From Streptomyces sp. PCS3-D2 (GTDB taxonomy: Bacteria > Actinomycetota > Actinomycetes > Streptomycetales > Streptomycetaceae): a stretch of DNA of 64,000 nucleotides. This document shows, one piece after another, positions 1 to 64,000 of the stretch. The notes beneath the pieces were generated by a model. That model worked only from the letters and a program-made list of their open reading frames with translations. It did not search any database and was not told the origin of the DNA. A program made the translations under genes and the position numbers. The stretch's first letter is position 1, and the number at the start of each line of letters is the position of its first letter. The DNA lies in assembly GCF_000612545.2 (NCBI RefSeq), contig NZ_CP097800.1:4092501-4156500 (forward strand), given 5' to 3'.

Positions 1-2568
<2,568 letters not shown>

Positions 2569-2645
2569 AGTTGCTCGCGTCCACTGTGTTAGTTCTGAAA
2601 TAACGAACGGCTGTGATTACATGCCAGCGTTCTAAATTTCATAGT

Positions 2646-2764
2646 GTTTCGGTGGTCATAGCGTTAGGGAAACGCCCGGTTACATTCCGAACCCGGAAGC
2701 TAAGCCTTTCAGCGCCGATGGTACTGCAGGGGGGACCCTGTGGGAGAGTAGGACGCCGCCGAAC
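2646..2764 (+). rRNA. 5S ribosomal RNA
   Basis: About 119 nt beginning GTTTCGGTGGTCATAGCG and ending in the complementary GCCGCCGAAC, with the conserved loop CCGAACCCGGAAGCTAAG. This is the normal streptomycete 5S rRNA, separated from the 23S 3' end by about 77 nt of spacer. It is the last gene of an rrn operon read left to right. Confidence 0.96.
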
Positions 2765-2777
2765 AATTTTTATGGGG

Positions 2778-2807
2778 AAGCCCCGTACCTTCTGGTACGG
2801 GGCTTTT
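2778..2807 (+). terminator. rrn operon terminator
   Basis: A 12-bp perfect stem (AAGCCCCGTACC / GGTACGGGGCTT) with a TTCT loop, starting 14 nt after the 5S gene and followed by Ts. This is a classical intrinsic terminator closing the rrn operon. Confidence 0.9.
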
Positions 2808-2946
2808 CCGCGTTCACCAACAGTGAGCCTTTTCGCAACCTCAGGTCGAGGCGTGGCGAGGGCCGGACGGAGCGCTGCTCGATGATGGCGCTGCCGAGCG
2901 GAATCACGGGTGAAGTCCGGAGGCCGGGTCGTTAGGCTCTCCGCCC

Positions 2947-3513
2947 ATGGACGAACAGCACGTGCTACGCCCGGTGCGGGCCGACGACTGGGAGAAGGTC
3001 AAGGAGCTGAGGATCGCCGGGCTCAAGGACCCGGTGGCACCCGTGGCCTTCCTGGAGACGGTGGAGCAGGCCGAGGGGCACCCCGACGAGTTCTGGCAGA
3101 GGCGGGCCGAGGGGGCGTCGCACGGGCGGGTGGCCCGGCAGTTCGTCGCGGAAGCCGCCGACGGGCGGTGGGTGGGTACGGTGTCCGTGCTCGTCGAGGA
3201 GGGCGGGACCGTCGACTTCTTCGACCAGTCCGTCGAACGGACGCAGGGACACATCGTGGGTGTGTTCGTACGGGCCGAGCAGCGGGGGACCGGACTCACC
3301 GAGGCCCTGTTCGCGGCCGCGCTGGAGTGGGCCTGGGGGCTGCAGGAGCCGGCGTTGGAACACGTACGGCTCTTCGTGCACGAGGACAACGCGCGGGCCG
3401 GCGCCTTCTACCGGAAGTACGGTTTCGAGGCGACGGGGACCGTGCTGCCCGTGCCCGGGAACCCGGCTGCCAAGGAACTGGAGTACGTGATCCGGCGGCC
3501 TGCCACTGCTTAG
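2947..3513 (+). CDS. GNAT family N-acetyltransferase
   Basis: A 188-aa soluble protein of the GCN5-related N-acetyltransferase fold, which moves an acetyl group from acetyl-CoA to an amine. The acetyl-CoA loop (motif A) is visible around residues 106-117 as VFVRAEQRGTGLTEAL, followed by the C-terminal NARAGAFYRKYGFEATG segment that forms the last strands. The ATG start puts the fold start (RPVRADDW) at residue 8. The stop overlaps by 4 nt the end of the convergent VirD4-like gene, so it is not part of that operon. The substrate cannot be read from the sequence. Confidence 0.85.
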   Translation: MDEQHVLRPVRADDWEKVKELRIAGLKDPVAPVAFLETVEQAEGHPDEFWQRRAEGASHGRVARQFVAEAADGRWVGTVSVLVEEGGTVDFFDQSVERTQGHIVGVFVRAEQRGTGLTEALFAAALEWAWGLQEPALEHVRLFVHEDNARAGAFYRKYGFEATGTVLPVPGNPAAKELEYVIRRPATA

Positions 3514-5087
3514 AACTCGGCTCCGGGCCAACGGGAGCGGGCCTGCTCGCGGCTGCGGCACAGGGCGAGGACGGGGAGCGTGTCGCCGGTCAGCAGCTCG
3601 GGGAGCCGGGGGATCGGGGCCACGGCCGCCACGTCGTCCAGCACGAGGGAGAGTGGTGGGTCGAGCCGACCGTGGGATGACCGTGCGGCCATGCGGCGGC
3701 CGTGCTCGACCACGTGAGAGGCGAGTGCGGTCAGCAACGGCATCGCACCCGGGTGGGTGCGAGGGTCCTCCAGAGCTTCACCCACCACATACAGGGTTCC
3801 CCCCTCGGCCAGGAACGAAGCCAGAGTGAGCGAATCCGTTCGGTTCTTGTTGCAGACCTCCCGGATGTGGATGGAGGTCAGGCAGGAGAGGGCACGAGCC
3901 GTCAGGTTCAGTGCGAGCTCCCGGCGTTCCGGGTGCGCGGTGAGGGCGCTCTCCAGTTCGCCGGCTGCGCCGGCCGCGGCCTGGGGGTGGGTGCGCAGGA
4001 TGCGTACGGGGTCCTGGGCGCTGGCGCCCTGGGCCCAGCGGTGGAGTTGTTTGAACGGCCGGTCGTCGAGGTCGGCCGCCTGGAGCCAGCTGCGCAGGAG
4101 CGTTTCGGCGGTGTCGGCCACGGCTGTGTCCATCCGGGCCTGTGGGCGTACGGGGGCCAGCAGGGCGGCCGCGCGGGCGGCGGCGGTGTCGCGGTCGGCG
4201 CATCCCTCGGCGGGATTCCAGTGCATGCGGGCCGGGGTGTCGCACAGGTGGGAGGGGTCGTAGAGGAGGACCGGGCCGAGTTTGGCGCGGGCGTCCTTGG
4301 TCTCGGCCCAGAGGGCGGGGGAGGAGGTCACGACCAGGGCGGCCCCCTCCGTTTCGCCGATGCGGGCTGCCGCGGCGCGCAGCCGGTCGTCTGGACCGCC
4401 GTAGGCGATCTTGTGCGTGCTGTCGTGCGGGGCAGGGGCAGGGGCAGGGGCGGTGGCGACGGGGGCGGGTGCCGGCCGGGGTGCGTAGCCGAAGCCGTAG
4501 CGGTAGGCCTCGTCGGTCGGGCCGGCGTGGGTCGCCGGCGGGCCCGGAGGGGCTGTTGCCGGGACCGGCGCCGCGGACGGTGCGGCGGCGGGACGGGAGG
4601 CGGCCGGCGTCGGCTGCGCGGGCGCGGGTGCCAGGAGGGTGACGGGCTCCGGCGCCTCCTTGGACTGCGGGGGCAGGGACGGCGGCTCGTGCGGTACGGG
4701 GGTCCGGGCGGCCTGCCGGGCCCGAGCGCGGCGCGCTTTGGTACGGGCCACCACACCGATCACGAACACCGTCAGGACGAAGAGGACCAGCAGCTGGCTG
4801 ACGAACAGGCCCCAGAACAGGCCCCAGCCGGACAGGGCCGCGGGGTCGGTGTCGGGCCAGGCCGCCGGGATGTCGTGAGGCTGCGCCGTCAGGGCGCGGA
4901 CGGCCGCCGGGGTCCGGGTGAAGGTGACGCTGTCGGGCCAGGAGCCCCTTGCGAAGAGGGCGGCCAGGCCGGTGGCCGTCCAGACGAGGACGGCCAGGCC
5001 GAGGAGGAAGGCCAGGAGGGCTACCAGCAGGCCGTCCGGGATCCCGCCGCCGCGGGTGGAGGGATCCGTACGTCGTGCGTCGTGCAT
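3510..5087 (-). CDS. VirD4/TraG-like membrane protein lacking a Walker A motif
   Basis: A 525-aa protein, last gene of the leftward type IV secretion-like operon, starting 2 nt after the VirB4-like stop. It has two N-terminal membrane segments (about residues 20-45 and 88-112), a long Ala/Pro-rich linker (about 125-230), then a C-terminal NTPase-like domain resembling the VirD4/TraG coupling-protein core. A Walker B-like stretch LSLVLDDVAAV and the following region are present. Where a P-loop would be expected there is only GETEGAALVVTSSPA, with no GxxGxGK[ST]. I infer a degenerate coupling-protein homologue that may be structural rather than an active ATPase. The VirD4 assignment rests on architecture and context. 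Confidence 0.65.
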   Translation of the reverse strand: MHDARRTDPSTRGGGIPDGLLVALLAFLLGLAVLVWTATGLAALFARGSWPDSVTFTRTPAAVRALTAQPHDIPAAWPDTDPAALSGWGLFWGLFVSQLLVLFVLTVFVIGVVARTKARRARARQAARTPVPHEPPSLPPQSKEAPEPVTLLAPAPAQPTPAASRPAAAPSAAPVPATAPPGPPATHAGPTDEAYRYGFGYAPRPAPAPVATAPAPAPAPHDSTHKIAYGGPDDRLRAAAARIGETEGAALVVTSSPALWAETKDARAKLGPVLLYDPSHLCDTPARMHWNPAEGCADRDTAAARAAALLAPVRPQARMDTAVADTAETLLRSWLQAADLDDRPFKQLHRWAQGASAQDPVRILRTHPQAAAGAAGELESALTAHPERRELALNLTARALSCLTSIHIREVCNKNRTDSLTLASFLAEGGTLYVVGEALEDPRTHPGAMPLLTALASHVVEHGRRMAARSSHGRLDPPLSLVLDDVAAVAPIPRLPELLTGDTLPVLALCRSREQARSRWPGAEF

Positions 5088-5089
5088 GG

Positions 5090-6511
5090 TCAGGCCACCG
5101 TGGTCGCGGATCCGGGGCTGCCGCTGCCGCGGCTGCGTTCGATGGACAGGGCGCGTTCCTCCGCTTCCAGCTCGGCGGCGAGGAGGTCCGCGGGGAGGCC
5201 GGCCGAGGCGGAGGACTCGGTCATGGCGCGGTCGGTGAAGACCAGGGGGCGTTCGGCTTCGGTGATCAGGTGTTTGACGACCTGGACGTTGCCGTTGACG
5301 TCCCAGACGGCGATGCCGGGCGTGAGGGTCGGGATGATCTCGACGGCCCAGCGGGGCAAGCCCAGTACGCGGCCCGTGGCGCGGGCCTCGTCGGCTTTCT
5401 GAGCGTAGATGGTGCGGGTGGAGGCCATCTTGAGGATGGCCGCGGCCTCACGGGCGGCGGCGCCGTCGACGACGTCGGAGAGGTGGTGGACGACGGCGAC
5501 GAAGGAGAGGCCGAGGCGGCGGCCGAACTTCAGGAGGCGCTGGAACAGCTGCGCGACGAAGGGGCTGTTGATGATGTGCCAGGCCTCCTCGACGAGGAAG
5601 ATGCGCTTCTTGCGGTCGGGCCGGATCCAGGTGTGCTCCAGCCACACGCCGACGATCGCCATGAGGATGGGCATGGCGATGGAGTTGCGGTCGATGTGGG
5701 AGAGGTCGAAGACGATCAGTGGCGCGTCGAGGTCGATACCGACGGTCGTGGGGCCGTCGAACATGCCGCGCAGGTCGCCGTCGACCAGGCGGTCGAGGAC
5801 GAGTGCCACGTCGAGGCCCCAGGCCCGGACATCGTCTATGTCGACGTTCATGGCGAGCGCGGACTCGGCCTCGGGGTGGCGCAGTTGTTCCACGATGTCG
5901 GTCAGGACGGGCTGGCGGTCCCGGATGCTGTCGACGACGTGGGCGTGGGCGACCTTGAGGGCGAAGCCGGCGCGTTCGTCGAGGCCGTGGCCCATGGCCA
6001 CTTCGATGATGGTGCGGAGCAGTGCGAGCTGGCCGGTCGTGGTGATGGCCGGGTCGAGGGGGTTGAGGCGGATCCCGGAGTCGTTGGCGGCGATCGGGTC
6101 CAGGCGGATGGGGGTTATTCCCAGCTGCTGGGCGATCAGGTTCCATTCGCCGACGCCGTCCTCGCCCTGGGCGTCGAGGACGACGACCTGCCGGTCCTTG
6201 AAGCGGAGCTGGCGCAGGACGTAGGTCTTCTCCAGGGCCGACTTGCCGTTGCCGGATTCGCCGAGGACCAGCCAGTGGGGGGCCGGGAGCTGCTGGCCGT
6301 ACAGCTGGAAGGGGTCGTAGATGTAGCCCTTGCCGCTGTAGACCTCGCGGCCGATGATGACGCCGGAGTCGCCGAGGCCGGGGGCCGCGGTGGGCAGGTA
6401 GACGGCTTGCGCCTGCCCGGTGGAGGTGCGTACGGGCAGGCGCGTGGTTTCGACTTTGCCGAAGAGGAAGCTGGTGAAGGCGTCCGTCAGCGCTGTCATG
6501 GGATCTCGCAT
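5090..6511 (-). CDS. VirB4/TraC-type ATPase of a T4SS-like system
   Basis: A 473-aa ATPase with a perfect P-loop GESGNGKS at residues 84-91 and a Walker B strand KKRIFLVEEAW near 301-311, followed by the arginine-containing helicase-like C-terminal region typical of VirB4/TraC/HerA proteins. It lacks the long N-terminal domain of full VirB4; that part seems to be supplied by the upstream SCO6880-type gene, 18 nt away. Predicted to power assembly or transport at the inner face of the membrane. The ATG used follows a GGAGGG Shine-Dalgarno; a second ATG four codons later is possible. Confidence 0.85.
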   Translation of the reverse strand: MRDPMTALTDAFTSFLFGKVETTRLPVRTSTGQAQAVYLPTAAPGLGDSGVIIGREVYSGKGYIYDPFQLYGQQLPAPHWLVLGESGNGKSALEKTYVLRQLRFKDRQVVVLDAQGEDGVGEWNLIAQQLGITPIRLDPIAANDSGIRLNPLDPAITTTGQLALLRTIIEVAMGHGLDERAGFALKVAHAHVVDSIRDRQPVLTDIVEQLRHPEAESALAMNVDIDDVRAWGLDVALVLDRLVDGDLRGMFDGPTTVGIDLDAPLIVFDLSHIDRNSIAMPILMAIVGVWLEHTWIRPDRKKRIFLVEEAWHIINSPFVAQLFQRLLKFGRRLGLSFVAVVHHLSDVVDGAAAREAAAILKMASTRTIYAQKADEARATGRVLGLPRWAVEIIPTLTPGIAVWDVNGNVQVVKHLITEAERPLVFTDRAMTESSASAGLPADLLAAELEAEERALSIERSRGSGSPGSATTVA

Positions 6512-6529
6512 GGGCGGCTTTCCCTCCAG

Positions 6530-8092
6530 CTAGCGTCGGATGCCGGTGGCGAACGGCAGGGTGTTGACGAAGGCGCGGTGGTGCTCGCGGTCGCACCACT
6601 CCAGCTTCAGGTAGGACTTGCCGGCCGAGGCGCGGATGGTGCGCTTGTCGCGGGCGAGGGCCTCCGGTGAACGCGAGGACACCGTGATGTACCCGACCAG
6701 GTTGACTCCGGCAGCGCCGCTGGCGAGATCTTCACCCCTCTGGTCGAGTCGACCGTGTGCGGCGATGTCGCGGGGGTCGACGGTGCGGTTCATCTTGGCG
6801 GCGCGGGAGGCGTCGGCCTCGTCGTTGGTCTTCTCGGTGAGCATGCGCTCGATGGCCACCTCGGTGGGTTCCAGGTCCATGGTGACGGCGACGGTGCGGA
6901 TGACGTCGGGGGTGTGGACGAGGAGCGGGGCGAGGAAGTTCACGCCGACGGGGGTCATGGGCCATTCCTTGACCCAGGCGGTGGCGTGGCACCAGGGGGC
7001 GCGGGTGGAGGACTCACGGGTCTTGGCCTGGAGGTAGGTGGGTTCCACCGCGTCGAGTTCGGCCGGCCAGGCGTTGCGCTTGGTCATGGCCTGGATGTGG
7101 TCGATGGGGTGGTCGGGGTCGTACATGGAGTGCACGAGGGAGGCGAGGCGGCCCTGGCCGAGGGGCTGGCGGACGCGGATGTCGGCCTCGGCGAGGCGGG
7201 CGCAGATGTCGGTGAGCTCGCGGGCCATGACGATAGCGAGGCCGGCGTCCCGGTCGAGCTTGCGGCCCTTGCGGGGGGTGGCGGCGCGGGCGATGGTGAC
7301 GGCTTCGGCAGCCAGGTCGCGGGTGTAGTGCATGCAGGCGACGAGGTAGGCGCGGTGCTGCTCGGAGGAGGTGGACACCATCGACTGGAGTTGGTCGTAG
7401 GAGTCGCGCAGCCAGACGGGGGCCTGGGTGTCGCCGCGCTGGGCGACGTCCTTGGCGTGGGCGTCGGGGTCGGCGGGCAGGGTGCGGGCGAGCATCTGGA
7501 GGCGGGTGACGAAGCCGTCGCCGTTGGCCACGTGCTTGAGGAGGGTGCCGAAGCGGTCGACGAGAGCTTCCTGGTCCTCGCTGTCGCGCAGGCCGACGCC
7601 GGGGCCCTCGATCTCGATGGCGGCGGTGACGGTGCGGCGGTCGGCGTGCAGGAGCACGGCGATCTCGTCGGGGCCGAAGGGGGCGGCGAGCCAGTTGATG
7701 CGGCCGATGCCGGGGGGCGGGCCGACCTCGACCTCACGGCCGTCGGCGGCGCGGACGCCGGCTTCCATGGCGCCGGATCGGTAGGTGGTGCCGCGGCGGA
7801 GGGTGCGTTTGTAGCTGCGGCTGATCTCGAACCAGCGGTAGAAGGTGCGGCCCTTGTACGGGACGTACACGGCGGCGAGCGCGAGCGCGGGGAAGCCGAC
7901 GAGGCTGACGATGCGCAGGGTGAGGTCGGGGACGAGCAGTCCGCTCATCATGCCGAAGAACGCCCCCGTGATGATGAGGGCGATCTCGCCGGTCTCGCGG
8001 TTCTTGCCGACGATCGCGTTCGGCCGGGCGCGGCCGATGAGATACGTGCGGCGGGGCGCGACCGGGTGCAGCTGGTGGGACTGGGTCGTCAA
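6530..8092 (-). CDS. SCO6880/PrgI-type membrane protein of the T4SS-like cluster
   Basis: A 520-aa protein with a pair of hydrophobic segments at about residues 38-75, after a short N-terminal tail containing TYLIGRARPNAIVGK, then a large soluble domain. This matches the actinobacterial family named after SCO6880, whose N-terminus resembles PrgI and whose body resembles the N-terminal half of VirB4/TraC. Its ATG overlaps the stop of the VirB6-like gene (ATGA), showing translational coupling. I infer that it and the next gene together replace a full-length VirB4. Confidence 0.75.
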   Translation of the reverse strand: MTTQSHQLHPVAPRRTYLIGRARPNAIVGKNRETGEIALIITGAFFGMMSGLLVPDLTLRIVSLVGFPALALAAVYVPYKGRTFYRWFEISRSYKRTLRRGTTYRSGAMEAGVRAADGREVEVGPPPGIGRINWLAAPFGPDEIAVLLHADRRTVTAAIEIEGPGVGLRDSEDQEALVDRFGTLLKHVANGDGFVTRLQMLARTLPADPDAHAKDVAQRGDTQAPVWLRDSYDQLQSMVSTSSEQHRAYLVACMHYTRDLAAEAVTIARAATPRKGRKLDRDAGLAIVMARELTDICARLAEADIRVRQPLGQGRLASLVHSMYDPDHPIDHIQAMTKRNAWPAELDAVEPTYLQAKTRESSTRAPWCHATAWVKEWPMTPVGVNFLAPLLVHTPDVIRTVAVTMDLEPTEVAIERMLTEKTNDEADASRAAKMNRTVDPRDIAAHGRLDQRGEDLASGAAGVNLVGYITVSSRSPEALARDKRTIRASAGKSYLKLEWCDREHHRAFVNTLPFATGIRR

Positions 8093-9420
8093 CGCCCGTC
8101 ACCTCCTGTGTTCCTCGTGCTCGAGCTCGTGCGGGGCGGGGGTGCGGCGGAGGGGACAGATCCGCCGCCGCCCCCGCCGCCGGTGGTGGGGCGGCTGCTG
8201 TGGGCGGCCACGCCTCCGGAGAGGGGGTTGGCGGGGCGGGGCGCGCTGCCGCCGCCTTCGCCTCCGCGGTCGCCTCCGCGGTGTGCGCCGCGGCTGCTGT
8301 GGGTCTTGATGCCCTGGGAGACGAGGGAGGCCGGGGAGCTGATGACGGCGGCGGCCTGGGCGCCGTCGGTGGCCTTGCTGCGGTTCGAGCGGGCGGAGGC
8401 GATCTCGTCGCCGAAGCCGGGGACGAAGCGGTAGATCATCGCGGAGGCGAAGATCGCCAGCAGGATGATGGAGAGGCCGGTGACGACGGCGGAGAAGGCG
8501 TTCGGGCCCTGTTCCCCGGTGAGGGCGCCGGCGAGGCCGAGGACGATGACGATGACCGGCTTCACGAGGATGACGGCGATCATGATGCCGGCCCAGCGGC
8601 GGACGTGGCCCCAGAGGTTGCGGTCGACGAGTCCCGAGTAGACGACGACGCCGAGGAGGGCGCCGACGTAGAGGAGGGCTGCGCGGATGAAGAGTTCGAG
8701 GAAGAGGATGCCGGCGGCGAGGACGGTGACGAGGGAGACGACGATCAGCATGATCGGGCCGCCGCCGATGTCGTTGCCCTTCTTGAGGGCCTCGGAGAAG
8801 GAGCCGAAGAAGACGTCGGTCTGGCCGCCGGTTGCGGAGGCGATGACCTCGGTGACGCCGTCGGTGGCGGAGACGACGGTGTAGAGGATCAGGGGGGTGA
8901 AGGCGGAGGCCAGGACGGTGAGCCAGAGGAAGCCGATGGCCTCGGAGAGGGCGGTGGTGAGGGGGACGCCGCGGACGGCACGCTTGGCGACGGCGAAGAG
9001 CCACAGGACGAGCGTGAGGATGGTGGAGGCGGCGAAGACGACGGCGTACTGCTTGAGGAAGGCGGCGTTGGTGAAGTCGACGTTGGCGCTGCCGTTGACC
9101 GCTTCGCTGAGTTTGGTGACGATCCAGGCGGCGGCGTCGGCGCAGCCCTTGGCGAGGGAGGCGAGGGGGTTGAGGGCGTCGGCCGGGTCACTGGGCCCGA
9201 GGCCCGTACGGGGGGCTCCGCCTTCGCCGCGCTCGCAGTACTCCCTGGCAGGCCCGGCGATCAGCGAGCACGGGTCCTTGCTCCCGGTCGGCGAGGGAGC
9301 CGGAGTCTGGGTCGGGTCCGGCGCGGCCATCGCCTGTGCCGCGAGGAGCACGACCGCGGTCTGGACGGACGCGGTGATCGCACCGATCTTTCGGAGCGAG
9401 GGTCGCTTGCTACCGGGCAT
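8089..9420 (-). CDS. VirB6/TrbL-like polytopic membrane protein
   Basis: About 443 aa. A signal-like N-terminus (MPGSKRPSLRKIG then a hydrophobic stretch to about residue 30) leads to an extracytoplasmic segment with several Cys, then seven or more strongly hydrophobic helices between about 100 and 350, and a Gly/Ser/Pro-rich cytoplasmic tail. This is the layout of VirB6/TrbL channel components. The start chosen at 9420 overlaps the upstream gene by 11 nt; an in-frame upstream extension to 9507 would lie wholly inside that gene and is unlikely. The glycine/serine-rich tail is low-complexity and may vary between strains. Confidence 0.75.
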   Translation of the reverse strand: MPGSKRPSLRKIGAITASVQTAVVLLAAQAMAAPDPTQTPAPSPTGSKDPCSLIAGPAREYCERGEGGAPRTGLGPSDPADALNPLASLAKGCADAAAWIVTKLSEAVNGSANVDFTNAAFLKQYAVVFAASTILTLVLWLFAVAKRAVRGVPLTTALSEAIGFLWLTVLASAFTPLILYTVVSATDGVTEVIASATGGQTDVFFGSFSEALKKGNDIGGGPIMLIVVSLVTVLAAGILFLELFIRAALLYVGALLGVVVYSGLVDRNLWGHVRRWAGIMIAVILVKPVIVIVLGLAGALTGEQGPNAFSAVVTGLSIILLAIFASAMIYRFVPGFGDEIASARSNRSKATDGAQAAAVISSPASLVSQGIKTHSSRGAHRGGDRGGEGGGSAPRPANPLSGGVAAHSSRPTTGGGGGGGSVPSAAPPPRTSSSTRNTGGDGR

Positions 9421-10243
9421 AGGTGAACCCTCCGAATCCGGTGACCGCGCTGCCGATTTCGTCAGAGGTGGAGACGGGGACGTCGCCGGTGACCGGCGTG
9501 GGGCCATCCTTCTGCGAGGTTTCGACCACTTTCCAGTCCGAGCCGTTCCACTTGAGAGCCATCGAGATCGTGAACCAGCTGCTGGTGACGGGACGCGTGG
9601 ACTTGTCGCCGGTCAGGCCGAACATGCCGATGCACCACACGTCGACTGACGCGGCTCCGGAGGAGAAGGTCTTGACCGTGGCGCCGGCTGGGACGGTGCG
9701 GTTGACGAACGTGGAACCGGTGGGTGCCAAGCCGTCCTTGGTGAGACCGATCTGGGCGAGCAGGCCCGCGGAGTAGTCGGCATCGAAGGCGGCCTGCAGT
9801 CTCGTGCGGCTGCTCTCTTCCGCGATGGCATCCACGATCGCATGGCGCCGCGCCGGATTGAACATTCCGTCGGAGCCCAGGGCGACGGCGTAGTTGGCGG
9901 CCGCCGACTGGGCGCCCTGTTCGTCGTGGGCGAAGCCCTTCGGGATGCCCGCGGTCTTGCCGGTGACCGGGTCCGTGCCCGTGGCGGCGGTGGAGGCGGC
10001 GGCCGGGGCGTCGTCGGCGGGGCGGTCGTCGGCGGTGTCGGGGGTCTGGTTGGCGAAGGCGATGGCGGCGACGAGGAGAACCACCACGCCGACCACGGTG
10101 ACCAGGCTGCGGGGGGCGCGGGAGGTGCGGCGGGCGGGGCCGTAGGGGTCGGCGGGGGCTTCGGGAAGGCGGGTGCGGGTCTGGCCCGTGCCGCCGATCT
10201 CGCCGTGGCCGGCCGCGCCGCCGTACCGGTCGTCGTTGCTCAT
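9410..10243 (-). CDS. VirB8-like membrane-anchored protein
   Basis: 277 aa. A Pro/Arg-rich cytoplasmic N-terminus (about 45 residues) precedes one membrane helix (LVTVVGVVVLLVAAIAFA), a disordered linker, then a globular domain from about residue 105 ending FGGFTYAR. The topology and a terminal domain of about 170 residues with the sequence WFTISMALKWNGSDWKVVE suggest the NTF2-like VirB8/conjugation-protein fold. It overlaps the VirB6-like gene by 11 nt and is the second gene of the operon. The VirB8 label is inference; no catalytic residues are expected in this family. Confidence 0.65.
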   Translation of the reverse strand: MSNDDRYGGAAGHGEIGGTGQTRTRLPEAPADPYGPARRTSRAPRSLVTVVGVVVLLVAAIAFANQTPDTADDRPADDAPAAASTAATGTDPVTGKTAGIPKGFAHDEQGAQSAAANYAVALGSDGMFNPARRHAIVDAIAEESSRTRLQAAFDADYSAGLLAQIGLTKDGLAPTGSTFVNRTVPAGATVKTFSSGAASVDVWCIGMFGLTGDKSTRPVTSSWFTISMALKWNGSDWKVVETSQKDGPTPVTGDVPVSTSDEIGSAVTGFGGFTYAR

Positions 10244-10346
10244 TGGGTTTCCGCCCCCTCCGCGTCGTACGACGGTAGCGCTGGTTCCCGCGTGGATGCG
10301 GTGCGGTGAGTCCTCATCAGGTCGGGGCCACCGGTGGTCGGTCGGG

Positions 10347-10655
10347 TCAGACGGCCATTCCGTAGACGATCGTGAAGAGCGTGCCGAGGGAGCCGATGAT
10401 GAACACGCCCGTGAGGCCGGCCACGATCAGGCCCTTGCCCTGTTCCGCGCTGAACGTGTCGCGCAGGGCGGTCGCGCCGATGCGCTGTTTGGCGGCGCCC
10501 CAGATGGCGATGCCGAGGCAGAGGAGGATCGCCACGGCCATGACCACCTCGATCATGACCTTCGCTTCGTTGCCGAGACTGCCGAACGGCCCCCAGTTCG
10601 GGGCGATTCCGCCGATGATGGTGGTGATGTCGCCCTTTTCGGCTGCCAGGATCAT
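10347..10655 (-). CDS. small two-helix membrane protein, VirB2-like position
   Basis: 102 aa, first gene of the T4SS-like operon. It has two hydrophobic helices (about residues 38-60 and 74-102) joined by a short charged loop containing KQRIGATALRDTFSAEQGKG. Size and topology resemble VirB2/pilin-type or other small channel subunits of actinobacterial type IV systems, but the assignment is positional. The ATG at 10655 follows GGTGAG; an upstream in-frame start would add a 20-residue tail of poor coding quality. About 100 nt separate it from the VirB8-like gene. Confidence 0.65.
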   Translation of the reverse strand: MILAAEKGDITTIIGGIAPNWGPFGSLGNEAKVMIEVVMAVAILLCLGIAIWGAAKQRIGATALRDTFSAEQGKGLIVAGLTGVFIIGSLGTLFTIVYGMAV

Positions 10656-11226
10656 GTAACTCACCGCCCCTGTATGGGTAGTTCCGGATGCCCGCTGCCC
10701 GATGGCAGGGGTCACGCACTATCTTCGCTGATGAAACAGCCGTCGTCGTCGACTTGTCGGCTCTCTTTACCCGATCTCGCGGCCCGCGACCGGGTTCCGC
10801 GCTCTGACCTGGGTCGGGCTGCCGTCCGTACGCAAGAACGTGCGGTCACTCTGTGTATCACGGGGGGTGACGCCGGGCAATGATTGTCCTCTCGGCATAC
10901 GGGGGGCGGGGTCAGGGGCCGCCGTTCGGAGCAGCGGGGCCGCGTGTCGTTGGGCCGACCCGCTGACATGTGTCCGACATTCCGTCAGCCATCCGGCCGG
11001 ACCCCGGGTTGCGGGCGAAGCTCCACGACGTCAGGTGGTACGACGCGGGGAGCGGCGGATGGGTTCCGTGTGCGGGGCGGTGCGGAGGTGGTCGCCCCTG
11101 CCGGGGCCGTCGTCGAGACCTCGTGTCCGCCGTCGCCGAACCGCACACCCGGGCGGTGCCGCGGGCACTCGTCCCCCGAACCGCCGGGGCCGCGGCGTTG
11201 TCAGTGGGCTGCGGCAGGCTGGAGGG
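10656..11226. other. divergent intergenic region upstream of the T4SS-like operon
   Basis: About 570 nt between the leftward secretion-like operon and the rightward hydrolase gene. Reading frames here have poor composition and no recognisable domain. A weak candidate -10 element for the operon (GATAGT on the minus strand, 10718-10723) is the only promoter-like hint I see. Confidence 0.4.
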
Positions 11227-12402
11227 ATGACGACTACCTGGACTCTTGCGGATCTCGAGGCGGCCATCAGGGCGGGATGGTCCGCCGACACCACCGAGCC
11301 GACCGACATCAGCAGGGTGCCGTGGACTTCGGAGAATCCGGCCTGGGGGCAGTGTGACATCACCGCTCTGGTCGTGCAGGACCTCGTGGGTGGGGACCTG
11401 GTGCTGGGCGAGGTATTCCACGAGGGCCGGCAGGAGGGCTACCACTGGTGGAACCTGCTGCCCGGGGGCATCCGCGTCGACCTGACGAGGGACCAGTTCC
11501 GGCGGGGTGAGACGGTCACGCCCGGACGGGTGGTGAAACGGCCGGGCGGGCGGCTGAGCCGGCGCTGGGAGGAGTACCAGCTGCTGCGGCAGCGGGTGAT
11601 CGACAAGCTGGGACCGCTGCCGGGGGTGATGGTGACTGGGGACGGGCGGCGCCTGGCCTACACGGACTTCGGGGGGCCGGGCGTGCCGCTGCTGGCGCTG
11701 CACGGGCACTTCGGGGCGGGGACCGGATTCGAGCGGTTGGCCGGGGAGGTGGGCCCGGCGTGGCGGGTGATCGCGCCGGACCAGCGCGGGCACGGGGATT
11801 CCGACGGGGCGGGGGAGTACACGCGGGACGGGTACGTCGCGGACGCGGCCGCGCTGCTGGAGCACGTGGGCTTGGGGCCGGCGGTGGTACTGGGGCATTC
11901 GCTGGGAGGGGTCAACGCCTACCAGCTGGCCGCGCGGCGGCCCGATCTCGTGCGGGCGGTGATCGTCGAGGACATCGGGGCGGTGGTCGACGGCGACCTG
12001 TCGTTCGCGCGCGCCTGGCCGCGCCGGGCCGCGACCCGGGCCGGGTTCCTGGCCGGGGTGGGGAGCGCGGCGCCGCATCTGGAGGGGTCGCTGCGTGAGC
12101 ATCCGGACGGGTGGGGCACCGCGTTCGAGGTGGAGGACATGGTGGCGTCGCAGCAGGCGCTGAACGGCGACCACTGGGAGGACTGGCTGCGGGTGGAGAG
12201 CCCGACGCTCCTGGTGCGGGGGGACCGGAGCGGTGTGCTGTCGGCGGAGCACGCGCGGGAGATGACGGTACGGAGGGCGGGGGTGCGGCTGGTGGAACTG
12301 CCGACGGGACACGCGGTGCGGGAGGGGGATCCGGAGGGGTACTTCGCCGCGGTGCGGGGCTTTCTGGCGCGGGTGGCCGGCGGCCAGGGGGCCGCTGTCT
12401 GA
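11227..12402 (+). CDS. YunG-like domain fused to an alpha/beta hydrolase
   Basis: 391 aa with two parts. Residues 1-125 resemble the small YunG-type family (WSADTT...P...NPAWGQCDITALVVQDLVGG, then GYHWWN and DLTRDQF). Residues 135-391 are an alpha/beta hydrolase: oxyanion region LLALHGHFGAG, nucleophile elbow GHSLGG, an acid in the LLVRGDRSG strand and a late His in LPTGHAVREG. The ATG at 11227 is preceded by GGAGGG. The hydrolase half closely resembles the protein at 35363-36145, including APDQRGHG and GHSLGG/GYSLGG-N-AY. Substrate unknown. The fusion is unusual, since YunG-like proteins are normally stand-alone. Confidence 0.75.
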   Translation: MTTTWTLADLEAAIRAGWSADTTEPTDISRVPWTSENPAWGQCDITALVVQDLVGGDLVLGEVFHEGRQEGYHWWNLLPGGIRVDLTRDQFRRGETVTPGRVVKRPGGRLSRRWEEYQLLRQRVIDKLGPLPGVMVTGDGRRLAYTDFGGPGVPLLALHGHFGAGTGFERLAGEVGPAWRVIAPDQRGHGDSDGAGEYTRDGYVADAAALLEHVGLGPAVVLGHSLGGVNAYQLAARRPDLVRAVIVEDIGAVVDGDLSFARAWPRRAATRAGFLAGVGSAAPHLEGSLREHPDGWGTAFEVEDMVASQQALNGDHWEDWLRVESPTLLVRGDRSGVLSAEHAREMTVRRAGVRLVELPTGHAVREGDPEGYFAAVRGFLARVAGGQGAAV

Positions 12403-12837
12403 TCGCTCGTCGGGAGGGTCGGCGAGGCCGGCCCGACCGCCGGTCGGGCGGGGCGGGCGGTGTCGGGTGCCGGTACGGCTGGGATGGCCGGCCGGCGGGC
12501 CCTTCGGGGGCCGTGTCCCTGCCGGGGGCGCGATGCGGGGCGGTCGTGCCGGGGGCAGCTGTGGCTGCCGGACCGCCGGGCTGGGCGTTCGGGGCGCAGG
12601 CGGGGCGGGCTGGGGGCGGTGTTGCGGCTTGCTGGGGCGTCGAGGAGTCGAGGAGTCGGGGGCGTCGGGGGCGTCGGGGGCGTCGGGGGTGGGCGGCACG
12701 GGTGCGTCGCCCGCCGGGGCGGCGTTTCTGGGGGGTGGTGGGGTTCGTAGGGTGTTCGTGGGCTGTGCGGTGGCTGTGACGCGGGTCACGGGAACTCGGT
12801 CGTGGGTGCCGGACAGCCGACAGGAGTGACCACAGAG
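12403..12837. other. GC-rich intergenic region before the ECF sigma gene
   Basis: 435 nt of extremely GC-rich, Gly/Arg-biased sequence in every frame. Apart from the 9-nt tandem repeat annotated separately I see no gene. The sigma-gene promoter should lie near 12740-12830; a GGAAC motif at 12790 is compatible with an ECF-type -35, but no convincing partner is visible. Confidence 0.4.
12655..12690. repeat. 9-nt tandem repeat, four copies
   Basis: Four head-to-tail copies of GTCGGGGGC (the last ending in T), preceded by two copies of GTCGAGGA. Non-coding simple repeat that is likely to vary in copy number. Confidence 0.7.
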
Positions 12838-13461
12838 ATGCGAACTCGGGTGCGGTCCGGGGATCCGGACGCCTATGCGGAGTTGTTCGACAGCTACTCC
12901 CGCACCCTCTACAACCATGCCTTCCGGATGACGGGGGACTGGGCTGTCGCGGAGGACGTCATGTCGGCGGCCTTCATGGAGGCGTGGCGGCTGCGCGGCA
13001 CGGTCGATCCGGAGGGCGGATCCCTCCGGCCCTGGCTCCTGGGGATCACCACGAACCTGGCCCGCAACCACTGCCGCAGCAATCGCCGCTTCAGGGCCGC
13101 CGCTGCCGCCGCGGCGGCAGCGGCGGCGGCGTCCGTGCCCGACCACGCCGAGGAGGTGGCCGGCCGACTGGACGACCGGCAGCAGATCGCGGCAACGCTG
13201 GCGCAGCTGGGTGCGTTGCGCGGACCGGAGCGAGAGGTCCTCCTGCTGTGCCTGTGCGAGGGCCTTGAGTACGCCGAGGCTGCACGGGCCCTCGGTATTC
13301 CGGTGGGAACCGTCCGCTCGCGGCTGTCGCGGGCCCGTACGAAGCTGCGCAAACTCGCCGACGCGGAAATGAAGAAGAACAGTCGGGAACTCGCGGCTCG
13401 GTCCCGACAGACATATGACGACCGCGCGAAGCCGGTCCGGTCCGCACAGGAGGGAATCTGA
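12838..13461 (+). CDS. ECF-type RNA polymerase sigma factor
   Basis: 207 aa with sigma region 2 (about residues 10-80, including LFDSYSRTLYNHAFRMTGDWAVAEDV and the -10-recognition helix to RNHCR) and region 4 (about 120-180, with EGLEYAEAARALGIPVGTVRSRLSRARTKL as the helix-turn-helix, quoted in pieces: GLEYAEAARALGIPVGT then VRSRLSRAR). The linker contains twelve consecutive alanines (residues 87-98) encoded by mixed GCN codons. ATG at 12838 lies 11 nt after AGGAG; a GTG at 12826 overlaps that Shine-Dalgarno and is less likely. The stop overlaps the start of the next gene by one base, so the membrane protein is coupled to it and may be its regulator. Confidence 0.85.
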   Translation: MRTRVRSGDPDAYAELFDSYSRTLYNHAFRMTGDWAVAEDVMSAAFMEAWRLRGTVDPEGGSLRPWLLGITTNLARNHCRSNRRFRAAAAAAAAAAAASVPDHAEEVAGRLDDRQQIAATLAQLGALRGPEREVLLLCLCEGLEYAEAARALGIPVGTVRSRLSRARTKLRKLADAEMKKNSRELAARSRQTYDDRAKPVRSAQEGI

Positions 13462-14585
13462 TGAACGCCGACCTTTCCGGGCCCCACCCGGCCGGCCGGG
13501 AGGGGAGTTCCCTCCCCCTGTCGTTCGTCGACAGGGAACTCCCCTCGGGCCGCCACCAGTTCCACAAGGAGCGACTGATGGCCCAGATCCACGAAGACCT
13601 CCGAGCCGCCGAGCCGTGCGAGCCAGCCACCGGAGCTGTCGACCCCGACCGCAGGGCGAGGCGCAATCCCTTCCTGCGGCGGTCGTTCCTCGTGCCCGCT
13701 GCGGCCTTCGCCCTGGCCGGAGCACTCGCCGCGGGCTTCCTCACCTACGTGGACCGGGGCGCGGCGGACGGAACGGGCTCCACGATCGCCACGGGTCCGG
13801 CGATGACCACCCGCATCGGAGCCGCCGACGCGAAGGGGACGGCGCAGCTCCTGGACCGGATCTCCCTCGCGGCCGCCTCCGCGGGCCCCGGGGTGAAGGT
13901 GCGCCCGGACCAGTTCGTCTATGTCGGCGTCAAGACGGCCAACACCTACGTCCGGGTCGTCGACGACAAGAGCAGCCTCGTCAGTGAAGAACTGCACCTG
14001 CGGCACACGTGGAACTCCCCCGACGGTCTCAAGGGCTGGCTGATCGAGCCCGGAGCCACTCCTGCGCAGGGCATGACGCTGGATTGGCCGAAGGAGGGGG
14101 GCCGGCCCATGCAGCCGAACCTCAACGCGCCCAGCCACGACTACCTCGCCGGGCTGCCCACCGACCCCGACGTGCTGCTGAAGAAGATCTACGAGGAGAC
14201 GCGTGGCAAGGGGCGCGGACCCGATCAGCAGGCCTTCACCACGATCGGCGACCTGCTGCGGGGCAGCTATCCGCCGGCCGAGCTCACGGCCGCGCTCTAC
14301 CGGACCGCGGCGAAGATCCCCGGCGTGGTGACCGTGGACGACGCGGTCGACGCCCAGGGCCGACACGGTATCGCCGTCGCCCGGCTCGACGAGGAGAGCG
14401 GGCAGCGGGAGGAGTGGATCTTCGACCGGGAGACGCTGGAGTATCTCGGCGAGCGGGTCGTCCAGGTGCGGGGCAGTTCGGGCGAGGACGGGCTGATCAA
14501 GGAGGGCACGGTGGTGTTCACCACTGCCGTGATGACGCGGGGTGTCGTCGACCGCATGAAGGAGATGCCGCCTTCGGCCGGTTGA
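13461..14585 (+). CDS. CU044_5270-type membrane protein, partner of the ECF sigma factor
   Basis: 374 aa. A cytoplasmic N-terminal segment of about 70 residues is followed by a single membrane helix (FLVPAAAFALAGALAAGFLTYV), then a large extracytoplasmic domain. This topology and its translational coupling to an ECF sigma gene (TGATG overlap) fit the actinobacterial CU044_5270 family. Family knowledge: these proteins often sit beside sigma factors and are presumed membrane sensors or anti-sigma-like proteins; a direct anti-sigma role is inference. No zinc-binding HxxxCxxC anti-sigma motif is visible in the N-terminal part. Confidence 0.7.
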   Translation: MNADLSGPHPAGREGSSLPLSFVDRELPSGRHQFHKERLMAQIHEDLRAAEPCEPATGAVDPDRRARRNPFLRRSFLVPAAAFALAGALAAGFLTYVDRGAADGTGSTIATGPAMTTRIGAADAKGTAQLLDRISLAAASAGPGVKVRPDQFVYVGVKTANTYVRVVDDKSSLVSEELHLRHTWNSPDGLKGWLIEPGATPAQGMTLDWPKEGGRPMQPNLNAPSHDYLAGLPTDPDVLLKKIYEETRGKGRGPDQQAFTTIGDLLRGSYPPAELTAALYRTAAKIPGVVTVDDAVDAQGRHGIAVARLDEESGQREEWIFDRETLEYLGERVVQVRGSSGEDGLIKEGTVVFTTAVMTRGVVDRMKEMPPSAG

Positions 14586-14805
14586 ACCCGTCGCCTGCCG
14601 CGGGCTCGGCGGATCCCGGCGTCTGCCGTGCCGCCTTCCGCCTGCCGCTTGCCGCCTGCCGCCGCCTGCCGCGTGTGGCGCCGTCGCGGAGGTGGGCACC
14701 GAGGTCCCGGCTCCGCCCGCCCCGCCCCCGCCCCGCGTCTCGGAAGCCGGCGGGCCGGTACGGGGGCCGGTACGGGGGCCTGCGGGGCCGGGGCGGGCTG
14801 TCCGG

Positions 14806-15660
14806 TCAGGTCCAGTGGGCGGGGCGGGCCAGGGTGGTGGGGATGCGGGTCTGCGCGTCGCCCTGGGCCGCGTTCACCTGGGGCTGGGTGAGGAAGACGG
14901 CTCCGCGCAGGTCCGCGCCGCGCAGGTTCGCGTCGCGCAGGTCGGCACCGATCAGGTCGGCCGTGCGGAGGTCGGCGCGGGAGAGGTCGGCGGCGATCAG
15001 GCAGGCGCCGCGGAGGTTCGCCCCGCGGAGGTCGGCGCCGGAGAGGCGTGCGCCCATGAGGTCGGCGCCGCGATGGTTCTTCTTGCGGCCCGGCACCGTG
15101 GCCCGCACCAGTGCACTGGTTTCGAGCAGCAGGGTGTTGACCCGGCCGCGCAGGGCCGCGACGTCCAGGGTGACGAGGGCCTCGGCGTCGGCGCGGGTCC
15201 ACTGCTCCGTCTCGGCGAGCACGCGGCGCAGGCCGGGATGGACCGGGGCCGCGTCGGGGAGACCCAGGGCCTGGTCCACGTAGAAGAGCAGTTCGTGCAG
15301 TTGCCGCATCACCGGGAACACCTCGAACATCTCGCTCCGGACCCCCGGATGGGTGCGCCAGTCGCGGCCGCCGAAGGTGACCTGGGAGGTCTGCTGGCCC
15401 GCGCCGAAGCAGTCGAAGACGGTGCAGCCCTGGAAGCCCTGGTCGCGCAGCCGGGTGTGGATGCCGCAGCGGAAGTCCTGCCGGAGGTTCTTGCAAGGGG
15501 TTCCGGCGGGCTTGTTCACGGCGAAGTCGTTGGACCTGGCGAACGGCAGGGCGACGCAGCAGAGCGCGAAGCAGTTCGCGCAGTCGGCTTGCAGGAGCGG
15601 CAGGCTGGGCGGGCCGGGCGGATGGGGCGGGCCGGGCGGTCTGGGCGGGGTCGTGGACAC
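14806..15660 (-). CDS. cysteine-rich pentapeptide-repeat protein
   Basis: About 284 aa. A short Pro-rich start is followed by a Cys-rich N-terminal module ([11 protein letters not shown], then four more Cys within 60 residues), a helical middle, and a C-terminal block of pentapeptide repeats of the A(D/N)LXX type from about residue 210 ([19 protein letters not shown] and onward). Such repeats form a right-handed quadrilateral helix. The Cys-rich head could bind metal or a cluster, but this is inference. The GTG at 15660 is the best available start because upstream sequence loses coding character. Confidence 0.75.
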
Positions 15661-15856
15661 GCCTTCATTGTCGCCCGGTCCACGGTCCCCCCGGCCCTCG
15701 GTCTCCCAGCCTTCCCGGCCTCGGGCGCGGTCGGGTACCCGGCCGCGCGGGACGGACTCCGGAGGAATGGCGGACGAATGGCGGAGGAATGGCGGAGGGC
15801 TGCCGGGCGGGCGAAAGCGGGTTGATCGCGGGGGAGGGCGGGGAGAGCATCGCCGC

Positions 15857-16465
15857 ATGACAGAAGTGATCGCAGTCGCCGTCATCACCGTGCTCGCCGT
15901 GATCAGTCCCGGCGCCGATTTCGCCATGGTGGTCCGCAACAGCTACCTCTACGGGCGGCCCACCGGGCTGTTCGCCGCCGCCGGGGTCGCGGCGGGCGTG
16001 TTGGTCCACGTCTCGTACACGATGCTGGGGGTCGGTCTGTTGATCGCCTCCTCCACCGCGCTGTTCACCGTGATCAAGCTGGCGGGCGCGGCCTATCTGG
16101 TGTGGATCGGGATACGGACCTTCCGGGCGCGGGCGGAGGTGACCGTGGACCTGGAGTCGAAGCCTGGCCTGACCCGGCTGGGGGCGATGCGGTCGGGGTT
16201 CCTGACCAACGTGCTGAACCCGAAGACGACGCTGTTCGTGGTGTCGACCTTCACACAGGTGGTCGATCCGGGTACGCCGCTGTGGCAGCAGGCGGGCTAC
16301 GGGCTGTTCATGTCGGCGGCGCACCTGGGTTGGTTCGGGGCGGTGGCGGTGTTCTTCTCCGTCTCCGGTCTGCGCGAGCGGATGCTGAAGGCGCAGAAGA
16401 CGCTGAACCGGGCCATCGGGTCGGTGCTGGTGGGGCTGGGGGTGGGGTTGGGGTTCGCCCGCTGA
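15857..16465 (+). CDS. LysE/RhtB family exporter
   Basis: 202-aa polytopic membrane protein with five to six hydrophobic helices. It shows the family hallmark near the N-terminus ([14 protein letters not shown], the P-G-P/A-region of LysE/RhtB) and [14 protein letters not shown] near residue 115. The family exports amino acids such as lysine, homoserine or threonine; the specific substrate cannot be told. ATG at 15857; 50 nt separate it from the next gene, which may be co-transcribed. Confidence 0.85.
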
Positions 16466-16516
16466 GGGTCGGTGCGGGGCTGGCGCCGCTGGTTACCTGT
16501 CGGTAGCGTTCGGGGT

Positions 16517-17308
16517 ATGAGCAGTGCCGAGGGGTTCTTCGAACGACGTGATGCCGGACGGTTCGCCGCCACCGAGTACACGCGCGGGCCGTGGGACCCG
16601 GGCTCGCAGCACGCCGGTCCGCCGGCCGCGCTGCTCGGGCGGGCCGTCGAGGAACGGCCGGGTGCGCGGGCGGACATGCGGATCGCCCGGATCACGTACG
16701 AGATCCTGCGCCCGGTGCCGATCGGTGAGTTGGAGGTCACCACCAGCGTGCTGCGCTCCGGCCGCGGCACCGAGGTGGTCGAGGCCGCGATCGCCCCGGT
16801 GGGCGCCGCACCGGTGATGCTGGCGCGGGCCCTGCGGATCCGGGTGGCCGAGGAGTCCGTACCGGCCGTGGTGGGCGGACCGCAGCTGCCCGCGCCGGGG
16901 GAGGTGGAGGTGACGCCGTTCTTCCCGGTGCCGTGGGAGACCGGCTACCACTCGGCCATGGAGACCCGGTTCACCGAGGGCGCCTTCGTCGAACCGGGGC
17001 CCGGCACCTGCTGGATGCGGATGAAGGTGCCGCTGATCGCCGGGGAGCGGGTCCGGCCGCTGGACCGGGTGCTGATCGCCGCCGACTCGGGCAACGGGAT
17101 CAGCGCGGTGATGGACTTCGGGCGCTACGTCTTCGTCAACAGCGACCTGAGCGTCCATCTGCACCGCCATCCGGTGGGCGAGTGGGCGTGCGTGCAGGCC
17201 CGTACGAGCGTGGACGCGGCCGGCATCGGCCTGGCGGACGCGCGGCTCCACGACGAGAAGGGCCCCATCGGGCGCAGCGCGCAGAGCCTGTACGTCGCGC
17301 CCCGTTAG
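16517..17308 (+). CDS. acyl-CoA thioesterase-like double-hotdog protein
   Basis: 263 aa, soluble. The N-terminal part (GPWDPGSQHAGPPAALLGRA) matches the start of TesB-like thioesterase-superfamily double-hotdog proteins, and the C-terminal half carries the second hotdog (NSDLSVHLHRHPVGEWACV, then LYDE-type ending AQSLYVAPR). Predicted to hydrolyse acyl-CoA thioesters or bind acyl chains. A TAGCGT -10-like element lies only 7 nt before the ATG, suggesting a leaderless transcript. Substrate unknown. Confidence 0.75.
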   Translation: MSSAEGFFERRDAGRFAATEYTRGPWDPGSQHAGPPAALLGRAVEERPGARADMRIARITYEILRPVPIGELEVTTSVLRSGRGTEVVEAAIAPVGAAPVMLARALRIRVAEESVPAVVGGPQLPAPGEVEVTPFFPVPWETGYHSAMETRFTEGAFVEPGPGTCWMRMKVPLIAGERVRPLDRVLIAADSGNGISAVMDFGRYVFVNSDLSVHLHRHPVGEWACVQARTSVDAAGIGLADARLHDEKGPIGRSAQSLYVAPR

Positions 17309-17634
17309 CGGGGGAGCGGGGCGGGCGGTCCGGCGCATCGGGGGGAGCGGCCCGGACCGCACGGCGAAGCTGATCGGCGCCTCACGCGCGCCCCCGCGGT
17401 GCCGGCGGTTGCCTTCGCCCCGGGCGCGACCTCTCGATGCACAGCGGGGGCAGGGCGCGGCCCGCCGTGCCCCCGCCCGCCGACCCCGGGTACTGGACGG
17501 TGGTCCGCTGTCGCGTCGAGGATGGGCCGAGAAGTGTGCGAGCGCCGCCTGCTCGGGCTTCCAAGTGGGGTAGTAGGACATGCGACACGGCCGAATCGCA
17601 CGTTGAAGTGACCGTGATGGGGGAGGGTTGACGG
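17309..17634. other. intergenic region, nothing recognised
   Basis: 326 nt with no supported gene or RNA. A GGGGGAGGG stretch just before 17635 serves as the ribosome binding site of the next gene. Confidence 0.4.
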
Positions 17635-18657
17635 GTGCGCAGATTCTGGATGGCCGGCGGGATCGGTATCGGGCTGTGTCTGACCTTCGTGACGCTCCTC
17701 GTCGTGGGGACGTACTCGGCGGCGGCGGGGCTCGTGGGTTCGGGTGCCGGCGGCCGCGCCGTGGGCCTGACGAAGGGGGCCGTGCCGGCGAAGTACCAGG
17801 CACTGGTGGAGAAGTGGGGCAACCTGTGCCCGGCGATCAGCCCGCCTCTGCTGGCCGCCCAGCTGTACTCGGAGAGCGGCTGGAACCCGAGAGCGGTCAG
17901 CCCGGCGGACGCGCGGGGCATCGCGCAGTTCATCCCGGGCACCTGGGCGGGCCACGGCATCGACGGTGACGGTGACGGCGACCGGGACATCTGGGACCCG
18001 AACGACGCCATCCCGTCGGCCGCTTCGTACGACTGCCAGCTGGCCAAGGACGTGCGGAGCGTTCCGGGTGACCCGACGTCGAACATGCTGGCCGCCTACA
18101 ACGCCGGCGCCTACGCGGTCATCAAGTACGGGGGGGTGCCCCCGTACAAGGAGACCCAGGGGTACGTGAAGGCCATCACCACCCTGGCGAAGAGCTTCGA
18201 GCGTCCCGTCGGGCGGGTGGCTCCCTCGCAACAGGCCGCCGGGGCGATCTACTTCGCCCAGAAGCAGCTGGGCACGCCCTACCTGTGGGGCGGCAACGGG
18301 ACGCCCGACCAGGGTGGGCGCTTCGACTGCTCGGGACTGACCAAGGCCGCGTACGAGACGGTCGGGATCGAGCTGCCGCGCGTGGCCAATGACCAGTACA
18401 ACGCCGGTTCGCACCCTTCGCGCGGCGAACTCCTCCCCGGAGACCTGGTGTTCTTCTCCGATGATCTGACGAATTCGCGGGAGATTCGGCACGTCGGGCT
18501 CTACGTGGGCGGCGGATATATGATCAACGCCCCGTACACCGGGGCGGTCATCCGCTTCGACAGGATCGACACTCCCGACTACTTCGGGGCGACCCGCGTG
18601 ACGAAGGACGGAGCGGAGTCCCTTCCCGGGTGGTCCGGTGCGGCCCGGCCCTCCTAG
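17635..18657 (+). CDS. lytic transglycosylase-NlpC/P60 cell-wall hydrolase (VirB1-like)
   Basis: 340 aa. An N-terminal membrane anchor (residues 6-28) precedes a soluble lytic transglycosylase domain with the catalytic Glu at residue 80 (LYSESGWNP), GIAQFIPGTW and MLAAYNAGAYAV. A C-terminal NlpC/P60 peptidase follows with Cys232 (FDCSGLTKAAY) and His286 (RHVGLYVGGG). It should cleave both glycan strands and peptide stems. This two-domain layout is the usual wall-opening enzyme of Gram-positive type IV systems, so it is a plausible partner of the operon 7 kb to the left. GTG start with GGGGGAGGG upstream. Confidence 0.85.
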   Translation: MRRFWMAGGIGIGLCLTFVTLLVVGTYSAAAGLVGSGAGGRAVGLTKGAVPAKYQALVEKWGNLCPAISPPLLAAQLYSESGWNPRAVSPADARGIAQFIPGTWAGHGIDGDGDGDRDIWDPNDAIPSAASYDCQLAKDVRSVPGDPTSNMLAAYNAGAYAVIKYGGVPPYKETQGYVKAITTLAKSFERPVGRVAPSQQAAGAIYFAQKQLGTPYLWGGNGTPDQGGRFDCSGLTKAAYETVGIELPRVANDQYNAGSHPSRGELLPGDLVFFSDDLTNSREIRHVGLYVGGGYMINAPYTGAVIRFDRIDTPDYFGATRVTKDGAESLPGWSGAARPS

Positions 18658-18860
18658 CAACTCTCCGTGATGCGAAGGCCCTGAGCTGCGACGGCCAGTC
18701 ACTCTTCGATAACGTTGCCGTGATCATTCGGTGGAGAGTGGAACCCCGTCGCAGGGGCGTGCGTTCCATGAACGCGGGGGTTGATCAAGAGGGTGTCGAA
18801 GGGCGCACACCTGGGTGCGTCCGCAGGGGAACCACGGCAAGGGCAAGGGGCCGCGTCACC

Positions 18861-19589
18861 ATGGCTGGACTCACAACAGGTGGGCCGAACGTGGATGTCA
18901 GCCTGCTGTACGAGGTCAACGGAGCCGCCCGGCGAGCCCCCGCGTGGGTGGACACGGCCGTGAGTCTGGCCGGTGAGTACGGGATCCTCCTGGCCATGGT
19001 GCTGCTGGTCCTGTGGTGCTGGCGCGGCGCCCGCAGGCAGGACGAGGCGGCCGCCGCCGAATCCTTCACCGCGCTGGTGTGGGCCCCGCTGGCCGCCGGC
19101 CTGGCCCTGCTCGTGAACGTACCGCTGCGGGAACTCGTCGGCCGTCGACGCCCGTTCGAGCTGCACGAGGGGTTGCACGTCCTCGAACCCGGCTGGGGCG
19201 TGGGCCTGGGCAACACCGAGTACTCCTTCGCCAGCGGTCACACCACCGTCGCGATGGCCCTGGGGGTCGGCCTGTTCGTCGCCCACCGCAAGCTCGGGAT
19301 CCTGGGGATCGGGCTGGCCCTCGTCGAAGGCGTCTGCCGCGTCTACATGGGCGTCAACTACCCGACCGACGTGATCGGCGGACTCGCGCTCGGCACGGCC
19401 GTGGTCCTCGTCCTCGCGCCGCTCGCACTGGCCCTCCTGGACCCGGTGGTCCGGGCGGTGGCCGGCTCCCGGCGCCTCGGGCGGCTGGTACGGGCCGGGG
19501 GGCGGGCGCGGCCCCTGCCGGTCGACCTCGCGCAGAACCGGACCCCGCCCGCGGGGCGGCGCCCGCAGGACGAGGACCTCGCCGCCTGA
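18861..19589 (+). CDS. PAP2-family phosphatase, membrane-bound
   Basis: 242 aa with five to six hydrophobic helices and the three PAP2 signatures: R90...RRRP (residues 90-98), ASGHTT (124-129), and R160-VYMGVNYPTD-170. In the third signature the residue that is normally the catalytic His is Asn166; Arg160 and Asp170 remain. Members dephosphorylate phosphatidate, undecaprenyl-pyrophosphate or similar lipids at the outer face. ATG at 18861 chosen because sequence upstream lacks the fold. The Asn substitution could weaken activity, or His125-type chemistry in SGHT may suffice; a sequencing error is less likely in this clean context. Confidence 0.8.
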   Translation: MAGLTTGGPNVDVSLLYEVNGAARRAPAWVDTAVSLAGEYGILLAMVLLVLWCWRGARRQDEAAAAESFTALVWAPLAAGLALLVNVPLRELVGRRRPFELHEGLHVLEPGWGVGLGNTEYSFASGHTTVAMALGVGLFVAHRKLGILGIGLALVEGVCRVYMGVNYPTDVIGGLALGTAVVLVLAPLALALLDPVVRAVAGSRRLGRLVRAGGRARPLPVDLAQNRTPPAGRRPQDEDLAA

Positions 19590-19651
19590 CGGGCGACCGG
19601 CTGACACCCCCTCCACCGCGCGAAGGGGCCTGCCGGGGAGTCAGGGACGGC

Positions 19652-19762
19652 TCAGCCCGTCCCGTAGGAGTCCCACACGGCGAGCAGCGCGGCCGTCAGC
19701 AGGCACAGCGCGGCTGCCCCGAAGCACATCAGGACCGCCCGCGGGCGGGGCCGGGGGGTCAC
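19652..19762 (-). CDS. 36-aa single-pass membrane peptide
   Basis: A tiny frame starting with GTG that overlaps the stop of the upstream 72-aa gene (GTGA). The product starts MTPRPRPRAVLMC, has one hydrophobic helix (about residues 10-29) and ends AVWDSYGTG. A positively charged N-terminus, one helix and tight translational coupling are good signs of a real small membrane protein. Function unknown; likely works with the adjacent 72-aa protein. Confidence 0.6.
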   Translation of the reverse strand: MTPRPRPRAVLMCFGAAALCLLTAALLAVWDSYGTG

Positions 19763-19977
19763 CGGTCACCCGTGTCGGTGTCGCTCCCGCGGCGGTAGCG
19801 GGAGCGCAGCCACAGTCCGGTGGCCAGGGCGGCCACCGAGGTGAGCCCGATGGCGAGGGCCACGTCGGCGGGGCTGTCGGCCGAGCCCACGGGTCTGGCC
19901 CAGGCCACTGCGGCCGGGGCGAACGCGATGAGCAGGGCCCAGAGAAGGGCCGCGAGGCGGGCTGCGGAACCTGGCAT
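19759..19977 (-). CDS. 72-aa membrane protein
   Basis: Two hydrophobic helices (about residues 6-26 and 38-57) followed by a basic, then acidic tail (RSRYRRGSDTDTGDR). Codon usage is normal for the genome. It is the first gene of a two-gene set with the 36-aa peptide. No family recognised. Confidence 0.6.
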   Translation of the reverse strand: MPGSAARLAALLWALLIAFAPAAVAWARPVGSADSPADVALAIGLTSVAALATGLWLRSRYRRGSDTDTGDR

Positions 19978-20040
19978 GAGTCAAGGGCATCCGCTGCGGC
20001 GCTCGGTGGCCAGCCGGGCCGTCCGAACGGGCGAGGAGAC

Positions 20041-20262
20041 TCAAGCGCCGGTGGCCTCGTGGCCGGCGGCGTCCTTGCGGGCGAGGTCGCGGGAGCGGCG
20101 GGCGGGGCCCTTCCAGCCGCAGGAGCAGACGGCCAGGCAGAAGGATCCGCGGTCGGCGGTGGAAGTGGTGTGGGTGGTCGGCGGCTGGGGCTGGGACTGC
20201 GGCCGCGGGAGCGGCAGGGCGTCGAGCGCAGGGACCGGTGTCGCGTCGATGTGCGGTTCCAC
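20041..20262 (-). CDS. small conserved protein with a CxxxCxCGW motif
   Basis: 73 aa, soluble. A Pro-rich first half is followed by the compact motif FCLAVCSCGWKGPARRSRD and ending KDAAGHEATGA. Cys residues plus a late His suggest a possible zinc knuckle, but there is no experimental family I can name. I have a recollection of similar small proteins in other streptomycetes, which supports it being real. Confidence 0.6.
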   Translation of the reverse strand: MEPHIDATPVPALDALPLPRPQSQPQPPTTHTTSTADRGSFCLAVCSCGWKGPARRSRDLARKDAAGHEATGA

Positions 20263-20391
20263 TTCTCCACGGTACCCGGGGTCGGCGGTGGGCGGGGAGG
20301 GTGCACCGTGACGGGATACCCCGGGCCTCGTTAAGGGGAGCGGGTGGGGACCTCGGGCAAGCGGCTTTCATGCGTTGGGGGTTGGCAGGCG

Positions 20392-21225
20392 ATGGTGGTT
20401 CACCGGCAGAGGCGGCTGCGCGGGCGCGTGGCCGAGGTGGTGCTGGCCGCCGGAGTCGCCCTGGCGGTGACCGCGACGAGCGGGTGCGCCGGCGGCGAAG
20501 GAAGCGACGACCGGTCCCCGGCGGAGGCGGCCTCGGTGGTCCGCGGCGCTGCCGACGTGCTGGCGCGCACCGGCAGCGCCCGGGCCCGTACGGCCATGGA
20601 GATGGCCACGGGCGGGACCCGGGTCACCATCCGGGGCGAGGGCGGCGTCGACTTCAAGAAGCGGATGGGGCAGCTGCTGGTGCTGCTTCCGGCCGATGTG
20701 AAGGGCGAGGACGAGCACCGGCCCATCACCGAGCTCCTCGTGCCGGGCGCGCTCTACATGAAGAACCGCGGCGCGGGCGTCCCCGCCGACAAGTGGGTGC
20801 GCATCGACACGACGGCCCTGCCCGACGGGAACCTGGTCACCGGAGGCGCCACCGATCCGCTGCTCGCGGCCGAGCTGCTGCGGGTCGCGCAGGAGGTGAC
20901 GTACGTCGGGGAGACCGAAGTGGCGGGCACCAGGGTGCGGCACTACCGGGGGACCACCGACATCGGGCGGGCCGCGGTGAGCGCGTCGGCGGAGATGCGC
21001 GGGGCGCTGGCGGCGGCGGCGAAAGGGTTCAGCGAGGACACGGTGCCCTTCGACGCGTACCTGGACGACGAGGGCCGGCTGCGGAAGGTCAGACACCGCT
21101 TCAGCTACGTCAACAATGGCGTGATCGATGTGTCATCGACCACGCTGCTGTACGGATTCGGCACGCCGGTGACCGTCGTATTGCCCGCGAGCGGGGACAT
21201 TTACGCCGGAAAGATCGCGGACTAG
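20392..21225 (+). CDS. putative lipoprotein
   Basis: About 277 aa. A basic N-terminus (RQRRLRGR), a hydrophobic stretch and a lipobox-like VTATSGC near residue 33 suggest export and lipidation. The mature part has the beta-rich, charged look of LppX/LprAFG-like actinobacterial lipoproteins, with GGVDFKKRMGQLLVLLP and LPDGNLVTGGATDPLLAAE. The ATG at 20392 is the preferred start; a GTG at 20344 is possible but adds an unlikely Cys-containing tail. Lipobox match is imperfect (Thr at -3). Confidence 0.65.
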   Translation: MVVHRQRRLRGRVAEVVLAAGVALAVTATSGCAGGEGSDDRSPAEAASVVRGAADVLARTGSARARTAMEMATGGTRVTIRGEGGVDFKKRMGQLLVLLPADVKGEDEHRPITELLVPGALYMKNRGAGVPADKWVRIDTTALPDGNLVTGGATDPLLAAELLRVAQEVTYVGETEVAGTRVRHYRGTTDIGRAAVSASAEMRGALAAAAKGFSEDTVPFDAYLDDEGRLRKVRHRFSYVNNGVIDVSSTTLLYGFGTPVTVVLPASGDIYAGKIAD

Positions 21226-21400
21226 TGGGGCGGGCGGTCCGGGAGCCGCGCGATCGGGCCATGGCCGGGTATCCGGAAATGGTCCATCCGTGTCATGCGG
21301 GGGGACGAGCGTCCTCCCTACGCTGAGAAGCCGGGCGCCGGCACGAGGTGCGGCACGACCGATGACGGCCGGTGGCCGGTGGCAGATTGAGGTGACACGC

Positions 21401-21547
21401 GTGACTCCCGCAGGCGGTACGACGGTGCAGGACCACGTGGCGCTCGCCGAGATCGAACTGTGCGGTGAGCTGATCATCGCCGCGTCCGCGGCCGCCGAGG
21501 ACCGGCTGAGCCTGGACCGCATCGACGAGGTCCTGCTGGGCCGCTAG
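21401..21547 (+). CDS. 48-aa conserved small protein
   Basis: Starts at GTG with GAGGTG 6 nt upstream. The product (MTPAGG... VALAEIELCGELIIAASAAAEDRL...) is amphipathic with the ending SLDRIDEVLLGR. Similar short proteins with AEIELCGEL and RIDEVL motifs occur in streptomycetes, as I recall. An ATG at 21362 would add 13 residues. Function unknown. Confidence 0.6.
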   Translation: MTPAGGTTVQDHVALAEIELCGELIIAASAAAEDRLSLDRIDEVLLGR

Positions 21548-21749
21548 TGCCGTGCCGGGGGGAGCGTGAGGCGGTGAACCTTTCCGGCCACGGCACTGGG
21601 CCGTGTCTGGGGCTCGCGGCGTCCGCGACGGCCCCGGACGAGCCGGGTCGTCCGGCCCCGAACCGCCTCACGCCCCCCGCCCCACCGCCCCCGGGGCGTC
21701 GCCGCGGGCGGGCCCCGCCGCGGGAACGCCGGCGGTGGGACCGGTCGCC

Positions 21750-22112
21750 TCAGGTGCGCAGCAGCCGCGCGATGGCCTTGGTGGCCTCCTCGACCTTGGC
21801 GTCGATCTCGGCCCCGCCCTTGACCGCGGCGTCGGCGACGCAGTGGCGCAGGTGCTCCTCCAGCAGCTGGAGCGCGAAGGACTGGAGCGCCTTCGTGCTC
21901 GCCGAGACCTGGGTGAGTATGTCGATGCAGTAGACGTCCTCGTCGACGAGGCGCTGGAGGCCGCGGATCTGCCCCTCGATCCGGCGCAGTCGTTTGAGGT
22001 GCTCGTCCTTCTGGTGGTGGTAGCCGTGGACGGCCCCGGCGTCGTGGGGGGTGCCCGGGGTGGCCGCCGTACCGGACACGGCTCCGGAGCCCTCCGCCTC
22101 GATGGTCGTCAT
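21750..22112 (-). CDS. csoR: CsoR-family copper-sensing repressor
   Basis: 120 aa. After a disordered N-terminus of about 30 residues, the CsoR/RcnR four-helix fold begins at YHHQKDEHLKRLRRIEGQIRG. The copper ligands are all present: Cys62 (VYCIDIL), His87 and Cys91 (EEHLRHC), spaced as in Mycobacterium and Streptomyces CsoR. It represses copper genes and is released by Cu(I). The ATG at 22112 follows GGAGG. A perfect palindrome 34 nt upstream is a likely operator, implying autorepression. Confidence 0.9.
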   Translation of the reverse strand: MTTIEAEGSGAVSGTAATPGTPHDAGAVHGYHHQKDEHLKRLRRIEGQIRGLQRLVDEDVYCIDILTQVSASTKALQSFALQLLEEHLRHCVADAAVKGGAEIDAKVEEATKAIARLLRT

Positions 22113-22145
22113 AGGTCCTCCCGTGGTCCGGAGCGAGGGGGTTGG

Positions 22146-22162
22146 ATACCCCTCATGGGTAT
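22146..22162. promoter_or_regulatory. CsoR operator-like palindrome
   Basis: Perfect inverted repeat ATACCC-N5-GGGTAT upstream of csoR. It matches the known CsoR site pattern (TACCC...GGGTA) and lies where the csoR promoter should be. Confidence 0.75.
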
Positions 22163-22308
22163 AGGATAACGGGCTCTCGCCCGACGGGCAGGGGCCCGTG
22201 GTCCTCACTCTGCCTGATGGAGGACACTGAGGAATGGCCGGTTAGCCGTGGCAGGGGGATGCGCCTAGCATCAGCCTGACCGAATCCGATGCACCCCGAG
22301 GACCTCAC

Positions 22309-22929
22309 GTGCGATTTCGTCTGACCCCCAGGGAGACGAGCTTCTACGACATGTTCGCCGCATCCGCGGACAACATCGTCACGGGCTCCAAGCTCCTGAT
22401 GGAACTGCTCGGAGCGGACGCGTCCGCCCGGGCCGAGATCGCGGAACGGATGCGGGCGGCGGAGCACGCGGGGGACGACGCGACCCACGCGATCTTCCAT
22501 CAGCTGAACTCCTCCTTCATCACGCCGTTCGACCGTGAGGACATCTACTCCCTGGCGTCGTCGCTCGACGACATCATGGACTTCATGGAGGAGGCCGTCG
22601 ACCTCGTCGTCCTCTACAACATCGAAGAGCTTCCCAAGGGTGTCGAGCAGCAGATCGAGGTCCTGGCGCGGGCGGCCGAGCTGACCGCCGAGGCCATGCC
22701 GCACCTGCGGACGATGGACAACCTCACCGAGTACTGGATCGAGGTCAACCGGCTGGAGAACCAGGCGGACCAGATCCACCGCAAGCTGCTCGCCCACCTC
22801 TTCAACGGCAAGTACGACGCCATCGAGGTGCTCAAGCTCAAGCAGATCGTCGACGTGCTCGAAGAGGCGGCCGACGCGTTCGAGCACGTCGCGAACACGG
22901 TGGAGACCATCGCGGTCAAGGAGTCCTGA
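22309..22929 (+). CDS. DUF47 PhoU-like Pit accessory protein
   Basis: 206 aa, all-helical, of the DUF47/TIGR00153 family (PhoU-like fold), with acidic metal-binding segments such as MRAAEHAGDDATHAIF and DREDIYSLASSLDDIMDFMEEA. Family knowledge: these proteins pair with Pit low-affinity phosphate transporters and probably regulate them. GTG start at 22309, with a GAGGACC Shine-Dalgarno; the pit gene follows after 5 nt in the same operon. A candidate -10 (TAGCAT) lies at about 22266. Confidence 0.88.
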   Translation: MRFRLTPRETSFYDMFAASADNIVTGSKLLMELLGADASARAEIAERMRAAEHAGDDATHAIFHQLNSSFITPFDREDIYSLASSLDDIMDFMEEAVDLVVLYNIEELPKGVEQQIEVLARAAELTAEAMPHLRTMDNLTEYWIEVNRLENQADQIHRKLLAHLFNGKYDAIEVLKLKQIVDVLEEAADAFEHVANTVETIAVKES

Positions 22930-22934
22930 ACCTC

Positions 22935-23933
22935 GTGGACACCTTCGCTCTGGTCGTGACCATCGGTGTCGCGCTCGGTTTCACGTATACGAACGGTTTC
23001 CACGACTCGGCGAACGCGATCGCGACCTCGGTCTCCACGCGTGCGCTGACCCCGCGCGCCGCCCTCGCGATGGCCGCGGTGATGAACCTCGCGGGAGCCT
23101 TCCTGGGCAGCGGGGTGGCCAAGACGGTCTCCCAGGGCCTGATCGAGACGCCGCACGGCTCCACGGGCATGTGGATCCTCTTCGCGGCGCTGGTCGGCGC
23201 GATCGTCTGGAACCTGATCACCTGGTACTTCGGCCTTCCCTCGTCCTCCTCGCACGCCCTCTTCGGCGGCATGGTGGGTGCGGCCCTGGCCGGCGGCACG
23301 CAGGTGATCTGGTCGGGCGTGGTCGACAAGATCGTCATCCCGATGTTCGTCTCGCCGGTCGTCGGCCTGGTCGTCGGCTACCTGGTGATGGTGGTCATCC
23401 TGTGGATGTTCCGCCGGACCAACCCGCACAAGGCCAAGCACGGCTTCCGCATCGCGCAGACGGTGTCGGCGGCCGCGATGGCCCTCGGCCACGGTCTGCA
23501 GGACGCGCAGAAGACGATGGGCATCGTCGTGATGGCCCTGGTCATCGCGGACGTGCAGACTTCGGACGCGCCGATCCCGGTGTGGGTCAAGGTCGCGTGT
23601 GCCGTGATGCTGTCGCTGGGTACGTACGCGGGTGGCTGGCGCATCATGCGTACGCTCGGCCGCAAGATCATCGAGCTGGATCCCCCGCAGGGCTTCGCGG
23701 CGGAGACCACCGGTGCCTCGATCATGTTCGGTTCGGCCTACCTCTTCCACGCGCCGATCTCCACCACCCACGTGATCACCTCGGCGATCATGGGTGTGGG
23801 TGCGACAAAGCGCGTGAACGCGGTGCGCTGGGGCGTCGCCAAGAACATCATCCTGGGCTGGTTCATCACGATGCCGGCTGCGGCCCTGGTCGCCGCGATC
23901 AGCTTCTGGGTCGTGAACCTGGCCTTCGGCTAG
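22935..23933 (+). CDS. pit: PiT-family low-affinity inorganic phosphate transporter
   Basis: 332 aa, about ten hydrophobic helices. Both PiT signature repeats are present: GFTYTNGFHDSANAIATS near residue 15 and APISTTHVITSAIMGVG near 275. It moves neutral metal-phosphate into the cell using the proton gradient, and complements the high-affinity Pst system encoded just to the right. GTG start; translationally close (5 nt) to the DUF47 partner. A strong bidirectional terminator follows. Confidence 0.93.
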   Translation: MDTFALVVTIGVALGFTYTNGFHDSANAIATSVSTRALTPRAALAMAAVMNLAGAFLGSGVAKTVSQGLIETPHGSTGMWILFAALVGAIVWNLITWYFGLPSSSSHALFGGMVGAALAGGTQVIWSGVVDKIVIPMFVSPVVGLVVGYLVMVVILWMFRRTNPHKAKHGFRIAQTVSAAAMALGHGLQDAQKTMGIVVMALVIADVQTSDAPIPVWVKVACAVMLSLGTYAGGWRIMRTLGRKIIELDPPQGFAAETTGASIMFGSAYLFHAPISTTHVITSAIMGVGATKRVNAVRWGVAKNIILGWFITMPAAALVAAISFWVVNLAFG

Positions 23934-24030
23934 GGCGTGCCGGGCGTCCCGGGGCAGACGGGCGGGGATGCGCGACGCGCCGTCCTCGTGCCGTGACCCG
24001 CTGAGCCGCGGCTGCGCCGGACACGAAAGC

Positions 24031-24064
24031 GGGCCGGCTCCCCCCACCCAGGGGGAGCCGGCCC
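24031..24064. terminator. bidirectional terminator between pit and pstB
   Basis: A 14-bp perfect stem (GGGCCGGCTCCCCC / GGGGGAGCCGGCCC) with a 6-nt loop, followed by CTCTTTCTTTC on the plus strand and preceded by GAAAGC, which gives a pyrimidine run on the minus strand. It serves both convergent operons. Confidence 0.9.
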
Positions 24065-24131
24065 TCTTTCTTTCTTCCGCCCTTGCGGTGGCACCGCCAT
24101 GCAGCACCGCAGGACGCTTGCACATCTCGCT

Positions 24132-24908
24132 CTAGCCGAAGCGGCCCGAGATGTAGTCCTCGGTCGCCTGCATGGACGGGTTCGAGAAGATCCGGTCCGT
24201 GTCGTCGATCTCGATGAGCTTGCCGGGCTGGCCGACCGCCGCGAGGTTGAAGAACGCGGTGCGGTCGGAGACGCGGGCGGCCTGCTGCATGTTGTGCGTC
24301 ACGATGACGATCGTGAAGCGCTCCTTGAGCTCGCCGATCAGGTCCTCGATGGCCAGGGTGGAGATCGGGTCGAGGGCCGAGCAGGGCTCGTCCATCAGCA
24401 GGACCTGGGGCTCGACCGCGATGGCGCGGGCGATGCACAGACGCTGCTGCTGGCCGCCGGAGAGGCCGGAGCCGGGCTTGTTGAGGCGGTCCTTGACCTC
24501 GTTCCAGAGGTTGGCGCCCTGGAGGGAGCGCTCCACGATGTCCGTCAGCTCGGACTTCTTGAAGCTGCCGTTCAGCCGCAGGCCGGCGGCTACGTTGTCG
24601 AAGATCGACATGGTGGGGAAGGGGTTCGGGCGCTGGAAGACCATGCCCACCGTGCGGCGGACCGCGACGGGGTCCACGCCGGCGCCGTACAGGTTCTCGT
24701 CGTCCAGCATCACCTTGCCCTCGACGCGACCGCCGGGGGTGACCTCGTGCATGCGGTTGAGGGTGCGCAGGAAGGTGGACTTGCCGCAGCCGGAGGGGCC
24801 GATGAAGGCCGTCACCGAGCGGGGTTCGACGGTCATCGAGATGTCGTCGATGGCCTTGTGGTTGCCGTAGAAGGCGGACAGTCCGCTGACGTCGATTCGC
24901 TTCGCCAT
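24132..24908 (-). CDS. pstB: phosphate ABC transporter ATP-binding protein
   Basis: 258 aa. Complete ABC ATPase: Walker [10 protein letters not shown] (residues 37-45), signature [14 protein letters not shown], Walker [14 protein letters not shown] and the switch His in [14 protein letters not shown]. The PstB hallmark [11 protein letters not shown] is present. It drives phosphate import through PstC/PstA. Last gene of pstSCAB, 29 nt after pstA. ATG at 24908 gives the standard PstB length. Confidence 0.96.
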
Positions 24909-24937
24909 GGGGGTCACTTCGCTTTCATACAGTCGCG

Positions 24938-26020
24938 TCAGCGACCGGTCTTCGGGGCCTTCCAGCGGGCGATGCCGCGGGCCACCAGATTGAGGATCAT
25001 GACGAAGGCGATCAGGACGAGCGCTGCGGCCCATGCCCGGTCGTAGGAGGCCTCACTGCCGACCTTGTACTGCTCCCAAATGTAGAGCGGGAGCGAGGAC
25101 TGGGCGCCTTCGAAGGGGTTGCCGTTGATCAGCTGGGAGCCGAAGACCAGCAGCATGATCGGGGCGGTTTCACCGGCGATGCGGGCGACGGCCAGCATCA
25201 GACCGGTGGAGATGCCGCCGATGGCGGTGGGAAGCACCACCTTGAGGATCACGCGCCACTTCGGCACACCGAGGGCCAGGGCGGCCTCGCGCAGCTCGTT
25301 CGGGACGAGCTTGAGCATCTCCTCGGTGGAGCGGACCACGACCGGCATCATCAGGATCGACAGGGCCATCGCGCCGGCGAAGCCGGAGGGGCCGAAGCCG
25401 AGCATCAGGTTCCAGGTCGTCAGGATGAAAAGCCCCGCGACGATGGAGGGGATACCGGTCATCACGTCGACGAAGAAGGTGACGGCCCGGGCGAGCTTGC
25501 CCTTGCCGTACTCGACGAGGTAGACGGCGGTCAGCAGGCCGATGGGGGCTGCGATCAGGGTGGCCAGGGCGATCTGCTCGATGGTGCCGAGCAGGGCGTG
25601 GTAGACGCCGCCGCCCTCGTCGAAGCTGGTCACACCGTTCATGGAGTGGCTGAGGAAGTTGCCGCTCAGCAGCGTGACGCCGCGGCTGATGGTGGTCCAC
25701 ATCAGCGAGAGCAGCGGGATGACCGCGAGGACGAAGCAGACCCACACGAGGGAGGTCGCGATCCGGTCCTTGGCCTGGCGGCGGTTCTCGATCAGCGCGC
25801 TGGCGGCATACGTGATGCCGATGAAGAGCAGGGCCGCGATGAGCCCCCACTGGATCCTGCTGTGGAGGTCGAACACGACGCCGATGCCGCAGCCGAGGGC
25901 GATCGCGAGGGCCGCGATGCCGGCCGGGGCCCAGCGGGGCAGGCCGCCTCGGGTGAGGCTGGAGGGGGCGGCGGACTTGGGGGCCCGGGTGGGCCGCTGG
26001 TCCTGGAGTGCGTGGCTCAT
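24938..26020 (-). CDS. pstA: phosphate ABC transporter permease PstA
   Basis: 360 aa, longer than the usual 280-300 because of a 70-residue N-terminal extension with two additional hydrophobic segments (about residues 35-75). The permease core has six helices and the EAA loop ([21 protein letters not shown]). Overlaps pstC by one base (ATGA), so the two permeases are coupled. Confidence 0.94.
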
Positions 26021-27009
26021 CAGGCGTTCGCCCCCGAGAAGTCCTTGCGGCGAGCGATGATCAGGCGAGCTGCACCGTTGACCAGCAGGGTGAGCAGGAA
26101 GAGTACGAGGCCCGAGGCGATCAGGGCGTCGCGGCCGAACTCGTTGGCCTCGTCGAACTTCGCGGCGATGTTCTGGGCGAAGGTGCCGCCGCCCGGGTTC
26201 AGGATGTGACCGGAGATGAGGAAGCTCGGCGACAGGACGGTGGCGACGGCCATGGTCTCGCCGAGGGCGCGGCCGAGGCCGAGCATCGAGGCGGAGATGA
26301 CGCCGGAGCGGCCGAAGGGCAGCACCGACATCCGGATGACCTCCCAGCGGGTCGCGCCGAGGGCCAGGGCGGCCTCCTCGTTCATGCGCGGGACCTGGAG
26401 GAAGACCTCGCGGCTGACGCTGGTCACGATCGGCAGGATCATGATCGCGAGCAGGATGCCGACGGTGAAGAGCGAGCGTGCGACGCCGACCTGGGTCTTG
26501 TCGAAGACGTAGGTCCAGCCCATGTACTCGTCGAGCCAGAGGTTCAGGCCGGCCAGCTGCGGGACGAGGAAGAGGGCGCCCCAGATGCCGTAGATGATCG
26601 ACGGCACGGCGGCCAGCAGGTCGACCACGTAGGCGATCGGAGCGGCCAGCTTGCGCGGCGCGTAGTGCGAGATGAAGAGGGCGATACCGACGGCGATCGG
26701 AACCGCGATGACCATCGCGATGATCGAGCTGACGATGGTGCCGAAGAGCAGGACGGCGATGCCGAAGACGGGCGGGTTAGCCGACGCGTTCCAGTCGAAG
26801 GTGGTGAGGAAGTTCCCCTCGTTCTTCGACAGTGCGATCGAGGCGCGGTAGGTGAGGAAGGCGGCGATCGACGCCATGATCACCAGGAGCGTGATGCCGG
26901 AGCCCTTGGAGAGCCCGGCGAAGATCTTGTCACCGGCGCGGCCGGTGGACCCCTTGCTCGTGGAGACGGGCGGATCCGTGTCTATCTGGGTGGGTGTGGT
27001 GGAAGCCAT
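26020..27009 (-). CDS. pstC: phosphate ABC transporter permease PstC
   Basis: 329 aa with six core helices and the EAA loop NEEAALALGATRWEVIRMSVLP. A soluble N-terminal tail of about 35 residues precedes the first helix. Forms the membrane channel with PstA. ATG start at 27009. Separated from pstS by 138 nt that contain a GC-rich hairpin. Confidence 0.94.
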   Translation of the reverse strand: MASTTPTQIDTDPPVSTSKGSTGRAGDKIFAGLSKGSGITLLVIMASIAAFLTYRASIALSKNEGNFLTTFDWNASANPPVFGIAVLLFGTIVSSIIAMVIAVPIAVGIALFISHYAPRKLAAPIAYVVDLLAAVPSIIYGIWGALFLVPQLAGLNLWLDEYMGWTYVFDKTQVGVARSLFTVGILLAIMILPIVTSVSREVFLQVPRMNEEAALALGATRWEVIRMSVLPFGRSGVISASMLGLGRALGETMAVATVLSPSFLISGHILNPGGGTFAQNIAAKFDEANEFGRDALIASGLVLFLLTLLVNGAARLIIARRKDFSGANA

Positions 27010-27092
27010 GGTCTTTCCGGTCTGTGTGGGGGCAAGCCCCCTGGCGGCGGTGCACCGGATTCCCCCGGGTGGGAGGGGAAGGGGCTCCGGGG

Positions 27093-27131
27093 CCGGCCTC
27101 CCCGTCCCCGGACGGGGGAGGGGAGGACCGG
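27093..27131 (-). terminator. hairpin between pstS and pstC, possible attenuator
   Basis: On the minus strand the spacer folds into a GC-rich stem (CCGGTCCTCCCC against GGGGAGGCCGG, one bulged base) with no T-run. A partial terminator or mRNA stabiliser here would give more PstS than permease, as is common for binding-protein-dependent transporters. Assignment by position and pairing only. Confidence 0.45.
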
Positions 27132-27147
27132 CTCCTGGAGCTCAGGA

Positions 27148-28284
27148 CTAGCTCAGCGAGTTGATGACCTCGCGGACCTTGGCGTTGATCTCGGCCGGGA
27201 TCGGCGCGTAGCCGTTCTCCAGGAGGACCTTCTGGCCCGCGTCCGAGGCGGTGTAGTTCAGGAAGGACTTCACGGTCGGGAGCGTCTCGGCCTTGTTGCC
27301 CTTGTCGCAGACGACCTCGTAGGTCACCAGGACGAGCGGGTAGGCGCCCTCGGCCTTGGTGGTGTAGTCGAGCTTCAGCGCCAGGTCGGAGCCAGTGCCG
27401 GAGATCTTGGCGGCGGCGATGGCCTTGGAGGCGTTGTCGCCGGTGGCCGGGACCGGGGCGGCGGCGCCCGTGTTCAGGTCGACGGTCTTGATGCCCTGGG
27501 CGCTGGCGAAGGAGAGCTCGAAGTAGCCGATCGCGCCGTCGACCTGCTTGACCTGCGCGGCGACACCGGCGGAGCCGGAGGCGGCCTGGCCGCCCGGGGC
27601 GGCCCACTTCTTCGCGGGGTCGTGCGGCCAGGCGTCGGGGGCGGCGGCCTTGAGGTACTTGGTGACGTTCTCGGTGGTGCCCGAGTCGTCGGAGCGGTGG
27701 AAGGCCTGGATGGCGGTGGAGGGAAGCGTGACGCCCGGGTTCAGCTTCTTGATCGCCTCGTCGTCCCACTTCTTGATCTTGTCGTTGAAGATGTTGGCGA
27801 CCGTGGCGGCGTCGAGGTTCAGCTTCTCCACGCCGGAGACGTTGAAGCCGAGGGCGACGGGGCCGCCGACCATCGGCAGGTTGACGCCCTGACCGCCGGT
27901 GCAGATCTTCTTCGACTCCTCGACCTGCTCCGGCTTCAGCGCCGAGTCGGAGCCGGCGAACCCGACGGTGCCCTGGTTGAAGGCGACGATGCCCTCACCG
28001 GAGGAGGAGGACTTGTAGTTGACCTCGACGCCGGAGCAGGCGGCCATGTAGTTCTTGATCCACAGCTCGACCGCGTTCTTCTGCGCGGAGGAACCGGAGG
28101 CCAGCAGCTTGCCCTTGGCGTCGTCGCACTTGATGTCGCCGGCGGCCGGAGCGGCGGCCTTGGTGGCGCCGTCGCCGGTCTTCGTGTTGTCGTCCGAGCC
28201 GCACGCCGTGAGGACCAGGGCGCCGGACACGACAAGCGCACCGAGGGCGGAGGCACGAAGCATGTTCTTGCGCTGAAGCTTCAC
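27148..28284 (-). CDS. pstS: phosphate-binding lipoprotein PstS
   Basis: 378 aa. Signal peptide with lipobox LVLTACGS (lipid-modified Cys28), then the periplasmic-type binding fold with SSGEGIVAF and GSDSALKPEQ near residues 80-110, and RSDDSGTTENVTKYL, the phosphate-binding SGT motif. Delivers phosphate to PstCAB. The GTG at 28284 follows GAAGGAACA; longer reading upstream runs into the promoter. PHO boxes 140 nt upstream imply PhoP control. Confidence 0.95.
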   Translation of the reverse strand: MKLQRKNMLRASALGALVVSGALVLTACGSDDNTKTGDGATKAAAPAAGDIKCDDAKGKLLASGSSAQKNAVELWIKNYMAACSGVEVNYKSSSSGEGIVAFNQGTVGFAGSDSALKPEQVEESKKICTGGQGVNLPMVGGPVALGFNVSGVEKLNLDAATVANIFNDKIKKWDDEAIKKLNPGVTLPSTAIQAFHRSDDSGTTENVTKYLKAAAPDAWPHDPAKKWAAPGGQAASGSAGVAAQVKQVDGAIGYFELSFASAQGIKTVDLNTGAAAPVPATGDNASKAIAAAKISGTGSDLALKLDYTTKAEGAYPLVLVTYEVVCDKGNKAETLPTVKSFLNYTASDAGQKVLLENGYAPIPAEINAKVREVINSLS

Positions 28285-28425
28285 TTTCGGATGTTCCTTC
28301 CAGAAGCCGCCGGCCGCTTTCCGTTCCGTACCGGGCGGCGTGCGAAGAGGACTACTACGTCGGGTGCGCGGGCCGGCCGCTGCGTCTGCGGGCCGCCGTC
28401 TCCGTGCACGACCGAAATTAGGCAG

Positions 28426-28469
28426 AACAGGTGAAGCAGCCGACCGGCCCGAGTGAACGGACGGTGAAC
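28426..28469 (-). promoter_or_regulatory. PHO boxes upstream of pstS
   Basis: On the minus strand there are four consecutive 11-nt direct-repeat units: GTTCACCGTCC, GTTCACTCGGG, a degenerate CCGGTCGGCTG, and CTTCACCTGTT. Units 1, 2 and 4 match the known Streptomyces PhoP repeat GTTCACC-N4, and the period is exact. Located about 140-185 nt upstream of the pstS start. Confidence 0.85.
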
Positions 28470-28535
28470 CATGGCGGACGACCCGGTGCGTTCCGGGGCG
28501 TCCGCGCACAGCCGCAATCATCCGTTATCCCGCCG

Positions 28536-29504
28536 TTACCGCGGTGTGACCGCGGGCTCTCTCAGCCAGAGGTGCTGGAATGCGGCCCGGGCCGCCTCGA
28601 CCTCATGGCGCTGGTCGGCGTGCAGGACACCCAGTGCGTAGGCCGTGGCCGGGGCGATGCGCGGGGTGCGGGCCGCGGTGGCGGAGGCGGCCGCCGCCTC
28701 GGCGGCGTCGCGGTGGCGGTCCAGGGCCTCGCCGGCGGCCGCCGGCCGGGTCACGTCCTCGCCGAGGACCTCCCGCGCGTAGCGGTGGACGCGCAGGAGC
28801 CGGCGCACCTCGTGCCAGGGGCCGTCGTGGTCGGCGTCGTACGGGCTCGGCGCGGCCTCGCCGCCGCTGATCGGCGGCAGCGCCGCGACCGCCGACGACA
28901 GGCGGGTTTCGGCCACCGCCGCGAGCGGTACGAGGACCTCCCCGACCCGTCCGCGGGCCGCCACGGCGTCGAGCGGGACCTCCGAGGCCAGCACCGCCAC
29001 CGCGTCCGCCACCGCGTGGAAGCGGGACGAGCCGAGGGCCTGGAGGGTGGCCGAGTGGGCGCGCGTACGGGCCAGGGTCAGCTGGCGGTCCAGCAGCGCG
29101 CCGGCACGCGCCGATCCCACCTTCAGCGCGCCGGCCGAGCCGCGCGGGGCCGGGAGCTCCGGGGCCCCCGACAGCCGGTGCAGCGCGTCCATGAGCCGGG
29201 CCAGCCGGGCGGCGTAGGCGTGCTCGTCGGCCAGGGTCGAGGACAGCCACACCAGCTCGGCGCGCAGCCCGTCGGCCCAGGCCGACTCGGTCACCACCCG
29301 GAACGTGGCCAGCGAGCCGCTGATGCGGCGCGCTGCCCCCCGCAGGCGGCGCGCCGCATCACTGCTCGCCGCGGCGTCGGCCCCGCTCACGGCGCTCGGA
29401 CTGTACTGGCGCATCGCCCGCAGGAAGGCCGTGGCCTGGGCGCGCAGGTAGACGTCGAGCACGTCACCCGCGCATGCCGTCGGGTCATGGTTTGGCTGAG
29501 CCAC
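28536..29504 (-). CDS. CHAD-domain protein
   Basis: 322 aa, alpha-helical, with the conserved histidines and basic residues of the CHAD family (H in [17 protein letters not shown] region replaced by polar residues; [36 protein letters not shown] and [15 protein letters not shown]). Family knowledge: CHAD domains bind polyphosphate granules. Its start lies inside the last 20 nt of ppk, so it is co-translated with polyphosphate kinase, which fits a polyphosphate-binding role. Confidence 0.85.
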
Positions 29505-31830
29505 GCCGGCGCCTCCGGGCGTCTATGAGCGTCTCCTGTACGTGCCGCAGCGGCTGGCCGTCCGCGTCCGTGCTGTGCCGTGTCCATTCGCCGTCCGGGC
29601 CCAGGTGCCAGGAGGAGGTGGCGTCGGACATCCCGGTTTCCAGCATCCGGTCCAGTGCCGCGCGGTGGGCCGGGTCGGCGACCCTGACCAGTGCTTCGAT
29701 ACGGCGGTCGAGGTTGCGGTGCATCATGTCGGCGCTGCCGATCCACACCTCGGGCTCGCCGCCGTTGCCGAAGGCGAAGACCCGGGAGTGTTCGAGGAAG
29801 CGGCCGAGGACCGAACGGACCCGTATGTTGTCCGAGAGCCCGGGCACCCCCGGACGCACCGCGCAGATGCCGCGCACCCAGATGTCGACGGGCACGCCCG
29901 CCTGGGAGGCCCGGTAGAGCGCGTCGATGAGGGCCTCGTCGACGATCGAGTTCATCTTCAGGCGCACGTATGCGGGGCGGCCGGCCCGGTGGTGGGCGGC
30001 CTCCTTGTCGATCCGGGAGATCAGCCCGTCGCGCAGCGAGCGGGGCGCGACCATCAGCCGGCGGTAGGTCTCTCGGCGCGAGTAGCCGGACAGCCGGTTG
30101 AAGAGGTCGGAGAGGTCCGCGCCGACCTGCGGGTCGGCGGTCAGCAGGCCGAGGTCCTCGTAGAGCCGTGCGGTCTTGGGGTGGTAGTTGCCGGTGCCGA
30201 CGTGGGCGTAGCGGCGCAGCTGGTCGCCCTCCTGGCGGACGACGAGCGACAGCTTGCAGTGGGTCTTGAGGCCGACGAGGCCGTAGACGACGTGGCAGCC
30301 GGCCTCCTCCAGCTTGCGCGCCCACTTGATGTTGGCCTGTTCGTCGAAGCGGGCCTTGATCTCGACGAGCACCAGGACCTGCTTGCCGGACTCGGCCGCG
30401 TCGATCAGGGCGTCCACGATCGGGGAGTCGCCGGAGGTGCGGTAGAGCGTCTGCTTGATGGCGAGGACGTCCGGGTCGGCGGCGGCCTGCTCCAGGAAGG
30501 CCTGCACCGAGGTGGAGAAGGAGTCGTACGGGTGGTGCAGCAGGACGTCCCGCTCCCGCAGGGCGGCGAAGATGTCGGGCGCGTGCGCGGACTCGACCTC
30601 GGCGAGGTCGCGGTGGGTGCCGGCGACGAACTTCGGGTACTTGAGCTCGGGCCGGTCCAGGGAGGCGATCCCGAAGAGTGCGGTCAGGTCGAGGGGCCCG
30701 GGCAGCGGGTACACCTCGGAGGCGTTGACGTTCAGTTCCTGTACGAGGAGGTCCAGGACGCCGGGGTCGATGGACTCCTCGACCTCCAGGCGCACCGGCG
30801 GCCCGAAGCGGCGCCGCATGAGCTCCTTCTCCAGGGCCTGGAGCAGGTTCTCGGCGTCGTCCTCCTCCACCTCCAGGTCCTCGTTGCGGGTCACGCGGAA
30901 CATGTGGTGCGCGAGTACCTCCATGCCCGGGAACAGCTCCTCCAGGTGTGCGGCGATGACGTCCTCCAGCGGGACGTAGCGCTGCGGGGAGGCCTCCAGG
31001 AAGCGGGAGAGGATCGGCGGGACCTTGACCCGGGCGAAGTGGCGGTGGCCGCTGACGGGGTTGCGTACGACCACGGCCAGGTTGAGGGAGAGGCCGGAGA
31101 TGTACGGGAAGGGGTGCGCGGGGTCCACGGCCAGCGGGGTCAGCACCGGGAAGATCTGGTTCCGGAACAGCGTGAAGAGGCGGGCCTGCTCCTTCTCGGT
31201 GAGGTCGGGCCAGCGGATCAGGTGGATGCCCTCCTCGGCCAGCGCCGGGGAGATGTCCTGCTGGAAGCAGGCGGCGTGCCGGGCCATGAGCTCGCGCGAG
31301 CGCGTCCAGATGAGGTCCAGCACCTCGCGGGGCTGCAGGCCGGAGGCCGATCGGGTGGCGACACCCGTCGCGATGCGCCGTTTGAGGCCGGCCACGCGGA
31401 CCATGAAGAACTCGTCGAGGTTGCTCGCGAAGATCGCCAGGAAGTTCGCGCGCTCCAGGAGCGGGGTCGTCGGGTCCTCGGCGAGCTCCAGCACCCGCTC
31501 GTTGAAGGCGAGCCAGCTGCGCTCCCGGTCGAGGAAGCGGTCCGGGGGGAGCTCTCCGCCGTCCTTGTCCTCGTAGGCGTCCAGGTCGGCGTCGAGATCG
31601 GGGTCGAGGCCGATGTGCGGGCGGTGCGCGGCGATGGAACCTATGCGGGCGTGGGCCGCGGCGCCGGTGTCCGGGCCGGGGGCCTTGCCGGTGTCCTGGT
31701 CTGTCGCTTTGCCTGTCGCTTTGCCTGTCGCCCTGCCTGCCGCCTTGCCGGCGGCGGAGGGGGAGGCGGACGTGTGAGACGGGTGCTGGGCGGGGACCTC
31801 GGTGGGACCGGCGCTGGGCTTGTGACTCAT
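29485..31830 (-). CDS. ppk: polyphosphate kinase 1
   Basis: 781 aa. A disordered Lys/Ala/Thr/Gly-rich N-terminus of about 85 residues with a short KATG repeat is unusual; the PPK1 core begins at [18 protein letters not shown]. The active-site His region [13 protein letters not shown] and the second signature [15 protein letters not shown] are both present. Makes polyphosphate from ATP reversibly. ATG at 31830 is preceded by GGAG; extension further upstream lacks coding character. Coupled to the CHAD gene downstream and near the pst operon. Confidence 0.94.
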
Positions 31831-32331
31831 GACTCCATTCTTCCGCGCAAGCGGCAGGACAGGCGCGTCGGACGGGTCTGCCGTCAGTCGGAGTCGGGGC
31901 TGCATTGGGGGAGAGTCGCAAGCGCTTCTGAATGCCCGGTTAATGGCGCATGGCTTCCCGGCTCCGGCTGGGGTACGGCCCTGGCCCGGCGCCCGGGGCG
32001 GGGCTGCCGGTCGGTGGGGTGTCGGGCTGGAATCCCCTCGCCGCGCGGCGCCCGGCTGGGTGCGGCACCACACCTTGGCCGCGGCCATCGTGGGTGACCT
32101 CCGGTCCCTGCCCCACCATCCCCCGGGCCTGCGCGCGTTGGCGGAGTTCCCGGGGGTCGGTGCACAGCGTCGCGAGACTGGGACGCTACGCCGCCGTCAC
32201 CGTGTCCGGCTCAGCGATTGCACGAGGGTCGACGGCGTCCCGGCGACCAGAGGAGAGGCTGCTGGACCGGCGGGGCCGACCACCGTGGCCGGGAGCCCGG
32301 CCGGGGGCCCCGGCCAGGGCCCCGCGGGGGG
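31831..32331. other. intergenic region between ppk and mshD
   Basis: About 500 nt, no supported gene. It should carry the ppk promoter. On the minus strand at 31923-31944 two adjacent 11-nt units, ATTAACCGGGC and ATTCAGAAGCG, weakly resemble degenerate PHO boxes. Nothing else recognised. Confidence 0.4.
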
Positions 32332-33258
32332 TCAGCTCTCCGTGCGGTACATCAGGTCGACCTCGTGGGTGGTGAAGCCGAGGCCCTCGTACACGGCCAG
32401 GGCCGCCGGGTTGTCCGCGTCGACGTAGAGCATGGCCGTCGGCAGGCCCTGGGCGGCCAGGTGCTGGAGGCCGATCGCGGTGAGGGCCTTGCCGAGGCCG
32501 CCGCCCTGGGCGCCGGGCAGGACGCCGACCACGTAGACCTCGCCGAGCTGCTCCGCCGCGTGGACCTTCGTCCAGTGGAAGCCGACGAGCTCTCCGTCGC
32601 GTTCGGCGAGGAAGAAGCCCTTGGCGTCGAACCAGGGCTGCGCGATCCGGTCGTCGAGGTCGCGCTGGGTGAGCGAGCCCTGCTCGGGGTGGTGGGCGAA
32701 GGCGGCCGCGTTCGCCGCCAGCCAGGCCGCGTCGTCGGTGCCGGGCAGGAAGGTCCGTACGGTCACGCCGGGCGGGAGCACCGGATCGGGCAGCGGGGCC
32801 CCTTCGGCCAGCGGCCTGCGCAGCTGGCGCAGCTCGCGGAAGAGGGTCAGGCCGAGTACCTGGGCCAGGTGCCGGGCTGCGGACTTGCCGCCGTGGGCCC
32901 ATACCCGCAGTCGCTTGCCGGAGGCGGCCAGCAGGGCCATCCCCATGGCCCGGCCGTGGCCGCGACCGCGCAGTGCCGGGTGCACCACGAGTTCGGCGGC
33001 CGGGGCCTCCACCGGGTCGGTGTCCTCCAGTTGTCCGTAGGCGGCGAGCCGGCCGCCGTCGGTGAGCAGGAAGTGCCGGATGCCCGGGCGTGCTCCTCCG
33101 CGCAGCTGGAGCCTTCCCTGCTCGGACACGGCGGTGGTGCCGTCCGTACGCGCCGCGTCCTCGATCAGGTCGAGGACGGCGTCGGCCTGTTCCCCCGTCA
33201 GCTCGTCGAGGGTCTGAATCTGCCGTCCCGGCTCCAGGGCCGCGCTTGCGTCAGTCAT
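32332..33258 (-). CDS. mshD: mycothiol synthase
   Basis: 308 aa with two tandem GNAT domains, the mark of MshD. The C-terminal active domain has VYVVGVLPGAQGGGLGKALT (acetyl-CoA loop) and YVDADNPAALAVYEGLGF. The N-terminal domain retains a shorter loop (VHPALRGRGHGRAMG). It acetylates Cys-GlcN-Ins in the last step of mycothiol synthesis. The match to actinobacterial MshD, including the final MYRTES, is strong. Transcribed alone, divergent from the nucleotidase. Confidence 0.92.
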   Translation of the reverse strand: MTDASAALEPGRQIQTLDELTGEQADAVLDLIEDAARTDGTTAVSEQGRLQLRGGARPGIRHFLLTDGGRLAAYGQLEDTDPVEAPAAELVVHPALRGRGHGRAMGMALLAASGKRLRVWAHGGKSAARHLAQVLGLTLFRELRQLRRPLAEGAPLPDPVLPPGVTVRTFLPGTDDAAWLAANAAAFAHHPEQGSLTQRDLDDRIAQPWFDAKGFFLAERDGELVGFHWTKVHAAEQLGEVYVVGVLPGAQGGGLGKALTAIGLQHLAAQGLPTAMLYVDADNPAALAVYEGLGFTTHEVDLMYRTES

Positions 33259-33428
33259 GGAACGAGCCTACGACCGTCCCGGCCGCCGAGCGGAGCGCGG
33301 ACGCTGGGTCGGTCCTTCTTCTGCGTGTAACCAACGCGATACCCGTTACCCCCTGGTAGAGCTACGCGCGTTGACCATAGGCTTCGGCGGACCTCCCGAG
33401 CAGTATCGCTGTCCACAAAGGGGACCAA

Positions 33429-35246
33429 ATGTCAGCGACGCCACAACGGCACCGCCGAACCCGCCGGTTGACCTTCGCCGCCCTCGCCGTCACGGCCGGG
33501 GCCGGGGCGATGGTCGCCGCCGCTCTGCCGGCCGGGGCCGCGAGTGGTGGCGGTGCGGCCAAGAGCCGTACCGTCGATGTGCAGATGCTGTCGTTCAACG
33601 ACTTCCACGGCACCCTGGAGCCTCCGCAGGGCTCCTCCGGCACCGTGACCGAACGTCAGGCCGACGGCACCACCAAGGCCATACCCGCGGGCGGGGTCGA
33701 GTACCTCGCGACCAGCCTGCGCGAGGCCCGCAAGGGCCACGAGTACTCCGTCACCGCAGCGGCCGGCGACATGATCGGCGGCAGCCCGATGCTGTCCGGG
33801 CTCTTCCACGACGAGCCGAGCATCGAGGCGCTGAACAAGCTGGGCCTGAACGTCTCCAGCGTCGGCAACCACGAGTTCGACGAGGGCAAGACCGAGCTGC
33901 GCCGCATGGCGTACGGCGGCTGCCACCCGGTCGACGGTTGCTACGAGTTCGGCAAGGAGTTCACCGGCTCCACGTTCCGGTACCTCGCCGCGAACGTCAC
34001 GGACGAGAAGAGCAAGCGCCCCCTGATGTCGCCCACCTACGTGTGGAAGAAGGGCGACGTGAAGATCGGCTTCATCGGCGTCACCCTGGAGGGCACTCCG
34101 GACGTCGTGACCGCCGAGGGCGTCAAGGGCCTCAAATTCGGCGACGAGATCGAGACGATCAACAAGTACGCGGCCGAGCTGAACAAGCAGGGCGTGAAGT
34201 CGATCGTCGCGCTGATCCACGAGGGCGGTCTGCCCGCGAGCGGTGCGTACAACTACGACTGCGACGCCCCGGGCGCCGGCGCCGGCATCTCGGGTGCGAT
34301 CGTGGACATCGCCAAGAACGTTGACGCCACGGTCGACGCGCTGGTCACCGGCCACACGCACCAGGCGTACGCCTGCAACATCCCGGACCCCGCGGGCAAC
34401 CCGCGCACGGTGACCTCGGCCGCCTCCATCGGCCGCCTGTTCACCGAGACCACCCTCACCTACGACCGGAAGACCAAGGACATCGTCCGTACGCCGGTCA
34501 CCTCGCCGAAGCCGGTCAACAAGGTCGTCCACCGCGACCAGCCCAAGGCTCCGGACATGACCGAGCTGATCGGCCGCTGGAACGCCCTGGCGGCCCCGAT
34601 CGCCAACCGTCCGCAGGGCTTCATCTCGGCCGACATCGCGGGCCGCGGCTCGTCCGAGCCCGAGAAGCCGCTCGGCGACCTGATCGCCGACGCCCAGCTG
34701 GAGGCGCTCGCCCCGGCGGACAAGGGCGGTGCGCAGCTGGCCCTGATGAACCCGGGCGGCATCCGCTCGGACCTCGCCTACAAGGCCTCGGGAGACGAGG
34801 GCGACGGCGTGGTGACCTACGGCGAGTCCTTCACGGTCCAGCCGTTCAACAACATGATGAACGTCGTGGACCTGACCGGCGCGCAGCTGATCACCGCACT
34901 GCAGCAGCAGGTCAGCGGCCCGGTCAACGGCCCGAGCCCGAAGATCCTCCAGGTGTCGAAGGGCTTCACCTACACCCTCGACATGACGAAGGCGGGCGCC
35001 GACCGGATCGTCGTGGACTCGGTCAGGCTGAACGGTGCCGCGATCGACCCCGCCGCGACCTACCGGGTCGCGATGAACGAGTTCCTCGCGGGCGGCGGTG
35101 ACGGTTTCACGGTCCTGAAGGAGCACCGGAACAAGCTCGTGGGCGCGCCCGACCTGGACTGCTTCAACGCCTACCTGATGAAGAACTCCTCGGAGTCCTC
35201 CCCGATCGCCCCGCCGGCGGCGAACCGGATCACCGTCATCAAGTAA
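33429..35246 (+). CDS. secreted bifunctional 5'-nucleotidase/metallophosphatase
   Basis: 605 aa. An N-terminal export signal (RHRRTRRLTFAALAVTA... PAGAASG) suggests secretion, with a possible twin-Arg. The metallophosphatase domain shows SFNDFHGTL (metal 1), GNHEFDEG, and TGHTHQAY; the C-terminal 5'-nucleotidase domain has MNPGGIRSDL and GESFTVQPFNN. It should release phosphate and nucleosides from extracellular nucleotides, consistent with the neighbouring phosphate genes. ATG at 33429 follows AAAGGGGACC. An intrinsic terminator follows. Confidence 0.92.
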   Translation: MSATPQRHRRTRRLTFAALAVTAGAGAMVAAALPAGAASGGGAAKSRTVDVQMLSFNDFHGTLEPPQGSSGTVTERQADGTTKAIPAGGVEYLATSLREARKGHEYSVTAAAGDMIGGSPMLSGLFHDEPSIEALNKLGLNVSSVGNHEFDEGKTELRRMAYGGCHPVDGCYEFGKEFTGSTFRYLAANVTDEKSKRPLMSPTYVWKKGDVKIGFIGVTLEGTPDVVTAEGVKGLKFGDEIETINKYAAELNKQGVKSIVALIHEGGLPASGAYNYDCDAPGAGAGISGAIVDIAKNVDATVDALVTGHTHQAYACNIPDPAGNPRTVTSAASIGRLFTETTLTYDRKTKDIVRTPVTSPKPVNKVVHRDQPKAPDMTELIGRWNALAAPIANRPQGFISADIAGRGSSEPEKPLGDLIADAQLEALAPADKGGAQLALMNPGGIRSDLAYKASGDEGDGVVTYGESFTVQPFNNMMNVVDLTGAQLITALQQQVSGPVNGPSPKILQVSKGFTYTLDMTKAGADRIVVDSVRLNGAAIDPAATYRVAMNEFLAGGGDGFTVLKEHRNKLVGAPDLDCFNAYLMKNSSESSPIAPPAANRITVIK

Positions 35247-35265
35247 CACCCGCGCACAGCGTGCC

Positions 35266-35303
35266 CGAAGGGGCGGCGGGCCCACCGGCCCGCCGCCCCT
35301 TCG
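35266..35303 (+). terminator. terminator after the 5'-nucleotidase gene
   Basis: A 17-bp perfect stem (CGAAGGGGCGGCGGGCC and its complement) with a 4-nt loop, 20 nt after the stop codon. Confidence 0.88.
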
Positions 35304-35362
35304 GCGTTCCCCGTGCACCCCCGTGGTGCGGGGATGTGAGGGACGCGGGACGGGGGGAGGGA

Positions 35363-36145
35363 TCAGAGGGCCGCCAGGAACGTCCCGACGGCCCGGTGGA
35401 ACCCGTCCGGGTCCGTGAACGGCGCGAAGTGGTCGCCGTCGAGGGGTGCGTACGAGGTCTTCGGGCGCCGGGTGGTCATCGCGTCGGCGACCGGCCGGGT
35501 GAGTGCCTGGCTGTCGGTGCCGTGGATCAGCAGGGCCGGGCAGGTGCTCGCGAGCCAGGTGTCCCAGTGGTCGCCGGCGCAGGCGTGGAGGGAGTCGAGC
35601 ATGTCCTGCGGGTGGTACGCCAGGCGCCAGCCGCTGCCGTCCGGGAGGGGCCGCAGCCCGTCGGCGACGAAGGATGCGGCCGGTCCGGCGGCGTCGAGGA
35701 GTTCCTCGCGGGTGGGGGCGGTGTAGGGCAGGCCGTCGAGGAAGTCGAACCAGTTCGGGCCGTCGGGGATGCGGATCTCGACGGTGGCGTCGACGCCGAT
35801 GAGCGCGGCGAACCGGTCCGGGTGGGCGGCGGCCAGGTGGTAGGCGTTGAGTCCGCCCAGGGAGTAGCCGAGCAGCGGCACCGGGGCGTCGAGGCCGAGG
35901 TGGTCGAGGAGGGCCACGGCGTCGGCGACGTACCCCTCGCGGCGGTAGTGGGGCGCCCGGTCCGATGCGCCGTGGCCGCGCTGGTCGGGGGCGATGACCC
36001 GCCAGTCGTCGCCGAGCGCGGCGGCGAGTCCGGTGAAGGCGAGGGCCTCGGACATGCCGCCGTGCAGGGCGAGGAGCGGGCGGCCGGTGCCGCCGAAGTC
36101 CAGGTAGGAGAGGGTCCGGTCGTCGATCTTCAGTTCCTGGCGCAT
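35363..36145 (-). CDS. alpha/beta hydrolase, divergent partner of a TetR regulator
   Basis: 260 aa. Oxyanion region LLALHGGMSEA, APDQRGHGASDRAPHYRREGYVADAV (quoted in part), nucleophile elbow GYSLGG, an acid within LLIHGTDSQALT and a late His in LDGDHFAPFTD. Same subfamily as the hydrolase half of the 11.2-kb fusion. ATG at 36145 follows GGGAGG. It shares a long palindromic operator with the TetR gene, so it is very likely the regulated target. Substrate unknown; esterase, lactonase and haloalkane dehalogenase-type chemistries are all possible. Confidence 0.82.
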   Translation of the reverse strand: MRQELKIDDRTLSYLDFGGTGRPLLALHGGMSEALAFTGLAAALGDDWRVIAPDQRGHGASDRAPHYRREGYVADAVALLDHLGLDAPVPLLGYSLGGLNAYHLAAAHPDRFAALIGVDATVEIRIPDGPNWFDFLDGLPYTAPTREELLDAAGPAASFVADGLRPLPDGSGWRLAYHPQDMLDSLHACAGDHWDTWLASTCPALLIHGTDSQALTRPVADAMTTRRPKTSYAPLDGDHFAPFTDPDGFHRAVGTFLAAL

Positions 36146-36200
36146 GGTCCTGCCTCCCGTGGGCCCGTGGGTCGTGTCGGTGGCTCCACCCTGCCAGCGG

Positions 36201-36242
36201 TTGGGCAAGCGCGCAATACGTTTGTATTGGGCGCTTGCCCAA
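36201..36242. promoter_or_regulatory. 42-bp palindromic operator between hydrolase and TetR genes
   Basis: Two 19-bp arms (TTGGGCAAGCGCGCAATAC and GTATTGGGCGCTTGCCCAA, one mismatch) around a GTTT centre fill almost the entire gap of the divergent pair. Probably bound by the TetR protein, perhaps as two dimers, and covers both promoters. Confidence 0.85.
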
Positions 36243-36267
36243 AAAGCGGCGCGGCTACGATCCCGGC

Positions 36268-36879
36268 ATGGGAAATCGCGAGGACCTGCTGGCCGGAGCC
36301 CGGCGCTGCTTGGAGGAGAAGGGGTACCTGCGGACGACCGTGCGCGACATCGCCACGGCGTCGGGGGTGAGCATGGCCGCGATCGGCTACCACTTCGGGT
36401 CCCGGGAGGCCCTGCTGAACCAGGCCCTGTTCGCTGCCATGGAGGAGTGGGCCGCGGGATCGGGTCGGCTCGCCGGTGAGGGCGGGACCGCGGGGGAGCG
36501 GTACGCCGACACCTGGGACCGCAAGATCCGCGACTTCGGGGAGATGCGCTGGCTCTGGCTCGCCTCCGTCGAGGCCTTCGTTCACGCGCAGTCCTCGCCG
36601 GAACTGCTCGCGGTGCTCGCCGAGGGGCAGCGCCGCAACCGCCGTACGGTGGCCGCGGCCCTGCGCGGAGTGCCGCCGGAGGAGGTCTCCGAGCAGGATG
36701 TGCGGGCTCTCGGCTCGATGCACATCGCGCTGCTCAGCGGGGTGATGGTGCAGACCCTGACCGATCCGGAGCAGGCGCCGGACGGCCGTGAACTCCTCCA
36801 GGGGCTGCGCTCCATGGTCGAACTGCTCGAAGACCGACCGCCGCCGACGGATGGCCAGATTGACGTGTGCACGCCATAA
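36268..36879 (+). CDS. TetR-family transcriptional regulator
   Basis: 203 aa. N-terminal helix-turn-helix: LLAGARRCLEEKGYLRTTVRDIATASGVSMAAIGYHFGSREALL (quoted in pieces: GYLRTTVRDIATASGVSM and GYHFGSREALL). The helical C-terminal ligand domain is typical in length. ATG at 36268. It should repress itself and the divergent hydrolase from the 42-bp palindrome; the inducer is unknown. Confidence 0.9.
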   Translation: MGNREDLLAGARRCLEEKGYLRTTVRDIATASGVSMAAIGYHFGSREALLNQALFAAMEEWAAGSGRLAGEGGTAGERYADTWDRKIRDFGEMRWLWLASVEAFVHAQSSPELLAVLAEGQRRNRRTVAAALRGVPPEEVSEQDVRALGSMHIALLSGVMVQTLTDPEQAPDGRELLQGLRSMVELLEDRPPPTDGQIDVCTP

Positions 36880-36912
36880 TCCGGCCATTACCGGGTCGGC
36901 GAAGGGGCGGGC

Positions 36913-37797
36913 ATGGGCATGGGCACCGGAACGGCAATGGGGCGGCGGACCTTCCTGGCCGGAGCGCTGGCCCTCGGAACGGCCGCCGTACGGGGAGTCG
37001 TACCCGCCGCGGCGGCGGCACTCGGCACCCGGGACTGGATGGCCGGCCTCGGCGACTCCACCGCCCTCCAGCGGATGACCATCCCCGGCACGCACGATTC
37101 CGGCGCGACCAAGGGCGGGCTCTACGTCGCCTGCCAGAACACCTCGATCGCCCAGCAGCTCGACTCCGGCATCCGCTTCCTCGACATACGCTGCCGGGTC
37201 ACGGGCGGATCCTTCGCCATCCACCACGCGGCGTTCTTCCAGGACCTCATGTTCGGGGACGTCCTCGCCGCCTGCCGGACCTTCCTCGCCGCACATCCTT
37301 CCGAGACCGTCCTGATGCGCCTCAAGCAGGAGTACTCGCAGGAGAGCGACGCCACCTTCCGCGCCGTCTTCGACGACTACCTCGACCACCGCGGCTGGCG
37401 CCCGCTGTTCCTCATCACCGGCGCCCCGCCCGCGCTCGGACAAGCCCGCGGCAGGGTGCTCCTGCTCGCCGACAACGGTGGCCTGCCCGGCCTGCGCTAC
37501 GGCGACGGCAACGTCTTCGACATCCAGGACGACTACAACACCGAACCCTTCGCCAAGCGGGGACGGATCGAGAACCACTTCCGCAAGGCCGTCCAGCAGC
37601 CCGGCAAGCTCTACGTGAACTACGTCAGCACCGCGGCGTACATGCCGCCGCGGTGGAACTCCGACCGGCTCAACCCGCAGGTGCACGGCTTCGTCGACGG
37701 CGCCGAGATGGCCGGCCGGACCGGGCTCGGGATCGTCCCGATGGACTTCCCCAACACCCGCTCCGGCCTGGTCGCCTCACTGATCCGGCACAACTGA
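36913..37797 (+). CDS. phosphatidylinositol-specific phospholipase C-like protein
   Basis: 294 aa. Tat-type signal (GRRTFLAGALALGTA) then a PI-PLC X-type TIM barrel: His61 in IPGTHDSGA and His104 in FAIHHAAFF correspond to the two catalytic histidines, with Asp63 and the FLDIRCR strand nearby. Predicted secreted phospholipase acting on phosphatidylinositol or a related lipid. Three closely spaced in-frame ATGs make the start uncertain by a few residues. Ends 21 nt inside the convergent sensor kinase gene. Confidence 0.85.
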   Translation: MGMGTGTAMGRRTFLAGALALGTAAVRGVVPAAAAALGTRDWMAGLGDSTALQRMTIPGTHDSGATKGGLYVACQNTSIAQQLDSGIRFLDIRCRVTGGSFAIHHAAFFQDLMFGDVLAACRTFLAAHPSETVLMRLKQEYSQESDATFRAVFDDYLDHRGWRPLFLITGAPPALGQARGRVLLLADNGGLPGLRYGDGNVFDIQDDYNTEPFAKRGRIENHFRKAVQQPGKLYVNYVSTAAYMPPRWNSDRLNPQVHGFVDGAEMAGRTGLGIVPMDFPNTRSGLVASLIRHN

Positions 37798-39213
37798 CGG
37801 GTCCGAGGGCGGCGGGGTCGGCGCCCCCGGGATGCGGAGCACCGCCTCCGTTCCCGCACCGCCGTCCACCGCCGCCCGCAGCTCGGCGCTGCCGCCCGCG
37901 CGGGCCGCCGTACGGGCCACGATCGACAGGCCCAGGCCGCTGCCGGGCAGGGCGCGGGCCGACTCGGACCGCCAGAACCGCTCGAAGACGTGCGGCAGGT
38001 CCTCCGCGGGAATGCCCGGCCCGTGGTCGCGCACGGTCAGCTCGCCCGCCCGCAGCGCCACCTCGACCGAGCCGCCCTGCGGGCTGAACTTCACCGCGTT
38101 GTCCAGGACGTTGACCACCGCGCGCTCCAGCGCCGCCGCCTCGCCCCGTACGTACCAGGGCTCCAGGTCCGAGGTGAAGGACAGCTCCGGACCGCGCAGC
38201 CGGGCCCGGGACAGCGCCGCCGCGGCGATCTCGTGCAGGGGAACCACCCCGAGCGGGCCGGGCGAGGCCGCGTCCGGCCGAGACAGCTCCTGCAGGTCCC
38301 CGATCAGCGACGCCAGTTCCGTCATCTGCGCCTTGACCGAGGCGAGCAGTTCCCGCCGGTCGTCGGGCGGGAGGGCCCGCCCGGTCTCCTCACTGCGCGC
38401 GAGGAGCTCGATGTTGGTGCGCAGCGAGGTCAGCGGGGTGCGCAGCTCGTGCCCGGCGTCCGCGATCAGCTGTGACTGCCGGTCCCGGGAGGAGGCCAGG
38501 GCCGCGGTCATCGAGTTGAAGGACCGGGACAGGCGGGCGATCTCGTCGTCGCCCTCGTCGGGGATCCGTACCGTCAGGTCCTCGGTGCGCGCGATGTGCT
38601 CGACGGCGTCGGTCAGCTCGTCGACGGGCCGCAGCCCCGTGCGGGCCACCCACAGGCCGGCCGCGCCGGCGCCGACCACACCGACGCCGCAGACCAGGAG
38701 CAGCACCCAGGCCAGGGTGGACAGCGGCTTCTCGACGTCGGCGAGCGGCTTGGCCACGGTCAGCGCGGCCGCCCGCCCGTCCAGCAGGGCGGGCTGGGTG
38801 TAGACGCGGACCGCCACTCCGTCGGAGGTGGTCGCGTCGTAGAGCGCCGCCCCGCGTCGCCGCTGCGCGACCTCCAGGTCGATGGCGCTGATCCGCAGGG
38901 TGCTGCGGCCGTCGATCCAGCAGTGGCTGCCGTCCGGCCGCACGATCTGTACCTGGGCGCTGAGGTTGTTGGCGGGCCGCTCCGGCAGCGCACCGGTGAC
39001 GGCCACGCAGCCGAGCGTGCGGTAGACCTGGTTGGCCTGAGCCTCGGCGTTGGTGGCGCGGAGCGCGCTGTCCAGTTGGTCGCGCAACTGGGTGCGGACC
39101 ATCACCCACGACACCGCGGCCACCGCCGCGACGGCCAGCGCCACCGCCACGGTGACCAGCAGGGCCAGCCGGGAGCGCAGCGGCAGTGCGCGGAAGCGGG
39201 CGAGCGGGCTCAC
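37777..39213 (-). CDS. two-component sensor histidine kinase
   Basis: 478 aa. Two membrane helices (about residues 17-39 and 168-190) flank an extracellular sensor domain of about 125 residues with two Cys; then a HAMP domain, the phospho-acceptor His255 in the H-box [13 protein letters not shown], and the ATPase boxes [13 protein letters not shown] and [20 protein letters not shown]. It overlaps the response regulator by 4 nt (ATGA). Kinase/regulator following an htrA gene resembles the mycobacterial mprA-mprB-pepD locus, an envelope-stress system, though the gene order differs. Confidence 0.92.
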
Positions 39214-39947
39214 TCCGGCCCGCCCTCGCCGGTGCGCAGTACGTAGCCCACCCCGCGCACGGTGTGGACCAGGCGCGGCTCGCCGCCCGCCTCGGTCTTG
39301 CGGCGCAGGTACATCACGTACACGTCCAGGGAGTTGGAGCTGGGTTCGAAGTCGAAACCCCAGACGGTCTTGAGGATCTGTTCGCGGGTCAGCACCTGGC
39401 GCGGGTGCGCGAGGAACATCTCCAACAGCGTGAACTCGGTACGGGTCAGCTCCACCGGGCGTCCGGCCCGGGTGACCTCGCGGGTCGCGAGGTCCATGCG
39501 CAGGTCGCCGAAGCTCAGGGCGTCCTGGTGGGCGTCGGCGGCGCCGCCGGCCTGCGCGGCGGCGTAGGAGCTGCGGCGCAGCAGGGCGCGGACGCGGGCG
39601 AAGAGCTCGTCGAGCTCGAACGGCTTGACGAGGTAGTCGTCGGCGCCCGCGTCGAGGCCGGTGACGCGGTCGCCGACGGTGTCGCGGGCGGTGAGCATCA
39701 GGATCGGGGTGACGCTGCCGGAGGCGCGCAGCCGTCGGGCAGCCGTGAGCCCGTCCATCCGCGGCATCTGGATGTCCAGCACGATCAGGCCGGGAGCGTA
39801 CGAGGCCGCCTTGTCGAGGGCGTCGAGCCCGTCGACGGCGGTCTGTACGGTGTACCCCTCGAAGGCGAGGCTGCGGCGCAGGGCCTCGCGTACGGCCGGT
39901 TCGTCGTCGACGACGAGGATCCGCGCTTCGCCTTCGGCGGGGTTCAT
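39210..39947 (-). CDS. OmpR-family response regulator
   Basis: 245 aa. Receiver domain with acidic pocket VVDDEP (residues 13-15) and phosphorylation site Asp58 ([13 protein letters not shown]), Lys in [10 protein letters not shown], then a winged helix with RVLTREQI-type recognition sequence ([20 protein letters not shown]). Partner of the coupled sensor kinase. It probably controls the upstream htrA gene and itself. Confidence 0.93.
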
Positions 39948-39982
39948 GGATGGGTCTCCCAGGTGTGGTGGCCGGCTGCGGG

Positions 39983-40021
39983 GTCCGGCGGTGGCGTCCG
40001 GCGGTGGGTTCCGGCGGTTGA
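39983..40021. repeat. 13-nt tandem repeat, three copies
   Basis: GTCCGGCGGTGGC, GTCCGGCGGTGGG and TTCCGGCGGTTGA in tandem in the short gap between htrA and the response regulator. Possibly a spacer; no function inferred. Confidence 0.6.
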
Positions 40022-40048
40022 CGGCGTCTCCCAGCCTCGCACGGCGGG

Positions 40049-41260
40049 CTAGAACGACGTGCCGAAGCCGTCGGCGAAGGAGTCGGCGCCGGCGCTGCCG
40101 GAGGATCCCTTGCCGCCGGGTCCGCCCTTGCGGAGGGAGTCCAGGTCGGCCTTGATCGTGTCGACGGGGATGGCGAAGCCGAGGCCGACGCTGCCGGCGC
40201 TGGAATTGCCGGCCGAGGGCGAGTAGATCGCGGAGGGCATGCCCACGATCTCGCCCTTCATGTTGACCAGGGCGCCGCCGGAGTTGCCCGGGTTGAGGGA
40301 GGCGTCCGTCTGGAGGGCCTTGTACGAGGTGGTGTTCGAGCCGGTGTCCCCGTTGAACTGGCGGCCGCCGAAGGAGAAGGGCCAGCCGCCCTCGCCCTGC
40401 TGCCGGCCCTGCGGGGTGCTCCGGTCCGAGGTGGGCACCTTCACCTCGCGGTTCAGGGCCGAGACGATGCCGCTGGTCACGGTGCCGGTGAGGCCGTCGG
40501 GGGAGCCGATGGCGACGACCTGGTCGCCGACCCTGACGCTGCCGGAGTCGCCGAGCACGGCGGGCTTGAGGCCGCTCGCGCCCTGGAGCTTGATCAGGGC
40601 CAGGTCCTTCCCCGGGTCGGTGCCGACGATCTCGGCGCCGTACTTCTTGCCGTCGCTCGTCGTGACCTGGATCTGGGTGGCGCCGTCCACGACGTGGTTG
40701 TTGGTGGCGATCTCGCCGTCGGCGGTCAGCACGAAGCCGGAGCCGGTGCCCTGGCCGGAGCCGGTGCGGGTGTCGATGCGGACGACCGACGGGCTGACCT
40801 GTTCGGCGATGCCGGCGACCGTGCCGGTGCTGGACTGCGAGACGTTCGTGCCGCTGATCCCACCGCCGGTGGCGGTCTGCCGGTCCATCAGCTGCTGGAC
40901 GGCGGCCGCGGTGCCGCCGCCGACCAGGGCCGCGGCGAGCGCGACGGCGGCCAGCAGGGCGACGGGCTTCTTCGCGCGCCGGTCCGGTGCGGCGTGAGCC
41001 GGCCCCTGCGGGGTGCCCGGGTCGCCGTCGCCGCCGGCCGCCGCCGGGACGGTCTCGCCCACGATGACCGGCGGCCGGTGAGCCTCGTGCCAGCCGGGCG
41101 CGGCCGGCGGGTAGGAGGGCGGCGGCGGATACGCCCCGGTCCCGGCTCCGGCCCCGTGCGCCGGCCGGTTGCCTCCGTGCTGCCAGTCCTCGCCGAGCGG
41201 CGCGTGCGGGGGGCGGTGTTCCTGCGGGTACTCGCCTTCGCGGCGGAAGCTCTCGGTCAT
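40049..41260 (-). CDS. HtrA-like membrane-anchored serine protease without PDZ domain
   Basis: 403 aa. A Pro/Gly-rich cytoplasmic tail (about 95 residues), one membrane helix (about 99-120), then a trypsin-like protease with His189 (NNHVVDG), Asp219 (GKDLALIKL) and Ser327 ([10 protein letters not shown]). The protein ends about 75 residues after the catalytic Ser, so the PDZ domain usual for HtrA/DegP is missing. Predicted envelope quality-control protease. ATG at 41260 with GGAGAG upstream. Three 11-nt-spaced repeats sit in front of it, likely the target of the neighbouring response regulator. Confidence 0.88.
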
Positions 41261-41281
41261 GAGACGACTCTCCCCGCCGTG

Positions 41282-41309
41282 GATGAGAGCCGCCTGAGTC
41301 CGACCTGAG
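41282..41309 (-). promoter_or_regulatory. 11-nt direct repeats upstream of htrA-like gene
   Basis: On the minus strand CTCAGGTCGGA, CTCAGGCGGCT and CTCATC follow each other with an exact 11-nt period, 22-50 nt before the ATG. This spacing is what tandem OmpR-type regulators bind, and the adjacent locus encodes one. Confidence 0.65.
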
Positions 41310-41455
41310 AAGCCCGACAGAACCGCGTATGCCCGATATAAGGGCACGTCCGCCCGTGCGGGGCCGCGTCAGACCCCGGAACCCCGCGCGATGCGGTACA
41401 GCACGTTCGGACGCAGCGGCCCGTCGCCGACCCGGCGGACCCGGCCGGTCGGGCC

Positions 41456-42478
41456 TCAGCGGCAGCCGCAGGAGCGACGGATCACCAGGGCCGACGGGAA
41501 CTGCTTGAGGCGCTCACGGCGCGAGCCGGCCACGCGCAGGCCGTCGTCCAGGACCAGGTCCACCGCCGCGCGGGCCATCGCCGGGCGGTCCGAGGCCACC
41601 GTGGTCAGCGGCGGGTCGGTGAGGGCCGCCTCCTTGACGTCGTCGAAGCCGGCCACGGCCAGCTCCTCGGGCACGTCGATGCGCAGCTCGCGCGCGGCGC
41701 GCAGCACGCCGATCGCCTGGTCGTCCGTGGCGCAGAAGATGGCCGTCGGCCGGTCGGGCCGCGCCAGGACCTCCAGGGCGACCGTGTAGGCGTCGTAGCG
41801 GTTGTAGGGGGCCTCGATGAGCCGGCCCTCGACGGAGCGGCCGGCCTCCAGCATGGCCCGGCGCCAGCCCTCGACGTGGTCGGCGACCGGGTCGCCGACC
41901 GAGGGGGTGTTCTCGATGCCGCCGATGCAGGCGACGTACGCGTGCCCGTGCTCCAGCAGGTGCCGGGTGGCGAGCTGGGCGCCGCCGATGTCGTCGGTGA
42001 CGACCGCGACGTCGTCGATCGCCTCCGGGCGCTCGTGCAGCAGCACCACGCGGGCGTCCCACGCCTCGATCTCGCCGGCCGCCTGCTCACTCATGCCCTG
42101 GCTGACCAGGATCAGGCCCGAGACCCGCATACCCAGGAAGGCCCGCAGGTAGTGGACCTCACGCTCGGTGCGGTAGTCGGAGTTGCCGACCAGGACCATC
42201 TTTCCGCGCTCGGCGGCGGCCTGCTCGACCGCGTGCGCCATCTCCGCGAAGAACGGCTGGCGCGCATCGGGGACGATCATGCCTATGAGGTCGGTGCGCC
42301 GCGACGCCATCGCCTGGGCGACCCGGTCCGGGCGGTAGCCCAGGTCCTTGATCGCGGCGAGGACACGCTCGCGCGTGGCCGGGGCGACCGGCCGGGGTCC
42401 GTTGTTGATGACGTAGCTCACGACGGCGGTAGAAGTACCCGCAAGTCGCGCTACGTCATCCCGCGTCACCTTGGCCAC
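41456..42478 (-). CDS. LacI-family transcriptional regulator
   Basis: 340 aa. LacI helix-turn-helix at the N-terminus ([20 protein letters not shown] with the hinge [15 protein letters not shown]) and a periplasmic-binding-protein-like sensor domain. It ends with RRSCGCR, three residues rich in Cys, an ending seen in other streptomycete LacI proteins. The effector sugar is not evident because no sugar operon is adjacent. Monocistronic. Confidence 0.9.
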
Positions 42479-42548
42479 GCGCGGCAGTCTACGCGGGGTG
42501 ACCTATCTCCGGGCAGCGAGTCCCGCGGACCGGACGATCACCGGGCCG

Positions 42549-43331
42549 TTACGCCGACCGGGTGGCCGCCCCGGAGGCCCGCGAGGAGTCCTCCGCGGCC
42601 GCCTCCGCGGCGACCTGGGCCGCCGCCTGGGCCGCGGCCTCCGCCGCCGCCCGCTCCACCTTCTCCGGCGTGACGAAGCGGTAGCCGACGTTGCGGACCG
42701 TGCCGATCAGGGACTCGTGCTCGGGGCCGAGTTTCGCGCGCAGCCGCCGTACGTGCACGTCGACCGTCCGGGTGCCCCCGAAGTAGTCGTAGCCCCAGAC
42801 CTCCTGCAGCAGCTGCGCGCGGGTGAAGACCCGGCCGGGATGCTGCGCGAGGTACTTCAGGAGCTCGAACTCCTTGAAGGTGAGGTCCAGCACCCGCCCC
42901 TTGAGCTTGGCGGAGTAGGTGGCCTCGTCCACCGACAGGTCGCCGTTGCGGATCTCCATGGGGGAGTCGTCCGAGCCGATCTGCTGGCGGCCGGTGGCCA
43001 GCCGCAGGCGTGCCTCGACCTCGGCGGGGCCGGCGGTGTCCAGCAGGACGTCGTCGATGCCCCAGTCGGCGGTGACGGCCGCCAGGCCGCCCTCGGTGAC
43101 GACGAGGATCAGCGGACAGCCGGGGCCGGTGGAGCGCAGCAGCTGGCACAGCGACCGGACCTGCGGCAGGTCGCGGCGGCCGTCCACGAGGATGACGTCG
43201 GCGCCCGGGGTGTCGACGAGGGCGGGGCCCTCGGCCGGTGCCACCCGGACGTTGTGCAGCAGCAGGCCGAGTGCGGGCAGCACTTCGGTCGACGGCTGCA
43301 GTGCGTTGGTGAGCAGCAGGAGCGAGCTCAT
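42549..43331 (-). CDS. glnR: GlnR nitrogen regulator
   Basis: 260 aa. An atypical receiver domain ([20 protein letters not shown]...[13 protein letters not shown], Asp50 present but the acidic pocket and Lys/Thr residues incomplete) is followed by a winged-helix DNA-binding domain ([34 protein letters not shown]). Ala-rich C-terminal tail. The sequence matches actinobacterial GlnR, the orphan master regulator of nitrogen assimilation (glnA, amtB, nirB). No kinase gene is nearby, as expected. Confidence 0.95.
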
Positions 43332-43806
43332 GACCGACCACCTGCCCGGGCCGGACGGTGGTGCACGGTTCGCTGGTCCATCACGTCGGTTCCTCCTCGG
43401 TCCCGTCGAGGACGTGCGCGGTACTGCTTCGTACGTGTCGCCCGGTGTCCTCGCGTCCCCGCGCCCTGGGGGCCGACTCGGTCACCGTTGTTCTCGGTTC
43501 GTTCAACGTGCTGAAAGCACAAAAGGACCCGGGGGCCACATTGCCCGGATCCTCTCGCCAGCAGAATAGCCCACCTGCTCTTCCCGACCGAGGCCCTCTT
43601 ACTTCATCCTCTGTGGTTCCTGCCACGCTCCTGCCACGTTCCCGCCCTGCGTATGCACCGTTTTTCACCGCAACGGAGGCATGCGGGACGCCGGTGCCGG
43701 TCCACCCCGGCGCACGGACGGCGCGTCGGGGCACGCCGGGGGCGGCGGCCGGAGGGGCCATCATGGAGGCCGACGGCAGAGAGCCGACGAGACGATGGGA
43801 GCTGCA
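43332..43806. other. intergenic region between glnR and the ThiS-like gene
   Basis: 475 nt without a supported gene. It should hold the glnR promoter. A GGACCCGG/CCCGGATCC imperfect hairpin lies near 43528-43555, and a TATTCT -10-like element (minus strand) near 43565. Confidence 0.4.
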
Positions 43807-44061
43807 GTGGCAACCGGAACCATCCGCTACTGGGCGGCGGCCAAGGCCGCTGCCGGGACTGCGGAGGAGCCGTACTCGGCGCGGACACTGGCCGAGGCGC
43901 TCGACGGCGTGCGGGAACGCCACCCGGGGGAGCTGACCCGGGTCCTGCTGCGCTGCTCCTTCCTCGTGAACGAAGAGCCCGTGGGCAAGCGCCCGCACGA
44001 CTCCGTGGCACTGACCGAAGGGGGCACCGTCGAGGTGCTCCCGCCGTTCGCGGGCGGGTGA
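43807..44061 (+). CDS. ThiS/MoaD-like ubiquitin-fold sulfur carrier
   Basis: 84 aa with the beta-grasp pattern of MoaD/ThiS (TIRYWAAAKAAAGTAEEPYS, LVNEEPVG, DSVALTEGGTVEVLPPFAGG) and, decisively, a C-terminal Gly-Gly that is thiocarboxylated by a MoeB/ThiF enzyme. It donates sulfur to molybdopterin, thiamine or another pathway; no partner synthase gene is adjacent, so the pathway is open. GTG at 43807 with GGGAG 5 nt upstream; ATG at 43795 is an alternative. Confidence 0.85.
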   Translation: MATGTIRYWAAAKAAAGTAEEPYSARTLAEALDGVRERHPGELTRVLLRCSFLVNEEPVGKRPHDSVALTEGGTVEVLPPFAGG

Positions 44062-44071
44062 GCGGGAGCCG

Positions 44072-45730
44072 ATGAGCACGCCTGAGGAACGACAGCAGCA
44101 GTCGCAGCAGCAGCCGCAGCAGGATCCGTACGGGACCCAGACCTGGCAGGCCGACACCTGGGACACCGGCTATCAGCCGGTGCATCCGCCGCTGGGCGCG
44201 GTGCCCGGGCAGCCGGTCGCGCCCGAGGGCTGGTTCCGCGAGGAGGCCGCAGGCCCGGGGGCGGGTGCCGTCCCCGGCCCGGCCGGGGCCTACCCGCCGT
44301 ACCCGGCCCAGAGCCAGGACCTCGGCCACGGCCACGGCCTCGGCCAGGCTCCGGCCGAGGGGCCGGCCTGGGGAGCACCGGGCACCGGTCCCGAGCCGCA
44401 GACGCCGGCTCCGCAGGGCTGGTTCCGCGACGAGGCGTCGGCCGTGCCGGCGCAGGACTGGTCGCAGGGCGGCCAGGGTGGCCAGGTTGTGGCGGGGTCC
44501 GGTGCCGCGGAGCAGACGGCCTACCTGCCGCCGTATCCGGGTCCCGGCCAGGAGCAGGGGGGCGCCGCCGAGCAGACCGCCTACCTGCCGCCCTACACCG
44601 GCCCGGCACAGCAGCCGGTGGCTCCGCAGGGCTGGTTCCGCGACGAGGCGTCGGCCGTGCCGGCGCAGGACTGGTCGCAGGGCGGCCAGGGCGGCCAGGT
44701 TGTGGCGGGGTCCGGTGCCGCGGAGCAGACGGCCTACCTGCCGCCGTATCCGGGTCCCGGCCAGGAGCAGGGGGGCGCCGCCGAGCAGACCGCCTACCTG
44801 CCGCCCTACACCGGCCCCGGGCAGGCGGCCCCCGACCCCGACCCGGCCCCGGGCCCGGCTCCCGCCGCGGCCGGAGCGGGAGCCGCCGCTCCCGCCGGGG
44901 ACGCCTCCGGGACACCCGGGGCACCCGAGGCCACCGACTGGTCCCCGCCCACCCTCGCCGGGAACACCCTGCGCGCCGTGGACCCGGCCCAGGCCCGTGC
45001 CGAAGGCCGGTCGCCGATCATCGACCCCGGCCCGCAGTCGGCCATACTGACCGCCGCCCTCGGGCTGCTGCTCGCCGTGGCCGCCGCCGTCGGGCAGTTC
45101 GCCCTGCTCGTGCCGCTGATCGCCCTCCAGGGCCTCACCGCGGCCGGCTGGTTCCGCCTCAACGGCATGTGGCCGGCCCGCCAGGGCATCGCCCTCGCCT
45201 TCGCCGGAGCCCTGGCCGCCGACGCGGCCGTGCTCGCGGTGGAGGAGGCGTACGGCGCCGGAGCGATCGTCGGCACCCTCGGCGCCTGGGTGCTGCTCAC
45301 CCTCGTGCTCCAGCTGCGCAGCCAGGCCGATCCCGACGAGCGGATGTACGGGCTGATGGCTTCGGTGGCCTCGGCCGCCCTCGCCATCGTCTGTGCCGGC
45401 TACCTGGCCGCCGACACCGCCGCCGTCACGGTCGGCGCCGCCGCCGTGGCCGTCGCGGTGTTCGTCCGCGCGCTGCCGCTGCCCACCGCCACCTCGGTCG
45501 GGGTCTCGCTGGCCGCGGCCGCGGGCGCGGGCGTCGCGGCCGGCGGGATCACTTCCGTCGGGGTCGGCGGGGCGCTGCTCGGCCTGGCCGCCGGGGTGTG
45601 CGCGCTGGTCGGTCTGCGCGTGGCCGCGTACGACTACCCGTCGAAGTTCGTGCACATGACGGCCGGTGTGGCGCTGCCGCTCGCGGCCGCCGCCCCCGCG
45701 GTGTACCTGATCGGGCGGGTGGTGGGCTGA
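44072..45730 (+). CDS. membrane protein with repeat-containing disordered N-terminus
   Basis: 552 aa. Residues 1-290 are Gln/Pro/Gly-rich and contain two almost identical 71-residue units (PQGWFRDEASAVPAQDWSQG... to ...AEQTAYLPPYTGP), each itself holding two AEQTAYLPPY copies. The second half has about nine to ten hydrophobic helices from residue 320. It follows the ThiS-like gene by 10 nt, so it may be co-transcribed. No enzymatic motif recognised. The long intracellular disordered tail may recruit other proteins. Confidence 0.75.
   Translation: MSTPEERQQQSQQQPQQDPYGTQTWQADTWDTGYQPVHPPLGAVPGQPVAPEGWFREEAAGPGAGAVPGPAGAYPPYPAQSQDLGHGHGLGQAPAEGPAWGAPGTGPEPQTPAPQGWFRDEASAVPAQDWSQGGQGGQVVAGSGAAEQTAYLPPYPGPGQEQGGAAEQTAYLPPYTGPAQQPVAPQGWFRDEASAVPAQDWSQGGQGGQVVAGSGAAEQTAYLPPYPGPGQEQGGAAEQTAYLPPYTGPGQAAPDPDPAPGPAPAAAGAGAAAPAGDASGTPGAPEATDWSPPTLAGNTLRAVDPAQARAEGRSPIIDPGPQSAILTAALGLLLAVAAAVGQFALLVPLIALQGLTAAGWFRLNGMWPARQGIALAFAGALAADAAVLAVEEAYGAGAIVGTLGAWVLLTLVLQLRSQADPDERMYGLMASVASAALAIVCAGYLAADTAAVTVGAAAVAVAVFVRALPLPTATSVGVSLAAAAGAGVAAGGITSVGVGGALLGLAAGVCALVGLRVAAYDYPSKFVHMTAGVALPLAAAAPAVYLIGRVVG
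44408..44818 (+). repeat. 213-bp tandem direct repeat inside the membrane-protein gene
   Basis: Unit 1 starts at 44408 and unit 2 at 44621. About 198 bp are identical between them except one synonymous-type change (GGTGGCC against GGCGGCC near 44480/44693). Offset 213 bp keeps the reading frame (71 codons). Confidence 0.9.
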
Positions 45731-45818
45731 CCCTGTGCCGTCCCCCGTCGCTGACGGTCTCCTGACGCACCGGCATGGTCCACTGGACCGCACGTACCGA
45801 TCGGCAGGGGGAGGGCAC

Positions 45819-46544
45819 GTGCGCATCGTGCGCGTCGTCGTGATCATCGCAGTGGTGCTCGGGGCCTTGTTCGTGGGCGTGGACCGCTGGGCGGTCGGCT
45901 ACGCCGAGAACCGGCTGGCCGACCGCATACAGGCCCGGCAGGGCCTGGCCGGCGGCGCGGAGGTGGAGATCCGCGGGTTTCCCTTCCTGACCCAGGCCCT
46001 CAGCCACGAGTTCGAGAGGGTGGACCTGAAGCTCACGGGCGTCGAGGTCGCCGCGGAGGGCCGCAGGACGCGGCTCTCGGAGCTCGACGCGAGCTTCCGC
46101 GGGGTGCGGCTCAACGGTGACTACAGCGGCGGCACGGCCGAGCGCGCCGACGGCACCGGGCTCATCACCTACGCCGACCTGACCGCGGCCTCGCAGACCG
46201 GCGCGACCCTCTCCTACGGCGGTGCGCCCGGCAAGGTGAAGGTCGCCGCGTCGGTGGACATCGCCGGGCGGAAGCTGTCGCGCAGCGTCATCTCGACGAT
46301 CACGCTCGTGGACGCACCGGGCTCCGGGGGCGGCGCGGGCGGAAAGATCGTCCGGGTGCGCGCCGAGGAGGTGCCGGGCGAGGGCATCCCCGGCCTGGAG
46401 CGGCTCGTGCGGCGGCAGACCGATTTCGACCGCACCATCGACAGCGGCCTTCCGGCGGGCCTCCGGCTCTCGGCCCTGACCTCGGACGAGGCCGGCGTGC
46501 ACCTCACCCTGGGCGGCTCGAACGTGCAGATGGCCGGATCGTGA
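45819..46544 (+). CDS. LmeA/DUF2993-type lipid-binding protein
   Basis: About 241 aa. N-terminal membrane anchor (IVRVVVIIAVVLGALFVGV), then the DUF2993/LmeA-like domain with YAENRLADRIQARQ, EIRGFPFLTQ and a beta-rich body. Family knowledge: LmeA proteins bind phospholipids or glycolipids in the envelope. GTG at 45819 follows GGGGGAGGG. Single gene, 88 nt after the previous one. Confidence 0.8.
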   Translation: MRIVRVVVIIAVVLGALFVGVDRWAVGYAENRLADRIQARQGLAGGAEVEIRGFPFLTQALSHEFERVDLKLTGVEVAAEGRRTRLSELDASFRGVRLNGDYSGGTAERADGTGLITYADLTAASQTGATLSYGGAPGKVKVAASVDIAGRKLSRSVISTITLVDAPGSGGGAGGKIVRVRAEEVPGEGIPGLERLVRRQTDFDRTIDSGLPAGLRLSALTSDEAGVHLTLGGSNVQMAGS

Positions 46545-46669
46545 GACGGTGTGGTCCGATCCGCAGAAGGACGGGCCGGGCGGCAGGTCCCGCGGGCGTC
46601 CGGGCGCCCGGAAAGCCTGTTCCCATCCCATGATGCGGACGATCCTGTCTCGGAATATGACACACCGGT

Positions 46670-46697
46670 GACAGGGCGGCTGATTCGTCCCTACGAT
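46670..46697 (+). promoter_or_regulatory. promoter of the cys leader-cysA unit
   Basis: TGACAG (46670-46675) and TACGAT (46692-46697) are spaced by 16 nt. Transcription would start at about 46703-46706, that is, at or just before the ATG of the leader peptide, so the leader may be translated from a leaderless message. Confidence 0.6.
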
Positions 46698-46705
46698 CCA
46701 TGGCT

Positions 46706-46789
46706 ATGAAGCATCAGCAGGCGGACCTCACGAAGCGACGGGCAGTAGACCTGTGTCGCGTCGCCGCCATGCTCTGTCGATCCATGTGA
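46706..46789 (+). CDS. cysteine-containing leader peptide upstream of cysA
   Basis: A 27-codon frame (MKHQQADLTKRRAVDL...) with Cys codons at positions 17 and 24 and a basic KRR in the middle, ending LCRSM. It lies about 180 nt before the sulfurtransferase gene, directly downstream of a promoter. Short leaders with conserved Lys-Arg-Arg...Leu-Cys-Arg sequences precede sulfur-assimilation genes in streptomycetes, and Cys uORFs in Mycobacterium smegmatis are known to couple cysteine supply to downstream expression. An ATG at 46700 would add two residues. Confidence 0.7.
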   Translation: MKHQQADLTKRRAVDLCRVAAMLCRSM

Positions 46790-46967
46790 CGTGTGAGCGC
46801 AACCGCTCCATCAGCCGGACGACGGCCCCGACAGGCCCTTCCCGCGTGACCGCACCTGCCTCCTGACTCCTGACGCCTCCCCGCGCAGGGAATCGAGCGC
46901 ACCCGCAGGCACGCAGCACAGCGCAACCCGCACCGCCCCGCCGCACACTGCCCCGGAGGAGAACACC

Positions 46968-47813
46968 ATGAGCCGCAGCGACGTTCTCGTAGACGCCGAC
47001 TGGGTCGAGGCCCACCTGAACGACGCCGACGTCGTCATCGTCGAGGTGGACGAGGACACGTCCGCCTACGACAAGAACCACATCACCAACGCCGTCCGGA
47101 TCGACTGGAAGACCGACCTCCAGGACCCGGTCCGCCGCGACTTCGTGGACCAGGAGGGCTTCGAGAAGCTCCTCTCCGCCAAGGGCATCTCCAACGACGA
47201 CACCGTCGTCCTCTACGGCGGCAACAACAACTGGTTCGCCTCCTACGCCTACTGGTACTTCAAGCTCTACGGCCACCAGGACGTCAAGCTCCTCGACGGC
47301 GGCCGCAAGAAGTGGGAGCTCGACTCCCGCGACCTGGTCGACGGCAAGGACGTCCCGAACCGCCCGGCCACCGAGTACAAGGCCAAGGCCCAGGACGCCT
47401 CCATCCGCGCCTTCCGCGACGACGTCGTGGCCGCGATCGGCTCCCTGAACCTGGTCGACGTGCGTTCCCCCGACGAGTTCTCGGGCAAGCTGCTCGCCCC
47501 GGCGCACCTCCCGCAGGAGCAGTCGCAGCGCCCCGGCCACGTGCCGAGCGCCCGCAACATCCCGTGGTCGAAGAACGCCAACGACGACGGAACCTTCAAG
47601 TCGGACGACGAGCTCAAGGCGCTCTACGAGACCGAGCAGGTCGACCTGGCGAAGGACACCATCGCCTACTGCCGCATCGGTGAGCGCTCCGCGCTCACGT
47701 GGTTCGTGCTGCACGAGCTCCTGGGCCAGGAGAACGTCAAGAACTACGACGGCTCGTGGACCGAGTACGGCTCGCTGGTCGGCGTGCCGATCGAGCTCGG
47801 CCCCAACAAGTAA
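46968..47813 (+). CDS. cysA: thiosulfate sulfurtransferase (rhodanese, two-domain)
   Basis: 281 aa with tandem rhodanese domains. The catalytic Cys235 lies in AYCRIGERSALTW; the first domain is the inactive half and has DDTVVLYGGNNN. It transfers sulfur from thiosulfate to an acceptor. Excellent Shine-Dalgarno (CCGGAGGAG). Followed after 55 nt by a DUF1416 gene, the usual partner in actinobacteria, and preceded by the cysteine leader. Confidence 0.93.
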   Translation: MSRSDVLVDADWVEAHLNDADVVIVEVDEDTSAYDKNHITNAVRIDWKTDLQDPVRRDFVDQEGFEKLLSAKGISNDDTVVLYGGNNNWFASYAYWYFKLYGHQDVKLLDGGRKKWELDSRDLVDGKDVPNRPATEYKAKAQDASIRAFRDDVVAAIGSLNLVDVRSPDEFSGKLLAPAHLPQEQSQRPGHVPSARNIPWSKNANDDGTFKSDDELKALYETEQVDLAKDTIAYCRIGERSALTWFVLHELLGQENVKNYDGSWTEYGSLVGVPIELGPNK

Positions 47814-47868
47814 TACCGGGCACGCGACGCCCTCGTCATACGACCTTCTCCAGGACAGGACAGAGAAC

Positions 47869-48159
47869 ATGTGTGGAGCACAGATCGGCGGGCCCGACCT
47901 CGCCACCCTCAAGCCCGGTGAGACCGCGATCCAGGGCCAGGTGACCAAGGACGGCGAGCCCGTCAGCGGTTACGTGCGGCTGCTGGACTCGACCGGCGAG
48001 TTCACCGCCGAGGTCCCGACCTCGGCCACCGGCCAGTTCCGCTTCTACGCCGCCACCGGCTCCTGGACGCTGCGCGCGCTCGTCCCGGGTGCCCAGGCGG
48101 ACCGCGCCGTCGTCGTCGCCGAGGCCGGCGGCGTGACGGACGTGGTGATCGCGGTCTGA
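47869..48159 (+). CDS. DUF1416 protein
   Basis: 96 aa. Single small beta-rich domain starting MCGAQIGGPDLATLKPGET and containing GYVRLLDSTGEFTAEVPTS and FRFYAATGSWTLRAL. DUF1416 proteins consistently follow the two-domain sulfurtransferase in actinobacteria. The conserved Cys2 could carry sulfur, which is inference. Co-transcribed with cysA; a strong terminator follows. Confidence 0.88.
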   Translation: MCGAQIGGPDLATLKPGETAIQGQVTKDGEPVSGYVRLLDSTGEFTAEVPTSATGQFRFYAATGSWTLRALVPGAQADRAVVVAEAGGVTDVVIAV

Positions 48160-48191
48160 GCACCGCACATGTGATCACCTGATCGACCGGC

Positions 48192-48246
48192 CGAAGGGCC
48201 GCACCCCCGGGGGTTGGACGCCACTGGAACGGGGTGCGGCCCTTCG
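48192..48246 (+). terminator. terminator after cysA-DUF1416
   Basis: 16-bp perfect stem (CGAAGGGCCGCACCCC / GGGGTGCGGCCCTTCG) with a 23-nt loop, 33 nt after the stop. Confidence 0.8.
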
Positions 48247-48277
48247 CGCCGTTCGCACGCCGACCTACGCTGGAGGC

Positions 48278-48541
48278 ATGTACGCCCGGCGCCGGCGCGC
48301 CTACTTCCTGCTGATGGGCGGATGCCTCTTCCTCTTCGTCTCCGCCTGGTCCTTCGTGCGCCTGTGGTCGGTCGAGGCGGCCGTGGCCATGTGCGTCGTC
48401 GCCATGGTCATCCCGCCGGTGGCCGCGGTGGTCGCGAACCGGCGCGGCCCGGACGACCGCTGGTGGGACGACCCCTCGGGGGACCCGAAGTCCGACGAGT
48501 GGTGGGACGAACTGGACGGAAAGCGGCGCCGCGAGGACTGA
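48278..48541 (+). CDS. DUF3099 small membrane protein
   Basis: 87 aa. Two hydrophobic helices (about 8-28 and 33-54) and a Trp/Asp-rich cytoplasmic tail (RWWDDPSGDPKSDEWWDEL), characteristic of actinobacterial DUF3099. ATG after GGAGGC; function unknown. Confidence 0.85.
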   Translation: MYARRRRAYFLLMGGCLFLFVSAWSFVRLWSVEAAVAMCVVAMVIPPVAAVVANRRGPDDRWWDDPSGDPKSDEWWDELDGKRRRED

Positions 48542-48639
48542 ATCCCCGCGAGACAAGAACGTGACCAGGCTTCGTACAACCGCTCCACCACGCCGAGGGT
48601 CATGGGGTACGCGCGGGTAACCCACCCGCGCTTCCGGTT

Positions 48640-49455
48640 TTGTGGGGGACCCCGTTGGAACACGATCAGACCATCCCTGAGCAGCGGAAAGAGGAGGAAA
48701 GCACACCGGAGCCGGATACATCGGCCACGTCGGTCCCGCGACGACGGCCGCTGCGGCGCACGACGCTCCTCATCGCGGGCGCGGCCGTGCTCGGCGTCCT
48801 CGCCGGCACCGTCACCGGCTATGCGGTCCAGTACCACCGCGAGCCCACCCCGCTGCCGCCGCTGGCCCAGCAGAAGATGGACGGGCCGAAGCCGGCCGCA
48901 GTGAACGACGCGACGAGCCGGCGCTCGATCAACGCCAACCGCTGGCACAAGGCGGACGACGGTCTGGCCAAGAAGCTGCTGGAGCTCCCGGGGGGCGCGC
49001 AGGACGGCTTCTCCGGTCCCGCGTCCACCGACACCTTCTCCGCGGACTACTTCCTTGAGCCCTCCCACGGGGTCGGCTCGCTCATCAGGCAGGCCGGCCG
49101 CCTCGCCACCGCCCGGTGGTCCGAGAACGACCGGAACTTCATCGAGATCAACCTGCTGCAGTTCCGCGACCGCGGCGGCGCCGACGACTTCTACGCGGAC
49201 ATCGTGCAGTACATGCCCGGCAAGGACAACGCAGGCAACGCGGGCAAGGAGCTCCCGGGAGTCCCGGCGGACTTCGGCCACCTGTGGATCGACTCCACGG
49301 CCCACCAGGAGCCCGGCTACCACCCGCTGCGGCAGGGCCGGGCCGTGGTCCGGCGCGGTGACATCGTGATGAGCGTCGAGTACACGAACAACCGCGGCAG
49401 CGTCGACGAGAAGGCCCTGGTCGAGCTGGCCAAGCGGCAGATGGAGCGGCTGTGA
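48640..49455 (+). CDS. membrane-anchored extracytoplasmic protein, first of three coupled
   Basis: About 271 aa. A charged cytoplasmic tail with PRRRPLRRT, one membrane helix (about 42-65), then an extracytoplasmic domain containing GGADDFYADIVQYMPGKDN and VVRRGDIVMSVEYTNNRG. No family named. GTG at 48640 is used; a TTG at 48655 with GGGGGAC upstream is possible. The stop overlaps the next gene's start (GTGA), so it is translated together with the two genes downstream, which share topology. Confidence 0.7.
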   Translation: MWGTPLEHDQTIPEQRKEEESTPEPDTSATSVPRRRPLRRTTLLIAGAAVLGVLAGTVTGYAVQYHREPTPLPPLAQQKMDGPKPAAVNDATSRRSINANRWHKADDGLAKKLLELPGGAQDGFSGPASTDTFSADYFLEPSHGVGSLIRQAGRLATARWSENDRNFIEINLLQFRDRGGADDFYADIVQYMPGKDNAGNAGKELPGVPADFGHLWIDSTAHQEPGYHPLRQGRAVVRRGDIVMSVEYTNNRGSVDEKALVELAKRQMERL

Positions 49456-50354
49456 GCGAGCACCAGAACGAGACCGCGCCCGTGCCGGCGCCCGCACCCG
49501 CGCCCGAGCCCGCGCCCGAACCCGTGACCGCATCCGTGCCGGCGCCCGCGCCCGAGCCGGTGGCCGCACCCGTTTCCGCGGTCGAGACCGAGCCGGCACC
49601 CGTGCGCAGGAAGAAGAACCGCAGGACGCTCGCGCTGGTCTCGGCGGCCGTGGCCGTCGTCGTCCTCGCGGGCGGCGCGGTCGCCGCCGCGGCCGCGCTC
49701 GCGGACGCCGACCGGACCTCGCCGACCCGGTACTGGGTGGCCGAGGACCACACGACCGGCGGCACGCAGGCTCCGGTGCCGACCGTGCCGCCCAACGAGC
49801 TGACGGGCAAGCTGATGCCGATGCCCGCCGACTACTGGCCCGGCCCCGACCTCGACCCCGAGGGCAACGACTACTTCCTGCCGAGCGACAAGGCGTTGCA
49901 GAGCTTCAAGGACGCCCGTACGGGCCTGTCCAGCAGCGAGCGGTCCGAACGGGACAGGGAGCTGGCGGACCTCAAGCTCAAGGGCATGGCCGGGCGCAGC
50001 TACGCCCGCAGCGAGGGCTACGGCGCGGCGGTCGCCGAGATCCGGCTCATCCAGGCCGATCCGCAGCAGTTGGCCTCGTTCGGCGAGTTCGCCAAGAAGC
50101 TCATCGAGCTCACCGGTGACGGCGGGGCGCCTCAGGTGGAGGGGTATCCGCAGGCCAAGTGCGGGCTGGACGGCTCGCTCACCGGGGGGAAGGACGGGAA
50201 GGAGAAGATCGACGCCCTGGACTGCGTGGCCGTCGAAGGGGACGTCCTCGTGAGCTTCCGCATGTACGGGAGCGAGGGATTCGCGGTGAAGGACGCCGCC
50301 AGCCTGTTCAAGCAGCAACTCGACCACCTCAAGTCCCCCGGAGAGTCCGCGTGA
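49452..50354 (+). CDS. membrane-anchored protein with Pro/Ala-rich tail, second of three
   Basis: 300 aa. An N-terminal tail of PAPAPEP repeats (about 50 residues), RRKKNRRT, one membrane helix (about 60-82), then an extracytoplasmic domain with two Cys (KCGLDGSLTGGK and LDCVAVEGD) likely forming a disulphide. Coupled on both sides by GTGA overlaps. Not similar at sequence level to known enzymes. Confidence 0.7.
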   Translation: MSEHQNETAPVPAPAPAPEPAPEPVTASVPAPAPEPVAAPVSAVETEPAPVRRKKNRRTLALVSAAVAVVVLAGGAVAAAAALADADRTSPTRYWVAEDHTTGGTQAPVPTVPPNELTGKLMPMPADYWPGPDLDPEGNDYFLPSDKALQSFKDARTGLSSSERSERDRELADLKLKGMAGRSYARSEGYGAAVAEIRLIQADPQQLASFGEFAKKLIELTGDGGAPQVEGYPQAKCGLDGSLTGGKDGKEKIDALDCVAVEGDVLVSFRMYGSEGFAVKDAASLFKQQLDHLKSPGESA

Positions 50355-51298
50355 GCAGCGAGCAGACCACCACCGGCACCGACACGCCGGCGCCGCCCGC
50401 GCCCGCCGCCGAGCCCGCACCCGCCCCGCAGACCCCCGAGGCCGCCACGGCGGCGGAGGCGTTCGCGCCTCCCGCGGCGGCGGAGGCGGTACCGGCCCCG
50501 CCGAAGGACCGGCGGGTGCTGTTCGCGGCCCTGCGCTGGACCGCCGCCGTCGCCGTCTTCGCCGCCGTCGGCACGGGGGTCGCGTACGGGATCACGGCGG
50601 CGGACCGCACCGACGTCCCCGGCCTGTCCACCGAGGGCGACGGCCGCTGGACGTTCCCGAAGCTGTCCCAGCCCGCGCTGCCCCCCGGCGCCCCGCTGCC
50701 CCAGGGCCCGGACAACAGGGACGGGACGCACTACGCACCCCTCTCCGCCCTGCTCCTGCCCGCTCCCCAGGGCTCCAAGGCCGACGACGCGGTCAAGGCG
50801 GACAAGGACGGGGCGGTGCCGCTCGACTCCTTCCTGGAGGAGTACACGCCCGAAGCCCGCGAGAAGCTCAGGACCTCCCTCGAATGGGACGGCCTGCGGC
50901 AGATCACCGGCCGGGGCTGGACGATGCCGGACGGCACCCGCACCCACGTCTACCTGCTGCGCTTTCACTCGTCGGGCTTCGTGGACGCCTTCAAGGGCTG
51001 CGACAGCAACGCCCAGCTGAACGGGGTCTCGGCCCTGGACCTGGACGACGTCTGGAGCAAGGCCAAGAACACGCAGATGAACACCACCGCGCTGGACTTC
51101 CCGGGGGCCGCCAACTTCGACGGCACCGACCTCAGCGTGTACCAGGAGATGAAGCCCGTCACCGGCGAGGAGCAGACCAAGGTCGGCTGCCTGCGGACGG
51201 GTGACGTCCTGGGCATGGTCGTCCAGACCCGCAAGGGAGAAGTGGACCCCGTCCCCTTCCACCAGACGGTGATCCTGCAGAGCCAGCTGCTGAGCTGA
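50351..51298 (+). CDS. membrane-anchored extracytoplasmic protein, third of three
   Basis: 315 aa. Pro/Ala-rich cytoplasmic tail (about 60 residues), a helix (LRWTAAVAVFAAVGTGVAYG), then a domain with VYLLRFHSSGFVDAFKGCD and KVGCLRTGDVLGMVVQTRKG; two Cys again suggest a disulphide. GTG start at 50351 overlaps the upstream stop (GTGA). All three proteins of this run share the same topology, so they may form a complex at the membrane. Confidence 0.72.
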   Translation: MSSEQTTTGTDTPAPPAPAAEPAPAPQTPEAATAAEAFAPPAAAEAVPAPPKDRRVLFAALRWTAAVAVFAAVGTGVAYGITAADRTDVPGLSTEGDGRWTFPKLSQPALPPGAPLPQGPDNRDGTHYAPLSALLLPAPQGSKADDAVKADKDGAVPLDSFLEEYTPEAREKLRTSLEWDGLRQITGRGWTMPDGTRTHVYLLRFHSSGFVDAFKGCDSNAQLNGVSALDLDDVWSKAKNTQMNTTALDFPGAANFDGTDLSVYQEMKPVTGEEQTKVGCLRTGDVLGMVVQTRKGEVDPVPFHQTVILQSQLLS

Positions 51299-51408
51299 CC
51301 GCCCCGGGCGGACCGGTACGGCCCACCTCGCAGCGTGCGCCGGTCCCCGGGCCAGTAGGCTTGGGGACCGGCCCCGTACAGCCCCGAAACGATTCCGAGG
51401 AGCACCCC

Positions 51409-51510
51409 GTGCTTGAGGCAGTCTTCACCTCCCTGCTGGTCCTGGTCTGCGTCGGCGTCATGGCCTTCACCGGCCTGGCCGTCAAGAAGCTGTACCAGGG
51501 TCAGCGCTGA
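51409..51510 (+). CDS. 33-aa single-pass membrane peptide
   Basis: GTG start with GAGGAG 6 nt upstream. The product begins MLEAVFTSLLVLVCVGVMAF, has one helix and a basic tail (AVKKLYQGQR). Short genes of this type precede the nitrobindin-like gene in other streptomycetes as I recall. Function unknown. Confidence 0.65.
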   Translation: MLEAVFTSLLVLVCVGVMAFTGLAVKKLYQGQR

Positions 51511-51568
51511 GCACCGGCTCAGCTGACCGCCCCGGAACCCCTCCCACAGATCGCCTGAGCAGCCACAC

Positions 51569-52141
51569 ATGATCCAGATCCCGTCCGACCTGAACCCGGG
51601 CCTCGTCCCCCTCGCCTTCCTCCTCGGCAACTGGGAGGGCGCGGGTGTCTTCGACTTCCCCGGCGAGGAGAAGTGCAACTTCGGCCAGGAGGTCGTCTTC
51701 AGCCACGACGGCCGGGACTTCCTGGAGTACACCTCCCGCAGCTGGGTCCTCGACGCCGAGGGCAACAAGGTGCGGCCGCTGGAGTCCGAGTCGGGTTACT
51801 GGCGCATCGACAAGGACCGCAAGGTCGAGATCGTCATGGTCCGCGACCAGGGCGTCGTCGAGGTCTGGTACGGCGAGCTCGCCGACCAGAAGCCCCAGAT
51901 CGACCTGGTCACGGACGCGGTCGCCCGCACCGCGGCCTCCGGCCCGTACAGCGGCGGCAAGCGGCTCTACGGCTACGTGAAGAGCGACCTCATGTGGGTG
52001 GGCGAGAAGGCCACCCCGGACGTCGAGCTGCGCCCGTACATGTCGGCCCAGCTCAAGAAGGTCGTCACGCCCGAGGAGGTCGCCGAGATGGCGCGCAACC
52101 TCCCGGACATGCCGGACGACGGCATCGCCTTCTTCCGCTGA
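51569..52141 (+). CDS. nitrobindin-like FABP-fold protein (no proximal His)
   Basis: 190 aa with the ten-stranded barrel pattern and the signature GxWxGxG (LLGNWEGAG, residues 20-27). Nitrobindin coordinates heme through a late His; here the segment is VELRPYMSAQLKK with no His, so heme binding is doubtful. I recall that streptomycete members are annotated as lacking this His. A fatty-acid-type ligand or NO chemistry is not supported. ATG start; ends before a terminator that overlaps the nur promoter region. Confidence 0.82.
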   Translation: MIQIPSDLNPGLVPLAFLLGNWEGAGVFDFPGEEKCNFGQEVVFSHDGRDFLEYTSRSWVLDAEGNKVRPLESESGYWRIDKDRKVEIVMVRDQGVVEVWYGELADQKPQIDLVTDAVARTAASGPYSGGKRLYGYVKSDLMWVGEKATPDVELRPYMSAQLKKVVTPEEVAEMARNLPDMPDDGIAFFR

Positions 52142-52168
52142 GCGGAAACCACCACAGGCCGTGTGTGA

Positions 52169-52200
52169 AAGGGGACCGCGGGCTCGACCGCGGTCCCCTT
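52169..52200 (+). terminator. terminator between nitrobindin-like gene and nur
   Basis: 13-bp perfect stem (AAGGGGACCGCGG / CCGCGGTCCCCTT) with a 6-nt loop. The right arm ends only 9 nt before the nur -10 element, so it may double as regulatory sequence. Confidence 0.8.
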
Positions 52201-52220
52201 CGCACACATACACTGACGGG

Positions 52221-52685
52221 GTGGTGAGCACCGAGAGCACCGAAGGATCCCCGGGCGCGGACTGGAAGAGCGACCTGCGGCGGCGCGGCTACCGGCTGAC
52301 GCCGCAGCGCCAGCTCGTGCTGGAAGCCGTGGACGCGCTGGAGCACGCCACCCCGGACGAGATCCTGGCGGAAGTGCGCCGGACGGCCTCCGGGGTCAAC
52401 ATCTCCACCGTCTACCGGACGCTGGAGCTCCTGGAGGAACTCGGCCTGGTCTCGCACGCCCACCTGGGGCACGGGGCCCCCACCTACCACCTCGCCGACC
52501 GGCACCACCACATCCACCTGGTCTGCCGCGTCTGCGCCGACGTCATCGAGGCGGACCTCGATGTCGCCGCCGAGTTCACCGCGAAGCTCCGTACGACCTT
52601 CGGGTTCGAAACGGACATGAAGCATTTCGCGATCTTCGGACTGTGCGCGAAGTGCGCCGCGAAGGAGCGTGCCGCCCACGCGTAG
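52221..52685 (+). CDS. nur: Nur, nickel-responsive Fur-family regulator
   Basis: 154 aa. Fur-type winged helix (DWKSDLRRRGYRLTPQRQLV, VNISTVYRTLELLEELGL) and the His-rich dimerisation domain TYHLADRHHHIHLVC. Two CxxC pairs (VCRVC and LCAKC) are visible. The sequence resembles S. coelicolor Nur, whose Ni- and M-site histidines fall in these segments. Family: represses nickel uptake and Fe-SOD genes. TACACT (-10) at 52209-52214 lies 7 nt before the first of two GTG codons, suggesting leaderless translation. Confidence 0.85.
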   Translation: MVSTESTEGSPGADWKSDLRRRGYRLTPQRQLVLEAVDALEHATPDEILAEVRRTASGVNISTVYRTLELLEELGLVSHAHLGHGAPTYHLADRHHHIHLVCRVCADVIEADLDVAAEFTAKLRTTFGFETDMKHFAIFGLCAKCAAKERAAHA

Positions 52686-52706
52686 CAGGGTCGTAGGCTT
52701 GGTCGC

Positions 52707-53675
52707 ATGACCAGCAGCCCCTTGCTCCATCTTCCCGGCGCCGTCCAGGCCGAAGGCCGTGACGAGGGCGTCGCCGCCCACTACGGCGAGCTGTACGGCG
52801 AACAGCGCGCCCTCGCGGACGGCCGCGGCTTCGTCGACCTCTCGCACCGTGGGGTCGTCGCCGTCACCGGACCGGAGCGGCTGAGCTGGCTGCACCTGCT
52901 GATCACCCAGCACGTGACCGAGCTGCCGGCCGGGCAGGCCACCGAGGCCCTGATCCTCTCCGCCAACGGCCACATCGAGCACGCGCTCTACCTCGTCGAC
53001 GACGGCGAGACGACGTGGGCGCACGTGGAGCCCGGCACCCAGGGTGACCTGATCGCCTACCTGGAGTCGATGAAGTTCTTCTACCGCGTCGAAGTCGCCG
53101 ACCGCACCGCGGAGTTCGCGGTGGTGCACCTGCCGGCCGGATCCATCGCCGAGGTCGCCAAGGAGCTCGTCGTGCGCGAGACCGCGTACGGCCGGGACGT
53201 CTTCCTGCCCCGTGCCGAGCTGGAGTCCTTCGCCGCCGCGCACGGCCCGGCCGCAGGCCTCCTCGCCTACGAGGCCCTGCGCGTCGAGGGACACCGGCCG
53301 CGGGTCGGCCTGGAGACCGACCACCGCACCATCCCGCACGAGCTGGGCTGGATCGGCACCGCCGTGCACCTGCAGAAGGGCTGCTACCGCGGCCAGGAGA
53401 CGGTCGCCCGCGTCCACAACCTGGGCAAGCCCCCGCGCCGCCTGGTCTTCCTGCACCTGGACGGCTCCGAGGTGGTCCTGCCGGCGCACGGCGCCCCGGT
53501 CCGGCTCGCCGCCGACGGTGAGGAGGGCCGCCAGCTCGGCTTCGTCACCACCGCCGCGCGCCACCACGAGCTCGGGCCGATTGCCCTCGCCCTGGTCAAG
53601 CGGAACGTCCCGGTCGACGCGCCGCTGCTGGTGGGCGGCACGGCCGCGGCCCAGGAGGTCGTCGTAGCGCCCTGA
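52707..53675 (+). CDS. ygfZ: YgfZ/GcvT-type folate-binding protein
   Basis: 322 aa with the GcvT fold and the hallmark KGCYRGQETVARV (Cys226). It supports repair or assembly of certain Fe-S enzymes using folate. A TAGGCT -10-like element lies close to the ATG, suggesting a leaderless mRNA. The end lies 33 nt from the convergent dtd stop. Confidence 0.9.
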   Translation: MTSSPLLHLPGAVQAEGRDEGVAAHYGELYGEQRALADGRGFVDLSHRGVVAVTGPERLSWLHLLITQHVTELPAGQATEALILSANGHIEHALYLVDDGETTWAHVEPGTQGDLIAYLESMKFFYRVEVADRTAEFAVVHLPAGSIAEVAKELVVRETAYGRDVFLPRAELESFAAAHGPAAGLLAYEALRVEGHRPRVGLETDHRTIPHELGWIGTAVHLQKGCYRGQETVARVHNLGKPPRRLVFLHLDGSEVVLPAHGAPVRLAADGEEGRQLGFVTTAARHHELGPIALALVKRNVPVDAPLLVGGTAAAQEVVVAP

Positions 53676-53707
53676 CGTCCGGCCCGGTGGCGTCCTGACG
53701 TCCGGGC

Positions 53708-54133
53708 CTACACGTCGACGACGATGGTGAACGGGCCGTGGTTGGTCAGCGACACCCGCATGTCCGCCCCGAACCGGCCCGTCGCCACCGTCGCGCCCAG
53801 CGCACGCAGCTGCGCCACGACCTCGTCGACCAGCGGCTCGGCGACCGGACCGGGCGCCGCGGCGTTCCAGGTGGGGCGCCGCCCCTTGCGGGCGTCGCCG
53901 TAGAGCGTGAACTGGGAGATCACCAACAGCGGCGCCCCGTTGTCGCTGCAGGACTTCTCGCCCTCCAGGATCCGTACGGACCACAGCTTGCGCGCCAGCT
54001 GCGCCGCCTTCTCCGGCGTGTCGTCGTGGGTCACCCCCACCAGCACGCACAGCCCCTCGCCGACGATCTCGCCCACGGTCTCGCCGCCCACGACGACGCT
54101 CGCGCCGTCCACCCTCTGCACCACAGCTCGCAT
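53708..54133 (-). CDS. dtd: D-aminoacyl-tRNA deacylase
   Basis: 141 aa, the standard DTD length. Signature [15 protein letters not shown] at the N-terminus, the catalytic-loop [15 protein letters not shown] and the cis-Pro motif [11 protein letters not shown] at the C-terminus are intact. It removes D-amino acids from mischarged tRNAs. ATG at 54133. Divergent from rsiG. Confidence 0.95.
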
Positions 54134-54270
54134 ACCACCTGTGTACCAGCCGTGCACCCGTCCGGGGCCGATCGGGTGGAGTGGGACTGCAGTGGGGCCA
54201 CGGAGAGTGGCACGATGCGTGCAGGCGGTGCGGGTGCGCCGCACCGGTCGAGGGGACGGACCCGATTCGT

Positions 54271-54852
54271 ATGCATACTTCTGGCACCTCTGTACCTGCA
54301 TCACCCGCTTCCGTCGCGGCTGCCGCGGTACGACCGCCCGCGCAGCGCACGGCCGAGACGCACGACCAGGGGCCCACCGCCCCGGCCACCGCGCTCGGGC
54401 TGCCCGAACTGCGCGCGCTGCGCCGCGACGCGCAGCGCGACGAGGCCGATCTGAGCTACGTGCGCAGACTGCTCCAGGGCCGCATCGACATCCTGCGCGC
54501 CGAGCTGGCCCGGCGGACGGATCCCGAGGCACCGGTGGTGGACCGGCTCTCCGCCATCCTCGCCGACGCCCCCTCCAGCCGCAGTGCCTCCGCCCGGCAC
54601 GTCACGCTCGGCACCCCGCACGGTGAGGAGTACCGGGTGCTGGCGGCGGAGATGCTCGCCGACGTGGAACTGTCGGACCTGGAGGCCCGCACGGACGGTG
54701 AACTGCACGACGGGATGGGGCGGCTGGTGCGCTACGAGCAGCAGGTCTCGCGGCGCCGGCAGCAGCTCCAGCGCACGGCCGACGAGTGCAGCGCGGAGAT
54801 CACCCGGCGGTACCGGGAGGGAGAAGCGCAGGTGGACGACCTGCTGGCGTAG
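54271..54852 (+). CDS. rsiG: RsiG, c-di-GMP-armed anti-sigma factor for WhiG
   Basis: 193 aa, largely coiled coil. Both diagnostic E(X)3S(X)2R(X)3Q(X)3D motifs are perfect: Glu58-Ser62-Arg65-Gln69-Asp73 and Glu156-Ser160-Arg163-Gln167-Asp171, one per antiparallel helix. Known biology: RsiG sequesters the sporulation sigma factor WhiG when bound to c-di-GMP; older annotation calls this protein AmfC. N-terminal Ala/Pro-rich tail is unstructured. ATG at 54271; the true start is not certain because no near Shine-Dalgarno is present. Confidence 0.93.
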
Positions 54853-54898
54853 GAAATTCGGGCGACCCGCGCCGGTCGGGCGATTAGCGTGGGCCGCT

Positions 54899-56143
54899 AT
54901 GAGTGTTGACGTCCGGCCGATCGCCGAATCCGAAGTCCACGACTGGCTGCGCGCCGTCCACACCGGTTTCCTGACCGCGACCCGGGTGACCGACTCCGAT
55001 GTCGCGCAGCGTGCCCGGTACGACGACCGGGCCCGTACCCAGGGCGCGTTCGACACCGGGACCGGCCGCTGCGTGGGGGCCTTCCGGTCCTTCGCGCAGG
55101 AGCTGACCGTGCCCGGCGGGGCGGCCGTCCCCGCCACGGCGGTCTCCAACGTGGGCGTCCTGCCCACCCACCGCCGACAGGGTCTGCTGACCCGCATGAT
55201 GCGGGCGGAGTTCGCCGCGGCCGGCGCGCGCGGCGACGTCCTGGCGACGCTGATCGCCGCCGAGTACCCGATCTACGGGCGGTACGGGTTCGGGCCCGCC
55301 ACGGCCGTCACGGAATGGGAGGTCGACGTTCCGCGCACCGGGCTGGACCGGCGGTGGTCGGCGCCCGAGGGCGGCGGGCGGATCGACCTGGTGGACGCCG
55401 CCGACTACCGGCGGTTCGGCCCCACACTGCACGACCGTTGGCGGGCGGCGGTGCCGGGGGCCGTGGACCGGGGCGAACGCTGGTGGAATCTCGCGACCGG
55501 GGCGGAGGAGATGTCCCACCGCCCCTACAAGCAGAAGTTCCACGCCGTGTACCGGACGGCGGAGGGCGAGGTGGCCGGAGTGGCCGTCTACACCGCCGAC
55601 GACCACTGGACGGACGCAAAGGTCCCGCAGAACACCGTCCAGGTGTGGGAACTGCTGGCGCTCACCCCGCAGGCGGAGCGCGCCCTGTGGCACTTCCTGT
55701 GCTCCATCGACTGGGTCCTGACGGTGCGCACCGGCTACCGGGCGCCCGACGACCTCCTCCCGCACCTGCTGCCCGACCCGCGTTCGGCCCGTGTGGTCAC
55801 GTCCGCCGACTTCCTGTGGGTGCGGGTCCTGGACGTCGTACGGGCGCTGGGCGCGCGGAGGTACGAGGTGCCCGGAGTGCTCGTCCTGGAGGTCGAGGAC
55901 GAGACGGGCCCGGCGGCCGGCCGCTACCGGCTGGATGCGGGGGAGGGCGTGTGCGAGCGCACGACGGAGGCGGCCGACCTGCGGCTGGACGTGTCCGTGC
56001 TGGGATCCTTGTACCTGGGGGACGCGTCCGCGGTGCGGCTGGCCGCGCTGGGGCGGCTGGCCGAGGAGCGGCCGGGCGCGGTCGCGCTGGCGGACGCGGT
56101 GTTCCGCACCGCGCGTCGTCCGTGGTGTCCGGATGTCTTCTGA
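54899..56143 (+). CDS. Eis-like N-acetyltransferase
   Basis: 414 aa with the tripartite Eis layout: N-terminal GNAT domain carrying the acetyl-CoA loop [18 protein letters not shown], a second GNAT-like domain, and a C-terminal sterol-carrier-like domain with a terminal carboxylate (CPDVF). Eis proteins acetylate amino groups, including those of aminoglycosides, but the native substrate here is unknown. TTAGCGT lies just before the ATG, suggesting a leaderless message. The next gene's start lies inside its last codons. Confidence 0.88.
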
Positions 56144-56978
56144 ACAGGGGAAGGCGGACGGCAGGCTGCGGATCGCGGAAGGCGGGCGGCAGACGGTGAA
56201 CCGAAAGACCGGGGTGGCGGCGTCACTTGTGGCATCCCTGCGCGCGGCCGGCTGTGTCTTCGCCGAGGAGGAGGCGGAGTTGCTGGCCGGCGCCGCCCGC
56301 GACGAGGCGCACCTGGCGGAGCTGCTGGCCCGTCGGGTGGGCGGCGAACCGCTCGAACACGTCGTGGGCTGGGCGGAGTTCTGCGGGCTGCGCATGGCCG
56401 TGGGAGCGGGCGCCTTCGTGCCGCGCAGGCGTACCGAGTTCCTGGTGGAGGAGGCGGTGGCGCTGACCCGGCCGGGCGCGGTGGTGCTGGACCTGTGCTG
56501 CGGGGTGGGTGCCCTGGGTGCGGCGGTGGCGGCGCGGTCACCGGGCGGGGTGGAGCTGCACGTCGCCGACATCGATCCGGCGGCACTGGCGTACGCGCGG
56601 CGCAACGTGGCCCCGTACGGCGGCCGGGTGTGGGAGGGCGACCTGTACGCCGCACTCCCGTCGGAGCTGCGCGGCCGGGTGGACGTGCTCGTGGTCAACG
56701 CCCCGTACGTGCCCACGCGGGAGATCGGGCTGATGCCGTCGGAGGCGCGCGACCACGAGCCGCTGGTCTCGCTGGACGGCGGGGCCGACGGGCTGGACGT
56801 CCACCGCCGGGTGGCGGCGGGGGCGCCGGCCTGGCTGGCCCCGGGAGGCCGTCTGCTGATCGAGACGAGTGCCCGGCAGGCCCCGTCGACGGCGTCGGCG
56901 CTGACCTCGGCCGGCCTGGCGGTCCGGGCGGTCACCTCGGATGAGCTGCCCGCGACGGTGGTGGTCGGCACGGCCTGA
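56133..56978 (+). CDS. PrmC/HemK-like methyltransferase of uncertain substrate
   Basis: 281 aa. Class I SAM-dependent fold with [16 protein letters not shown] (motif I), VADIDPAAL, and NAPYVPTRE (189-192) where PrmC has NPPY. The N-terminal PrmC-type helical domain is present ([24 protein letters not shown]). The NAPY variant and short length match a PrmC-related subfamily (TIGR03704) rather than the release-factor glutamine methyltransferase itself. Starts inside the upstream gene with an 11-nt overlap. Confidence 0.8.
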
Positions 56979-57184
56979 GCGGGGACCGGGGGAGGGTCGG
57001 CGCAGCGGGGTGGGCGGAGGTCCCGACCGGCGCGCCCCGGGCCGGTGTCTGTGCGTACCGGCTCGTACCGGCTCGTACCGGTGCCCGTTGCTCCCGGCGG
57101 CCGGTGCCGCCGTGCCGATCGGGGTGGTGGTGTACTCCGCGGGGACGGTGGCCACCGGGCTCCGGGCCCGGCCGACCGAACCCG

Positions 57185-58012
57185 TCAGGCCTTCGCGTAC
57201 GGGCCCTGCGTCACCATGGTGTTCTGCATCGCCGTCAGCCTGCGGACGAAGAGGACGGCGAGCACGCCGGCGATCGTGGTGCCCAGGTCCGCGGCGATCC
57301 CGAGCTGTCCCGCTACGAGCAGCTCGTCCACGGTGTCGGCGTCCATGTAGATCCGGCTGAAGACGCGGCCCGCGACTGCGGTGAGGGCCCAGAGCACCCA
57401 CCAGGACGTCAGCAGTGCGGTGGGCGCCGTGCGGTCGGAGCCGTCGGGTCCGCGCTGGGTGCTGGCCCGCCAGGTCTGCCGGGCGACCAGATAGGGCAGG
57501 ACCAGGTGGGCCACGGGGACGAACCAGCCGCCGATGGCCCAGCCGGGGCCCAGGGTGAAGGCGTCGGGTCGGAAGAGGGCGCCGTTGGTCCGCACACGGT
57601 GGAACCAGATGATGAAGACGACGCAGGTGGGCGGCAGTGCGAGCATCTGGAGCAGCCCGGCGAGGAGGGTGAGCCCGCCGGACAGGCTGAGTTCGAGGTC
57701 GTCGAAGTGGGTGTCCCCCGAGAATCCCTGCAGCCATGCCTGCTCGTACACGCCGGTGCCGGCGGAGAAGAGGTGGACCGCGGCCGAGGCGCCGAGCAGC
57801 CAGGTCAGTGCTGTCGCGAGGCCGTTCGGCGAACGCAGTGCGCCCCGAGGCGCCGGCGGGGCGGCGGGGTACGGCCCGCCGGGGTAGGGGTGCGGCTGCG
57901 GGGGGACCGGGTACGGGGCCGGGCCGGGCTGAGGGTACGGCTGCGCCTGCGCGTGCCCCGGCTGCTGCTGGGGCTGCGGCGGCGGCGGTGAGCCGGGCGC
58001 GCTGAAGGACAT
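57185..58012 (-). CDS. DUF4328 membrane protein
   Basis: 275 aa. A Pro/Gln/Gly/Tyr-rich cytoplasmic tail of about 60 residues is followed by five to six hydrophobic helices with FIIWFHRVRTNGALF and SWWVLWALTAVAGR, features of DUF4328. Function unknown. Last core gene before the accessory island; its promoter is between 58013 and 58140. Confidence 0.8.
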   Translation of the reverse strand: MSFSAPGSPPPPQPQQQPGHAQAQPYPQPGPAPYPVPPQPHPYPGGPYPAAPPAPRGALRSPNGLATALTWLLGASAAVHLFSAGTGVYEQAWLQGFSGDTHFDDLELSLSGGLTLLAGLLQMLALPPTCVVFIIWFHRVRTNGALFRPDAFTLGPGWAIGGWFVPVAHLVLPYLVARQTWRASTQRGPDGSDRTAPTALLTSWWVLWALTAVAGRVFSRIYMDADTVDELLVAGQLGIAADLGTTIAGVLAVLFVRRLTAMQNTMVTQGPYAKA

Positions 58013-58144
58013 GACGGTGGACCCCCCACGGGAACGGATGACATGCGGACGGCCCCTGCCGGGCGGGCGGGGGCCGTCGCGAAGATAGGCCGGTTCTGTG
58101 CTCGGAGTCCAGGCTATTTTTCCTGTTCAGAGGTCCCGTCTCGG

Positions 58145-58191
58145 TTGAGGTGAACCATGACGAGACGTTGATCGGCAGTGGTTCATCTTGA
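58145..58191. repeat. imperfect inverted repeat at the island's left margin
   Basis: TTGAGGTGAACCA (58145-58157) against TGGTTCATCTTGA (58179-58191), 11 of 13 paired, with direct-repeat words GAGACGTTGATCGG and GAGACGCTGTTCGG nearby. Looks like the remnant end of a mobile element; no gene or attachment site is certain. Confidence 0.45.
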
Positions 58192-58220
58192 GTGAGACGC
58201 TGTTCGGTGCGGCGCTTCAC

Positions 58221-58589
58221 TCAACCTGAGGTCGGTGAGTCCTGTGCTGCTTCACGCTCGGCAGCGAACTCGTCGAGGAGCTCGAACAGGACCTTGATCG
58301 CCTGCTGTTCGTCCTCAGGCGGAAGATTCCACACGTCGTCCCAGCCGTTCGGGAGGGCGATGTGGAGGATTTGGCCCGGCCAGGCGTGGTTGCAGTCGCG
58401 CCCGCGACGGGCGACGAGCCAGTCGTGCCAGCCGGTGAGTCCGGGCCCACCGTGCCGGAGAGCATGCTGGTCATAACCGGTCAGGAACGCGGTCAGCATG
58501 TGGAAAGAGGTCTTGCCGACGAACATGCCGGGACGTTGGCCGACGCTGGCGAAGTACTCGCGTTCAGTCATCTCGGAGAGGGGCTGCAC
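58221..58589 (-). CDS. hypothetical protein, accessory island
   Basis: 122 aa, soluble, with MTEREYFASVGQRPGMFVGKT, GWHDWLVARRGR and an acidic C-terminus (PPEDEQQAIKVLFELLDEF). I do not recognise the family. GTG at 58589 has GAGGAAGG upstream; the ATG at 58571 has none. It has the look of a small immunity-like or orphan accessory protein, but nothing in the sequence proves that. Confidence 0.6.
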   Translation of the reverse strand: MQPLSEMTEREYFASVGQRPGMFVGKTSFHMLTAFLTGYDQHALRHGGPGLTGWHDWLVARRGRDCNHAWPGQILHIALPNGWDDVWNLPPEDEQQAIKVLFELLDEFAAEREAAQDSPTSG

Positions 58590-58711
58590 GCGTCCGTACC
58601 TTCCTCGTCAATGGCGCTGTCGTCCAGGTCTGGACGAAGCCTGCTGCGGGCCGCCTCCGGACGTTCGGCGTAGTCCGCCGCATCGCCGACGAGACGGCTG
58701 AGGTCCGTCAT
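58568..58711 (-). CDS. 47-aa possible small gene upstream of the 122-aa gene
   Basis: ATG start with GGAG 9 nt upstream, product MTDLSRLVGDAADYAERPEA... and a polar tail. It overlaps the start of the 122-aa gene, so it could be a translationally coupled small gene. Composition is ordinary, no family, moderate doubt. Confidence 0.35.
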   Translation of the reverse strand: MTDLSRLVGDAADYAERPEAARSRLRPDLDDSAIDEEGTDACSPSPR

Positions 58712-58891
58712 CTGCACCCGCTCCAGTCAGTCCGACAGAACCAGCGCCTCATCCGAGGTGAGCTTGATGATGATTTACGGATCCTCCGTTCCTCGAACAT
58801 ACTTCGTCGAGCCTGCACTGTCAGAGGTGCCTGGCACAGTGCCGCTGTGAACGTTGATTCCCTTCTGGAAGCTCATCGAGGAGTACCGGCG

Positions 58892-59218
58892 TCAGGCGCA
58901 GAGCCCGGAGTTCAGGTGCGTGCCCGTGTCGAATGAGAGTCGGAGGGCGCCGGACTTGAAGGCGATTGCGGAGCGGATCTGTGCTCCGAACGGGGTGAGC
59001 GCCGCTGCAACGTCCTGCGTTTCCGGATGTAGAACCGATGGCGGGTTGGCTCGGACGGAGCCGTGCGAGAGGCTGGCTGGCGCCTCCAAGGTGACCTCCC
59101 AGGCGGAGCCGAGGACCAGTGTGAGCCGGAAGTCCACCACGATCCTGGTGACGGGCAAGTCGCGGAGGTTCAAGATCCATCGGTCTTCGTGTTCAACGGG
59201 ACCTTGCTCAGTAGTCAT
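58892..59218 (-). CDS. DUF6188-like protein, C-terminally short
   Basis: 108 aa. The sequence LPVTRIVVDFRLTLVLGSAW, then LTPFGAQIRSAIAFKSGALR and FDTGTHLNS, matches the DUF6188 pattern (small beta-rich proteins found as accessory orphans in actinobacteria). Typical members continue after FDTGTHL with a Y-E-A-W segment that is missing here, so the 3' end may be truncated or frameshifted. Follows the DUF6461 gene by 70 nt in the same direction. Confidence 0.6.
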   Translation of the reverse strand: MTTEQGPVEHEDRWILNLRDLPVTRIVVDFRLTLVLGSAWEVTLEAPASLSHGSVRANPPSVLHPETQDVAAALTPFGAQIRSAIAFKSGALRLSFDTGTHLNSGLCA

Positions 59219-59287
59219 CCATGCACCCTGGCTGATGTGAGATGCGATAACCACGCGTTTTGGTACGCCAGGGGCCGTGTCTGACCT

Positions 59288-59902
59288 TCAGCGGAAGTCG
59301 GCGGTGCCGCAGATGAAGGTGGTGTCCTGGAGGAGGTCCGGGGTGACTCGGATGCCGGTGATGTGCTCGGCGAGTGCGAAGGCGGCCGGCACGGCCAGGT
59401 CGTCGTCCGTTTTGGTGGGCTCTTCGGGGAAGGTGAAGCCGAGGTGGCGGATGACGTCGAGGAGGTCGTTGGCGCGGGTGCCGGTGCGGTAGGCGGCATC
59501 GCGGATTTCGAACTGGAGCTGGGGTTCGGTGTCCTCGGCCCAGAGGAACGAGCCGTCGTTGTTGGCGTTCGCGTTGTCGTAGTGGGAGATCCAGCGGGTG
59601 CCCGCTGATGCGGGCAGGGCCTTCTTCTCGTTCACTCCGTGCCAGCCGTTGGGCTCGATCATGAGGGTCCACGGGCCGAGCGTCGTCATTCCGAAGTACG
59701 TCCGCGTGGTGCTGAAGTCCCAGAGCCCGTATGCGGTGTCGACGAGTGCGTTGATCCCGGTGACCTCGGGTTCGGATTTGCCGCCCAGTCTGCTCAGCAG
59801 TTCGTTCGGCGGCACGTTGTGCACGAGGGTGAGGCAATAGGACTCGGCGAGGTCCGGGAAGTCTTCCTCGAACCACAGGTAGTCAGCAGCAGTCGTAGCC
59901 AT
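59288..59902 (-). CDS. DUF6461-like protein
   Basis: 204 aa, soluble, acidic. The opening DYLWFEEDFPDLAESYCLTL and WTLMIEPNGWHG near residue 78, plus a final helix-loop (DLLQDTTFICGTADF), match the DUF6461 family, commonly found next to toxin or orphan clusters in actinobacteria. Function unknown; a role as immunity-like protein is inference from neighbourhood. Confidence 0.65.
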   Translation of the reverse strand: MATTAADYLWFEEDFPDLAESYCLTLVHNVPPNELLSRLGGKSEPEVTGINALVDTAYGLWDFSTTRTYFGMTTLGPWTLMIEPNGWHGVNEKKALPASAGTRWISHYDNANANNDGSFLWAEDTEPQLQFEIRDAAYRTGTRANDLLDVIRHLGFTFPEEPTKTDDDLAVPAAFALAEHITGIRVTPDLLQDTTFICGTADFR

Positions 59903-59923
59903 GTGGGAGATCCTTCACGACGG

Positions 59924-60148
59924 CTATGACATTGAGGGTGCCCGGGTCCCGGGAGGGCGTCGCCTCAGGCCGCGGCGGACCCGCCGCATCACCGTGCCGG
60001 CCATTGAGGCGATCTTGTAGGGGTGGGGGTCGGAGTGGAGCAGGTCATCGGGCGGCAGGCGTTGGAAGAACTCGTCCAGGAACTGGTTCACATCTGCGGT
60101 GTGCATGCTGTCGCTGAGGTGAGCTTGTTCCGCTTTGGCGGACACCAT
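59924..60148 (-). CDS. 74-aa hypothetical protein next to the IS3 remnant
   Basis: Product MVSAKAEQAHLSDSMHTADV... with an amphipathic middle (NQFLDEFFQRLPPDDL) and a basic tail (RRVRRGLRRRPPGTR). The ATG lies 12 nt from the end of the IS3 transposase wreck, so the upstream region was probably altered by that insertion. No family recognised. Confidence 0.5.
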   Translation of the reverse strand: MVSAKAEQAHLSDSMHTADVNQFLDEFFQRLPPDDLLHSDPHPYKIASMAGTVMRRVRRGLRRRPPGTRAPSMS

Positions 60149-60159
60149 CGGTGTGGTGG

Positions 60160-60508
60160 TCAGGCCGCGAGGGCGGCCTCGTAGTCGGCCGGACTGCGGT
60201 AGCCGAGGCTGCTGTGCAGCCGCTGCACGTTGTACCAGCTTTCGATCCGGTGGAGAAGAAGGACTCGGCCAGCGCGTTGTCCCAGCACGGCCCGGTGCGG
60301 CCGACCGAGAGTCGGACTCTGAACTCCGCAGCCAGGCAGGCGCATTCACGGCTCGTGTACTGACAGCCGCGATCCGAGTGGAAGATCACCGGACCGGCCG
60401 GGCGGCGAGTGCGGAACGCGGCCCTCAGCGCGTCGGTGACCAGTTCGGTTCGCAAGTGGTCGGCGGTAGCTCAGCCCACGATGCGGCGGGAGGCGGTATC
60501 GGCCGACT
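60160..60508 (-). pseudogene. IS3-family transposase remnant
   Basis: Decayed integrase-core (rve) sequence. ASRRIVG, then a TGA where W is expected, DHLRTELVTDALRAAFRTR, FHSDRGCQYTSRECA, DNALAESFFST, then a jump to the terminal NVQRLHSSLGYRSPADYEAA in another frame. So it has a nonsense change, an internal deletion and a frameshift. Only the C-terminal third of the transposase is left; no terminal inverted repeats were found. Confidence 0.85.
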
Positions 60509-60546
60509 GCTGACCTCCTCGCTTGCTGAGCGATATGGGCCGCTGA

Positions 60547-61305
60547 ATGGGAAGTTCACCCCGCGCAGTAGCGCCGCGAGGATGGTCAACGGCAATGCGT
60601 GGGTGCCGGACCACGATCGCGCCGCGCACCGTCGGGCGCCTCCAGCCGGCCTGCGGCGCGCAGCTCGCGGAGCCAGCCGGGGCTGGTCCGGGGAGCGCCC
60701 CCGACCCGCAGACGCTGGAGCATCTCCTCGGCCTTCAGCGCCGACTCCTGAGACTTCTCGACCCCGCCGGCCCGGCCGTGACCCCGAGCGTCGGCTGGCT
60801 AATCCGCGCCGCTGACTACTTCGCCGACCTGAGAGCGCTGCTCGGCCTTGTATTCCCCTCCTGGCCTGCGGCTCGCTTCTTCGCCGCGACCCCGGCGCTC
60901 GCGGAGGCCCTTGACCGGGAAGCCGAAGAGCGCCTTGCCCGAGCAGCGGCCCTTCGTGACCGGCCCGGGAAGAAGCACAGCTCGCGTCCTTTCACCGACC
61001 CACCGCTGGACCCGTTTCTCATGGGCGCGGTGCTCGGAATCGCCGAGCGGCTGCTCGACGCCTCGGACGAGGAACAGGCGCGGGAGCTCATGCTGCCGCT
61101 CATCCATCAAGCCGGCCGTGTCGATCAGGCGTTGTCGATCTACCTCCGACGCGAGGCGTGGGTCTCGTTCCCTGTGCGGATCGTCAGCATGAACCGCTCC
61201 AAGAGCATGATGGCCATGGGTGCCATCATCGCCCGCGGGCCGATCCCCAAGGGCGGTGGCAGCGGAGCGCGTCCGGAGGGGTATCGCCGACGTGCGCCCC
61301 GGTGA
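60547..61305 (+). pseudogene. TniQ-like fragment, last gene before a transposon end
   Basis: 252 aa open frame. Its middle (LEHLLGLQRRLLRLLDPAGP, YFADLRALLGLVFPSWPAAR, LAEALDREAEERLARAAALR) resembles the C-terminal region of actinobacterial TniQ-family transposition proteins, as far as I can recall. The N-terminal part with Zn-binding Cys is missing, and the left portion adjoins the IS3 wreck, which suggests truncation. It ends 16 nt before the GTGACAAC boxes of a transposon end. TniQ assignment is plausible, not proven. Confidence 0.5.
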
Positions 61306-61321
61306 CAGTTGTCCTGCTCAA

Positions 61322-61346
61322 GTGACAACCATCGTGCTCAGTCACA
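61322..61346. repeat. right end of a TniQ-type transposon
   Basis: Twenty-five bases beginning GTGACAACC and ending CAGTCACA. Read on the minus strand this starts TGTGACTG and ends GTTGTCAC, matching 20 of 25 bases of the terminal repeats of the adjacent element. It is the outer end of the element carrying the tniQ-like fragment. The left end was not found. Confidence 0.7.
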
Positions 61347-61355
61347 ACAGTCGGG

Positions 61356-62419
61356 TGTGACTGCTCGCGATAGTTGTCACCGGTGTTGCCCGTCGACCAG
61401 GGACCTCTCCTCGGGATCGCAGCGCTTTCTGTCACTGAATTCACGCGGTGGTTGTCACTTCCGGGCTGATCTCAATCGTGTTGTCACCAGCTCCGGAGAA
61501 CGTGCCCAGTCCGAAAGTGGCGCCCGGCGGAACCTGCGGGTTCCAGACAGCGCGCTCAGGCCAGAGGGCTTGTTGCCATTTGACCTGGCGCGATGATGGA
61601 CGCCACGGTGCCGCTCTGGGTGCGTCCGATCCAGACGGGGGACCATCCTTCAGGGACGCCGAAGGCGATGAGGTCAGCGTTTAGAGCTTCATCGGTGCTC
61701 TTCTCAAACCAGCCGTCGCACAGGTCTTCGGTGGCCCGGTCCGAACCGGATCCTCCGTATGACGACACTTCCCGCCGGTAGCGGTGGAATGGTGCGGTCA
61801 GCGCTTCCCACGCCTCGACGTCGGCGATGGCTCCCGTGGCCTCGCTGTCGGAATGGAACCCGGCGGCAGCGATCTCGGCGTCCCCGATAGCATCGTTCAC
61901 CCCGATGCCGATCTCCCAGACTGCCACCGGGTCATCGCCGACGCGCAGTCGGGTTGCGGCACACTCCCGTCCGTCGAAGTAGTCGCCGCCGTGCTCGTAC
62001 GGGGCCTCCGTCCAGGCCGCCTCCACGCGGTACGTGCCGGGCGGAATCCGCGCGACGATCTCACGCCCCGCCTCGTCGGACCACGGCGAGTCCACGATCA
62101 GCCGACCGCTGGGAACCCGGATCGTGGTCACCTCCTCCACCTCGACCACGGTGATGAAGGTGAGCGGGTCGTCAGCACGCACGCCGAGACGTGCCCCCGG
62201 CACAAAGACCGCGTCCAGAAACTCGCTGACCTCCCGCCCGGCCTCCAGCCGCGGATTTTTCACCCATGCCATCCCACACACCCCTCATCCACGAGCCAAC
62301 TGCTCAGTCAGAAGATAGGGGGTGCCCATGACAGTGGCCCCGACAGATCCAGGCGGTGCCCGTATGTGAGCGTGGTGACAACCGTCGCTGCGAAGTGACA
62401 ACTATCGCGTGCAGTCACA
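61356..62419. mobile_element. 1,064-bp non-autonomous transposon with 25-bp TIRs and 7-bp TSD
   Basis: Left terminal repeat 61356-61380 starts TGTGACTGC and ends GTTGTCAC; right terminal repeat 62395-62419 is its complement with one mismatch (24/25). The element is flanked on both sides by AGTCGGG (61349-61355 and 62420-62426), a perfect 7-bp target-site duplication. Extra GTTGTCAC boxes at 61451 and 61480 (left) and GTGACAAC at 62375 (right) form subterminal sites. Termini are 5'-TGT...ACA-3' as in Tn7/Tn5053/Mu-type elements. It encodes no transposase, only a DUF4241 gene on the minus strand. Confidence 0.85.
61556..62272 (-). CDS. DUF4241-like protein, cargo of the small transposon
   Basis: About 238 aa, acidic. 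EIVARIPPGTYRVEAAWTEA followed by TRLRVGDDPVAVWEIGIGVN matches the DUF4241 pattern (PpGtYpV...aaarlvv.d.pv..We.al). The C-terminal half (GFHSDSEATGAIADVEAWEA, GWSPVWIGRTQSGTVASII) completes the family profile. The ATG at 62272 is used; GTG at 62281 is possible. It is the only gene between the transposon ends, so it is mobile cargo. A role as immunity or antitoxin-like orphan is a guess. Confidence 0.7.
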   Translation of the reverse strand: MAWVKNPRLEAGREVSEFLDAVFVPGARLGVRADDPLTFITVVEVEEVTTIRVPSGRLIVDSPWSDEAGREIVARIPPGTYRVEAAWTEAPYEHGGDYFDGRECAATRLRVGDDPVAVWEIGIGVNDAIGDAEIAAAGFHSDSEATGAIADVEAWEALTAPFHRYRREVSSYGGSGSDRATEDLCDGWFEKSTDEALNADLIAFGVPEGWSPVWIGRTQSGTVASIIAPGQMATSPLA

Positions 62420-62447
62420 AGTCGGGCCGGGAGGCGGGTGGGAGATG

Positions 62448-62467
62448 TTGCAAGCATCTGCTTGCAA
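62448..62467. promoter_or_regulatory. 20-bp palindrome upstream of the XRE regulator gene
   Basis: Perfect inverted repeat TTGCAAGCA-TC-TGCTTGCAA, followed by a further TTAGCAAG half-site, 31 nt before the regulator's ATG. Likely its autoregulatory operator. It starts 21 nt after the transposon's right target duplication, so insertion stopped just short of the regulator's promoter. Confidence 0.7.
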
Positions 62468-62497
62468 AAGTTAGCAAGGTCGGGCAGGATCTGGAGC

Positions 62498-62926
62498 ATG
62501 GCATCGCTCAACGTCGGACATCTCGGCGAATACCTTCGTGAGCAACGGCGGCAGGCGCAGCTCTCGCTGCGGCAGCTGGCCGATGCGGCGGGGGTGTCGA
62601 ATCCGTACCTGAGCCAGATCGAGCGCGGGCTGCGCAAGCCGAGCGCGGACATCCTGCAGCAGCTGGCCAAGGCGCTGCGGATCTCCGCGGAGACGCTGTA
62701 CGTGCAGGCCGGGATCCTGGACGAGCGGGACCGCGACGAGGTGGAGACGCGAGCCGCCATACTCGCCGACCCGTCCATCAACGAGCGGCAGAAGCAGGTG
62801 CTGCTCCAGATCTACGAGTCGTTCCGCAAGGAGAACGCACTCGACGCGCCCGCCGTTCCCGGCGATCCCGCCGTTCCCGACGGGCCTGGCACACCGTCCG
62901 ACGAGATGCCGTCGAAGACCGACTGA
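62498..62926 (+). CDS. XRE-family regulator of the Rv0474 type
   Basis: 142 aa. Helix-turn-helix at residues 8-65 (LGEYLREQRRQAQLSLRQLA, then SNPYLSQIERGLRKPSADIL), an EEDRDEVETRAAI-type helical middle, and a Pro/Asp-rich tail. ATG at 62498 with GGAG upstream. Gene order regulator, HbhA-like, DUF2516 matches mycobacterial Rv0474-Rv0475(hbhA)-Rv0476, so I read it as the orthologous regulator. Confidence 0.85.
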   Translation: MASLNVGHLGEYLREQRRQAQLSLRQLADAAGVSNPYLSQIERGLRKPSADILQQLAKALRISAETLYVQAGILDERDRDEVETRAAILADPSINERQKQVLLQIYESFRKENALDAPAVPGDPAVPDGPGTPSDEMPSKTD

Positions 62927-62949
62927 AGTTGATCCGGGAGGACCAGCAC

Positions 62950-63498
62950 ATGGCCATCGCCGATGACCTGAAGAAGACCCTCACCGACCCCACTCCCCTC
63001 TACTTCGCCGCCGGCACCGCCGACCTCGCCGTCCAGCAGGCGAAGAAGGTGCCGGAGCTCATCGAGCAGCTGCGCGCCGAGGCCCCCGCGCGCATCGAGG
63101 CCGTGAAGAACACGGACCCGAAGGCCGTGCAGGAAGCGGTCACCGCGAAGGTGGCCGAGGTGTTCGGCGCGATCGACCCGAAGAAGATCGGGGAGAGCGC
63201 CCAGGACCTGGCGCTGCGCGGCGTCGGGGTGGCCGCCGAGTACGCGGTGCGCGCCAAGGAGACCTACGACAAGGTCGCCGAGCACGGTGAGCAGGCCGTA
63301 CGGGCCTGGCGCGGCGAGGTCTCCGAGGAGATCGTCGACATCGCCGTCGTCGTCGAGCCGCGGCCCGAGCCGACTCCTGAGGTGCAGGCCGAGCCGGCCG
63401 CGGAGGCCGCGGCCGAGGAACGGCCCGCCGCGAAGAAGCCCGCCGCGCGCAAGACCACGGCCAAGAAGGCCGTCGTCGCCGCGGACGACGCGAGCTGA
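62950..63498 (+). CDS. HbhA-like helical protein
   Basis: 182 aa, a long coiled-coil alpha-helical body (DLAVQQAKKVPELIEQLRAE, ESAQDLALRGVGVAAEYAVR in parts) ending in a Lys/Ala/Pro-rich tail (AAKKPAARKTTAKKAV), the architecture of mycobacterial heparin-binding haemagglutinin. Whether the streptomycete protein binds glycans or is a cytoplasmic scaffold is unknown. GGAGG lies 7 nt before the ATG at 62950. Downstream of the XRE regulator by 23 nt. Confidence 0.8.
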   Translation: MAIADDLKKTLTDPTPLYFAAGTADLAVQQAKKVPELIEQLRAEAPARIEAVKNTDPKAVQEAVTAKVAEVFGAIDPKKIGESAQDLALRGVGVAAEYAVRAKETYDKVAEHGEQAVRAWRGEVSEEIVDIAVVVEPRPEPTPEVQAEPAAEAAAEERPAAKKPAARKTTAKKAVVAADDAS

Positions 63499-63519
63499 AC
63501 CGCGCCCGCAGGGGCGAGC

Positions 63520-63552
63520 ACGGGCCGGGCACCCTTCGAGGGCCCGGCCCGT
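63520..63552 (+). terminator. terminator after the HbhA-like gene
   Basis: 11-bp stem ACGGGCCGGGC / GCCCGGCCCGT around an 11-nt loop, 21 nt after the stop. No T-run, as is common in this genome. Confidence 0.65.
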
Positions 63553-63640
63553 TGTGGTTGATGGAGGGGCGGGTACCGGTAGCGTGGAGTGAGGTGGGAT
63601 CCGACGTGCGAAGTGCGAGCAGGAGAAGGCGGTCGAAGCG

Positions 63641-63982
63641 ATGTTGATGGACGGGTTCGATCGAGGGGTGATCCCGCTGCTCGGGCTCGCCATGCTGGTG
63701 CTCGCCGTGGTGGCCTTCGGGTTCGCGCTGCTGGCCCGTGAGGACGCCTACCGGGCGGCCGACAAGCAGAGCAAGACCTTTTGGCTGGTGATCCTCGGTA
63801 TCACCGTGCTCGTGGACGCCTTCCTGGGGCTGCTCTTCCTCCAGATCGCGGGCCTGGTGGCGACCATCGTGTTCTTCGTGGACGTACGGCCGGCCCTCAA
63901 GCAGGTCTCGGGCGGCGGCGGCCGCCGCAGTGGCGGCAGCAGCAGTGACGGGCCGTACGGCCCCTACAACGGCGGACGGTAG
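63641..63982 (+). CDS. DUF2516 membrane protein
   Basis: 113 aa. Three hydrophobic helices (about 12-32, 47-65, 68-86) with the conserved REDAYRAADKQSKTFWLVIL motif and FFVDVRPALKQV, then a Gly/Ser-rich tail. Ortholog position of Rv0476. Two ATGs (63641, 63647) are possible starts. The last gene of the window. Confidence 0.85.
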   Translation: MLMDGFDRGVIPLLGLAMLVLAVVAFGFALLAREDAYRAADKQSKTFWLVILGITVLVDAFLGLLFLQIAGLVATIVFFVDVRPALKQVSGGGGRRSGGSSSDGPYGPYNGGR

Positions 63983-64000
63983 ACCCGTCTCCGGCCGGTA

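Follow-up and report, generated by a model that had tools for sequence, protein, structure and literature searches.

Element B, a 1064-bp stretch at 61356–62419 of the window (the whole 64-kb stretch of DNA that was analysed), is probably (at a probability of roughly 0.78) a non-autonomous member of an actinobacterial family of Tn7-like transposons, mobilised in trans and docked at a palindrome preceding a conserved XRE-type regulator gene. The layout of its boxes, the docking distance, the orientation, the empty and stacked sites in relatives, the other small elements and the lack of a TnsB match are all apparent at the level of sequence; from these we infer mobilisation in trans, a TniQ protein that reads the site, and the order of insertion. 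The features of B and of its docking site are as follows.

61356–62419, no strand: element B, probable non-autonomous Tn7-like element, 1064 bp (from its ends, end pattern and box layout)
61356–61380, + strand: left terminal inverted repeat of B, TGTGAC...GTTGTCAC (end comparison, end pattern)
62395–62419, − strand: right terminal inverted repeat of B (end comparison, end pattern)
61375–61487, + strand: left-end box array of B, TGTCA at positions 20, 75, 98 and 127 (window 61375, 61430, 61453 and 61482)
62375–62402, − strand: right-end boxes of B, TGTCA at 20 and 40 from the right terminus; a third, at 87, occurs only in B
61349–61355, no strand: left flank copy AGTCGGG, 7 bp (5 bp in relatives)
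62420–62426, no strand: right flank copy AGTCGGG
61556–62281, − strand: cargo gene, DUF4241 protein, 241 aa (PF14025, E = 1.7e-13)
62448–62475, + strand: proposed attachment site, palindrome TTGCAAGC-N4-GCTTGCAA followed by AA and GTTAGC, 28 bp from the right end of B
62498–62926, + strand: conserved XRE-type regulator gene adjoining the attachment site

The original prediction had described a small transposon with intact ends at this position, and its main points were confirmed: the inverted ends are 25 bp long and complementary at 24 of 25 positions (96%), the list of open reading frames (ORFs) shows none of transposase size inside, and the content is a single intact ORF, the DUF4241 gene. 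Nor do the ORFs and Pfam matches within B include TnsB, TnsC or TniQ genes of its own. The end pattern, at up to three mismatches, occurs three times in the 64-kb window and not once in 100 shuffles, and GTTGTCAC is present in six copies in 64 kb, all within 61322–62402 (mean of 1.34 in 100 shuffles, none as high as six). The left end of B itself scores 32/32, and the best score in the window outside A (an older element, described below) and B is 18. The predicted subterminal boxes are real, and a fourth left box (TCTGTCAC, with TGTCA at position 75) had been overlooked. B has the TGT...ACA ends and asymmetric box arrays found in the Tn7-like family.

The perfect AGTCGGG that had been reported on both flanks is indeed present, although related elements have a 5-bp duplication. 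B fails a strict 5-bp test (TCGGG adjoins it on the left and AGTCG on the right), and only the 7-bp reading fits. The flanks may represent either a 7-bp stagger or two extra bases to the right of B before a 5-bp duplication, matched by chance; a 994-bp element (L170) is a similar case with one extra base, by our own reading of its flanks. Inverted ends and the absence of a transposase are also traits of miniature inverted-repeat elements (MITEs), but B carries a gene and exceeds 500 bp. Its movement was presumably in trans, in the manner of MITEs.

The assignment to the Tn7-like family comes from comparison with two full-size elements. The first, L048 (genome G082), is 14,121 bp long with the duplication CCTCC, and encodes a TnsA-like protein (NF033179, 5.1e-37), a TnsB-like ORF (weak rve match), TniB/AAA and two TniQ proteins, together with type I restriction-modification genes as cargo. 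The second, L049 (G371), is 10,001 bp long with the duplication TCCCG, and has TnsA-like, TniB and TnsB (weak rve match) ORFs and one TniQ by Pfam, its other TniQ being called from 84% identity to TniQ1 of L048. Left-end TGTCA boxes at 20, 75, 98 and 127 are common to B, L048, L049, L177 and L050 (20, 75 and 98 in L051), and right-end boxes at 20 and 40 are shared by B, A, L048, L049, L177, L051 and L166 (20 only in L050). The end architecture of B is thus that of elements encoding TnsA, TnsB, TnsC and TniQ, and since its box layout matches that of the tns-bearing 10- and 14-kb elements, B is best read as a non-autonomous Tn7-like element. The likening of its termini to TnsB/TniA-type binding ends in the original prediction was accordingly well placed, the same layout bounding full-size elements with TnsA-like, TnsB-like, TniB and TniQ genes. 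The left end of B is identical to that of L050 at 119 of 140 positions and to that of L048 at 80 of 140, which places B in a sub-type of its own. The end pattern of A and B, at up to two mismatches, was found in 26 of 393 genomes of the genus (three genomes for a backwards control pattern). An intact autonomous element with ends of the B type was not found; among left ends adjoining tns genes, the nearest is 72% identical and belongs to an element in G064 whose TnsB-like stretch has two stops.

The genome of B (G000) gave no match to the TnsB of L048, a query that matched 10 of 14 genomes (including its own) down to about 31% identity; nor was any obtained for G193, G071 or G083, genomes in which small elements also occur. 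A search with the TniQ family returned no match in G000, nor in any of 14 control genomes, and is hence uninformative.

The proposed attachment site accompanies the regulator gene closely. A relaxed form of the palindrome (two substitutions at most) precedes the XRE gene at 81 of 81 loci, comprising the window and the best 80 of 564 relatives of the XRE protein (the named XRE loci), and a tighter form without substitutions is present at 74 of these 80 best relatives. The palindrome may be the operator of the regulator itself, in which case TniQ would read the binding site of a regulator. The sequence TCACA near the palindrome was detected in 22 of 393 genomes of the genus, always at 27–31 bp though 21–31 bp was allowed (27 bp, n = 2; 28 bp, n = 6; 29 bp, n = 11; 30 bp, n = 2; 31 bp, n = 1), with the reservation that the upper limit of 31 bp may lose larger distances. 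The backwards-pattern control returned zero, yet reversal also destroys the palindrome. As the pattern allowed no mismatch, the occupied sites of G064, G080, G085 and G209 stand outside the 22. At six of the 81 XRE loci (the window and the best 80 of 564) there was a match to the right end with up to three mismatches in 14 columns, compared with 0.4 matches per shuffled set; the offsets were 28 bp (window and L101), 27 bp (L127), 26 bp (L076 and L130) and 16 bp (L073). For TCACA in 75 of the named XRE loci, five occurrences fell at 27–28 bp and four at 16–17 bp. The second small peak, 16–17 bp from the palindrome (for example L073 and L100), lies about one helical turn closer. The right end points towards the XRE gene in all six att-site elements of tellable end type (the window, L048, L049, L051, the distal element of L160, and L166). 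B is accordingly inserted at a fixed distance and in a fixed orientation from a conserved site, as are members of the Tn7-like family.

Tn7-type genes were present in the fetched stretch of seven of the 22 docked ends (L202, L203, L204, L212, L048, L049 and L055) and were not seen in that of the other 15, some of which are on short contigs. The TnsB proteins of L202, L204 and L212 are only 30–32% identical to that of L048, so that the XRE site seems to serve more than one Tn7-like group. A possible second end type, TGTCCGTTCC / TGTCCTGTCGCA (17–19 of 25 positions matching), occurs with 5-bp duplications in L202, L110 and L212; in L202 and L212 it accompanies TnsB proteins about 32% identical to that of L048.

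To the left of B lies a decayed region with the following features.

61301–61346, − strand: right end of the older element A (terminal repeat 61322–61346, boxes at 20 and 40)
60489–61305, + strand: remnant of the second tniQ of A, corresponding to residues 112–147 and 226–458 of L048 TniQ2 (69% and 85% identity)
60045–60455, − strand: transposase fragment (rve integrase core, Pfam) in a decayed part of the island
56979–62419, no strand: whole island, from the stop of the methyltransferase-like gene to the right end of B, about 5.4 kb; left junction approximate

The original prediction, sound as to B itself, had overlooked both the docking site and the right end of this second element. That end is the third occurrence of the end pattern and lies 9 bp to the left of B. 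The segment 60604–61346 is 86% identical to the right-hand 743 bp of the full-size element in G082 (L048) and 90% identical to that in G371 (L049), and from this A appears to be a decayed full-size Tn7-like element older than B. No left end of A scored above background in 56900–60600 (best 16/32). The transposase fragment is IS3-type by our own reading. The island also contains a 122-aa ORF without a Pfam match (58221–58589, − strand) that recurs at 86–93% identity in L085, L124, L133 and L141, i.e., in four of the 80 named XRE loci (best 80 of 564 relatives), and may be recurrent cargo of the site. It includes DUF6188 and DUF6461 genes as well (58892–59902); a DUF6188 relative is immediately upstream of the docked end of L206, and in L176 the 966-bp element has a DUF6461 relative at a distance of about 2 kb.

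The genes flanking the island on the left are ones that we take, from sequence motifs, to be methyltransferase-like (HemK) and GNAT. A methyltransferase-like left neighbour lies within reach at eight of the 80 named XRE loci (best 80 of 564 relatives). In three aligned cases (L065, L083 and L106) it is 87–95 bp from the XRE start, which provides the empty site in relatives by which the original prediction was to be checked. The spacing is 608–1732 bp at the other five loci and about 5.5 kb in the window. An occupied site with two stacked elements is found in G064 (L160), where the element proximal to the XRE gene is 1788 bp long (GGTCG) and the distal one 6903 bp (GTCGG); the distal element includes a TnsA-like gene and a TnsB-like stretch containing stops. 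The order is the same in the window, with B next to the XRE gene and A behind it. Arithmetical removal of B and one flank copy places the end of A 30 bp from the palindrome, inside the 27–31 bp range. The target copies of the stacked elements in L160 (292–8988) are offset by 1 bp, which raises the question of how target immunity was escaped.

Other small elements have similar ends. Those listed below are end pairs with an exact 5-bp duplication in which no transposase gene was noticed.

1183 bp, L177 (same region as L011 and L063): one gene, no Pfam match
690 bp, L172: exact 5-bp duplication
966 bp, L176: exact 5-bp duplication
698 bp, L008: exact 5-bp duplication, ends less clear
2765 bp, L051, at the XRE site: TetR-type and SDR genes, and a putative second SDR-like ORF
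1788 bp, L160 (G064), at the XRE site: TetR-type and SDR genes
310 bp and 245 bp: no long ORF noted

The 245-bp form is present twice in L054, as copies 2.1 kb apart that are identical at 245 of 245 positions and have different flanks, with a 5-bp duplication at only one of the two. Its boxes are the variants TGTCA, TGGCA and TGACA, at 20, 75, 98 and 128 on the left and at 20 and 40 on the right. The end-pair scan covered 2,255 kb of loci and returned 20 pairs, compared with two in one simple shuffle. By our own reading, 12 of the 20 pairs are of the TGTGAC type and the other eight represent another end type or chance, so that the background in real sequence may exceed that of the shuffle; many of the loci, moreover, had been chosen for holding such ends. 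Two further elements belong to the left-end sub-type of B. L050, its nearest sister, is 1274 bp long and carries a DUF4265 gene, perhaps with an additional 137-aa ORF; it lacks a 5-bp duplication, and its 3.3 kb include no att palindrome. The element of G386 is about 1.1 kb long with a decayed left terminus, and its 302-aa ORF looks like S1 repeats. Since L050 and G386 share the left-end sub-type of B while carrying other genes, related end modules evidently carry different genes, and elements with such ends but different cargo, expected under the original prediction, do exist.

In the mechanism proposed, the single cargo gene of B (DUF4241) would sit between two end modules, one of about 147 bp on the left and one of about 60 bp on the right. 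An autonomous relative would provide TnsA-like, TnsB, TnsC and TniQ proteins in trans; these would bind the box arrays and insert B at a fixed distance (28 bp) from the palindrome before the conserved XRE gene, its right end facing the regulator. One TniQ would most likely read this palindrome, by analogy with the reading of attTn7 by TnsD, and the helper would act elsewhere or have acted earlier. Each newcomer would be placed closest to the regulator, which would explain the position of B between the older A and the XRE gene.

The chief alternative is that B arrived as a full-size element with DUF4241 as cargo and lost its tns genes by internal deletion, without any movement of mini-elements. 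The same ends and flanks would be expected in that case, the adjoining A is just such a decayed full-size element, and full-size elements do carry varied cargo, such as the restriction-modification genes of L048. Against this, B retains both of its end modules intact, different genes are carried by elements of about its size whose left ends are related (L050 and G386), the 245-bp form is found as an identical pair with differing flanks, and away from the XRE site several small elements are bounded by clean 5-bp duplications. Movement of small forms is suggested by the existence of others, in particular the 245-bp form with its two copies, and internal deletion is therefore considered unlikely.

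Two other explanations carry far less weight. A larger mobile unit, bounded by the right end of B and the lost left end of A, would have moved A and B as one; the two elements adjoin and their ends are alike, but the left end of B is itself complete, AGTCGGG stands on both sides of B, and no left end of A was detected in 56900–60600. Such a unit is highly improbable. TGT...ACA ends, box arrays and 5-bp duplications are also typical of the Tn5053/Tn402 or Mu-type group, so that the ends of B would fit an element of that group too. The TnsA-like endonuclease gene of the full-size relatives, their two TniQ genes, and the fixed docking site and orientation speak for the Tn7-like assignment, and leave a Tn5053/Tn402- or Mu-type origin as the least probable of the readings, to be given hardly any credence.

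Tn7 has asymmetric end arrays, generates a 5-bp duplication and inserts in one orientation, and its TnsD protein binds at the end of the coding region of glmS. The full-size relatives of B resemble it in having asymmetric end arrays, TnsA/B/C-type genes with TniQ/TnsD, and 5-bp duplications, and in inserting in one orientation beside a conserved sequence of a chromosomal gene. They differ in that the proposed site is a palindrome before the XRE gene rather than the end of a coding region as for TnsD at glmS, and B differs further in lacking transposition genes. Tn7 with TnsD-attTn7 (PMC2918618) is thus one of the closest known systems. An Actinobacteria-dominated clade of Tn7-like transposons, none experimentally characterised, is described in the accessible portion of Benler et al. 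2021 (PMC8649781). The L048 family resembles this clade in host group and gene content; the terms 'Streptomyces', 'XRE', 'nonautonomous' and 'non-autonomous' are absent from the main text of that paper as accessible. The presence of two TniQ-type genes, and a tnsA that is either separate or fused to tnsB, recall the dual tniQ-tnsD Tn7 transposons of Faure et al. 2023 (PMC10293859), but in the part of that article available, Streptomyces appears once, as a reagent name, and mini-elements do not appear. With prokaryotic MITEs, as covered in the available part of PMC10969869, B shares terminal inverted repeats and presumed movement in trans, which sometimes extends to the moving of genes; it departs from them in its fixed docking site. 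The same portion of PMC10969869 gives IS elements as the main source of MITEs and mentions Tn7 twice, neither time for Tn7-like MITEs. Neither an XRE docking site nor Tn7-like mini-elements of this kind were found by title or opening of abstract in the literature searched, most subscription journals lying outside it.

A wider and distinctly tentative reading is that Streptomyces might possess a cassette-like gene exchange based on Tn7-type machinery, in which swappable small cargo, often one gene, lies between left modules of about 147 bp and right modules of about 60 bp, and is moved in trans and docked in series at the palindrome. If so, the conserved regulator gene would be the growing edge of an island, and Tn7-type machinery would feed tiny passengers, with one gene or none, that transposase-first surveys miss. 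The present analysis names a specific Tn7-like docking site in Streptomyces, a genus in which a natural insertion site with controlled orientation would be of practical use. That a TniQ protein reads the palindrome before a regulator gene is a testable claim.

Turning to the cargo, the DUF4241 family is present in 55 of 246 genomes of the genus. The second match in G000 is partial (contig 2, 56321–56596); this 100-kb contig also bears an end sequence with three mismatches at 10757–10781. The spread of DUF4241 itself by such elements, envisaged in the original prediction, was not supported: an end pair with an adjacent 5-bp duplication was found at none of 34 other DUF4241 loci (L228–L261), a test that B itself would also fail. 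These loci comprise four from plasmids and 30 of 75 genome match rows, the genome stretches being only about 3.5 kb each. DUF4241 as a typical cargo of these elements is likewise not supported. Matches to the whole of B in the plasmid collection are confined to DUF4241 parts (two records); with the left end of B, and again with that of L048, a single weak match was obtained there. A single-sequence AlphaFold model of the protein was useless (mean pLDDT 37.6), and the one match among solved structures is weak (6i86, an uncharacterised protein, E = 0.0017). PADLOC and NCBIfam gave no match, no relative was found on viral contigs, and the annotated surroundings of four of 11 plasmid relatives contain no clear partner gene. 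The sources reached record no function for DUF4241, a word absent from the literature searched. L231 has two DUF4241 genes beside YfbM-family and DUF6042 genes, and a candidate immunity-type role was considered from these neighbours. Outside the 34 loci, a DUF4241 gene in L057 (32% identity) lies between such ends without a duplication and adjoins a tns-bearing element. The latter is an 8.3-kb element with a fused TnsA-TnsB gene, adjoining the end pair around that DUF4241 gene (L057 of G046, 44–10230).
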